Positions 1-64,000 of a stretch of DNA of 64,000 bases are shown here, piece after piece. The notes below the pieces were generated by a model. That model did not search any database. It was not told where the DNA came from and saw nothing but the letters and a program-made list of their open reading frames with translations. Positions within the stretch are counted from its first letter, which is position 1. Every line of letters starts with the position of its first letter. Source of the stretch: Antedon mediterranea. Taxonomy: Eukaryota > Echinodermata > Crinoidea > Comatulida > Antedonidae. Location: the NCBI RefSeq assembly GCF_964355755.1, contig NC_092677.1, positions 9,198,601-9,262,600 of the forward strand. The letters are read 5' to 3'. The position numbers were made by a program, and so were the translations under genes.

Positions 1-646
1 TTAGTTGGATGATGATACCTACTGACCTTTGACCTGATATTGTTTTCTCATTGATGATAGAATTGACATTATAAATCCATATAAGGACAGATTGGATTTG
101 ATTTTGAGGCAGAAACGTTTTTTGTACATACTCATACAGTACAGTTTGGTTATTCCACCAATGATCTAAGTCAAAGTTATAGATGTAATCATTTTAGTAA
201 TGGCTAACATTTAATACTTAGAGAAGTGTAACCTATTAATGAGCACAGTTCTCCATGTTTTTGCATGTTTGAACTTTCTTAAACCAATGTACATCGACAG
301 AGGGGTCATAGTCATATTCAAGAGTGGGCCAATGGTAGAGATGATAAACTATGTCATCCTTTGACAAAAACAAATAGGTTTAACAACACCTTTATTCCCT
401 CTTCAATTTGTCTCTTTAACAAACAATTTGTAAGATAATTACTGTAATTACTTTTAATGAACTGTACATAGGCCTACAATATATTTGACTTGTGTCTATC
501 TTTTTTTTATTGATGTTTTATATGGTGTTTTTATTACGAATGTAACGGGGAGCTGAGTCTCACATTTTATAATTATTTTGTGACAATAAATGATATCTAT
601 GTCTATGCTTAATCTCTCACCAACCAATTGATTTTTTTTTCTCTAG

Positions 647-816
647 GTTTGTGTATGATTGAGTATGCAATGCATTATTATGATGGCAGTATTCGTCGAA
701 AGCACCTGCTGATTGGATGTGGCATTGCCTGGGTTGGGTTGGGGACGTTTATTCTAGGCGAAAGCACAACGCTATCTATCATGGATGATGTCAATGGTGT
801 CACCTTAGCTTGCTGA
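647..816 (+). CDS. 3'-terminal coding exon of an unrecognised gene (partial)
   Basis: A pyrimidine tract ending in TCTCTAG at 646 looks like a splice acceptor. It opens a frame that runs to a TGA at 814-816. The encoded tail is about 56 residues: a basic segment (SIRRKH), a hydrophobic stretch (LLIGCGIAWVGLGTFIL) that could be one membrane helix, and a short polar C-terminus. Upstream exons are outside the window or not recognisable in 1-646. I do not recognise the family. The gene converges with BBS4 on the other strand. A possible poly(A) signal AATAAA lies at 1490-1495. Confidence 0.45.
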
Positions 817-1833
817 TAAACTATGAAGTTAAACCACTCAGCTTACAGAATATTCCCATCAAGAAGGAAGTTCTTTTTAGCTGAAGTATAGGTGGATCAG
901 GTTGGTGGCAAAAGTGGTGTAGAAATGGTGGAACTAACATATACATGAACTTCTCCAACCAAATGGAAAGATTGTAGTGATCCACTTCATTTGTGTGAAA
1001 TATACTGTATGGTATTGGTAAAAGACGGGAGGACCTTCATTCATCAATACAGAGATATGTACAAGGACAGCTTCATACCCTCACCTGTGTGCGAGATGAA
1101 AATGGGCCAAATAAATTTGCAAAAATACATTTATTTTAGTTGGGATTGGAGAATTTTGGTCATGAGATGTATTATGAATATTCATATGTTTTTGATTAAC
1201 AATTATTAAGAAAAGTATGTTTTTAATATCTGTTTAATTTAATCATTATATTGAAAAAAAAAAATTAGAAAAAGTTTGTGTATTATACAGTATAAAGAAA
1301 TATTAAATATATTTTTATTATAGGAAAATAAGAAAAAAATAACTCTTTTCATAAAAACTTATTCATTTTGTAGGTAAAATAAAATAATATTTATAATCTC
1401 AAAGACTTTTTGTCAAGCAATGATTGTATTTGAATTAAAAGAAACTTGTATTTGAAAGTTGTATAATATTGAAATAAGCATTTATATTAAATAAATTCAA
1501 TTGTAATACAGTATATAACAAAGACTGTTTATGTATATTATATGTTATTATTTTTTATATGTTGTGACTTATGTTGTTACTGAGCAATAATTAGAAAAAA
1601 TATATATATATAATATTTAAAATGGATTCCAATTTTTCAACATCAGGCATGATAGATCAGGTCATCATAGTTTTGATTTAAAACTTAGAATGTAATCATA
1701 CAGTACTTAAACGAAACCGATACCATAATTTGTATATTTCTTTGAGGCTAATAAAATACAATGGTCACATGATGTTATAGTATTATATTCTGTTTTTTAA
1801 ATGCAATGCACACTTTTTTATCATATTTATCTA
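817..1833. other. AT-rich 3' region of the left-edge gene
   Basis: About 1 kb of strongly AT-rich sequence that is probably the 3' untranslated region and downstream spacer of the left-edge gene. It contains AATAAA at 1490-1495. No ORF of note and no structured repeat were seen. Confidence 0.4.
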
Positions 1834-1989
1834 CAGTAAACTCTCCCAATACTGGAATCTTTGAAAACTCTCCCAAAATCAGACTTTCTTGGTCCTAAAT
1901 TTGTTTTTACTATTAAAAACGCATTCCGAATACCAGACTTTCCAGAAAACAGACGTATTAGGCCAGCCCAACGGTATTGAGAGAGTTGA
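1834..1989. mobile_element. Pogo/Tigger-like MITE, copy 1
   Basis: It begins CAGTAAACTCTCCCAATAC next to a TA and ends ...CGGTATTGAGAGAGTT, so the two ends are imperfect inverted repeats. A second copy in the opposite orientation is at about 54225-54352. It shares the interior segments CCAAATTT/CTAAATTT, GAATACC and GCCAGCCCAA in the same order. CAGT-type ends beside TA are typical of pogo/Tigger elements; the family assignment is inferred. Confidence 0.6.
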
Positions 1990-2875
1990 ATCATCTGTAT
2001 TCTTACAATAATAGATAGAAATTTCAGTAGCGCCTGCTGCTATCTATTATTATTATAATTTATGTTTGAACACAAATCCAAAAATGTTTATAATTTAAAA
2101 TTCACACTCAACATCAACTTTGTTTATTTCCACAAAAATATGTGGTGTGTTTCTAGTGCATTTTTCAGTCTTGTACAATTTGAATTGTAAAGTACTTTAC
2201 ACCAACTACCTGTTTACACCATACAGAATACTATTAAAATAGTAATAATTATATAATAATATAATACAACCTAAAACAATAACCAAAATGTATATCCTAT
2301 ACATTCTACTGTACATAATACTCTCATAATAAATATGAATACATAATAAAAATTGAAACAAATATTTAGTACTTTCAGAATAAATATTTTTGTCTTTTTG
2401 TCTTTTTTATGTTAGTCCATCAGTCAACATTACAATTTTTGTCTCTGAGCTCAAGATTATATGTATGCAATGCAATGTGTGCCAAAATATTTATCTTTTT
2501 ACCATAATTAAGTTGGAATACAGAGAAAAATTTCATTTTAAAATTTTGTTTAGCATTATTGCTAATTAAACTGATTTTTGAGTCAAGAAACATAGTTTTC
2601 TATTGTATTTTTTGCTAAGCAATTTTAGAAATGTATAGCAATAAGGTTGTTTTGTATAGCTTTTTGCTATGCTACACTGGCGAAATTATTCCCTGGAATA
2701 CAGTCTGGAACCTAGACTAATATAATACAAGAAAATGTTTTTCCAGTTAACAACATCTGACATTCTATTACAATCCAAGGAATTTCAAGTTTTTTCATGG
2801 TACTCTACACCGGTCATTTTCTTTCTATCATTAGTTAATCCACCAATCACACGATGATGTTATATCTCTTCTTTG
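1990..2875. other. Intergenic spacer and BBS4 3' region
   Basis: AT-rich sequence between the convergent left-edge gene and BBS4. It probably holds the BBS4 3' untranslated region on the - strand. I see no further gene, RNA or clear repeat. Confidence 0.4.
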
Positions 2876-2878
2876 TTT

Positions 2879-2932
2879 GGGCACATCACACTTTTTTTGT
2901 CAAACTAGTTTGATAGTGTAGGCATGAGCTAT
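2879..2932. mobile_element. TTAA-type MITE (family A), right-half fragment
   Basis: Contains GGGCACATCACACTTTTTTTG followed by the terminal motif TCAAACTAGTTTGATAGTGTA, which matches the right half of the complete copy at 3462-3603. The left half is missing. Confidence 0.6.
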
Positions 2933-3027
2933 AAACCTGACGCCTTTCAGATATCAAAAACTCTCACAAAAGCAGAATTTGAAGATTCCAAAGATATTTG
3001 CAAAGTTGACTTCTACAATATTGTAAA

Positions 3028-6000
3028 TCATTCTGGAACTGGTTCATGATCCTGCCTGTGTTTGCCAACTGCATTTGGATCATGTGGAATCATCATTCTA
3101 TTGGTGTTTTCCGGTGGGCCTGGGTATGGAGGTGGTGGATCAGTTGGTTTCTGTTTAACAGGTGCACTAACGTGGCCTGATGTGGAGGGCTGGTTATTGG
3201 TAGGCTCTACAAGCTTAGGTGGCGAGGCAGACTCCTTTGAATTGCTCTTCCACACAAGGCTTTCTCCTACTTGCAGGGCTGGTCCAAGTTTACTACCAAC
3301 TTCAATCAGCTAAAATACATGCGATATTAAAACATATCTGGTTAATAATCCAGAACATGTAGTAGGAGAAATACTGATAAAGTATATATAGATGTAACTG
3401 AGATTTAATGGCTAACGTAAGATATGTCTAGTGAGTACAGTAATTATTTCAAATTTAAATTTTAAGGTCTGTCTACACTATCAAACTAGTTTGACAAAAA
3501 AAGTGTGATGTGCCTAAATAAGGTAGTGATATGTCCTCGTCCATACATGGCCACATCACATTTTTTTGTCAAATAAAGTTTGACAGTGTAGACAGAGCTT
3601 TAATTTATTAACAATGTATTGTATTAGTAAATAATACATACAATGTAGAGGTATATAGTTCAATTTTAGATAGAGCATTTAATCAAGTAATATTTTATAA
3701 TAAAAAATATAATATACAATCTAATTAAAAATCTACAGTATACCACATACCTCATAATCTATGTTAGAACTCCCAGACGCTTTCAACCGTTCCATTTTGT
3801 TTTCAAAATGAGCAAACTGTTTGGTTGCTGCTTTTCTGTCGCCTTGTTTGTACAGGAACACACAGAAGTTTAGATTTACCGCTGGATCTTTGCTGTGTTT
3901 AAAACAGAGGTATTATTTATTACACATCACTTTATGAAGCAATATAAGACTATGAAAGACTAAAGTGTGGTTCCAACTATAACGCATTGCAACACAGCGA
4001 CATATCAATGCAAAGACTTGTATTGCGTAATTCAAGTGGGAAACCAACAACGCAACAATGCTGCAAACATCGCTAAAGGAAATCAAATCAGTTTGGAAAA
4101 CATAGTACAGCAAATAGCCAAGTATGCAGGTCAAGGTATACAGCAACTAACATTGATGCACAACAAGCAGCTTTGATATCACGTAAGCAGGGGCAAACAC
4201 AATTATTGGAAGGGCATTTTCTTATGTTGCGTAGGTTGCGTTGCATCACTAGTGGAAACTAAGTTTTAAACATATATAAAATATTTGATAAGTTAGTTGG
4301 TTTCCTTTTTAATGCTCTCTCTTATAATGCTTACTTACTCTTCAATTGCTGCTGCTTGTTCATAAGCTTGCCTTGCATTATCAGGATCATCTAGGTTGGT
4401 TAATGTAACTACAAAAAAAAACAGACCTAGTGAAATATCCAAGAAACGGTGACATTGGGAATTGATATCATGTTGGGGAGGATCTATAACTTGATATCAT
4501 GATAAATTTATACCATGAGGGTGATGATGTACATGATATCATGAGAACAATGAACTTGGTATCATATTGATGGGAAGCATGAGAAGTGATATCATGTTGG
4601 TATGATAAATTGATATCATGAGGGTAATTACATACATGATAACATGACGAGGACAATGAACTTGATGTCATATTGATGAATCTTGCTTCCCATCAATATG
4701 ATATATCAAGTATATATATCATGTTGGGATGAATAACTTGATATCATATTGATTGGAAGCATGATGGTGATGAAGTATTTGATATCACGATGGTCTTGAT
4801 ATAATGAGGACAATGAACTTAGAGAGCATGAACTTGATGTTGAGGATGATAAACTTAATAGCATGATGGGGATGATGAACTTGATATCATGATTGAGATG
4901 ATGACCTTGATATCATGTTGGAGATGATGAACTTGATATCATTATGGAGATGACGAACTTGATATCATTATGGAGATGATGAACTTGATACCATGATAGG
5001 GATGATGAACTTGATATCATGACTGAGATGATGAACTTGATATCATGATGTAGATGATGAATTTATCATTATTATCAGCATTTAAAATAAATTTATAATT
5101 CAGAATAAGAACCCAACAAAGTTAAACTTCTCCACAGAATACTTACTCGCAAGCAGCATGTATGTGCCAGCATGCCTAGGACGGATGTTGATAGCAGCAC
5201 TAATGAAGTGGAATGCAGATGCATATTGATGCATGCTAAGGTGTACAAGGCCTAGGTTATACAAAACCTTCCAATCAAATGGAGATAAGTAATTGGCACG
5301 CTTCAGGCTACTTACAGCCTAACAAAAAAGAACAAAATATTTATTTTTTTAAATCTAGGAATAGTAATAAAAAGAAGGAAGTTGGTGTCATCCTCATTTT
5401 GAAAACTTAAATTTTTTGGGAAATCCAACATTATGGAATAGAACCTTGACCGTTTCTAGTGGACATCTATAATTGTACAACTCAAAATCTAAAACAGCAT
5501 CTGAAAAACATATACGGCATAACATAACATACAGCAAAATACTTTTTCCTTCCAAAAAAACACATGCCAATGTTGTTCCAGAGGGCAGCACTTTCTGGGA
5601 CAGCTACAGCGGCAATACGATATTTATTCAGAGCAACATCAAAGTCATTGTGTTCCTGCATCATGCTTCCAGCTGCCAAGATTGCCTGGGAAAGAAAACG
5701 AACGGCAGGAATACATTTATTTGCTTGGAAGAGTTTTTACAAAGTTTCAGTCACTAGTCATAACACTCTAACCCCATTCCAAATGGAGGTCAAAGTTTAC
5801 AACAACATATTTGAAAATATACCTAGTCCTACTTACCTTTACATTTGAAGGGTCGTAGGTCAAAGCATTTCCTAAGTTCTCAAAAGCCTTTTGGTTCTGA
5901 TTGATCTGTAAGAAACAACGGGTGATTCAAATAATGATTTTTAATCCAGAAGCTGAGTTGACATTTAAAAAAAGAAGCCATTTTATTTACTTTAGTGTTT

Positions 6001-9000
6001 ATTTACCTGAAGGTATAATAAGCCAAGAGTTGTCAACAATTCTGGGTTTTCTGGTGAAAATCTGTAAATATTTAAAAACAGTCATAAGTTATATTCATTC
6101 TATGCTACTTCAACCACTTTGTAGGGCTATGTGCAACACTTCAATGGTATGAGAGAATACAAATGTGTGTGCACTGAAATACACAAATGTGTATGCACTG
6201 AAATAAACAAGAGTTATTACATTACAGAGAGAGAGTCAACTTCACAATCACAGCTCAAATAATATTTTTGAGCAGACAATGACCATTTTAAGGATTTATT
6301 GTCCTTTTCAGATCACTTTGATGTTACCCAGTTGACTCTTTACTGAGCCAAACTTACTCTACAGCACGCTTGTAGACATCAATCGCCATGTGGACGTCTC
6401 CCTCCATTAGATATATCTTAGCCAGCATCACATAAGACAAGTCGTGCTTGTTAAAACTTATAGCCTGCTTCAGGCATTCTTTTGCCTTAAAAAAAAATAC
6501 AAGAAACCAGATTTAATTATTTACCAACAGTATCCAAATTCAATAATAACAATAATTTGATAATTAATAATAATTCAGTTTATTATAATATTGACTCTTA
6601 ATAGAATGAGAAGCAATAATGAAATTGCTTTGAATTTGGTCTAACTGCACTAGACTGGATTTTCAATTGTAGTTGCACATTACCCAGATATTTGTGAAAA
6701 AGCTTTAATGTTAAAAGAGCAGAAGGATTGAACAACAATGTTAATGTAGGAGATAGGCGAAATAAGCGAGGGGAAATATATGGTTAAGCACTCCAACCAA
6801 CACCTATATCACTAAAGGCCAATTTACATTCACAGATGAGCGGCAATGGTAAGTGGAAAACATGTAGCTGGTCCCACATAGAATCTGTATCTATCCTGAG
6901 CAGGAACCGTCCGTATGCTCCACGTTGTGTGTATTTAAACAGAAAGAAAAACATAGATTCTATATTTTTATTATTGTTACCACTTGTCTGTGTAAATTGG
7001 TCTTTATAAGGGCCAGGAGGCTTTCTACTGTGTATTTTATGTTATTTATGCACTGCACTTAAACTGTGATACCTTCATAAACTCTTTGAGATACATGTAA
7101 CAAACACCTTGATTGTGACTGATTTCCCAGTCACGTTCACTGACACGGGCAGCTTCGTGGTACACCTCAGTAGCTGCCTTGTGTCTTCCCAATAGAAAAC
7201 TGAAGAAAGAAATATAATAAATTTATAATGATAGTTATCGTATACAACAAAGTCCATCTGTGTAGCACAATTTGCCAGAGCATGGATTATGGATTAGGAA
7301 GCACAAATTCAATTCAATCTTTTATTTCGGAATATTTGGTCCATAGAAAGTAAAATTACGTATCAATTAATAAATAAAAAAACTGTACTACAAGTAATTA
7401 CTACACGCTCTCATCTCAGGATAGAATTCCACCTGGAGAGCATCTTTGACTTATATAAGATGTTGTCTATAACAGTTGAGGCTAAAACATTTTCACTTGA
7501 ATTAATTCTACACATCTGGCCATATATCGATTTTCTTCTCAACTCATTAAAAGAAGGAATTTTACATTCCGTAAACATAAGGCTGGCACTACAATGTGGC
7601 AACAACGTTCTTAACCCATTGTTGTAGCATACCTGAACAGATCACAATGTACCCTGATTATACTGTAGTTGCACCATATGTAGCACAATACATATTTACA
7701 CAATATGTTCTAAATACATTTCGACAGAACACATGCTAAATTTTCTGACCAATGAGTTGGCTCTGATACACAAAGATCTGTAAATTGCCACCAGGTAGGC
7801 TTGCTTCATCAAGGCTTCTATGAATGGATGTACTGGTTGGGAGCAAAAAAGCTAGTAGACCATACCCAGTACCGTTTTGATTACAATCAATCGGGAAATT
7901 ACCTCTTTATATCTAACTCATCACCTAGATCAAAGGAGATATCATGACCAAGGTACAGTATGTAGTTGAATTAACATATTTTGAACTTTTACCATTAATG
8001 GTAATATAGGTTTCAATTGAATCCTATAATTTCTTAGCATTGTAAACTATATCATTGTTGGCTGCAACCCATACAAAAATATTAATTAAATCGATAGGAA
8101 CAGTTTAACTTAGGTCTACTGCTTGTGTGCCATTACTACATAAGGAGGGGGTAGGTATGAAACCTAAACTGCAAAATATTCTGTGATGTACTATTTGTGT
8201 TATAGGTATTGATGTGACTTTCCATAAGTCTATACACTCTACACCCACCCCCTGTCGATCAAGCTGGTTATGAGCCTTATTACAACCAAATACTGCACTT
8301 ACAGAGATCTTCCAACTTGTTTTAAATTTTCTGGATTTTGCGAGTTTATTAGATGACAAGTCTGGAAACATTCTAACGATTCCTGAATCCGACCTTCTTG
8401 CCGAAAAATTAGTGCCTGTACGTAGAGGGCATACTCACACATACCATGCGTCTCGTGAAGCTGCTCCTTGATCAGTGACTGAAATTTAAAAAATGTTTTT
8501 TTTCAGTAATTAATGGAAACGAAAGTATAGTAATTAATTAAAAGACTGTATAGTTACTATATAATTAACCTCTTGGCATCCATTAAATAAAATCTGGGTT
8601 TAACTTTTTTAAAACTTTGTTAAGCCTAACACCTGCGTAATCAACAAATGGAATTCACAACCTAAATGGGTTGTAACCAGTAAAAGTGTTAACTTATAGC
8701 CTCTTTACTTTTCTAAGGTAAGAATCACTACTGCATTATTTACTTTTTTAAATTTATTATAATTATACAACAAACCACTTAGATAAATTACCTTGCATGT
8801 TTCATATTCTTTTCGTACATAATGTAGATGTATAAGCCAGTTTTTTCTCTCAAAAACAGGTATTTCTGGTGCTGTAAAACAAATTGTCATCAATCATTAA
8901 TGCTTTAGAATGTTTTCCAAAAACAGCTTACCATTTATGTCTGGCTGTTGTTATTCTTTCTTATCTGTATTATATTTATTGCAGTTGGCAATTTAGATTA

Positions 9001-9897
9001 GTATCACACACATGAATAATTTAATACAGGTAAAATAGGCATATTTATTGCCTTTTATCATAGGCCATAGAAAATCAAACAACCTTTTCTTGGTCTTGGT
9101 CTTGGCTGTTTTGATGGAACTGCAACTAGAGGAGGAGGTTCACTGACAGCGGGTGGGATCTTTACCGGTTCCTCTACAGCTTGCTATATATATAAAAATA
9201 ATGAAAATAATATAATATTAATAATATAAATAATTAGGTTAAAACATAGGCTGCAATTACTTGCTATTAATAGAATTATTAATCATAAATACAGTAAATT
9301 ATATTAACTATTTATTAATATTATTATAAATGAAAAATAAATTTCTCAGAAGAAAAAAATACACGAAAACAATTAGTTAGGGCCTAGGCCTACTAGTAAT
9401 TAAAGATATATTGTCCCTCTACAATTTTACAGAAGTGAAGAACTTATTAAAACTGCAAAATGGCGTAGGGTATTTAAAGTCTGATTTTATTAATTAATTA
9501 TTAAATCTTAATTTTTAATGTTTTAAGGGGACAACAATATGTCAATGGCCTAGCCTACCTACATCTTTTAATGCAGCAAAACTTAAAAGCTGTTCAGAAT
9601 CCTAATTACTGACAGCTAAACTCAGAGTGGCTCCAAAACGTTTAATCAATAATTAGGCTAGCCTCTCATTAAGCTGGTCTAGGCCTAGGCCTAGTTGTCC
9701 TGGATGGCCTGCTGGTGGTACGGTGGGGTGGGGGCTAGGCCTACCTAGAGGTCAAGCTATCTTTCTAGGCCTAGGATATGAGGCCTACCTAACTAGAGAT
9801 ACCTACCTAGCCTAGCCTACTAGGCCTAGGCCTAGGCCTACTAAAGATTTAGACATCATCTTACCCCCTTTTCACTGTCTTTCTGACCAGAACTCAT
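3028..9897 (-). CDS. BBS4: Bardet-Biedl syndrome 4 protein (BBSome TPR subunit)
   Basis: Coding exons, in transcript order: 9865-9897, 9084-9183, 8792-8871, 8303-8478, 7073-7199, 6358-6485, 6007-6061, 5837-5905, 5533-5685, 5147-5318, 4339-4408, 3751-3892, 3028-3309. All junctions are GT-AG and stay in frame for 528 codons; human BBS4 has 519. The tetratricopeptide region runs from about residue 70 to 430. Family hallmarks include [37 protein letters not shown] and [20 protein letters not shown]. The tail is Pro-rich and unstructured ([12 protein letters not shown]), as in vertebrates. BBS4 is a BBSome component that works with pericentriolar satellites in ciliary membrane traffic. Start: the ATG opens [11 protein letters not shown], just inside exon 1. 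Introns carry several repeats, listed separately. The gene call is secure; the first two exons are the least conserved part of the model. Confidence 0.95.
3462..3603. mobile_element. TTAA-type MITE (family A), complete copy
   Basis: A palindromic element of about 134 bp in the last BBS4 intron. The left end is GGTCTGTCTACACTATCAAA; the right end is its imperfect complement, ...GACAGTGTAGACAGAGCT. Both ends abut TTAA (3462-3465 and 3600-3603), consistent with a TTAA target duplication. The interior has GTGATGTGCC, GGTAGTGATATG and CACATCACA. The element has no coding capacity. Related copies: 2879, 16244, 22388, 24368, 25478, 34206 (fragment), 39247 and 45571. Confidence 0.75.
3961..4262. repeat. 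Dispersed repeat, family B copy 1
   Basis: In the BBS4 intron 3893-4338. It starts AAAGTGTGGTTCCAACTATAA and ends with the near-complement ...CTAGTGGAAACTAAG. Between them are repeated GCGTTG/CAACGC words. A second copy at about 24746-24900 shares AAGTGTGGTTCC, AACGC, CAGCGAC.TATC, GACGCAAAG and the CAAGTGGGA end. It is a probable non-autonomous inverted-repeat element; its class is unknown. Confidence 0.5.
4450..5075. repeat. Minisatellite in BBS4 intron (GATATCATG-rich)
   Basis: About 600 bp of imperfect tandem units built around GATGATGAACTTGATATCATG, with unit lengths near 25-50 bp. It fills most of the intron between coding exons 10 and 11. The best-ordered part is about 4860-5060. The core GATATC is itself palindromic. 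Confidence 0.8.
7285..7630 (-). mobile_element. LINE-type retrotransposon 3' fragment
   Basis: In a BBS4 intron. On the - strand an open segment (7411-7605) includes [18 protein letters not shown] and ends in SRWNSILR. This resembles the C-terminal end of LINE reverse-transcriptase ORFs, where a Phe-..-Leu-Arg-Arg..Ile-Tyr segment is common. The downstream sequence ends in an ATTGAATTGAATT run (complement, near 7308-7322), a typical LINE tail. It is truncated and non-functional. The family is not assigned. Confidence 0.45.
7790..7918. mobile_element. MITE family C, degraded copy
   Basis: Matches the well-preserved element at about 59785-60006 over CTTCTATGAATGGATG, GCTAGT.GA and ACCATACCCAGTACCGTTTT, followed by CAATCGGGAAATTACCTC. 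The left terminal repeat is not recognisable. Confidence 0.55.
9370..9850. repeat. TAGGCCTA/CCTAGG palindrome cluster in BBS4 first intron
   Basis: Runs of the 6-8 bp palindromes AGGCCT, CCTAGG and TAGGCCTA are densely packed at 9375-9395, 9660-9700 and 9760-9842, directly downstream of BBS4 exon 1. Similar clusters occur at 51030-51130 and 52920-53110 near the AARS1/LRRCC1 5' ends. Confidence 0.6.
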
Positions 9898-10009
9898 AAT
9901 TAAAAGCTAGCTGTAAAAAAACACACGTTAATTTTATCAGCAGTGCTCAGTTAAATGTTATTTGAGACGATAAATCAAGAAAATGAAAAAGAACTAAAAA
10001 AGCATCATG

Positions 10010-10023
10010 ATGTCAATAGCAAC
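10010..10023. promoter_or_regulatory. Candidate RFX X-box upstream of BBS4
   Basis: ATGTCAATAGCAAC lies about 115 bp upstream of the BBS4 ATG. The right half-site (AGCAAC) matches the RFX X-box well; the left half is weak. Many ciliary genes carry X-boxes at about this distance. A CT-rich stretch (10048-10065) lies further upstream. This is an inference only. Confidence 0.3.
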
Positions 10024-10601
10024 CTCTCACTCGACTCATCACTCTTCTAGCTCTCTCTCTCTCCCCACACAAAGGTCACAAACTTTGACATGTGCGTGTG
10101 ACGATCTCTCTAAAAAATATACGGATGGTGAATGCATGACAAATTAAAATTTATTTTGACTGTAGAAAATCACCTAGAATACCCTTTCCGTTTTAATTTG
10201 TGTGATTTTCATATTTTTCAGCTTTTGATTTACACCGTAAGTTTAACAATATTAATGTTAAAAATGTGTAATTAGGTTAGATTAAATATTCAAATTTAAG
10301 TTAAAATCAGGCCCCACGTACCTCTCTTCTCGATCGACCTAACAACAACAGCCTACAGGAACTATTCTATGATGAGGATGTAGGGTGGTCCATTACAGTG
10401 TACTGTATGTGGTAAATAGCCTAGACTAGGCCTTGTCTACGCCTAAATGAAAGGAAATCGCTTAGGAAGCATTAAGTTGGCTAACATTGTGAAACAGGAT
10501 TCATGTTCATGAAGAGAGTTCATTGACATTAATAATAAATTAATACAGTACAGGTAGTTTATTTTTTAGCAGTTTGTAACTACTAGATGGTACGCATCTA
10601 G

Positions 10602-12443
10602 GGAGTATGGTCGAAGCGGCCGCCAACCAAAGCGGCCGCCAGTTTAATATCGTCATTTGTATGGAACGCCATGTGCGCTTTAATCTTTGATTGTGATTGT
10701 TGATTTAAGTTTGCCTGCTTGCCGATAAATCAATGTATATTTTATTTGTATTCACTATTAACTAATACATAGGCCTCTATCGAAATATATTTTGCCGAAT
10801 CTTTATATCTCGTTTACATACTATTGGATCCTTATACAGTAGTATTGCAATAATAATTTACGTATACGGTATTGCCGAATCTTTATATCTCGTTTATATA
10901 CTATTGAATCCTTATACAGTATTGCAATAATAATAATTTACGTACGTTATTGCCGAATCTTTATATCTCATTACATACTATCGAATTTTATACAGTCTTG
11001 CAATAATAATTTACATACGGTATTGCCGAATATTTATATCTCATTTACATTTAACTATCAAATTTTATACAGTATTGCAATAATAATTTACGTACGGTAT
11101 TGCCGAATATTTATATCTCATTTACATTTAACTATCGAATTTTATACAGTATTGCAATAATAATTTACGTACGGTATTGCCGAATATTAATATCTCATTT
11201 ACATACTATCGAATTTTATACAGTATTGCATTAATAATTTACGTACGGTATTGCCGAATCTTTATATCTCGTTTATATACTATCGAATCTTTATACAGTA
11301 TTGCATTAATAATTTACGTATACGGTATTGCCAAATCTTTATATCTCGTTTACATACTATTGAATCTTTATACAGTATTGCAATAATAATTTACGTACGG
11401 TATTGCCGAATCTTTATATCTCATTTTTACATACTATCGAATCTTTATACAGTATTGCATTAATAATTTACGTACGGTATTGCCGAATCTTGATATCTCA
11501 TTTGACATATGTACTATTGAATCTTTATACAGTATTGCATTAATAATTTACGTACGGTAATGCCGAATATTTATATCTTGTTTACATACTATCGAATCTT
11601 TATACAGTATTGCAATAATAATTTACGTACGGTATTGCCGAATATTTATATCTCATTTACAGGTACTATCGAATCTTGGTTTTTATTATTCAATAGTAAT
11701 AGCAGGGAAGAGTTAAATTACACTCTTCCCTGGTAATAAGGTGTGTTATACATTTAAGTGTTATTCCATTGTAATACATTGTTTGTGTTTTCAATAAAGC
11801 AACATGGGACGCGCACCAAATGTGCAGCAGCACTATTGCTGGCCGTCAGTCGAGTTATTAGCAGAAATTCGCGTAATTAATTACCGTATCAAACAGACAC
11901 TTTCATCTTATTTTAGTATTTAAAACTCATTTTCAATTGATCAATATTTAAATATCTGAAGTAATAAAATAGTGTAGAATATTAAATAAATTGCTGTCAT
12001 CATGTTATTGTAATTAAATTATGATTGCGAACACTACTAGTTACTTTACTAATTAATTAATATAAAATAACAAATATTTTTAATTATTAATATATTTATA
12101 TATTTTGATATACTTTATTGATTGGTTTATTTATATAAACACCACAATGTATTTTATAGACTTTATTAAACATATCATTTAGAACAGTTAAAATAAGTAA
12201 TCATCGATTCGCCATTTCGTTTAAAAGAACGTACGCGTATTACATTCAATCTGTAAAAAAAAAGAGAATAAGTTACATAATAATGTAGATTTTTATTTAC
12301 GTCCGAGGTAAAGAAAACCTGTCGAAACAATGACAATCAAAGATTACAAAACAACGACAATCAAAGCGCACACGGCGTTCCATACAGATTACCGTTATTG
12401 AACTAGCGGCCGCTTTAGTTGGCGGCCGCTTCGACCGTAATCC
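10602..12443. mobile_element. Long-inverted-repeat DNA element A with 8-bp target duplication
   Basis: Flanked by a perfect direct 8-mer GCATCTAG at 10594-10601 and 12444-12451. The left end starts GGAGTATGGTCGAAGCGGCC and the right end (complement) GGATTACGGTCGAAGCGGCC. The inverted arms run about 100 bp and share two GCGGCCGCC blocks plus TGTATGGAACGCC and TGTGCGCTTT. The centre is a tandem array (separate entry). There is no transposase ORF. It is a non-autonomous element; the 8-bp duplication fits hAT, P, Merlin or TU/foldback-type transposition. Confidence 0.85.
10788..11690 (+). repeat. Tandem array of ~77-bp units inside element A
   Basis: About 12 head-to-tail units of about 75-80 bp. 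Each contains TATTGCCGAATCTTTATATC, then TACATACTATCGAAT, then TTATACAGTATTGCAATAAT and AATTTACGTACGG. Units differ by point changes and small indels. The short ORFs here are translations of the repeat and not genes. Confidence 0.9.
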
Positions 12444-12494
12444 GCATCTAGTAGGTCGTGCCCACAGATGGGTTCTCGAATACACAGTAATTTC

Positions 12495-13536
12495 CGGTCC
12501 TACTAAACACCACCAGAGACCACCAGATACCTACTAGAGCAATACATCTTACCACCAGAGAGCAGCCACCTGTTTGGAATTTATTATTAAGGGTATATTG
12601 CAAATTTCAAAGCTTAATTCTTTCAGAAACTGATAAAATTGAAGTTTAAAGTTGAATTTCTCGCCGTCGTATTCCAGAACCAACGAAACGAACGCATTCA
12701 TCCGTGTCTCTTGTGTATTGTATTCAACGCTCAACTATGAGGCTCTACCGATGCTTTTTTGTTACTTTAGTCAGTCATATAAAATACACCAATCGATTGC
12801 GCGATTAGTCTTTCTTTTGACATTATGTTTTTATTATGTTTTGTATGTCAAAATCGGTAACGATAACATAACAAATAGCATACGATAACATTTTTTTGCA
12901 CATTAATTTAAATTATTTCCCTTTGTTGCAGACTCATCCAAAATTTCAAGGTCATTATTTAGCTTTACTAATTCAATCTGTTTTTTTTATTTTCTATATT
13001 ATATTATATTTTCTATTTCACCACTCTGACATATAGTGCAGTGGCCAGATATTTCTTTAGACATAAAATACACGGTAATATCAAGTTAAAACTTCTGTTT
13101 TATTTTCTCTTTCCACATTCCTATTCTATAATGAGTTTACTCTATTTTAACATACGATTACCATCACTGACAAAAGGTAGTTGGCATAAAGTTTTATTTA
13201 TTTTTAATAAATGTTATAGTGTACAGAAACAAATTTCTGATTTTATTTGACCAAATAAATTCATCGGTAGCGCCTCATAGTTGACTGTTGAATACAATAC
13301 ACATGAGACACGGATGAATGCGTTCGTTTCGTTGCTATAATGTTTATCAAACGCATTCGGTTCTGGAATACGAAGGCGAGAAATTCAACTTTAAGCTTCA
13401 ATTTTTATCAGTTTCTGAAAGAATTAAGCTTTGGAATTTGCAATATACCCTTAATAATCAATTCCAAACAGGTGGCTGCTCTCTGGTGGTAGGATTTATT
13501 GCTCTAGTAGGTATCTGGTGGTGTTTAGTAGGACCC
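12495..13536. mobile_element. Long-inverted-repeat DNA element B with 8-bp target duplication
   Basis: Flanked by perfect 8-mers GTAATTTC at 12487-12494 and 13537-13544. The ends are CGGTCCTACTAAACACCACC and (complement) GGGTCCTACTAAACACCACC. The inverted arms run about 250 bp (12495-12745 against 13270-13536) and share GTGGCTGCTCTCTGGTGGTA, ACGGATGAATGCGTTCG and CAGAAACTGATAAAA-type blocks. The right arm has a roughly 25-bp insertion near 13340. The central 500 bp has no coding capacity. Confidence 0.85.
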
Positions 13537-13544
13537 GTAATTTC

Positions 13545-14858
13545 AGCGTAACAAAACTGGCGATTTCAAATGTACGTACCGCAGGACTATAATACATTGT
13601 CGTTTACAGAAACGAATAAATAGACACGATGATTTATGTAGTCAACTAAAATTAGCACCCTGGGAATTACTTCCGAAGGAGAAACTTATCACAAAATTAG
13701 TCCAAATTTTTTATTTGGACTCATTTAAATAAACCCAATTTGTGTTTTGTATGTAACATTAGGGTTGAGGGATGGGAAAGCGGATAGGTACAAAGAGGAA
13801 CGATTTTTAAATATATTCTTTATCCACTCAGTAACGAAATATTTTTTTCATGTTTTATAGGCCTATAAATAATATACCTCTAAATACAGTAAAACATTTG
13901 CGATTTAATACTTTGTTAAAATTGTCACTGTCATAATCGATTGAAATATTAAAGTACATGTCACGATACACCACTACGACGTTTATATTTTTGGTAATTA
14001 TTAATTAATACAAACGTTGAGAAGGAACTGTCAGTATAAAGTTTATTTGTATATAATAATGTGTTTATATATCTAACAGTAGAGCCTATCCACAATCTCA
14101 GTAATAAAGTTTATTTGTATTATTTTTATATTACATCTAACAGTACAAACATTCACAGTAAGAAATTTTCGATTCAAATGAGGACCAAAAATAGTTAATA
14201 GGTATTTACAGTATTGTCTTCAACATGATGATGCTGTACTCTAGCTGTTCAACCAGTTTTCAGCTATTAAAAACAATTATCGTAGGAGGCGATAGGAAAA
14301 TGCGAAGCCTCCTCGCATTTTTGTGGCGGGTATTTTTCAAGATGGACATCCATTAGACAGTGTATACCACGATCGGAAAACACCCCTATTTGGGGCAAAT
14401 CGTTGAACCTAAATTCGTTTTAATCGTCAATAACTAATTACCTAACTCAATTTAATTAGTAAACAGGGTTATATCAGATGGTTAAAATCAGTACTGAAAG
14501 TATGAACCAACTTTATATACCATCGAGTAAAAATTCTATAAATTAACCGAGATTTATCGAATTTTGCCCTTACGTAAATTTATATATAGATACAGTTGTT
14601 TGTATCAAGACAAGCAGTACAGTACAGTATGTTTTTTTTAATGAATGTTCTTTTTTGTTTTTAACTTTGCTACAAATGTTACGTAATAAATTACAACAAA
14701 AAGACAAACAGAAAAGGAAGAAACATATGGGCCATGTAGAAATAGGTTATTATTACCGCCATAGCCTATTATGTGGGCGTATTGCTCACTGACTTTGTTT
14801 TACACTGTACTACCCACCAGTCACGATTAATCATCATTTTTATTTCTTCAATTTACAG
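13545..14858. other. Upstream region of N4BP1-like gene
   Basis: AT-rich intergenic sequence ending in a good splice acceptor (TTCTTCAATTTACAG, to 14858). The N4BP1 coding start therefore probably lies in the second exon, and the first, non-coding exon should be somewhere upstream. I cannot place it. A small inverted pair (CGAAGCCTCCTCGCATTTT and relatives) sits at 14285-14325. Confidence 0.35.
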
Positions 14859-14882
14859 TGTTGTCTGCCAACAGATACAAAC

Positions 14883-23434
<8,552 letters not shown>

Positions 23435-24367
23435 TGTTCTTTTGATACTTTTTTTTACCATAAAGTTAAAGTATTTTATAACCTCACACATGATGATCAT
23501 TATTTCAACTTTACCATTGCAAGAACTCTAGAATTTGTTATTGAAAGTAGTACAAAGTTATCGACAACTTTGAAATACATTAATACAATCAGTGGTTGAA
23601 TTTATCCTAATGGTAAAGTTTAACAATAGGGTGCTTTCGATTTCCGATGACAAAAAACATATGTTTTTTCACATGTTATTTTATTGTATGCGTGCCTTCA
23701 AGTTTTGATTTTGTCAATGACATATGCATTTTTACCATTTTCGGTGTACAAACAATTTTAGTGGACAACGACTTGGGGTCAAAAAATGTAATTCCGAATT
23801 TACATAACTCGGGTTCTGTGGATGGTCGCAAGAAAAATGTGCCTACCTATTTAATGAAATTACCATGCATGGTAAATACACTTTTAATTTTGTATCCTTT
23901 TATTTCCGTGTACCTAAAATAATTGAGATGCTTTATATGCAAAATCGATGTACATAAACAACTACAGCATTTTTTGTTGAAAAAAATATTTGTATATACA
24001 GTACAACTAAATAAATCTTCAGTACATTCTATTCATGTCCCATATCTTTCAATTTTCTTTCAATAATGTTTCTATTTAAGTTACTGTTATTCATTCTTGC
24101 ATATTTTAATTAGTCACAACATTTCATGTGTTTTATTTTATTTTCTATGTATAGGTATATCAATTTAAGTTAATATAACATTATAATCAAACTAATGTAA
24201 AATATCATTACTCTTATATAGGCCTAATAGATAGTATGGCATTTTAAATAACTTGTGTTTCCAGTATGTAATTAAGGAGTTCGACAATGTTTTATATGGA
24301 AACCTTAAATGACCTACTGGAGTTATCTTAATAAAACTGCCCAAATAGGATGTCATTGTGTTCATAA
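23435..24367. other. N4BP1 3' UTR and convergent spacer
   Basis: AT-rich sequence after the N4BP1 stop. AATAAA near 24009 could end the transcript. It contains a short open frame (23647-23922) with no recognisable product, which I do not call a gene. Confidence 0.35.
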
Positions 24368-24424
24368 ATGGGCACATCACACCTTATTTGTCAAACGAGT
24401 TTGGTTGTGTAGACAGAGGCTTAA
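24368..24424. mobile_element. MITE family A, right-half fragment
   Basis: GGGCACATCACACC.TATTTG then TCAAACGAGTTTGG.TGTGTA and GACAGAGGC, directly followed by TTAA at 24421-24424. The left half is absent. Confidence 0.55.
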
Positions 24425-24745
24425 GAAAGAAGTGGTTAAAATGTAAATCTTTTTAAAATATGGTATTCCAGGAAAAACAGAGTTCGAGCATCATTTATAT
24501 GAAAGCCCGGATTACTGTTTTCATTTGGATGTCACTTTAAGCTTATAGTTAATAATGTGATATTATGACAAGTACTGTATTAATTAAAACATGTTTTATG
24601 TAAAATATAATTATGCAGCATTGTTCCAGATAACGATTTTACAAAATATTAAAGTCTTTGTATGTTCAGAATGAGTGTGTTTCCTTGTTAAAGTTCCAAT
24701 TTTGGTCGCAACGCAAGAACGGAAGTGCACCGCAAGAATCTCTTA

Positions 24746-24900
24746 AGTGTGGTTCCCACTAGAACGCGCAACTTAACGTAACGCAGCGACGTATCGACGC
24801 AAAGTGCTGGCTGGTCCTTGCATTACGTCTACGTGGGAATCAAGCATTACGTTGCGTTACGTACTTGTGTTGCGTCTCTACAAGTGGGACTTCAAAATTG
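24746..24900. repeat. Dispersed repeat, family B copy 2
   Basis: Starts AAGTGTGGTTCCCACTAGAA and ends with CAAGTGGGACTT. It has repeated ACGCAACG/TTGCGTTACG words and matches the copy at 3961-4262. It lies just downstream of the sialyltransferase stop codon. Confidence 0.5.
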
Positions 24901-24948
24901 GTTGCGCCATTACAGTCGAATCTTGTTCACTTGCGTTATTAGCTATCT

Positions 24949-27900
24949 CTATTGACATGGCATTGAGACCAGTCGTAAAACCTTTGTGGAATTTAATTCT
25001 TTTATCTGTCTAAGTTCATACTGCATGGTGTTTTTTATATTCACCTCTTGGAGGGGTGATTTTGAAAAATATGAATTTCTAAAGTATGCGTCTTTTGAAC
25101 TGACATTAAAGCCGTAAAGCGATATCTTCTTGCACATTGGTATTGCAACAGTGGAGAGCAGCAGTCCGTTTGATGATATGTCTACGTTGAATCCCCAGAA
25201 ACTTGAAAGAAAGAGAAATAAAAACATTAATAAAGCTGTTGCTTTTGTATATATGATAATAATTCAACTGTTTTGCCAGAAATGATAGCGACCTTCAATT
25301 TCACAACGTGACTATTGAGTCAAGACTCATCCTGCGTTACGCTCAGAAACGCAGAATGACTGTTGGACTCAATAGGTAGAAAACGAAAGGTCATTCTGTA
25401 CGTACAAAACCATTAAACTCATTTATCTGTTTCTTCGTTTCTGTTGAGTGATTCTGTTGTTCTTGTAGTAGTAGCCCAAAAGCTTTGTCTACACTATTAA
25501 ACTTTGATGTGAACAAAATATGTGATGTACGATGACGCACGCACGATGACGATGTCATATCACTGTCATATTTGGGCACATCATACTTTTTAGTTTGATA
25601 GTGTAGACAGAGCTAAATGGTGGTTTCAGACTTTCCTACTTTGTTTACAATTCTTCCTTTTGTAATTTAGTTAGCATGGAAGGGGAGAGATAATTGAAAT
25701 AATTAGGCACCTTGAAATGGTTGTCCGGTAATATTTCAAATTCGGGTAGGAAAATGTCAAGTCTTGAGCATTATGTTTAGCGAATTTTGCAATTTGATCA
25801 AACGATTTTGGATTAATTCCGCCATGTTTGATTATCCACATGTTAGCTTTTCCCAAACTTAACAACTGTTGTTTAACACCAGCATAACAAGGATTATTTT
25901 TGTTTTGAGTACATCTGGCAATTTCCAGAAATCTCACTTGATGCACAGCCATGAAATCAGTTCGATTACCAACATGTCGTCTGTAATTATGTGTTGGCGC
26001 CATGTTTGAACGCATAACGAAATCATGTGCGTCGATCTCTGCTCCGCATTTGCTGCCCAACAAAATGTCACTGTTTCCAACTATTGCGCATGTGCTATAT
26101 TCCTTATCTAAAGATTTATTTCTGCTAATATTGTCTTTTGAAAATGTATCTTCCCTATCTTGTTGATGTATTGAGATCGTTTCGTTTAAGGTCAATTGAC
26201 TTTGCTTTAATCTATTCCTGTAAAACAAATGATAGAAAATAGAAATAAAAAACTATTATTGCAAACAAATGTTGTAATTGATTGTTTTTTGTAACAATTT
26301 AGACTCATAAAAGAGAAACTTTTTAACGCTACGCTCTGCGAATGAAGTCTTCAACGTATTAGTGTACTCGTAACTGAAATTACGAAGTAAAATTACGACG
26401 GAATAATTTATTTCCCCTTTGTGTGGGACGGAATAAGTTTATTAATTTGTGTTTTGTCGAGGTATGACATTAAATATGATGATCTATGATAATAGCGGAA
26501 CCGAAGAACAATTAATTTAACATACCTGAGTAACTTAACTTGAAGATAATCAATATGTCTCGATAATCTTCTTTGCATTATGTCCTGCATTGGTAATATA
26601 TGCCGCTGTTTTATCTTCCCCTTAGGCCTATTCTTCGCACTTTACACATAAATAATAAATATATTTGCCACACTAGACATAATATTATAGTGAACTTATC
26701 AACACTTTAATAGAAGAAGATAAAGTGCAACTATTAGGCCTACAAAAACCTTGTTTCAGAATGTAGTTTGATCGATCTTTTACACTTCTATCTTATATCC
26801 TTCAGTATTTCTCGCTACCAAAAATACTTGATATATTATTTTCAGAAATAAAATTCTAAAACTGAATTCGTAAATGGTAGACATAAATAATAAAACAAGG
26901 GAAGAATAAAAGTAATTTTTCACCTTTTGAATTGTCTTGCAGAATCTCCATTCATTATTTTCTTTTCTGTTTTATTGTCAGCATCTTTTATTCTGATTTT
27001 TAAAATATAAATTAGTGTTTACAAGCACACTACATAATAGGCCTCCTATATCATACAAACACACATAGGCCTACACGTATTGCGTGTCTTAATCATGGCA
27101 TAAAATATTCAATGGACATTTTTAATTTTAAAATAACCCATGATTATTATGTACTGCCTATATATTTGAAAACGGCAGCACCATTTTGCAGTACCAGTTG
27201 TTTTTTTTTTTTGTATAATTTATTTGTTGGCCCATTTTTTTATGCCCACTTCTTGTCAGTTACGAAACGTGGGATACGTACGCATATAGGCTATAAGTAA
27301 TTAACCTGGTGAAATTTCAAGTAGATGGTATTATTCTGCTTCTGTTGCTGTTCAGCCTCCGTAAATGATGGTATTGAAATGCATGAACTAATACGTGCTA
27401 TTCATTGTACTTATGAAAATATACAATTCCTTTGGTATTGAATTCAAATCGGTGACGTGTATACTATAATAGAAAAAACCGTGATTACGGTCAGGGTCAA
27501 GGGCAGACTAAACGTACGCGCCATTTAAGTTTTGAGATCCTACAACCTTTCAGCTTTTAACTAGCAAAGCGTTTCGAATAAGAAAACCTTTTAATCAACG
27601 GAAATACAATTCAAAGACTGTATACAGAACATAGGTTAAACACTTCATTACAATTTCTATTTCAAAATCATGGATCCGCAACTTCACCACTTATTTGAAG
27701 ATACTCTGCAGTTGATCCTACCATGGAGGAGTTCGTTTTCTTTCCTCCATATAGTCCCACTAAACAGGCACCACACACAACCACTCAAACTCTACACAAT
27801 AATAGGCTCAATAGTATATTACAGTAGTAGATATATTCTAGAGGAGAATGTTGGGTTCACATTGATTTTTTAGGAGTTATAAGACGCGTTTATGGTCACC

Positions 27901-28171
27901 ATAATGTGGTTGTGTGGTCTTTGTGTAGCCTCATCATCATTGTTACGTGACCTGACAAATTCATGTTTTGAAAAAACTAAACATACCCTTCCTTCTGATT
28001 CAGCATCTGCAACTGTTGGATTTTCATAAAAGTTGCCAATAAATGCTTATTGGTTGAGTATTCGCATTCTGTATCCATCATCATTATAACCATACCGATT
28101 ATACCAACGTATATAATTGCAAATAGACCGAGCACTAAATAATTTGACTTTATTGGGTGAAACCGGAACAT
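24949..28171 (-). CDS. GT29 family sialyltransferase, ST8Sia-like, with altered VS motif
   Basis: Exon model: 27987-28171, 26924-26966 (weak acceptor), 26526-26620, 25711-26217, 24949-25201; 360 codons, all in frame, the usual ST8Sia length. The N-terminus is a type II Golgi anchor: a short basic tail, then a hydrophobic stretch from about residue 11 to 33. The stem carries Asn-X-Ser/Thr sites (NETI, NISR, NKSL). L-motif about 150-197: CAIVGNSDILLGSKCGAEID, then HDFVMRSN. S-motif about 284-308: ISSNGLLLSTVAIPMCKKIS, LYGF. Cys151 and Cys300 are the expected disulfide pair, and a Cys sits one residue from the C-terminus. The VS motif reads N-T-M-Q-Y-E: Asn334 stands where the family has its catalytic His, while Glu339 is kept. 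The enzyme would transfer sialic acid onto glycan termini in the Golgi, if active. The first three exons are the less certain part. Confidence 0.78.
25290..25405. repeat. Long imperfect hairpin in sialyltransferase intron
   Basis: Arms GACTCATCCTGCGTT and AACGCAGAATGACTG, with outer ATTGAGTC and GACTCAAT, fold into about 27 well-paired bases around a short loop near 25340. Weaker pairing extends outward (ACCTTC..TTTC with GAAA..AAGGT). It could be a small foldback element or a transcribed hairpin. Confidence 0.5.
25478..25614. mobile_element. MITE family A copy
   Basis: Left end AAGCTTTGTCTACACTATTA, interior GATGTCATATCACTGTCATA, right end TAGTTTGATAGTGTAGACAG followed by AGCTAAA. Full length with internal changes, in the last sialyltransferase intron. 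Confidence 0.65.
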
Positions 28172-30541
28172 CTACAAAAATAAATGAGACACCGTTAACG
28201 AATGTATGAGAAATGACGTAATGTAATTCCATGTAATTTATGGAGCAGAGTGTGATATTGATTTGGTTGTTATGCATAGGCCTACTTCCCATGGGGAATC
28301 CTACCTTTGATTTATCAATTTAAGGTACAATACTACTACTCCTTTGGGACATCCCTATCTCAGGGTACACCTCTAATCAGGAGACACCACTATAATGAGT
28401 CCTATTGACATTTTCGTGTGAAACGAACTAATGGGGTATCACCTACCTTGATAATTTATGATTGGCCTTCGAAAGTTGTTTTGTATTTGTTTATTAATCG
28501 TGTATTTTAGTCGTTGTGTTTTTGGAAGGTGAAGTGCTGCCTGTAAAATACAATAACTACAGTACTGTAAATTTATTCGATTATTTACTCTCTGGCTCAA
28601 CTCAATTAGACAGGTAGCACTAGACAAACAACGACAATCAAACAATGTTAGTTTTATATCGTCACGTATAGTAGTTGTATACGAACTCCTACTGGGAAGC
28701 TACCGGGCAGCATATAAGGTGTTTTCAAAATGAAATCATGGTTTATCCCTCCTGCCCCGATAAATTACAATCCAAAAACATATTTAAATTATATTCACGA
28801 TATACGTGATATGTGAACTTTTTGTATTTTGGATAGTGTGCATGTGTGTGTCATTGATTTGAGGGGAGAATGCATATAATATTGCTTTTAAAAATATCTT
28901 CAATGTTGGATAAACCTACCTTAACTATTCGATGTCACTCGGTGTTTGAGATCAAAGGACTAAAAAGAAAACCAAAGAAAACCAAAGATACGGGGTAGTG
29001 AGGGTACTCTATAAATATATGGGTGTAGGTGTACTATTACGTAAGGGCAAATAAAACCTAAACCAGGATTTCTTCTACGACCAAAGCCAATTCGCAAAGC
29101 TTGAATTTCGCGCGTAATAATAGGCCTACTTGTTACAAATCTAAATATTAGGCCTAACCATAGAGATATTATAGTGATATATAATATCTCTATGGCCTAA
29201 CTAACGCGTAGTAGTTCGCTTCTATCTATCGTTTATCTGATAACATGAGCTCACTTTTAATTTTAGAAACGAAACATAAAAACACTGTTTCTCTGCAGTA
29301 TATTTTCCTTCCTCTATATCTCAAATGGTACTAGGCCTATATCTGTCCAGATATTGATTTCACGTAGTATTTCTGACGCCTTCTATTGATATTTCAAACA
29401 AAACTACTTAACTGTGAATACAGTGCTATAACAATGTTTGCGAAGTCGTATTGTTGAGCGGGGAACAGCTGGGATCAATATATTAACTTAGGTCTTAGGG
29501 CTATATCTATATAACTACTGAAATTCTTATTTTATTACTAACCTGAGAAAATGGCATACGTTGGTGGTGGTACCATACCATGGAGTTTGCTCCCTGTCAT
29601 ACCATAGTAAGCCTGGCCACGCGAGTAACACAGTAAGCAGGTAGGTTCCTTCTGTGTAAAGTTGATCTCACATCACAAAAGGTGTACAAGGACTAACATT
29701 ACAATTTGTGTAGGATGGTTACAGGTGAATAATTTATAACAACTGCTGAAAATAATCTATGGTTAGGATCGGACCAGTGACGTAATCAGAGGGATTGAAC
29801 TATACCTTTAATTCAATTTGATTACTTTCCACGGAAAAAATACGCATATTCATACGTAGATGATGAAATATCTTTAATATTAAATTACAATTTTATCAGG
29901 TAATTTGTTTTTCGTTCCAATTTTGGCATATTTTTTTCGGAGACAATAGGCTACCGTATCCTTTAAAGAAAAAAAACATATACACCTGTTACAAACATAG
30001 CAAACTGTATTTTGAAACATCATACAGTACTCCGAGTCACAACACTAAATTACATGCATGTAACAATTAGAAATACATTACAATGTCAAAAAACTTTTAC
30101 AAAAAAAAAAGTCACATGGTTTAAATTATAACAAAAAAAATTGTAAAATTAATTAATTATCCACACAATGAGAAAAATCACATCATTAATAACGATAAAT
30201 TAAACTAGCGAGACAATATTTAGGAATAAATCGTCATTTGAATTTATTGGGTTTCTTTTTATATCACCAGTAGGCCTAAAAGTAAGTAAGTAATATAACA
30301 GGGAAACTCATAATCATTTGTATTCTTGAGATCCGCTACTGCGACCACATTAAAGACTGTAAGTTTTGGGTGAACTTCCGATCTCATACCTCAATATCTC
30401 GATGGATTCCTTCTTGGGTAGTAAAAGGTACATTACTCATTAGATAATTCATCATTAATAATGCAGCGTAATCCCATTACATGTAGTTAGATCATTCATT
30501 TAATCCGGGATTTAATCTTCAATGTACCGTGCTTATAAAGA
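28172..30541. other. Sialyltransferase upstream region
   Basis: Sparse sequence. 28325-28440 resembles the degraded interior of the AGAACC/GGTTCT-ended MITE seen at 60072-60265 (GGACA, GGAGACACC, TGTGAAACGAAC). A 16-bp-arm hairpin sits at 29158-29195 (CCATAGAGATATTATA and its complement). A donor-like CAG/GTTAGT near 29545 (- strand) might belong to an unplaced 5' exon. No gene is called. Confidence 0.3.
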
Positions 30542-30702
30542 TCAATGATTCTTTTGAAACTCTTGCCAGTGCACACCGACTTCGGTGCACCCTACCATGA
30601 TAAAATGTAAACATGCGTGTTTGCCCCGATATACAGTAGATGTGATTTGACTATTGTTTATATATTTCTCGTCATCTTTGTCTTCACCAATGACATCACC
30701 AT
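30542..30702 (-). other. Orphan open exon-like segment
   Basis: On the - strand, a good acceptor (TTGTCGTTATTCTATAG) opens about 53 codons (YGDVIGEDKDDEKYINNSQI...) up to TGA. It does not match in phase the small exons at 31.0-31.2 kb, and I do not recognise it. It could be a terminal exon of an unseen transcript or chance. Confidence 0.25.
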
Positions 30703-31029
30703 ATCTATAGAATAACGACAACATACAATAGAAAACAAAGTATTTTAATATAAGACCAAAGAAAACCGATTAGCCATCGGGAAATATAATTGATCCTTTT
30801 AACACTTGCGCAATACAACTAACTAATTTTATCCCAAAATTGTTTACGTCATTATTGTTCATTCATGTTGTTATAGAGGTAGGCCTACTACAGGTTTTAC
30901 CCTTTTAATCAAACGGCCTACAATATAACAGACTAATATGTGAAATGAATATTTACCGGTGCTATTTAACCCCAATTCTCCGCTTCTATTACAGCTATTC
31001 GGTTAGACAATAGGTTGTACAATTTGGCA

Positions 31030-31239
31030 TCAAACGGGTACATCTTTAATCAACTTTCTACAGACTGCATAGTTTAGTCCATTAACGAGTTCCACAAGAA
31101 TATGAGTTGGAACATCAGTCTGACCATCCATCTATACGAAAAAAAGAATGAACAGAAAATATATAGGAGCTACAAATTACTATATACGATAAGAAAGGAA
31201 AATAAAAGACTTACATCAGACATTCTGGGGGATGGGAGT
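31030..31239 (-). CDS. Possible small spliced transcript encoding a 36-residue peptide
   Basis: Two adjacent small exons: 31215-31239 (acceptor CTTCTTTTTAG; contains ATGTCTGAT before GTAAGTC) and 31030-31131 (acceptor TTTTTTTCGTATAG). Joined in phase they encode MSDMDGQTDVPTHILV, then about 20 more residues to TGA. Further donor-like sites at 31428 and 32085 (both GTAAGTA) suggest upstream non-coding exons on the same strand. No family was recognised. It could equally be a long non-coding RNA. Confidence 0.3.
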
Positions 31240-33315
31240 CTAAAAAGAAGAAAATCTGCACTTGGCCGTCTTTAATAGGAAAACTAAAAAGAAAAAAATC
31301 TAACGATAAAAAAGAGAAATAAATACGCGAAATAACGACTCACTAAAACATGATCTGTAGGCCTATTAGGCCTACAAATACTACAATCAAAATAACACAA
31401 ATTAAAATTATAAAATACTTACACTACACTAACTTGTATATAAACAAAATTAGAGACAATCAATCTGCTAGAAGAAAAAAGAATAATAAAAACAAAAGAA
31501 CCTCTCGCTAATAAACAATGAAAACAAAATTACATAAATAAATCATAAATTGCATGTAATTATAAAGAGGCTGACAATTAAACAACGAAATAATGGGAGA
31601 GAATTTGTCTTTTTTGTTTGATCTAATTGATCGAAAAGTAGGCCTACTAAAACTGGTGAAAAAGGTTTCCGGGACAAAGAAACAAAAAAGTGTTTTTACT
31701 ACATTGTAAACGACTAAATATCATTTTCAAGCATATGATTACGATGTTCACATTTACAACAACCCAAGGAAAAATAATATGAGACCACTGACGGAGGGAT
31801 AAGAACACAGTACGGAAAACAATAGCAAAGAACCTTGTTCGAAACTCAAGACAAGAAAGAGAGATATCGAGAGAACTAGGCCTAAACTTCGCTATATGTA
31901 ACAAATCGGTAGTATAGGTAGTACTGTACTACGGTTATGGCCAGCCCAGCTGATCTTTATGAAACGTACTGTTTTGGTACTTTTCGGTCGATTGCATCAA
32001 CACAGAAGATAAATTCTCTCCTAATAGTATTAGGATCTAAATGAAATTATATAAAAAAAAAACACGAAATAAAACAAAATACTTACATTTCAAACTATAA
32101 CTTCTTGGAAAAAATGGTAGGGGAAGAAAAAAAGAGAACGAGGATAACAAAGAAACACAAACGAAGAGAAATACCCTCAATTTTAAATATGCTGGTCAAA
32201 TCTCATAATGCATTCAACTATTTCCCATGAAAAACACAATAAGACTTAATATCTACATCCCAAATTGTCCAGATGTTTTTGATAATAAAAACTGGACGCT
32301 AAAGATGCACTCATCGGAAAACAATGACGTCACTTGACACGTATGAGATAATTAATTGACAATGTCCACCTCACAGAACAAAATAAAATATTCAGTTACT
32401 TTTTATTTTAGTTATCACAAATTTATAGAATACATTTTGGTGAACGAGCGTACATATTCTTTGTTATTATTATTTTGTACATTTTTGTGAATAAATAAAG
32501 CTTTTTTTTTTGTACGATTGTTGTTATTCGACTGTTAAACCACATTAATAATACCATGGAGTATTCTTATTCTTTACTCCATGATAATACTTAAAACAAA
32601 ATACGTGACTCTGGCAATATTTGTAACAACATACAGTTAAATAAAAGGTAGTTACTATTTCACTATATCTCTTCGCACCACTTTAAACTATTATAAGTGG
32701 GTTGTCTGATAAAACCAATTCATTAAAATTACATGCATGACCAGGTGTCATAATATAATCACATAGAAGATACTAACGTTCTAGTCTAAAGCATACTATT
32801 CATTTTAAAGTAATTGATCTACACTTGATTGCTTCTTGATAATTGTTTTGAAAATAATAATAATAATTTATTGGAAACTTCACTTTTACAACAGTGACAC
32901 ACTTTGATGATAAAGGTGCGTCCAAGTAATAACTTAAAATTAAATAAAATAAATGTTGTATAAAAAATACAGCATACAATTACAAGAATATATAACATTA
33001 TTAACTTAAAAATGAATCAAAATAAATGAAAAAATAATAAAATACCAAACATACAAAAAAATAAATAAAACGAACAATGGTATGAATCAAATAAGATGTA
33101 GTATGTCAATTGGGACACCCCTATCCAGAATACCGCAATTTCCTGTGAAACAATGGAGTGAACAAGGTGAAATGTACTCTCAAATAATGAGAGAGAAGTC
33201 ACATTCAATAGAGTACTGTAGATCAAAAAGTTGAATCATCACTATTTTGGAGTTTTATCCTATGGTGTATTAAATACACAATAGTGCATCTATTGGTTTT
33301 CCATATTTCATTCAG
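31240..33315. other. Low-complexity AT-rich intergenic region
   Basis: A-rich sequence with several possible small splice borders on the - strand (see the 31.0-31.2 kb entry). An inverted pair around 32556-32585 (ACCATGGAGTATTCTTATTC / CTTTACTCCATGATAAT) forms a small hairpin. Nothing else is supported. Confidence 0.3.
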
Positions 33316-36300
33316 TTAACCCAACTTCACATCTATTGTCATTGCTCGTGCTGTTCCAACATCTGTAAACCAAAAATGCATAATGAAAGTTGGGCCTAAA
33401 GATGAGACAATCTGTAAATGGCAAAAAGTTGTAATGCTGAATAAAGATAAGCGTGAAATCTGTGAAAATAGTAGGCTTAACAAATTAGTGTAATGTATTT
33501 AATCGTAGTTTTACTCATATTTGAATAGAAATGTTTTAATTAAATATATATATATATGCTTAGTATGTATGTAATATTTTGTCGGAAATAATCATTTAAA
33601 AAGTGATTTTTGTTTCTTTATTGAAATTATATTTTATATGGGGTTATGCTTAAAAAATCTTCTTCTTTTCTTCATTTTTATTTGTTATATTGTCATTTGT
33701 TATATCATCGTACAAAGAAAATAAAAGAAGTTGTTGAAAGCCTCTAGAGCGACTATAGTTATGAAAAACAACTCAAAACTATGCGACTCAACTATATACT
33801 CACCTCCTTCAGACCAGTTTTCATAAGAGCGTGATTGACTATAAAGTATCTTTGGAGTGGCGTCATAACCTTCATAACAGCCAATCCTTGCTCTCTCAGT
33901 GATCAGTAGCCAGCCCCGATCATTCTCACATCCACCATATCCATGGTTAATATAAAATCTTCTGCTGCAAATATTATAATAATTCATAACATTAACACAA
34001 TTAAAACACAAACACACAGTAATAGTATATTTTTAATTTGGTTTTATCGAATTTCCGTTTTATCTGAGTATTACCTGTTTTAATCTAGTCTACCTTTATA
34101 TTTTTTTATATTGTAGGTTTAATTGTTTTAAGGATGCACCATTATTATGTGTGCCGCTGTTCAAAAAGCGTTTTCCAAATAAATTATTACATGTAGCTAT
34201 AAATAAAGCTCTGTCTACACTATTAACCTTACAAAATGGAAAGCTACCATGCTACCTCTGCCATTAATTTTAATTACTTAAATAGCCATACCTATTACGT
34301 GAATCTCCATTAATGCTGAAATAATTTGTACTTTCTGCTGGGAGATCATCCCACGATGATTCCTCAACATTTACGCTTGCAAACCAAGAAGTCATGGTTG
34401 AACCAACACCATTGAATAGCATCGATTTTACTTCAACATTAAACTGGGAATATAATGTCAGTTTTACCTAAAATAAATTACAAATAAAGATGTTGGTAAT
34501 AATTGCTTTCTTGAGATACTACCACCACACCACAAAAGTGCATCACTATCCACATTGCAACCACACAAACAGTCTAGAGGCCTTTTTTTGACTTATTATA
34601 ATGCATTGTTTTGTCTCCGGGCCTTGCTCAGGGGCCCCATCAGCTTGGAGGCCCTGGGTTTAGCCACTGAGCGAGCACCCCTAGCCATTATGCCACTGAG
34701 CATAATGAACAAGTGCCAGAATTTTGTGGTAGTGCCCTATCACTTTGACTTTGCAGCAAATTCAACATGTTCACAATTTCTAATTACGGATTCATTTATT
34801 TATTTACTTATTTATTAGCTAAGCAGTTAAGCTACTATTCCAAGATTGACAGAATTTACCTTCAAAATGTCAAATGATGACCAATTATTCAAGATGACAT
34901 CATTCCTGTAGTGCGTGTCACTGATCAGGTACTTGTGAGCATGGTAACTAGATGCTCCTGTACCAGAAGTCCATGCATCATAAATGCTAAATCCATTCAT
35001 GGATATCCCCTTGAAAATCCGAACCCATGGATTTCCTAAGAGATACAAGAGCATATAGAATGTGTTACTGTATGCAATAAAGCAGAGTTATTCATACAGA
35101 TCAGGGTCTGTATTTATCCATTTTTTTGGCATAAGTCAAGAATACTGTGGTGTAAAACTATCTATGGATAAGACTTCAGAAATCTAAGATTTGAAGAAAA
35201 AAATGTAAAAAATTTGCTTATGTTAGAAAAATTCCTGACTACCTAAGCTACTGGGAATCCGACATTGACATTATTGAAAAAATAAGGCATTTAAAAAATG
35301 GATTAGTTTAACAATTTTGAAAAGCCATTGGGAGCCTTGTTCATACAGCATCACTGGAAATCTTGTTGAGTCAACAACAATATATAGATATTTATAGGTC
35401 AGGAGTAGACTGAACCTGAGCAGCAGCAATTAATTTAAGAAATACAGTTATTTACCTTCCCTACAACCAATAAGCTCTCCACGAAAGCTTACATGATTGT
35501 TCCATTTGATCATGTTAAACTTAATTGCTGTAGTCTGTATAGGTTGCTGAAAGTAGTTAAGTCGATGTCCATTTTTGTCTAAGTTTCCATCAAAGATCTA
35601 AATAAGCATTAATTATAAGCCTGAATTATTTTCACTGAAAAGGCAACTTTTGTGGAAGCCTGGACCTAAAATAAATTTACTTCTAAAGAAGATGGATTGA
35701 CATTGCCCTATTGCCAATTAAAATAGATTACTCAGCATCAGTCTGGTAATAAAGGAATTGTGTTCTGCACGTAACAGTTCTGTCATGTATGTACATGTTT
35801 GTTTAATTTGGCACTAATGGTTGTTCATAGATAGAACAGTATACAATATTATGCTTTAATTCATGTTATTATTTTCTATTTATGTTAACTTATGTTTTGT
35901 TTTTGATTACAAATTGAAAATAACATTGAATAAAAATGTCTCTCTTACAGTACCTTTATTTTGCCATTTCCATCGGTTATGTACATTTCTCCAACCTGGT
36001 CAACTTTGAAATAACTCACAGTGTAAAGTTCTACCCACTCTGAAAATCCACTGTAGTCTGCTCCTTGGCTAACCACTCCTGTAAGTGTATGCTCAACTAA
36101 TAAGTCAATCTTAAGCCATTCATTCTGAAATGGTGCTTCTGCACTCCAGCCACCAAAACATCCATTTTCAGTAGGAAGATTTAGCCTTCCACAGTGAGCA
36201 AGCGCGTCACCACTGTGAATTGAACTAGCAGTGATCTGACCATCCAATATACTTCCCGATTCCATTCCGAGGCTACTTGAACATTCTACAGAAAGTAGAG

Positions 36301-39300
36301 AACATTATTAGAGATTAAGACATTAATATTATCCATTAACAAAACAATACTATGTGCAAGTGAAATTCAATAAATTTATTTCTTTAATTTCACAAGTAAA
36401 TGTAAAGATTATAAATATAGATGATAAAGAGGCAAAATACCCTAAAAGTAAAAATCAGCAAATATTATTTGTAATCGAATTAATAACTTAGGTCTTTTAT
36501 ATTTGAGAAAAGATGGAACCTAACTCATCCCCTCCCCCCCCCCCCCCACTGCCTTGGAGGATATTTATTCTCAGGTTGAATTAAAAGCAATATTGCTCTA
36601 TAAAAGGATATTACTAAAAAGAACAAAGGTAAACAGGCAAACAGGTAAAACAAAAACTCAGATCTCAATTAATAATAATACCTATTATGGTATAATATAA
36701 TTATAATGATTTCACTTAATATAATCAATGACGTATATGTTAAACCTACCATCAGTTGGGCAATATTTATCAACATATCCAGTTAAAATACAACGGCAAA
36801 CATATCCATTGCTATTGTCTGATGGCTCGCACACTTTACCCTTACCACAATCAACAATGTTGCATTGACTAAAGCTTCTCTGCAATATAAATATAAACAA
36901 TTAACATACCAATGAAAATTCAGTTATTTAAATGACTAAGAACCGAGAAAATATTTTGTCACTATACAGTAAACTCTAATATTATAATATTATTAATATA
37001 TCATTTATTATGTCCTCTTATTACAGGATTAGTAGAGAGATAATATTGAGGAGTAAGGCTGCAGTGGGAAAATTCACCTGGTTTAGCACTCCTTTAAGGG
37101 GGTTGAGACTAATGCTGGATAGTTTGAATAGGGCTGCACATGCTCTCAGACCGTTTAAGATCTGGGGCTTTGGGTTTAATAAGTTAGCAATCATAACCGT
37201 CCATTATGCTACTGTTATAGACATGTTTTCAATGATGAGACTGGGATTTATCCATAGAAATATTATATCACATATTTTTTTAAATTATTATATTTAATAT
37301 CTGTGTATGTATCACTGTTAAAGTGTACTAATATTTTGTTTATATTTGTATGTAGTTTAGTTGACTGCACCACTATTAAGTGTGTTGTCACTAATCCAAA
37401 CGCGTTTTTCAATAAAATTATTTATTTAATTATATAAAGTGTCAACATGAGTAGTCTATGTGCATTCTTTGTATCACATTGATGTTGCTGTCTAGTTCTA
37501 ATGCTAACGCTATTATGGATTTATTACCTCCGCCAAGGAGGTTAGTTGTCACCCCTGTATGTTTGTGTGTTTGTGTGTGTGTTTGTGTGTGTGTCTGTGA
37601 ACAGCCTGGAGGCCACAGTTTTTATCCGATTCTAACCAAATTTGGACACAATGATCTATGCCCAAAAAGCTTGGACGAGTTCGAATTTGAGGGGGAAAGG
37701 TCATAGGTCAAGTTCACAACTAACAAAAAACTATTTTACTGCCTAGAGACCACAGTTTTGAAACTTAGCCGCAATGATCAATGACACATCATATAATTGT
37801 GGTTAAATTTTGAAGGGTCAGGGTCAAAGATCAAGGTCCACAAAAAAAAAAAAATAAATAAAAAAATAATAAAAAAAAAAAAAACCCTCAGTGGGACTTG
37901 AACCAGCAATCTCAACTGTGAGAGGCTGGATACATAACCATTACACCACACTGTCATCCACAACTTTTTTGTGTGCAGTTAACATATTTACACATAGAAC
38001 TAATAAAAAAAAAAATATTCACGGGGAATTTTATGTAGGGGAATTTTACAGTAGGCGGAGGTTTGTACTCTCGGAGTACCCTCTAGTTACATTTGTTAAA
38101 ATTCCACTAGAAAATGTTACCTTTGTTTTAATATTCATTTCATAATAAGTGTGTCTGACGTCAGAAACAAAGTTGCCAGAGTCGCTGATCTTAGTGGCAT
38201 CATTCAATTCACATGACATTTCTTGTGCATTGTAATTTATTGACTGGCATAAGTGGTTGTCGATACAGTTTAATACGCATGAAGTTGAACTTCTCTCTGA
38301 CAATGTTGCAATGACGTTGTTTTGAAGTTGGTAATCCTGGTCCACTTCGGTTGACTTGAATGTGTCTGTAAAATAATAAATGGTAAGATCAAATATTGAA
38401 TATAGAAAATGTTAAGAATTTTTTGGCTAAATTTAGTTACATGTGGAAAATATGTTAACAAAGTTAACAAAAATAGGGCTTAATAATAGTGCCTAAATGA
38501 TAAATGTATACATTATAGTGATGTTTTTTCCATGTCAAAATAATCTGGGAAAAGTTTGCCCATAGCGAGAGACAAGAAAGTGTCCCGAAATCATTAGGCA
38601 GAACCTCCCGCTATTACTTTATTTAAAGTCTTTTTATACACAGAATATAGGGTCTAAGAAGCATCTTTTTAAAAAAAATATATAGTATAAGTTAAAAGTG
38701 TTAAAACTATACCATAGTCTGCTGTAATAGGTTCAATTGATATTACTCGTACTGAATAACTGATAAATTCAACTATTGACCCGATGTTGACATCCACAGG
38801 CATTGATTTTGATGATTTTACATACATTGAATCGGCAGAAATGGGTTTTGCATTAAAAATTTGATACAAAACACTGCCTGTAGTGGATGCATATCCGACT
38901 CTATCGCCAGCCAAAATCGGAATCTGTTCAGATTCTCCTAAAACATGTTCAACATTCATGTTTTTCTGGTCCAACGTCACAGTGATGGTTGTTTTTCCTA
39001 TCACCTCATGAGTACCTGCTGTCATGTCTATTGCTCTAAAAACGTAAGCAATAATATCCCCAGCTCCTGCTACAATAAACCGCCAGCCTCGTATGGTCCC
39101 TGCACTTCGGAATCTAGCCCAATCATTCATATAGATTACGTTGTTCTTAATTGTTTTAGTCGTTTGTTGTAAAACATGATTAAAGACTGGAAAATGTGGT
39201 GTCTCCAAATCTGTGAGGGAGAAAGTTGTAGAGTAGTCCTTAGTTTAAAGCTTTGTCTATACTATCAAATTTTATGTGACAAAAACATTTAATGTGCCCA

Positions 39301-41015
39301 TATATCTGGGCATGATGATGTCATATCACTAGCATATTTGGGCATATCACTAGCATATTTTTGCACATCACACTTTTTTTGTCAAACTAGTTTGACAGTG
39401 TAGACAAAGCTGAATTGAAAAATGATAATTTAGGATTCAGGTTTATACTATGACGATAATGAATGACAATAATTAAACAAATAAATATTCATTTAAACAA
39501 GAAAAGTTTAACCATTTTGACTGTCTTCGATAAAAATAATATTTTCATAAATCCAATTAAATGATGATGTCATGATCAACAATAACATTTATATGTTATG
39601 TCAATTTTTTCTGCAATGATTTTAGTTTGTTAATGTAGAAGATATTAGGCAGCCAATGTAATAAACAGTATGTATGATTACCCCAAAAATAGCTTATTGC
39701 ATAAAAAGGTAAAGAGTAAACAAAATATAGTTACTGCAGTAACTGCAGCAGAATAATTTTGACACAATGAAATGCTCTACCTTCAAGTAATGTCTGAAAT
39801 GAATACACACGCCACAAGCTGGAAGAGTCAAAGTCGAGTGATCCCAATTTGACTTGGATGTTTGTCGTTTCTGATAAATATTCACTTGTTGGGGTGCTGT
39901 CATCCACCTCATCATAATGCAATAGTCCATTTTTATGATGGAAACCAACAACGTCACCAGTAAACACTGGAATCCAATCAGATTTGCTTAGTATATGTTC
40001 GTGTATGCTATTCAACGGTCCCTTAATAGGAACATGAGTTCGACTTGCTATTAAATAAGGTGTTTTCTTAGAAGATTGTTCACGAAAAATCATCGCAACG
40101 AGCGTATCACTTTGCGTTGGAATAAAGCGCCATCCTCTTATGTAACCATTACACGTGATAGGGTTACCGATGTTCATTAACGTAAGTTCAGTGCCGTCGG
40201 CTGAAGATCTCGACATCACTTCAGGTCCATGGCTTTTTGGACATGTTTCCACAGCACTTGTTATGCCTAAAAGCAAAACAAAAACAATTAACAATATAAC
40301 ATAAAAATTCATCTGGTGAATATACTATACTACATATTCTTTCGATGGTAAAGTTGTTTATAGTATAGATCAAAAGTCTAAAGATGTATTATCCCCAAAA
40401 AACTTGAAAAATTAAGATTAATTAAATCATACTTTTAATAGTTATTTTGTAGTTTTAATAAAGTTAATCCCTTCTGTAAAAAAATAAATAAAAAAGGAAT
40501 GTTTTCTCATATACAATTACAAAAATAAATGGTCAAATTCAAAAATCCATTGACTATTTTTTGCCTTAAATTAAATTTTCAGGTAAATAATTCTTTTTTT
40601 TAAACTTTTTGTGGATAACTATTGTGACATTAAAATGGCATATTCAAAAAAAAATATCAAAACATTTTTTCAAATTATTTTTTTTACAGTAATTAATATA
40701 TTTTATAAAATATGAAATAAACCTTAAATGGCAGTTGCGACAAAACAATTGTTTATGTAACATATTATTTGAAACCCAAAATATATTCAGCTTTACTTAA
40801 AGGTTTTTAAAATATCAAACAACCTGAACCATAGTGTATTTTTGAAATGAAAAAATATCTAATAAACAATTAACTATTTTTGCCTTTAACTAATAGATTC
40901 CCTCAGTGTTATTAATAAAAAATAAACAATAAACCACACAATACTAATCCAATATATAATTACCTTTTTGCATAAATAAAACAGCAATAGATACAGTGAT
41001 TACAAAGTCATACAT
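33316..41015 (-). CDS. Secreted modular protein: two unnamed repeats, PAN/apple, EGF, F5/8C and C-terminal extracellular domain
   Basis: Exons: 40964-41015, 39781-40266, 38713-39210, 38121-38365, 36750-36879, 35954-36285, 35456-35597, 34860-35035, 34292-34467, 33804-33964, 33316-33362; 814 codons in frame. A signal peptide (MYDFVITVSIAVLF) is spliced onto residue 18. Residues about 23-179 and 180-345 are two copies of one module with the shared core GYIRGWRFIPTQSDTLVAMI / GTIRGWRFIVAGAGDIIAYV, one exon each. 346-427 is PAN/apple-like with conserved Cys. 428-470 is EGF-like (CNIVDCGKGKVCE...CRC). 471-628 is an F5/8 type C (discoidin) domain ending HVSFRGELIGC. 629-814 is a Trp/Gly-rich domain (NPWVRIFKGIS, WTSGTG, GYGGCENDRGWLLI, ending GDVGTARAM) of a type I associate with other invertebrate extracellular proteins. 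Likely a secreted adhesion or matrix protein; the partner is unknown. Confidence 0.75.
36531..36548 (+). repeat. Poly-C run
   Basis: A homopolymer of about 15 or more C in the intron between the EGF and F5/8C exons. It is prone to sequencing-length error. Confidence 0.8.
37533..38095. mobile_element. CCTCCGCC/GGCGGAGG-ended repeat containing a tRNA-like (SINE) segment
   Basis: The left end CCTCCGCCAAGGAGGTTA and the right end GGCGGAGGTTTGTACTCTC..CTCTAGTT are complementary at their tips. Inside, GTGTGTTTGTGTGTGTG is followed by a segment reading GAACAGCCTGGAGGCCACAG. On the - strand, 37885-37960 has a tRNA-like layout: TGGTGTAATGGTTATG (box A-like) and GGTTCAAGTCCCACTG (box B-like), next to A-rich runs. 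This suggests a tRNA-derived SINE inside or forming part of a widespread invertebrate repeat. It lies in the modular-protein intron. Confidence 0.6.
39245..39412. mobile_element. MITE family A copy
   Basis: Left end AAGCTTTGTCTATACTATCA preceded by TTAA (39245-39248), interior GATGATGTCATATCACTAGC with a duplicated CATATTTGGGCA block, right end TCAAACTAGTTTGACAGTGTA then GACAAAGCT. Between exons 2 and 3 of the modular gene. Confidence 0.7.
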
Positions 41016-42574
41016 TGCGATACTTCAGAGAGAAAGTGTTGTGCAAACTTGTAATTATTCTGGAAACAACCTGAAATTGACGCACTATAAAGTGACAATT
41101 AATAACTAAAATATTCAAGACAGGATGTGAGGCATTACGTCAATAGTTACAAGAATGTATTGATTATTGGTATTTGTACAAATTAAATTGCACAAAATAA
41201 AGAACACATCTACTCTCTACAGTACTCGCTATAAATGTCTATCATTTAAATACACAGAATGTATAAATTGAGTGGTGAGAGAATTATATTTGAATAAATA
41301 TAAATAGTGTATTTTAACATATGGAAAATTCATCAAAGTTTTCTCAATTCTTACCAGATGTAATTATTGATTTTAAATGATTACCGTAATAATTTATAGT
41401 TGTACAGTAGTGTATTAATACTAGTTCACTAACTTACACTGATGCTGCAACGGAAGTGATCTGACCAATCAAAAGCAACGACTCTTCCATTGACAGACTG
41501 ACAGCTGAAAGATGTAGCTTGTGATAGGTCAAAACAAAGAGAAAGCCCTTTTCAGATTATCATATAAAGTTTGGTTTATTATTATTATTAGGGAAGAGTG
41601 AAATTACTTCCTGCTATTATTGTGTTCAATCAAGTGTGAATTGACAGTACAGTATTACAAAATATTGATGTGTATAACAGACAATGCACAATTGATCTTG
41701 AACATCTGTGTTAAAGTCTTGAAGATGAACTGGCTCTTCTCAGCTGTAAAATTAAACAATAATATTCAGTAATTACTGTTGCAGTTGATAAACAGAAATA
41801 AAACAATATTAATGGTATAATTATTGTTGATATAAAGTTTGCGATACACCATGTATTTTAGTTCTGAAAAGAACTGTTGAGTTTCTCGATCAATATGCCT
41901 TGATCGTCCTCAGGAGTGAGAATGTATATGTATGTATAATTATTACTTAACTGACACTCAATAAATTGAAAAAATTTGGATTTTAAATTTCTTCAAACCA
42001 ATAACAAAATGTTAATAAGAAAGGGGTTGCCGAGATGGGTGACCCCTTGAATCCACCTATGCTTACAAATAAAATGTTTAGGCTTTCGAGACAATATTCA
42101 AAGATAAAACAAATGTATAGTCATTGCCACTAGAATCTGTTTATTATTTGTCGCATTTTTCACAAATTACAAACAAAAACCAATTTAATATTTTAAGACA
42201 ATGTACTTAAAGTACTTGCGTTTTTTAGTATATACGGTACAATTATTTTAGTTAATTCGGCCAATTTTATGCCATTAATATTTTAATATATTTGGTCAAC
42301 TAATTTGCTTATTACATAATCATGATGTAATGAGTCAAATGTATTTAATTTTCTTTTCTTCGTATTTCTATCTTATTTTTCACAGACTTGAATAAATGAA
42401 TTAAAAATAAAGTAGATAAGATAAAAGTGTAATGTATGCAACTCTTTCTATTCAATTAGATTGTATAGTATTTGAAAGTTGTACTAAGCAATAATAACAT
42501 AAATAATAAAACAATATTTTAATAAAAAAGTTTCAATCATATAAAAGTCCAATAATATGTCAGAATGATTATCA
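41016..42574. other. Spacer between modular gene promoter and AARS1 3' end
   Basis: Holds the 5' region of the modular gene and the AARS1 3' untranslated region. 41855-41945 (GTTCTGAAAAGAACTGTTGA...TTGATCGTCCTCAGGAGTGA) resembles the short GAC-GATCAAGG / GAAAC-type tails that follow reverse-transcriptase ORFs in Penelope-like and related elements. The assignment is weak. No other gene was seen. Confidence 0.35.
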
Positions 42575-45500
42575 TCAATTTTTAAGTTTAAGATTCGCGA
42601 ATTCTGTAGCCATCTTTAAAACTTGATCTATTGCTTCGATCTTGTCGCCGACTGCTTGAGCAGACCCGTCTTTCCCGCCACCTTTACCACCGATTACATC
42701 CGAAACATGTTTCACCCATTCATTAGCTTTTAATCCTTTACTAATTGTGCTCTAAAAAAAGAGAGATTAAATAATAAATAAATAAATTTTAATGAAAGCC
42801 TAAAAAAAGTTATCTCATTTAAACTTCATTTTTTAGTTTTAGAGATCTTAAGCAATAGGCTAACAAAAGTTTGTTAGCTTTACATTATTCAGATTATATG
42901 GATTAGGCCCCCAACAGCAAACCACAGCAACTAGTGAAGCGTCTACCATCAACATATTCTTCCGAAAGATGTACTGGGATCTTTAAAGTGCACACAAGCA
43001 AGATGTGTACACATATCGACCTCCACTTTTAAGTCCTTATCTGTGAACAATTGTTCTACCACCAGAACATGGTTGAGGAGAGCCCTTAACATGTGCCAAA
43101 TGTATGGCTACTATGGTTTGCAGTACCCCTGCCCTAACGGCCACTCGACTCGACGCGGGTATGGTATTGCAGAACAAAACAGTACAGTATTACAAAATAA
43201 TAAAACATACCTTTGGAACTTGGGCAAGACATAATATTTTACTATTTTCCTTGTCAACACTAACAAACATTGCTGGCGTTTCCTTGGCACCCTTCTGATA
43301 CTCTTTTAGAGCGCCATCTAGAGCTTTGTTGTTTGCTTCTACGTCGAGTTGGACAACAAGATATGGTTTGTCTTTGGAGTCTTCAACTAATTTTTTAGCT
43401 TCGTCTTTTCCCTTTAAAATAATTTCAAATCATTCCAATATTCAATTTGTAGTTGTCGGAAAAATTTAGTGTATATCAAAAAATATTTCTTTTAATTCTC
43501 TAGACTAGATGGTAAAATGTGGGACATTTTGGACAAAGCTTAGTTTTGGGAGAGCTACCAGTTTTCAGGCTTAGGCTTAAGTGTGTAGCTTAGGCCTAGC
43601 CTAGATTCTTAATTTTCTAAATGAAGGCTGGCGACCTAGTGATAAGACCCAGGCCAACCTGTATATTTAAGGCTTTATTTAAAATAACAAATAAAAACGA
43701 ATAATTCACAATTTGCAAATATAATTTTACTGAAATTCACTTTACTACATTCTCAAAAAATCATGGCGAGATCATTCTCTGGCATGATTTTGGTAAACTT
43801 ATGATATCATACTTCCACTGATACTTAATGTCAAAAGAGGGAACGCCATAATGCCACTGAACAAGGCTCAGATTTGCCAGTTGAGGTGCCAGTTGCCTAC
43901 AGCATATCATAAAAATGACGTAATAGGGTAGCAGTAGACAGGAACATCTAAAAGTCCCTATTGTTAAATGGAAGGCGAGTATAAATTAGGTGTACCCACA
44001 ATGCACCAGTACTTACTTTTTGTATAAGAGCTGCCTTTCTTGCCTTATCAAGGTCATCAAGAATCTTTTTAAGATCGGCCAGTTTTTGTCGCATCTCATC
44101 TTTGCTCCATTGTGAAATTGTTGCTATGTTTAAATCCTGCACGCAACAAAAGTAGTTGTAATAAAATAAGTAAATACATAATTTAATTTTGTTAATTTTG
44201 TATCCAATAAAAATTTATATTGAATATGGTGTACAATTGCACTCACGTTTCCAATATCCACAATTAGTTTTGTGAGTTCTTTCTTTGTGTAAGCACCAGT
44301 TTTTTCATTTTCTTTGATCGTTATACCAAGCTTGTCAATCTGTGAATCAAGACCTGCGGCACGTTTCACTGCTTTTTCACCTTCTTCACCGGTTACGGCC
44401 ACGATCCTACGAATACCCTTGGCTATGGCTTCTTCAGTGGAGATGACAAACTGACCAATGTCTCCAGCATTCTTAACATGTCTGTAAAACAGATTTTTCT
44501 GTTTACTTTAAAGGTTAGGTATACTGCTGTATGTATTTCGGTCTGGGTATGTATAAAGGGTCTTTTTAACAGAAACCAACAAATTATAAATTTTGAGTTA
44601 ATCTTTGCATTACATGGGTATATAAAGGTCAAAGGTTGCCATTTCCCTTTGGTGGAGGAAGTTAAATAAATCTTTAATTTACGGTTAAATCGCTCAAAGG
44701 TTAACGTACGTTCCACCGCAAAACTCAACAGATGTTAATGTTCCTGCTGGATTGTCCGGGTCTTCCACAAGAGTTTCCACAGGAATACCGATGGAAAGAA
44801 CACGTACTGGGTCTGGATATACCTGAACAACAATACCAATAATTAAATAACAAAATATCACTAACTGGGCTCTTATATCTTATCTTAACTTATTTTAATA
44901 AAAGATTATCCACATATCTCATCAAAATCTGTATATTAAAAATATATATTTACTCATATTTATGTGTAGTGTGTTAGACGAAAATTCTGTGTAATCAATA
45001 GGACCTTACCTCATCAAAGACTGCTCTCAGGCCTTGAATAGCTTTGGCAAGAGCCAGGGGAACATTCTTATCGTAAACAGTCTCTCGTTTTTTAATTATT
45101 TCATTTGCAATCTGTTCTGCTTCCTTTATCTGAGCTGTAGTCATTGCACCCTTGAAAGAAAGGTTCATATAAGGTAATAAAAACATACAAAAAAGGTTTA
45201 AAAAATATAGAGCATAGGATATAATTTTTTAAATGTATGTACATTGGTATTCTTGTTTTTCTATCTTTTGACTTCGAAGTTTGAATTTGATCTACACCTT
45301 GTCTATGCTGGTCACACATGTTTTGGTTCGTCTTACCTTAGCAGAGAAGTCAAATCGTAGCCGATCTGGAGCTACCAAAGACCCTCTTTGATCCGCCTCA
45401 CCGAGCACTTTCCTGAGGGCAAAGTTCAGGACGTGTGTAGCAGTATGGTTGCTCATAACAGGCCTTCTACGAATCTAAATACAAAACAAAATCTTCAATT

Positions 45501-48500
45501 TGAATACAATAGAACCTCTATTGAAGGAATACCTTTTAGAAATGACAAAGTGGGTTGGTCATAGTGTTAGTTTTGTCTTCACTATCAAACTAGTTTGACA
45601 AATATGGTAGTGATATGCCCAAATATGGTAGTGATATGCCCAAATATGGTAGTGATATGCCCAAATATGGTAGTGATATGCCCAACCATGGTAGTGATAT
45701 GACATCACTGTGTCCTCGTAATAAGGTTTGAATTTGTCACAAAGGAGGGGTTTTACTGTATAACCATAAGACTCTGAATATACGCATTGACACTACGAAG
45801 TGTTTGGTGTCAATTTGTAAATTTTAATTATAGATTAAAATAATTTCTCATATACCTCATCTATCATAAGTTTAAATTTATCTCCAACTTTGATTCCGTC
45901 ACCGTCAACAGCAGATACTTTTCCAACATGTAGTACATAACCACCTTTTACTTGAACATTAGTGACACGAAATTCTACATTCTGTAAAAAATTAATTATA
46001 TCAGATATCATATTTACTGTAAGTCATAGATTAGCCATCTAATTGACATAAAACATAGCAATTTTACCTACCTAACAAGAATTATCTAAAAATGTATACC
46101 ATCTATGCTAGAGTGCACCTTTTATTAATTTTAACTTAAATAATATATAGTACAGTTGTTAAAGGCCAACTCAGACAGCATCGTACCAAAAGAAATGTCT
46201 TGACTCGTCAGGCTATCTGAGTTGTCTTGAGATAGCGACGGATGTAGTTTTGATGTCGCTGGGAGAACATTAAACATGTTTAACTTTCTCCGGACAAGAC
46301 GACTTGTCGTGCCTCGTCGCTGCCTGGGTTGACCATAAGACTCTTTTGGTTCTTTTGTGTTTTTTTATGGATGGATAAATCAGAAATAAAAGAAATTGAA
46401 TTGAAAAAATTGCAAGAAATTTCCAAAAGAAACGTAAGAAATGTAGTTAGGAATAATATATTAACCATTCCTAAATTGCCATATTTGACTTGTTTTTTTT
46501 TGTTATTTAAAAGTAAAATAAACAACTTACAACATTTCCTTCCTTCTCCATGAATCCTTCATCATAGATCTGACCTCCTTGCTCTGCATAGAAACAAGTC
46601 TGGTCCAACAGCACACCACACTCATCACCATTATCAACCTTCTCTACAAACCGTTTGTCTTTTCGGATTGCTATAACAGTTCCTACTGTAGACTCAAAAT
46701 CTGCACATAAAGATATAATAAAAGCACTAAGAAACTAATTGAAGTACTTAGCAATATATATCAGGGAAAACTATATTTGGAGAGAGATGGCTCACTACTT
46801 GATATTTCAGTTCATTTTAAAATAATACATAGGCTATTTAATATCTCATATGGAAGATACAGATATATATATTTTAATATAAGCTTTTTTGAAGTGACCA
46901 ATTTATCAAATTTTCTGAAAATCAATAGGCATGTTCTGTAATATACCAATTAACACTTAAACATTCAAGACGATAACAAATTGTGGACGCTATCGTACTA
47001 ACAAACAAATCAAGTAATACAATCTTACACAACACAATAAAAAACAAATGGATGCTACAAGAAATCTAAAGTCAAATAAGCTGAAAAGCAATGTTATGGG
47101 CAATCATGTTATTATGGACAACCGGAATGCTTTAAGCCTGAAGTTATATCTGCACTTTGTGTATCACCTTTCAAATAAAGATTGAAGACACTTTCACAAG
47201 TACACTCTGAAAACTAGACCAGTCATAAACTAACTATGAGTGCTATATCACAATCACACTCACTGTAAAATCCATTGTCTCTAGTGTAGTTATATTTAAG
47301 TAGATCATTCGTTGGAGGGACCTTTCTCTTTTCCTTCAGTTCATCAATAGCATAAACATCCAAGCCGATAGTATCGTCCACTCCAGATCCCTTCCCTTGG
47401 GATTTCAATTGAGCAGCTTTCTTCTCCGTGTTGTACTCTTTCTGATCAACAGACATTCCTTTCTCTTCCACCATTAATTCCGTCAAATCCGGAGGGAAAC
47501 CGTACGTGTCGTATAATAACCATGCGGCCTTGCCTGATAGTGGACAAAAGTTATACAACATTTTTACAAAAATTGGTAACATGACTTTTTACTATACACT
47601 TGTCAGCTTTATAATGTAATTTTTTGAAAGAATTTTTTACAATACTTAATCATTTGTCCATTTTATAATATACAGTAGTTATTATTTAAGGTTTGCTAAT
47701 AAAGATTTTCAAATAAATACATTAATCATATCTGAACTGTCACCATATTCACAATAATGAACTAACCTGGGAAAACCTTAGTAGAATCCCCTAATTTGTT
47801 AATGGTACGCTCCAGAACTTTCCTGCCTCTATTGAGTGTCTTAAGGAACTGTGCCTCCTCATCATTGATAATGTCCATTACCATCTGTGGATCTTTTCTA
47901 ACCTCTGGAAATGCATCTCCCTAAAAAACATATCATTGAATACTATTACACTGGACAGTATCTGCTTTTAAGGTTTTTATGCTTGTATTACGGATTCCTG
48001 CTGGCACTGGCAAAATCCAATTCAAGTATATGATATAAAACACTTGGGGTCATTGGTTCAAATCCTGTTGAAAGTCATTCAGGTTATACTCTTTTGTGAA
48101 TAGGAATTATTACTTAACAATAGGAATTACTACTTAGTACTTACCAATACTTGCACAACAACTGGAATGAGCGTTGCAAATTTGCCAGGACTGGCGCCAA
48201 GCTTTTCTGTGATGTACCTTACACCTCTTCTAAGAACCCTCTTTAAAACATATCTAAAAATATTTTTCAAAAACTATGTTGAGAAATTCTCAATTTTAAA
48301 ATAATCATATACAGAAACAGTAGAAAATGACACCTCAAGCCACAACAAAGTTTCTCTCTAAAAGGGGTGTCTCCTAAATAGGGGTTGGTAGCAGTATTAG
48401 GACATATAATGTTCCTTATTTGTTTCACATGCAAATGTGCCCTTAAAATGGGTGCTATTAAATAGAAATGCCCAAAGGGGTTGGGATTTTACTGTAGTTA

Positions 48501-50233
48501 CATTCCATTAGAAGCCAATGTAGAAATTACAAAGAGCGAATGTGAATTGAATTCTTTAAATGATGTAAAAATAATTCCTTACCCTCTTCCAACATTGTCT
48601 GGTCTGCCACCATCTGAAAATGCAATGGTCAGTGTCCTGGCATGGTCAGCAACCACACGGTATGCCATGTCGAGTCCGTCCACGTCATCCTTACCAACCT
48701 TTCCAGTGTATGGCCTTGCACCAGATGCCTGCAAAAGAAATACATACGAAGAATTCTGGAATTGATAGGCAAACATCTAAACCACAACACCAGAATTAAA
48801 CATTCAATTCTACATTGTACTTACAGTTTGAATGGCATCAAATAAAGGCACAAAGAGATCAGTATCGTAATTAGAAGTCTTTCCTTGAATGACGGAGGCT
48901 ATCCTCTCCAGCCCCATTCCGGTGTCAACTGATTTCTGAGGCAGGGGTTTCAGGACCGTAGCACTCTCTCTGAGAAAGCAAAGAAGATAAACGTATGTCG
49001 TTTGCAAGTAAAAATACATATGAGCAGAGTGCCACATATCTAATGGAGACGCCTTAGCTTCAGTGATGGACGGAGACAGAATCACAGAAGAAACAAGTAA
49101 TTACACACCTGTTAAATTGAATAAACACAAGGTTCCACAACTCTAAAACATCTGGGTCATCCATGTTGACCAGATGAGTAGCATTTCGTCCACCAATGCG
49201 GTCAAAGTGGATCTCTGTGCATGGCCCGCAAGGACCGGTGTCACCCATCTCCCAGAAATTATCTTGCATGCCAAATGGTAGAACACGATCTTCTGGAATT
49301 CTGTAATTGATAAATACATTTTTAAAAGGTCTTCATGTTGTTGCTCCAGTGACCTAGTTTAATATGCAGTAAGACATCCTTCTGGTATGTCATGCTTACC
49401 CAAGATCTATCCAGATCTGTCTACAATCTAAGTCAGGCTCCAGACTTGCTTCTTCAAATCCTCCAAAATAAGTGACATACAGTCGATCCTTAGGCAATTT
49501 GTAAACATTGGTCATCAAATCCCACGCCATTGCACATGCTTCTTTCTAGATGGTTAAACAAATAAATTACAGTGTTGTAATAATATATCATTGTAATGTA
49601 TCATTCTAGTTATTTGTATTTTTAGGAATGCTTGGTTCAGTCATTGTGATTTTAGCCTCCAATTATATGTTCATTGTGATAAGATATTCTAGTTTATCAC
49701 CTGAATTGTGTTACTGTTCAGTTTTATAGACATTTTACAATAATATATGGTCAAACTAAACTTTAAATTTCTAGTCTATGTTCTCTGTGTTTTGTTTTTA
49801 CTAAATCTTAAATTAAAAATAAAGAAAATTGGTAATATGGGAAATTAAACAAAGAATAAAAGAATTGTAAAATCTGTAAATGATCACTAACTTTAAAGTA
49901 ATCGCCAAAAGACCAATTGCCCAACATTTCAAAAAATGTATGATGATACACGTCTTTTCCTACGTCATCCAGATCGTTATGCTTTCCGCCGGCGCGAATG
50001 CACTTCTGCGAGTTAACGGCACGCTTTAATTTCCCCATGTCACTGTTTGGGTCAACAGTGCCGAGAAATATTGGTTTGTATTGATTCATGCCAGCATTGG
50101 CAAATAGAAGGGTGGGGTCGTCCATTGGGATGGTGGACGATGAGTGAACATATTTGTGGTCGAGTGTTCCATGCTTCTTGAAGTAGTCAAAGAACATCTC
50201 ACGGACTTGAGCAGATGTTAGACTTGAATCCAT
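42575..50233 (-). CDS. AARS1: Alanyl-tRNA synthetase, cytosolic
   Basis: Exons: 49892-50233, 49400-49545, 49109-49300, 48825-48969, 48583-48728, 48145-48253, 47767-47920, 47264-47533, 46531-46700, 45856-45981, 45337-45474, 45010-45150, 44710-44822, 44247-44481, 44017-44136, 43211-43411, 42575-42751; 974 codons (human AARS1 968). The enzyme charges tRNA-Ala. The class II catalytic core has [50 protein letters not shown] and [10 protein letters not shown]. The editing domain keeps the zinc ligands His610 and His614 (SNHTATH) and Cys728 and His732 (CGGTH). The C-Ala domain ends [13 protein letters not shown]...LKLKN. Start: [18 protein letters not shown] matches the human start with no targeting peptide, so this is the cytosolic enzyme and not AARS2. 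It is divergent with LRRCC1 across a 3.1-kb gap. Confidence 0.97.
45505..45760. mobile_element. AGAACC-ended MITE interrupted by a family A MITE
   Basis: The outer ends TACAATAGAACCTCTATTGA and (complement) TACAGTAAAACCCCTCC are an imperfect inverted pair. At 45571 the family A left end begins (TTTTGTCTTCACTATCAAAC). Its interior word AAATATGGTAGTGATATGCCC is repeated about five times at 45600-45703. The family A right end is lost. It lies in the AARS1 intron between exons 10 and 11. Confidence 0.6.
46161..46335. mobile_element. Small inverted-repeat element in AARS1 intron
   Basis: Left end AAGGCCAACTCAGACAGCATC; right end complement ATGGTCAACCCAGGCAGCGAC. The interior has repeated GACGA/TCGTC words (GACAAGACGACTTGTCGTGCC). 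About 175 bp, non-coding. Family unknown. Confidence 0.5.
48345..48497. mobile_element. CAGTAAAATCCC-ended MITE in AARS1 intron
   Basis: On the complement it starts TACAGTAAAATCCCAACCCC and ends near ACACCCCTTTTAGAGAGAAAC. Words such as GGTGTCTCCTAAATAGGGG, typical of pogo/Tc1-like MITEs, are present. No coding capacity was seen. Confidence 0.45.
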
Positions 50234-51146
50234 GATGCTTTTGTATTTCTGAATCGATAAACCTAAAAATCATAAATTTTAAAAAATGAAAATAATATTA
50301 ATTATTAAATTATTATTAAAACAATTAAAAATATGTTTACTTGATACAACACTTCTACAAGATAGAGAAACCTTAAATATGGCACAAGTGATTTTGCTTG
50401 GAAGGCCAAGGTGAGGAGGTGACCTTCCCTAGACCTAGTCCGTGTAGAGAGCCTAGTTAGGTTAGTACAGGACCGTTAGTACTAGCTAGCTAGCTAGCAT
50501 TGGGTTTGGGCCTAGAAAATGTATTCTAACTTTTCTTTATTTATTACTTACAAAAAGTAAATTTAAATCAATCTGCTGGGCCTATGCATTTTATTGATAA
50601 TGTAATATGCGTTAAAAATAAAACCTGATAAATAGAAAGCGGAATTATCGTACAAAATACTGTAGCCTTACCTACGAATTAGTCACAACGGTAATCCCCT
50701 TGTGAATTGTACTCTGATTTCATCAGCAACGTGTTTTTGTATTGAAAACCAGAATGACGTAACCGAAGTGAAATGTATAGCTATTGACACGACGGTTCTG
50801 TATTTTCAAAAAAGGTATGCACGCGGCGCGCGGCGGAGGAGGATCGGAGTAGAACAGTTGCCGTGTCGATAGCATCAACATTTTTTTTAGAATATGGCGG
50901 ACGATACAAATTGACCGCGGGCAAATCAAAATACAACCTTTTAAATGTATCTAAATAGTAATACTAGGGTTTAGTTTAAAAATATGGTACCAAGATGGTA
51001 ATCAGGATAAATATGTATGTTATATTTTATAGTAGGCCCTAGCCTAGGCCTAGGCCTAGGCCTATGCGAATTTTAATTATCTAGGCTAGGTATAAGCCCA
51101 GCTAGCCTACTAGGCCCAGGGCCAGGCCTAGACTCCTCCTCCTAGC
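50234..51146. other. AARS1 upstream region with TAGGCCTA cluster
   Basis: AARS1 5' untranslated and promoter sequence. A GC-rich patch at 50818-50860 (CACGCGGCGCGCGGCGGAGG) is the most likely promoter core. 51030-51130 is a dense run of AGGCCTAGGCCTAGG palindromes. No ORF is supported. Confidence 0.4.
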
Positions 51147-52916
51147 GGGATCCAGTCAAGTCGCCCCATCGCAAAGTCGCCCCATACAAAGTCGCCCAAT
51201 ACAAAGTCGCCCCATCGCAAAGTCGCCCCAAAACAAAGTCGCCCCGGCACAGTCGCCCCATCGCAAAGTCGCCCCATTACAAAGTCGCCCCATCGCAAAT
51301 TCGCCCCATTGCAAAGTCGCCCCAACGCAAAGTCGCCCCATCGCAAAGTCGCCCACGGTTTTAATCATATTGGTTGCGTTTGATATCGATTGCGTTGTTA
51401 CTTTGGCATGTCGTATACAGTATGTTTATCCTATATACATAATTTGTGTTTTAATTTTTATTTTACAGGTTTTAATGGAGTGATGTGCTTTTTATTAAAA
51501 ATCATTAAAAAAATAGTCCCTTGTTTGAAAGTTCTAAAAAGATTAGGCCTATACCTGATTTATAGTTTCGAAAATGTTAATTTAATATGATTTTAAAATT
51601 AGTTACCAGAGCCACAATTACGAATCTTTCTTCAACCTACGCGTGGATACCAGCTAATTTTTTAGGATAATATAATAAATGTATAAATGTGTAGTAGCCT
51701 AGGCCTTCCTATAGATTTACAGTAGTTAAAACAATAACAGTGTTGTAAGATAATGAGTGTTATAGGCTACTTATTGATCATTTTGCATTTATTGACAAGT
51801 TATGTGTCTTAATTTTATAATGACTTTTCAAAATAAAGAAATTAAAAAAAAAAGGATTTCATCGCCGATATGATTGTTTTACATGCAGGTATTTTAGTAA
51901 AATTAAAACGCTACATTTTGACCATGGAAAAACCATCGTACAGTATCGTGTGCGTGTTTTTTAAAAAGGGGAATCCCCGACGGTCAGCAGAAAGACGGCG
52001 CAGTTCCGATTGGTTTCAGAGAATGTTTCAGATGGCGAGTCGCCTTTTATTCAATAGCACAATGATCATTTTACTGAAGAAATTCTTTTCAACCCCTTTG
52101 GTTAGGCCTAGAACATTCTAATTATCATGCCTAATAAATATCCTCATATCGGGTATTTATTTAATTTTAAATTAAACAAGACCGTGAAGAGGCACGGAAT
52201 AATACGTACACGGACGTACGACGAATACACACACGCACGTCATCATTTACGACATATAGTGGTGATATGATGCAATTTTATAATGGATATAATGATGGGA
52301 TTGCCTTTCCAGGCTTACAATCAATGTTCATTACGTAATACTATGTATATAATCTAGATCGTATAACATCATTTTATCGCGACCAAATTTAAACGCGACC
52401 GATTTCGAACGCGACTGATATCATCGTAAAACTCCGGCGGGGTTTCCCCATCTTCAGATGGTGCGTTGTAGTGCGACAACGGCGGAGTAATTACGGGGGT
52501 TTCCCTCTGGTAAGAAGCTAGCACGTTAGTGCGACCGCGGAGTGATTAGTCGGGGGCTTCCTCTCTGATGATGGTGGTGCGTGCCGATCGTGTGACCTGA
52601 GACTACTGTACATGGCGGGGCTTCCCCTTTTTATGCCTACACGTTCCGTGTTATTTTGTGTATCATTGCGACATTTTACGCACTTGTAAACTATTTTTTA
52701 ACGTTTTGGGGCGACTTTGCGATAGGGCGACTTTGTGATGGGGCGACTTTGCGATGGGGCGACTTTGCGTTGGGGCGACTTTGCGATGGGGCGACTTTGC
52801 GATGGGGCGACTGTGTCGGGGCGACTTTGTTTTGGGGCGACTTTGCGATGGGGCGACTGTGTAAGGGGCGACTTTGTATGGGGCGACTTTGCGATGGGGC
52901 GACTTGACTAGCATCC
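51147..52916. mobile_element. TU-like foldback transposon with satellite-type inverted repeats
   Basis: 1770 bp, flanked by perfect direct 8-mers CTCCTAGC (51139-51146 and 52917-52924). The ends are GGGATCCAGTCAAG and (complement) GGATGCTAGTCAAG. Each is followed by about 13 tandem 14-16 bp units (GTCGCCCCATCGCAAA): the left array is about 51160-51356 and the right array, inverted, about 52706-52908. The order of unit variants in the outer half is the same in both arms. The 1.35-kb centre has no transposase and contains two or three degenerate GCGAC..CGGAGT.ATTA blocks at 52420-52560. This layout (tandem short-unit inverted repeats, 8-bp duplication) is that of sea urchin TU and fly foldback elements. 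Confidence 0.92.
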
Positions 52917-52924
52917 CTCCTAGC

Positions 52925-53355
52925 CTAGGCCTAGGCTAACTAATAAGGCTTAGGCTAGCTAGGCTAGGCCTAGTTTAGTATTAAATATAAACTAGGGCCT
53001 AGCTAGGCCTACTAGTGAGTACTAGGCCTGGATTTAAAGTTTAGGCCTAGCCTAGGTAGGGCCTAGCTAGCTAGCTAGGCCGTTCGTAGAGGCATATTTT
53101 CGTAATTGAGTGCGGGCCTAGGCCTAGAAGTTATTTTTGCTACTTGCACCGAGTGATAAGGTGGATTTTGGTAGGCCTAGACCCACAGATTAGAAAAGAT
53201 CATGAGACGTTTGAAGAATGTGATGATAGTTAATCTATCTCAGAATTTGTATTTTAGACTTTAAAACAATAACAACATTTTATTGATGATGGATAGATAG
53301 GCCTACTACATAATTAATAGTAATAATAATACTAAAACTATTTTTTTTTTTGTAG
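52925..53355. other. LRRCC1 upstream region, TAGGCCTA-rich
   Basis: Densely packed CCTAGG, AGGCCT and GCTAGC palindromes at 52920-53110, then AT-rich sequence and a pyrimidine tract ending TTTTTTTTGTAG at 53355. LRRCC1 therefore probably has a non-coding first exon upstream that I cannot place. Confidence 0.45.
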
Positions 53356-53383
53356 GAATCCTTTGCATTAAATTGATTGCATT

Positions 53384-56300
53384 ATGACTGGACCGGAAAT
53401 ATTTCATGTGAAATTGACTGGCTTGTCACAAGATACAAACATGGACCCTGATAAACCACATGAAATTTGTCTCATTGATGCTGGTGTCACCAGCCTACTT
53501 GATGTTCCATTGGTTGGCCACATCCAAACATTAAACCTTCACTGCAATGAGATTGGCATTATTGAAAATCTTCAATATGCAAAGTATCTAAAACATCTGG
53601 ATTTGTCATCCAATCAAATTGCAGAGATCCAGGGTCTTGAGTCACTGATGTCATTGCGAACTTTGAATCTGGCTTGTAATGATATTGTGCAGGTCAAAGG
53701 TCTTAAGAATTTAAGGTACAGCTATGGGTACCACACAGGCTTGTAGAAAATAGGTTTTTATGTGAAAGTGATTATAACATAACGTATAGTTACAAGTAAA
53801 AATCTCAAGATTGTTTAACAAAGGTTGAAGTTTGATAACGGCAAAAACAATATTTATGGTGACTTCAGTCAGTGTATATGATGGTGGTTGTGAGCGACCA
53901 GCAGAGTGGCAGTGATGATGATTACTGTAATCAGTTGATGATGATTGTGATGGTTTTTATAAACATGTACTTCGATTTTACTTCCAGGAGCCTCACAAAG
54001 CTAAATTTGTCCTACAACCAAGTGAATAACCTCACTGGCCTAATTGAGCAGCATGGCCCCAGCTACAATCTCAAGAACCTAGAGCTGCAGAGCAACCATC
54101 TGGACAACTTCAGCCATGTTGTAAGCTGTCTTACAGGATTACAAAAGCTGAAAAATCTGATGCTGTCAGAGCCAGCTGGAAGCAACCCACTTTGTGATCA
54201 ACCAGGTATATATTGGTTATACAGTCACCTTTCCCAATACTGTACACCTTTGGGCTGGCAAAATACATCTGGTGGTATTCGTAATGTGTTTTATTGTTAA
54301 AAATAAATTTGGTACGGTTTGAAAATTCTGGTATTGGGAGAGTTTACGGTTTAAGATAAGTCGGATTTGGGTGTGCTCAGTACATTGGTTATATTGTACA
54401 TCTGCTAAACCAAATTACAAGTAATACACCTTGACACCTTACATTTTCAAATTGCTTAAATTACTTTTCTTAGGCTATCAAACTGGACTCTTGAACTCAC
54501 TGCCACAGTTACGTGTTTTGGATGGTTATGACAGGGCAGGTAAATTGGTGAAGAAGCAAGATGGCTTAGCAGAAATACCAGGTTTGGAGCAAATAATAAT
54601 GATAATAATAAACAAACATACTGAAAAAGTACAATTGAAAACCAAGAAAGACATCAAACAACTTAAAGAACTAGCCAATGAAAGATCCGATTGGAAGAAA
54701 CTGTCAAAAGAGAATTACGAAGCAGCCCAAGCGGAAATGTCACTAGACTTTTCAGCGGAGAGGCAGTAATCAAATCAAATCAATCGCTGAAAAAGTACAA
54801 TATAATTGTGAAGAACAATGGCTTGAAATTCAATTAAATACTAAATATGAATTCATATTTTGTTAGAAAATGAGAAATGCTTTAATCAAAATTACTAATA
54901 AATAAACGTTTTAAAGTGTTGTATCATTTTAAGGGCTTGAAGATTATTTGGAGTACCTTGTTTCTAACCAATCTGTGAGCAGCAGTCAAGAGGCGTCATT
55001 ACCATTGATCACGCCAAAGATTGACGAAGCTCTGGAACGTTTTAGGTCACGTGTTATATCTACCAACGTAGAATCCAGCACAGATTTCACAGACAATGTG
55101 GAAATCCAGGCTGGTATCCTGAAGCCATTCTCTAAGAGGAAAGATGTAAGTTAGAGAATGATACTATTAAAAAAAAACCTCAATTAATAATTCTAATAAA
55201 TCTCTCCAATTAGGACTCCTTATAATTAAATGTAACTGAAATCAAAAGGTTGTTCATTACAGCTTTTCTGCCAGAATAACAAGCTTAAGTTTCTTTCTAA
55301 ATAGAGACCAAATTGCATTGAACCACTAAAACTCTTGTTGCGAGAGTGTTCTTTTATTAGACCTTAAGTAAAATGTATGCATAATCTTATTTTATATGCA
55401 GTTTCCTGCCTACCATAATACTAAGCTTTCATTATCTTTTACAAAACAATACAGCTCTATGCTATGGTAAATAAATTTGAAATAGAATTTTAGATTAACA
55501 TTGACAACATTAATTATTTTTAAAGACTGATGTCCATGTGTCGATGGTAAAATCTACCCATGAGAAACGCATTGAAAACTTAGAGCAACAACTTGCTTTT
55601 ATGGTCGAGGAACGAAAGAAAGCTGAGGTACTCAATATCAATCGTTTTATCGTGCATTAGACTTTATATTGTATTGATGATAATTTGTTGTTATTTCTTG
55701 TTATTGTTAATTTACTTAGACAAGGAACTCAACAGATACTTCTATACATAGTGAGGTTAAGAAATCGGGGAAGATAAGTTGTCCAAGGGGTCTAGGAAAA
55801 ACTGGTAAGATGATATGGTTAAAAAAATGATAAGTTTCTTGCTTAAGTTGAGACCATTCTTGCATTTCATGCATGTCTAATTTTGTTGTATCACCCCCTC
55901 TATATTTATCTTATTTTGGCCCAGTAGTAATTTTTTTGTAAGAATTGATATTTGCCATAAATACAAAATCTGACTGTCTGATCCTGTTTTTCAACTGATA
56001 TGCTTGGGGAACATAATTTAGCTTTACCACAAATAGGAAAAGAAGTTTGTTAACCTGCATCCATGACAAGTTTTAAGTTTTTTTTAATACAAACTTTACC
56101 TATGTTATATTTTGGTATATTCTGACTATTATCATAATTGATTTATCATCATGTATGATGTATGTTAGATAGTGACAATAGTGAAAGTGAAACCAGGCAG
56201 CAAATAAAAACCAAAAAGAAACCAACAAGCAAATCAGTAACAACCAAACCAACAACTAGAAAACACCACAGTGAACAAATAAAGTCAAGTAATCAACCGG

Positions 56301-59300
56301 ACACTAGGTAATGATAACGATTAAGGTCATCGGTTGTATTTGAGTATCAAATTGGCAAATAACTGTCAATGATTTTTAATATTGTTAAAAACAAAAAGTT
56401 GTTACTAGATTGTAATTGTATAAACTATTTATTATAAAATAGTATTGTAATTTAAATTATATTAATTAAATGTATAAAAGCCTATATTGTATATGGTTGT
56501 TGCAGTTCTGCAAACTCAAGATCGGCCAAAAGAGCAAAGTCCAAATCTACCAGTAGCTCTCCAAACAGTGACTTTCACGCTCAGAAGTTTCCTAGCAGAG
56601 TTGTTCCAACAACAGCAGAGCAAGATTCAGACAAACTAGCCTTAATGCAGGAGTTAGATGGGGAAAGGGAGAGAAGATGGAAAGCAGAGCAAGCTGCAAG
56701 GAGACTAGCAGAGCATATTCAAGATCTCCAGAGTAAATGTAAGCGAATACTGTATTCAACAGTGGTTGCAGGATAATATTCCACAATGGTTGTTGGATTT
56801 TTAGAATGAAAGCAATATTTTTTTATTTAGGAAGTTTATGAAAAATGGTTTTAAGTATTTTAGGCTTAATAAATTTGTATTAGCAAAAAAATGTGTCTCT
56901 AGAGCTCTAGATTATAGTCCAAGTGAGGACAATAAATGTGCAAACTGTTACTTGTTGTTCCTGATCAGGATAGAGAATGTGATTTACTTACAATAATTTA
57001 AGATAATTTTGTCAATTTTATTTCCATTTTTTAGACAATTAAGTGCATTTGTTTTTTATATGTAAACGAATAAATATTGTAAGCTATGAATACCATTTAT
57101 TTAATATTTTTTAAGAAAATAATTCTAACGATTTCTGATTGTGTAGTAAATGATGAGCATGAGGTCCAAGACATAGCTATTCAAGCAACTACAAGACTGA
57201 AGCAGGCTTTGATGAATGAGAAAGAGGTCAAAGGCAAACAAGATATAATCATTGAAGAACTCAGGGTAAATGTTATCTATTTCAATATTATATTATTCTA
57301 ATATTATTGTCTTCTTTAAAACCGGATTATTTGTGTGCATATTTGAGCAATTTAGAACTAAAATTCATTTTCAATAAATTGAGCGGAAACGTGTAATGTA
57401 CATGTTATGTACAAATAAGTATATGTTATATTATATAAATCCAAAGTCAAAATACTGAAAAAAAATGACAATGCTGTGGGTATCAGTGGCTGGATTTCAA
57501 TAGAGATTTAAAAAAAAAAGCGAAAAGCTAAATCAAAACGATAAAGTAAAACAGCCAGAAAAGTTAGCAGAGCTTTCTGCCAACACTAGCCCTTCATCAG
57601 TGCAAATAAAGGTACTTGGACAAAGATAGATAGATATAAATAAACTAAATTTTAAATTACAGATTTCTTTGCACACTTACATATTGGAAATTGCATGCAA
57701 CACATTTGATTATTTTCTTTTCTTAACAATCCTTACAAATAAACATAAATAGAAAAACTAATGGGCTTTTATGTACTTTTGTTTTCAGAATAAAGTTGAG
57801 GAATTAACTAAAAGGTTAGAATCTAGTGAAAAAGCCGAAGAAGAGGAAAGGAGGGCACTACGGGCGATGGAAAGCACAGCAACAAAAGTGGAAAGAGAAC
57901 GACTACAGCAACAAGCACACGATGTATGTAGTAGAACCATTTCAGGTGTGGCAATTGTCAATGTGACTTTGTGTCAACGAATCTCTCTCCTAGTAAACCA
58001 AAAGTGGCCTAGTAGTAGAGCGTAAATTCATGCACTCTTCTATCTTCAAGAAATCTGGAGAAATTTCACCTTTAGTGGGAGATGGTATTGGACAGTTAGT
58101 CACTAGTCACTACTAATCTAGAGACTTTAAACAAAAAACGTCATATGATTTGAACCCACTGCAACAAGACTGAAGGCAATCCACCAAACCAGTATAATTC
58201 CAAATATTGCAGTTAATTGATTGTTTTAGTATGTGATTAAACATGTTGGTTTTTTGCAGTCGAAACGTACTCAGGAATATCAGATGAGAGCGGCTGCTAC
58301 TGCTCGGGAGTTGGAACTCGTTCGTAACCAAGCCAAGCAACTTGAAGGCAAGGTGCAACAACTACAGGAATTGCTGGCTATCAGGGAACAGGAACATAGG
58401 TAAGAAAGACGATGAAGAATATGCAGAGAAGTCGAAAAAAGAAAACTTATAATTTAATTCTAAGAGGTCTCCAGTATACAGAACAAATAAATAATAAGTT
58501 AATTGTTCTCTTTCAGAGAAAGCCTTAAAAATTGTCACAGTATTGACAGTACAGAGGTCAAAGATGCTGTGTCAAAGGCCGTCTCAACAGAATATGAAAG
58601 ACATCAAAATGAACAGAAACATTACAAGGAAAAGTGAGTTAAGCTAAATATTTTAAAGGAAAAATTAAAATTTATTTTTTTTTATTAAGAAGCAGCAAAA
58701 GATATATTAGTATTTTTGCCTATAAGCACTTTATTATCCCAGTCATTTTTTATCAAACATGCATGGAAACCAGGTACCCATTTGTTCATCTTGGTAGAGT
58801 TAGGCAAACGTAAGGAAAGTGTCTTTCCGAAAGATATAATCAATGCAACGAAGCTTAGATTCGATCAATAGTCCAACACACTGTCCTCACATGAATTTAC
58901 TTTTTGTTTTGTAGAATTGATTTATTGGCCAAACAGTACTCTGATCTAGAAGATGAATTCAGAATGGCACTCAAAATTGAAGCTGGCAGATTTCAACAGG
59001 TATAGATATTTACAGATTTCACAACCTAAAAAAAGAAACTTTACAAAGCATGGCCAAACCATAGAGGTTGCTATAATTCGGAAATACATCCAAACACTAA
59101 CGCTATTTTAAGACAATCGGCATCTATTAGTACTCAATTGGTATGCCAGAGTGATTGCATATGTTGATGTGCATTTTGTGTTTGGTTAACCAATGCATTT
59201 TTCGGCCTTTAGTAACAAAAAGGGACATGCTATTCGAGCTTAAATGGTAAATTTATGAACTATAGGGATGTTTGTTTGTATATCCAAAACAATTCTCCTT

Positions 59301-62300
59301 AAAAGGATGCAGAAGATCACTCAAAATAACCATAAATTCCTGTGATTATCATGAGACCAGGGAAGTCTCTATTCACCGTAACCGTGATAATGTATTACAT
59401 GTCTGCAGCATAAAGTCTATTTAATATCTTACTATTTATCTTTATGTTTAAATAAGTTTTGTTTATGAATATACTTAGTTACAAGATGCTTTTGAGATGT
59501 CCTCGCAAGAATCAAGTCAGTTGAGACAGGGACTGTTAACAGCTACAGAAAAGGAACGGAAATCTTCAAGCTTGGTCACAGAACTTACAGCAGTAAGATA
59601 TTTGTTGATTTACAGAAAATAAAAGTAAATTTGTTTGTATTCTGTGGATGCTATAATGCTTATTAATTCTTCTTTATTTATAGATGGTAAAGGAACAGAA
59701 GGGTAGAATTACAGAGCTTTCAAAATCAAAACATGAGGTTTTAACTGATTATAAGGTAGAACTTTATAATTTTTACACATTATTTCGTGATGTGGTTTCC
59801 CGATTAATCGTACGATCAAAACGGTACTGGGTATGATTATTTAAAAGTCGAAGATAGCCAGGTCTCGGGTCCATTCTATTGTCGCCACAGATTGATATCT
59901 TCATCAGTACTTCTATGAATGGATGGTTAGGTGGGAACACGAACGCTAGTTGATCATACCCAGTACCGTTTTGATCGTACGATTAATCGGGAAACCACCT
60001 CACGACATAATTGTATATCAAACTGTGTTGTCTTATTGTCAACTGAGTTTCCTTACACGAATTATACCATATTATACAATAGAACTCTTCCGTTGGGAGA
60101 CCCATATTCAGGGGACAACCCTAATGAAGTGGACACTTTCCTGTGAAAGAAACAAGCAGAAATATATGATTTAAGCACTACAGCTGACTTTATTCAAGGA
60201 ACACCCTTTTGACACTTTTTGTGGTCGCGAAGTTGTTTTCTTAATAGAGGTTCAATTGTATTGTAATTTATAAGGCTCATAAATTTGTGCCCAGGGAACA
60301 TGTTTTTGCCGCTTTAATTATAAATTAAAATTTCTCTACAGTTAATAGATTTTGATTTTTTTTTACACACCAGCAGAAAGTTGTTGAATGAAGAGGTTCA
60401 CATCTGTATGCAAATTAGTAACTAACTTCTAACCCTGAGATTATAGCCTGTCTACCCAAACATGAACGTCACTTCTACCCTGCAAAATATTGATATTTTT
60501 AATAATTTCATAACTTTTAACATCTTTTCTTGCCATTTTATATATTTAATAAGTTTTCTGAAATATTATTGCTATGTATAATTATTTGTGTATTAAAATT
60601 TCATTTTTATTCTATAACTGTGTAGTAACTAATATTTTACTACTTTACTAGATAAACTGTCATTTAGGCACGTTAAAAATCTATATAACATTAAAAGCCG
60701 GACGAGCCCACGAAAGACAATAAAAAACTTTGACCTTTGTTCCCTAATTTTGTTAGGTCCGTATCCAAACTCTTGAAGGTCAACTGGAGGAAGCAAGAAG
60801 AAAGCAAGTGCAATTTGAGTTGTTGAAGCAGGATCGAGGCAAGTTACAGTCACAACTGACGGCCCAAGAGTCGGTCATTGAAGGCCTAAAGGCTGAGAGA
60901 AAGCTATGGGGGCAGGAGTTAGCGCAGCAAGGTAAGACAATACTAACAACCAGACTTAAAGTTAACTTAAAGACTTTTTTTTCAATCTTTCTATCAAACA
61001 TTGCATTACCAAACAAAAAACATTACAATATACAATTGGTGACCAATATAAGACAGTTTTGGATATACAGTTTTGTATGTCAAGTCACAATTTCTATATA
61101 TGACAAAAAAAATTAAAAGATAATGGTTCTAATTGTAGGATGTCCATATCAAATTGTTTTTGTGTTCAAATGTTGGTTGGGGTTGCTTTTTCCCATTGTT
61201 ACAACAGATTTCCTCATCTTCACCATTTATAAATTCAGTATATCATGTTTTAGAGTTTCTCTGTACATGTCAATTTTTGTTTAATTGTTTAAATACTTTC
61301 TTTATAGGTGCATCATTAGCTCAAGATAGAGGGCGAATGGAGGCGCAGTTAAACGCATTTCAAGCCGAGGTGGTTTCATTGAAAAAGCAATCAGAGCGAG
61401 ACAACGATGCATTGAAGATTAAAACAAAAATGTTGGATGATCAGACCGAAACTGTCAGAAAACTTAAAGATGTAAACAAACATTATTTCATTTTTAAACC
61501 TTTTCCCTTAGGTTACCAAAATTACCCTGTAGAAACAATATACCATTCATCCTAACACTTCTATTACTCTGAAATCTACCCACATTTATATACCACATCC
61601 TTAGTTAAAAGAAAGCACTTGTGCTTTGTATAAACTATAATTGATTACTTTAAATTTCCTTTATACTTGTAAGAAACAGGATATTAAAGCATCCTGTGTC
61701 TTCCTTTAATACACAACCATAAATGAAAGTTGTATTAAAGTACAAAGAAAAAGTTTACAGGTAACATGTCGATATAGTTTGTTTTGTTTATTCAAATAAT
61801 TTTCCTTTCAGTTTTTCTTATATTTAAGAATATTGCATGCATATATTTTTTCAAGGGTCTTGTTGAGAGGGACGAAGAGATAAAGTCGGCCAGGACAGAG
61901 GCATTAAAGATGCAGCAGACACTAGAGAAACGTCTTGAGGATGAGTCTGGTGCCACTCAAGATCTCCAGGATATGGTGGAGAGGTTGACAGAACGGAAGG
62001 AGATGTTAAAAAACAAGGTTACAGAACTGCAGGCAGAACTGGACGAGAGTAAAAGAGTTTACGAGTAAGTATTTTTATTTTAGTCCAATAAAGGCAGTTA
62101 TTATTTAATATATAGGATAAATAATATCCTTGATTTATAAAGTGCCTAATGTTGTGAAACCTTTTAAGCTCTGTACATATTATTAACCCGGTCGTTGGAT
62201 CAAACACATAAGGAAACATACTCCCATAATACAGCTAGTAAAAACATTACATTATATTTCTCCAGGGGTTTTTGGGCAGAAAGAGGATTGAAGATAATAT

Positions 62301-63285
62301 TAATAATAACTAATGTTTTTTTTTTAAAGCAATCTGGACAGAAGATGGAAAGATAAGGGTGAAATCATTTCGCAGCTGGAGACACAAGTGCGGCAGGTGA
62401 AACAAAATTTTGATGACAAGGAATCCAAGTTGCTTGCTGCTAGAGACAAGGCCGTTGCATCAGAAAGGTATCATATAAAGGTTATGAAGAGATAGAGCAT
62501 GTATCAATTTCATTTATTCACACAAAGTAGACCTACTGCAACAGTGGAGTTGTAGCTTGAAGGTTAAGCATGGTATAGTTTATCCATCCTGTAATTAGTG
62601 AGTGAATCTGCTGATAGATTATAAGGAAAAAAAAACAATTTTTAGAAATGATTTGATATCATTTATTATAGAGTTGCTCTGGAGAAGATAAGTGCAATGG
62701 ATGATGCGTTTGCCAACCAGTTAACCATGGTACAGGGAAAGCATGAAGAAGAATTAGAGAAATTGAAGTTTGAAAAACAACGGCAAATTGATGAGGCTAG
62801 AGCTAAGGTATTGGGGAATCTTGTCCAATAACAATATAGATATCACAAACTGTGTTGATACATAAATAATAAATATATACAAATCATTTTCATGACTATA
62901 ATAATTTAATGATAAATGTATAGGGTTCATTCATGATGCATATTTGATTCATACATTTTTGTGTGCAGTTAAACTTTACAATATATTTACCTACCTCCAC
63001 TAATTACTGTCCCTTGTATGTTTGTAGGTATTGAATAAACGCCCCATAAAAACCAACAATTAACACCCTGAGGCGTTTCAAATAAATACATTATGTATGT
63101 AAATATGCATTAAATTTATTATATAAATGAATCCTGCAAAATATGATCATTTTCAGGTTTTGACTGTGGAGGAGGAGATGAGGCAGATGTTGGTAGAAAC
63201 GGCCAATCAGAAGAAAGTGATGGAAGGTAAGCTGCATAGATTGACACAGGCATTCTCTGACATACAACAGGAAATGACATCGTGA
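53384..63285 (+). CDS. LRRCC1: Leucine-rich repeat and coiled-coil centrosomal protein 1
   Basis: Exons: 53384-53715, 53988-54205, 54474-54581, 54934-55145, 55526-55627, 55720-55804, 56169-56307, 56506-56738, 57147-57265, 57789-57923, 58260-58399, 58517-58633, 58915-58999, 59479-59592, 59684-59755, 60757-60931, 61308-61471, 61856-62064, 62330-62467, 62672-62807, 63157-63285; 1053 codons (human 1032). The N-terminal leucine-rich repeats (LNLHCNEIGIIENL, LDLSSNQIAEIQGL, LNLACNDIVQVKGL, LNLSYNQVNNLTGL) are closed by an LRR cap (NSLPQLRVLDGYDR). A Ser/Lys-rich linker spans about 230-430. Long coiled coils follow to the end, with family blocks DLEDEFRMALKIEAGRFQ, ESVIEGLKAERKLWGQELAQ and DDQTETVRKLKD. 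The protein acts at centrosomes/centrioles in spindle and cilium organisation. The ATG sits 28 nt after a strong acceptor. Confidence 0.93.
54225..54352. mobile_element. Pogo/Tigger-like MITE, copy 2 (inverted)
   Basis: In the LRRCC1 intron 54206-54473. On the complement it starts AAACTCTCCCAATACCAGAA, continues AAATTTATTTTTAA...GAATACC...GCCAGCCCAAAG, and ends TATTGGGAAAGGTGA. This matches the copy at 1834-1989 throughout. Confidence 0.55.
54582..54769 (+). pseudogene. Coding-like insert in LRRCC1 intron, possible LINE ORF end
   Basis: Directly after the exon 3 donor the frame stays open for about 60 codons. It contains KDIKQLKELANERSDWKKL and a stop at 54767. A basic/acidic tail with Asp-Trp-..-Leu near the C-terminus resembles the end of LINE-type ORF2 proteins, but the match is short. 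Splicing exon 3 to 54934 gives the conserved LRRCC1 reading (IPG|LEDYLEYL), so this stretch is treated as intronic. Confidence 0.3.
57485..57612. repeat. Retroelement-tail-like fragment in LRRCC1 intron
   Basis: On the complement it reads GCACTGATGAAGGGCTAGTG, TTGGCAGAAAGCTCTGCTAA and an A-rich/T-rich tract. GATGAAGG..GGC.GAAAGCTCTG words are common after the ORFs of Penelope-like elements and some LINEs. Assignment is by resemblance only. Confidence 0.35.
59785..60006. mobile_element. MITE family C, well-preserved copy
   Basis: The left arm GTGGTTTCCCGATTAATCGT, then ACGATCAAAACGGTACTGGG and TATGAT, is repeated as its exact complement at about 59953-59997. Outer bases TCGTGA/TCACGA extend the inverted pair. 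The interior has CTTCTATGAATGGATGG. A degraded relative is at 7790-7918. In the LRRCC1 intron 59756-60756. Confidence 0.85.
60072..60265. mobile_element. AGAAC/GGTTC-ended MITE
   Basis: Left end TACAATAGAACTCTTCCGTT, right end AATAGAGGTTCAATTGTATT (inverted pair). The interior GGGGACAACCCTAATGAAGT then GGACACTTTCCTGTGAAAGA is typical of this abundant non-autonomous type. It lies in the same LRRCC1 intron as the family C copy. Confidence 0.55.
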
Positions 63286-64000
63286 CATCCAGGATTTGGT
63301 AAGCAATGCAGACATTGTGTTAAAGAGCTATCCCTACTTATGGAGTGGTTGGTGCAGTTAATGCTGGTTGAGCTGTCATCATAATTTATATGTCTTCTTG
63401 TACCCAGGAGTGTAATGTGTTGGAGCAATAAATGCAGCAGTAGTGTTAGGAAATAATTATAATTTTTATACATTTTTTTGTTTGTCATTAGTATTAATAT
63501 TTCTATTCTTACTAATGCCATCAATCATTAACATTCTTATCGCCACTGTAACATCAGTGACAATCAAAATATTACTATATATTAAAGTGATATAAATATA
63601 CAAGGGATATGGGTCTAAGGTCAGAAATTGCATTTCCGGTCATTTTTCACTAAAATGTTTCATTAGACTGAATATGAATACAGTATAGGCCAGTGATTGT
63701 TGATATTTAAAAACTGATTTGTGTTTGTCCAAACAACCTTTCACCCTGACCTTTTGTCCTTTTGCCACATTTTCAAAATGTGTAACCAAGTTAGAAATGA
63801 TTTGACCATCCTAAACAATTTTATGAGATCAAATTCTCAGGACCTCAATGTTGATTTAGTTGATCCATGGAGGTATATACCTCCATGGTTGATCCAGTAC
63901 TAATGCTATATGCTATAAATTCCTTTATTTTCGTGACTCTAAATTATTGAAGATTTTGCCAATCATATTGAAATAATTGAATAAAGACCTTAATATTGTT
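63286..64000. other. LRRCC1 3' UTR and downstream sequence
   Basis: AATAAA at 63427-63432, about 140 nt after the stop, is the likely poly(A) signal; another is at 63980-63985. A perfect 24-bp palindrome spans 63865-63888 (CCATGGAGGTATATACCTCC and so on). No other gene was seen. Confidence 0.5.

Follow-up and report, generated by a model that had tools for sequence, protein, structure and literature searches.

Target duplications of 8 bp are made by hAT and P elements, and they also flank the TU elements of sea urchins, whose outer domain consists of tandem repeats of about 15 bp. In root-knot nematodes, Tm1, a Mutator/Foldback element of the Phantom type, has composite arms of 13–15 bp units with asymmetric outer motifs, and its FLYWCH-MULE transposase is found in a single apparently intact copy along with many non-autonomous and MITE-like copies (PMC3169594). 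Phantom MULEs of animals encode a transposase with FLYWCH and MULE domains and make 8–10 bp duplications, while the MULE-related Rehavkus elements have a PHD finger, a minisatellite beside the terminal repeat and 9-bp duplications (PMC6446971). In Galileo, by contrast with these, the transposase is of the P type (PMC3169594, PMC3573991).

Here we describe a satellite-armed foldback family with a TU-like design from Antedon mediterranea. The family is tied to an apparently intact MULE transposase of the same genome, which makes recognition of the arms testable. The starting point was a single element in the window, i.e., the whole stretch of 64,000 nucleotides that was analysed.

Structure of the window element

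The element is situated between two divergently transcribed genes, with start codons about 0.9 kb and 0.46 kb away. On its left are minus-strand exons of alanyl-tRNA synthetase (match to PF01411), and on its right is a plus-strand leucine-rich-repeat gene with its start at 53384, which fits the neighbours named in the initial annotation. The 8-mer CTCCTAGC is present twice, and direct reading gives a spacing of exactly 1770 bp between the two copies (Table 1). An Rfam search of window positions 50300–53400 gave no matches.

The two arms are inverted with respect to each other over 201 nt (51154–51354 and 52709–52909) and are 94% complementary, i.e., terminal or subterminal inverted repeats as expected for MULEs. 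Each arm is an array of 12–13 units, mostly of 16 bp with exceptions of 14–15 bp. The outer seven unit variants follow the order ATCGCAAA, ATACAAA, x, ATCGCAAA, AAAACAAA, GRCACA, ATCGCAAA, and the arms agree in six of these seven, a match that was equalled in only 8 of 100,000 shuffles of the unit order. The order of the inner units is not alike in the two arms. No transposase is evident in the centre, where the longest wholly internal open frame has 91 codons, and GC-rich near-repeats can be read there. The initial annotation had described a foldback element with satellite inverted repeats: 1770 bp between copies of an exact 8-mer, arms of about 13 tandem units of 14–16 bp with a common order of the outer seven and diverged inner units, and a centre with GC-rich near-repeats and no transposase. 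As a description of structure this was correct.

Table 1. Features of the window element (positions in the window).
Feature	Position	Strand	Basis
Target-site duplication, left (CTCCTAGC)	51139–51146	.	Identical to 52917–52924
MULE foldback element, non-autonomous, 1770 bp (best reading)	51147–52916	+	Termini and length as in L002–L004 (97% identical, other chromosomes)
Left terminal motif GGGATCCAGTCAAG	51147–51160	+	168 intact left termini across the genome
Left arm, 12–13 units (A)AGTCGCCCCATCGCA	51158–51354	+	Unit reading, arm comparison
Inner degenerate array, left; two units at 16-bp spacing, similar to AACGCGACCGATTT	51360–51396	-	81% to second foldback family, E 3.5e-4
Centre without transposase; in part collinear with second-family interior sequence	51397–52370	+	Frame reading, alignment
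Inner degenerate array, right; three units at 16-bp spacing (CGCGACCRATTT)	52371–52425	+	87–88% to arms of the second family, lowest E 1e-16
Near-repeats of about 60 bp, GC-rich	52430–52640	+	Direct reading
Right arm, 12–13 units, reverse orientation	52707–52905	-	Unit reading, arm comparison
Right terminal motif GGATGCTAGTCAAG (reverse complement)	52903–52916	-	168 intact right termini across the genome
Target-site duplication, right (CTCCTAGC)	52917–52924	.	Identical to 51139–51146

A dispersed family with asymmetric termini

The centre of the element recurs across the genome, with 87–97% identity over long stretches among the 40 of 532 candidate places that were scored. Four copies, the window copy and L002–L004, form a 1.77-kb subtype; they are 97% identical and are found on four chromosomes with unlike flanks. 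The other copies are mostly about 220 bp longer than this layout.

A genome-wide search for the termini, divided over four patterns, identified 336 intact termini, 168 of the left type and 168 of the right type, and the reversed pattern used as control gave 0. The termini form 127 facing pairs (64 left-right, 62 right-left and one left-left), so that a left type is joined to a right type in 126 of 127, whereas 82 of the 336 termini are unpaired. Pair lengths are mainly 1.9–2.2 kb, with a minor group near 0.7 kb. The two termini are asymmetric (GGGATCCAGTCAAG and GGATGCTAGTCAAG) rather than identical inverted repeats. Such asymmetric outer motifs on tandem arms of short units are what is expected of Tm1/Phantom-type elements.

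In copies where both ends could be read, the 8 bp directly outside the termini were perfectly duplicated in 26 of 37 and matched at seven of eight positions in three more, which is within the 8–11 bp known for MULEs; with shuffled flanks, no copy matched at seven or more of the eight. One copy (L013) is inserted into the end of a second repeat, and the uninterrupted form of this end is seen at L057 and L059, which constitute a paralogous empty site for the insertion. Around L013, AGATGAAA is duplicated with one extra A on one side.

A long relative with a MULE transposase

The initial annotation had proposed looking for relatives with a transposase between like arms, and one was found. This long terminus pair of 8911 bp (L040; contig C7:5449136-5458049) has both termini of the family, the same order of arm units and a perfect 8-bp duplication, CTATTAGA, and its arms differ at about 2–4 of 112 sites from those of other copies. 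Its interior contains a predicted gene of eight exons with GT-AG borders, encoding 642 aa without a stop; the model was spliced by hand from the GT-AG sites and is predicted from sequence alone. In a Pfam search the protein matched the MULE domain PF10551 above the cut-off (E 1.1e-12), so that a MULE-domain transposase is present in a putative autonomous member with the same termini. The match to FLYWCH (PF04500) was just under the cut-off of 23.6 (E 2e-4, 21.9 bits) and that to PHD (PF00628) was weak and below cut-off (E 0.017). The same search gave none of the P or THAP matches that would be expected of a P element or Galileo.

A decayed second copy of the L040 gene was found at L045, and a terminus of the right type with a few units comes after it. 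The genome has further MULE genes that are 34–62% identical to L040 over the searched exon. One of them (L052) adjoins a related 16-bp array, which is only suggestive of a tie between gene and array.

With like termini, a like unit order and an enclosed MULE gene in L040, the window copy is best read as a non-autonomous MULE foldback element. We consider it highly probable that it is such a copy, most likely moved by cut-and-paste with a MULE transposase supplied from elsewhere. A transposase of the L040 type would be made at another locus and act in trans on the window copy. It would recognise the two asymmetric termini and probably the tandem arrays behind them, and the element would be cut out and then pasted into a new site with an 8-bp target duplication. 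Trans supply, array recognition and the cut-and-paste route are what we infer for this family, with the L040 protein as the presumed mobiliser and the 16-bp units as putative transposase binding sites. The window copy is no simple deletion derivative of L040, since a comparison of the L040 interior with that of the window family gave nothing significant (best E 0.012).

Several other long candidates were rejected as autonomous copies. L031 with L032 (16.9 kb) and L035 turned out to be family copies split by a nested foldback type with GCGAGGCA units (L031:484 to L032:6809, and about 2050–4050 in L035). The nested element in L031/L032 has a 9-bp duplication (AAATTAGTT), and a 15-kb element with GCGAGGCA units has frames of 507 and 310 codons without a Pfam match. 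L034 and L036 are family copies interrupted by inserts in which no transposase was recognised, the interiors of L042 and L043 are retrotransposon-like sequence, and L041 has good termini and a duplication, but no transposase was found in it. L033 spans 9.2 kb between a pair of right-type arms, but these arms are set within a different inverted repeat of about 390 bp and it has no MULE match, so it was discarded too. A frame beside a right-type arm in L033 (275–817) gave a weak match to Bcl-2 (E 5e-4, below cut-off).

Relationship to known foldback systems

The family groups with Mutator-like/foldback elements such as Tm1, and nematode Tm1 is best read as its closest precedent in design. Both have asymmetric terminal motifs, arms of short tandem units, a rare MULE copy that is autonomous or putatively so, one transposase copy that looks intact, and many copies of non-autonomous and MITE-like form. 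Unlike in the window family, the duplication of Tm1 is mostly 9 bp, and the unit sequence is also different. At its N-terminus the L040 protein model carries an additional PHD-like region (PHD match below cut-off), and the window-family centre appears to hold remains of another foldback family, both unlike Tm1. Likened by features alone, Phantom elements resemble L040 in the MULE domain and the length of the duplication, and the FLYWCH match of L040, just below cut-off, would fit them as well, although a PHD-like region is not listed for Phantom (PMC6446971). Rehavkus is near in design, but its 9-bp duplication differs from the 8 bp seen here and its only minisatellite precedes the 3' end, which sets it apart by description only. 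Galileo and Foldback of Drosophila share long, internally repetitive arms with the window family, whereas the Galileo transposase is P-type and that of L040 is MULE. The family is real, well supported and new; the MULE foldback kind is already known.

The element might be a foldback of another kind, P-element-like as Galileo or hAT, with the L040 MULE gene as a chance passenger, and hAT and P elements likewise leave 8-bp duplications. Foldback-like ends have moreover arisen in several superfamilies (PMC3169594). Yet the L040 gene sits within intact termini of the family that have a perfect duplication around them, the decayed second copy of the gene likewise runs into a family terminus, and no other transposase was seen among the long copies examined, in which L042 and L043 held retrotransposon-like sequence; a passenger gene is therefore a very remote prospect. 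Membership in the sea urchin TU family proper, to which the outer domain of ~15-bp tandem repeats and the 8-bp duplications would equally lend themselves, seems unlikely to us; TU and the window family are alike in arm design and duplication length as compared by description only.

Inheritance of the arms

The common order of the outer seven units had been taken by the initial annotation to mean that the arms were copied or homogenised as whole blocks. For the window copy this would imply recent gene conversion between its arms. We compared 14 non-autonomous copies of canonical layout without gaps over 112 sites per arm; the gapped alignment of arms gave means that were muddled by unit indels. 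Left arms differed from other left arms at a mean of 0.57 sites and right arms from other right arms at 0.65, whereas left and right arms differed at 4.5 sites within one element and at 4.3 between elements. Four sites have nearly fixed differences between left and right arms across copies. In unit 6, the left arm has CGGCACA and the right arm CGACACA; of the first 100 unit-6 places listed, 92 had an intact terminus no more than 200 bp away, and the variant tracked arm type in 89 of these 92.

Since left arms are closer to other left arms than to their own right arms, the shared unit order is ancestral and was passed on with each arm, not produced by recent exchange within a copy. The arm-specific variants thus mean that an element hands down its array order, instead of the order being kept equal by conversion. 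Homogenisation within copies is contradicted for the period since the family spread, and recent block-wise conversion inside the window copy is accordingly most improbable; block copying holds for a distant ancestor only. The arms of L040 speak on the other side. They differ from each other at 1 of 112 sites and have in common a unit-2 variant that is absent from the other copies shown, so that a slower equalisation is possible, and arms may have been equalised over a longer time scale in some lineages.

Origin of the centre

Inside the outer arms there is a second, degenerate inverted array with units at 52379, 52395 and 52411 (plus) and at 51369 and 51385 (minus). A second, separate foldback family has arms built of these same units. 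An exact 28-mer of this second family was found at 189 places, often as facing pairs about 1.4–2.8 kb apart, and the interior of the family is partly collinear with the window-family centre (68–76%). From these shared inner arrays and the collinear interior, the centre appears to descend from the second family, with the present arms added outside or exchanged. The inner arrays thereby hint at how foldback elements may swap arms.

One could go further and view the window family as a composite, in which an earlier foldback element, armed with 16-bp GAAATCGGTCGCGTTT units of its own, acquired a new outer pair of arms that a different MULE transposase recognises. Non-autonomous foldbacks would then switch transposase by concentric stacking of arrays, with both families targeting CTAG-rich patches. 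We put this forward tentatively, as a possibility somewhat less probable than its opposite. The separate family (L057–L060; G000 C1-C11) has 16-bp GAAATCGGTCGCGTTT units and ends near GGTGTCAGATG, and two of its copies are also at CTAG-rich insertion sites.

Insertion sites

Insertions of the window family are found in patches rich in CTAG and GGCC, with CTAG enriched 6.4-fold within 100 bp and GGCC 4.6-fold. The density of CTAG is 1.9 per 50 bp beside the element and about 0.3 beyond 250 bp, and CTAG was more frequent near than far in 23 of 29 copies, the reverse being seen in 4 of 29. The insertion site in the window is the centre of a CTAG patch with 21 CTAG in 208 bp, while only 1.9% of 200-bp stretches have four or more. 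The simplest reading is a target preference for CTAG/GGCC-rich patches; another is that insertion favours open chromatin in which such patches happen to lie. Read as a target preference, the CTAG bias is testable.

Only a few places in the window look like the insertion site, namely CTAG-rich patches at about 9500–9800, 43450–43700, 50300–50650, 50900–51250 and 56150–56400 (coordinates with the element removed). The window also contains tandem arrays of other units, namely a 26-bp unit at 4845–5061, a 77-bp unit in about 11.6 copies at 10792–11677 and a 21-bp unit at 45599–45701. Finally, a short array of 16-bp units, AGGGACGATTCAGCCC, is seen at 15143–15193 and may be what is left of an arm of a further foldback element.
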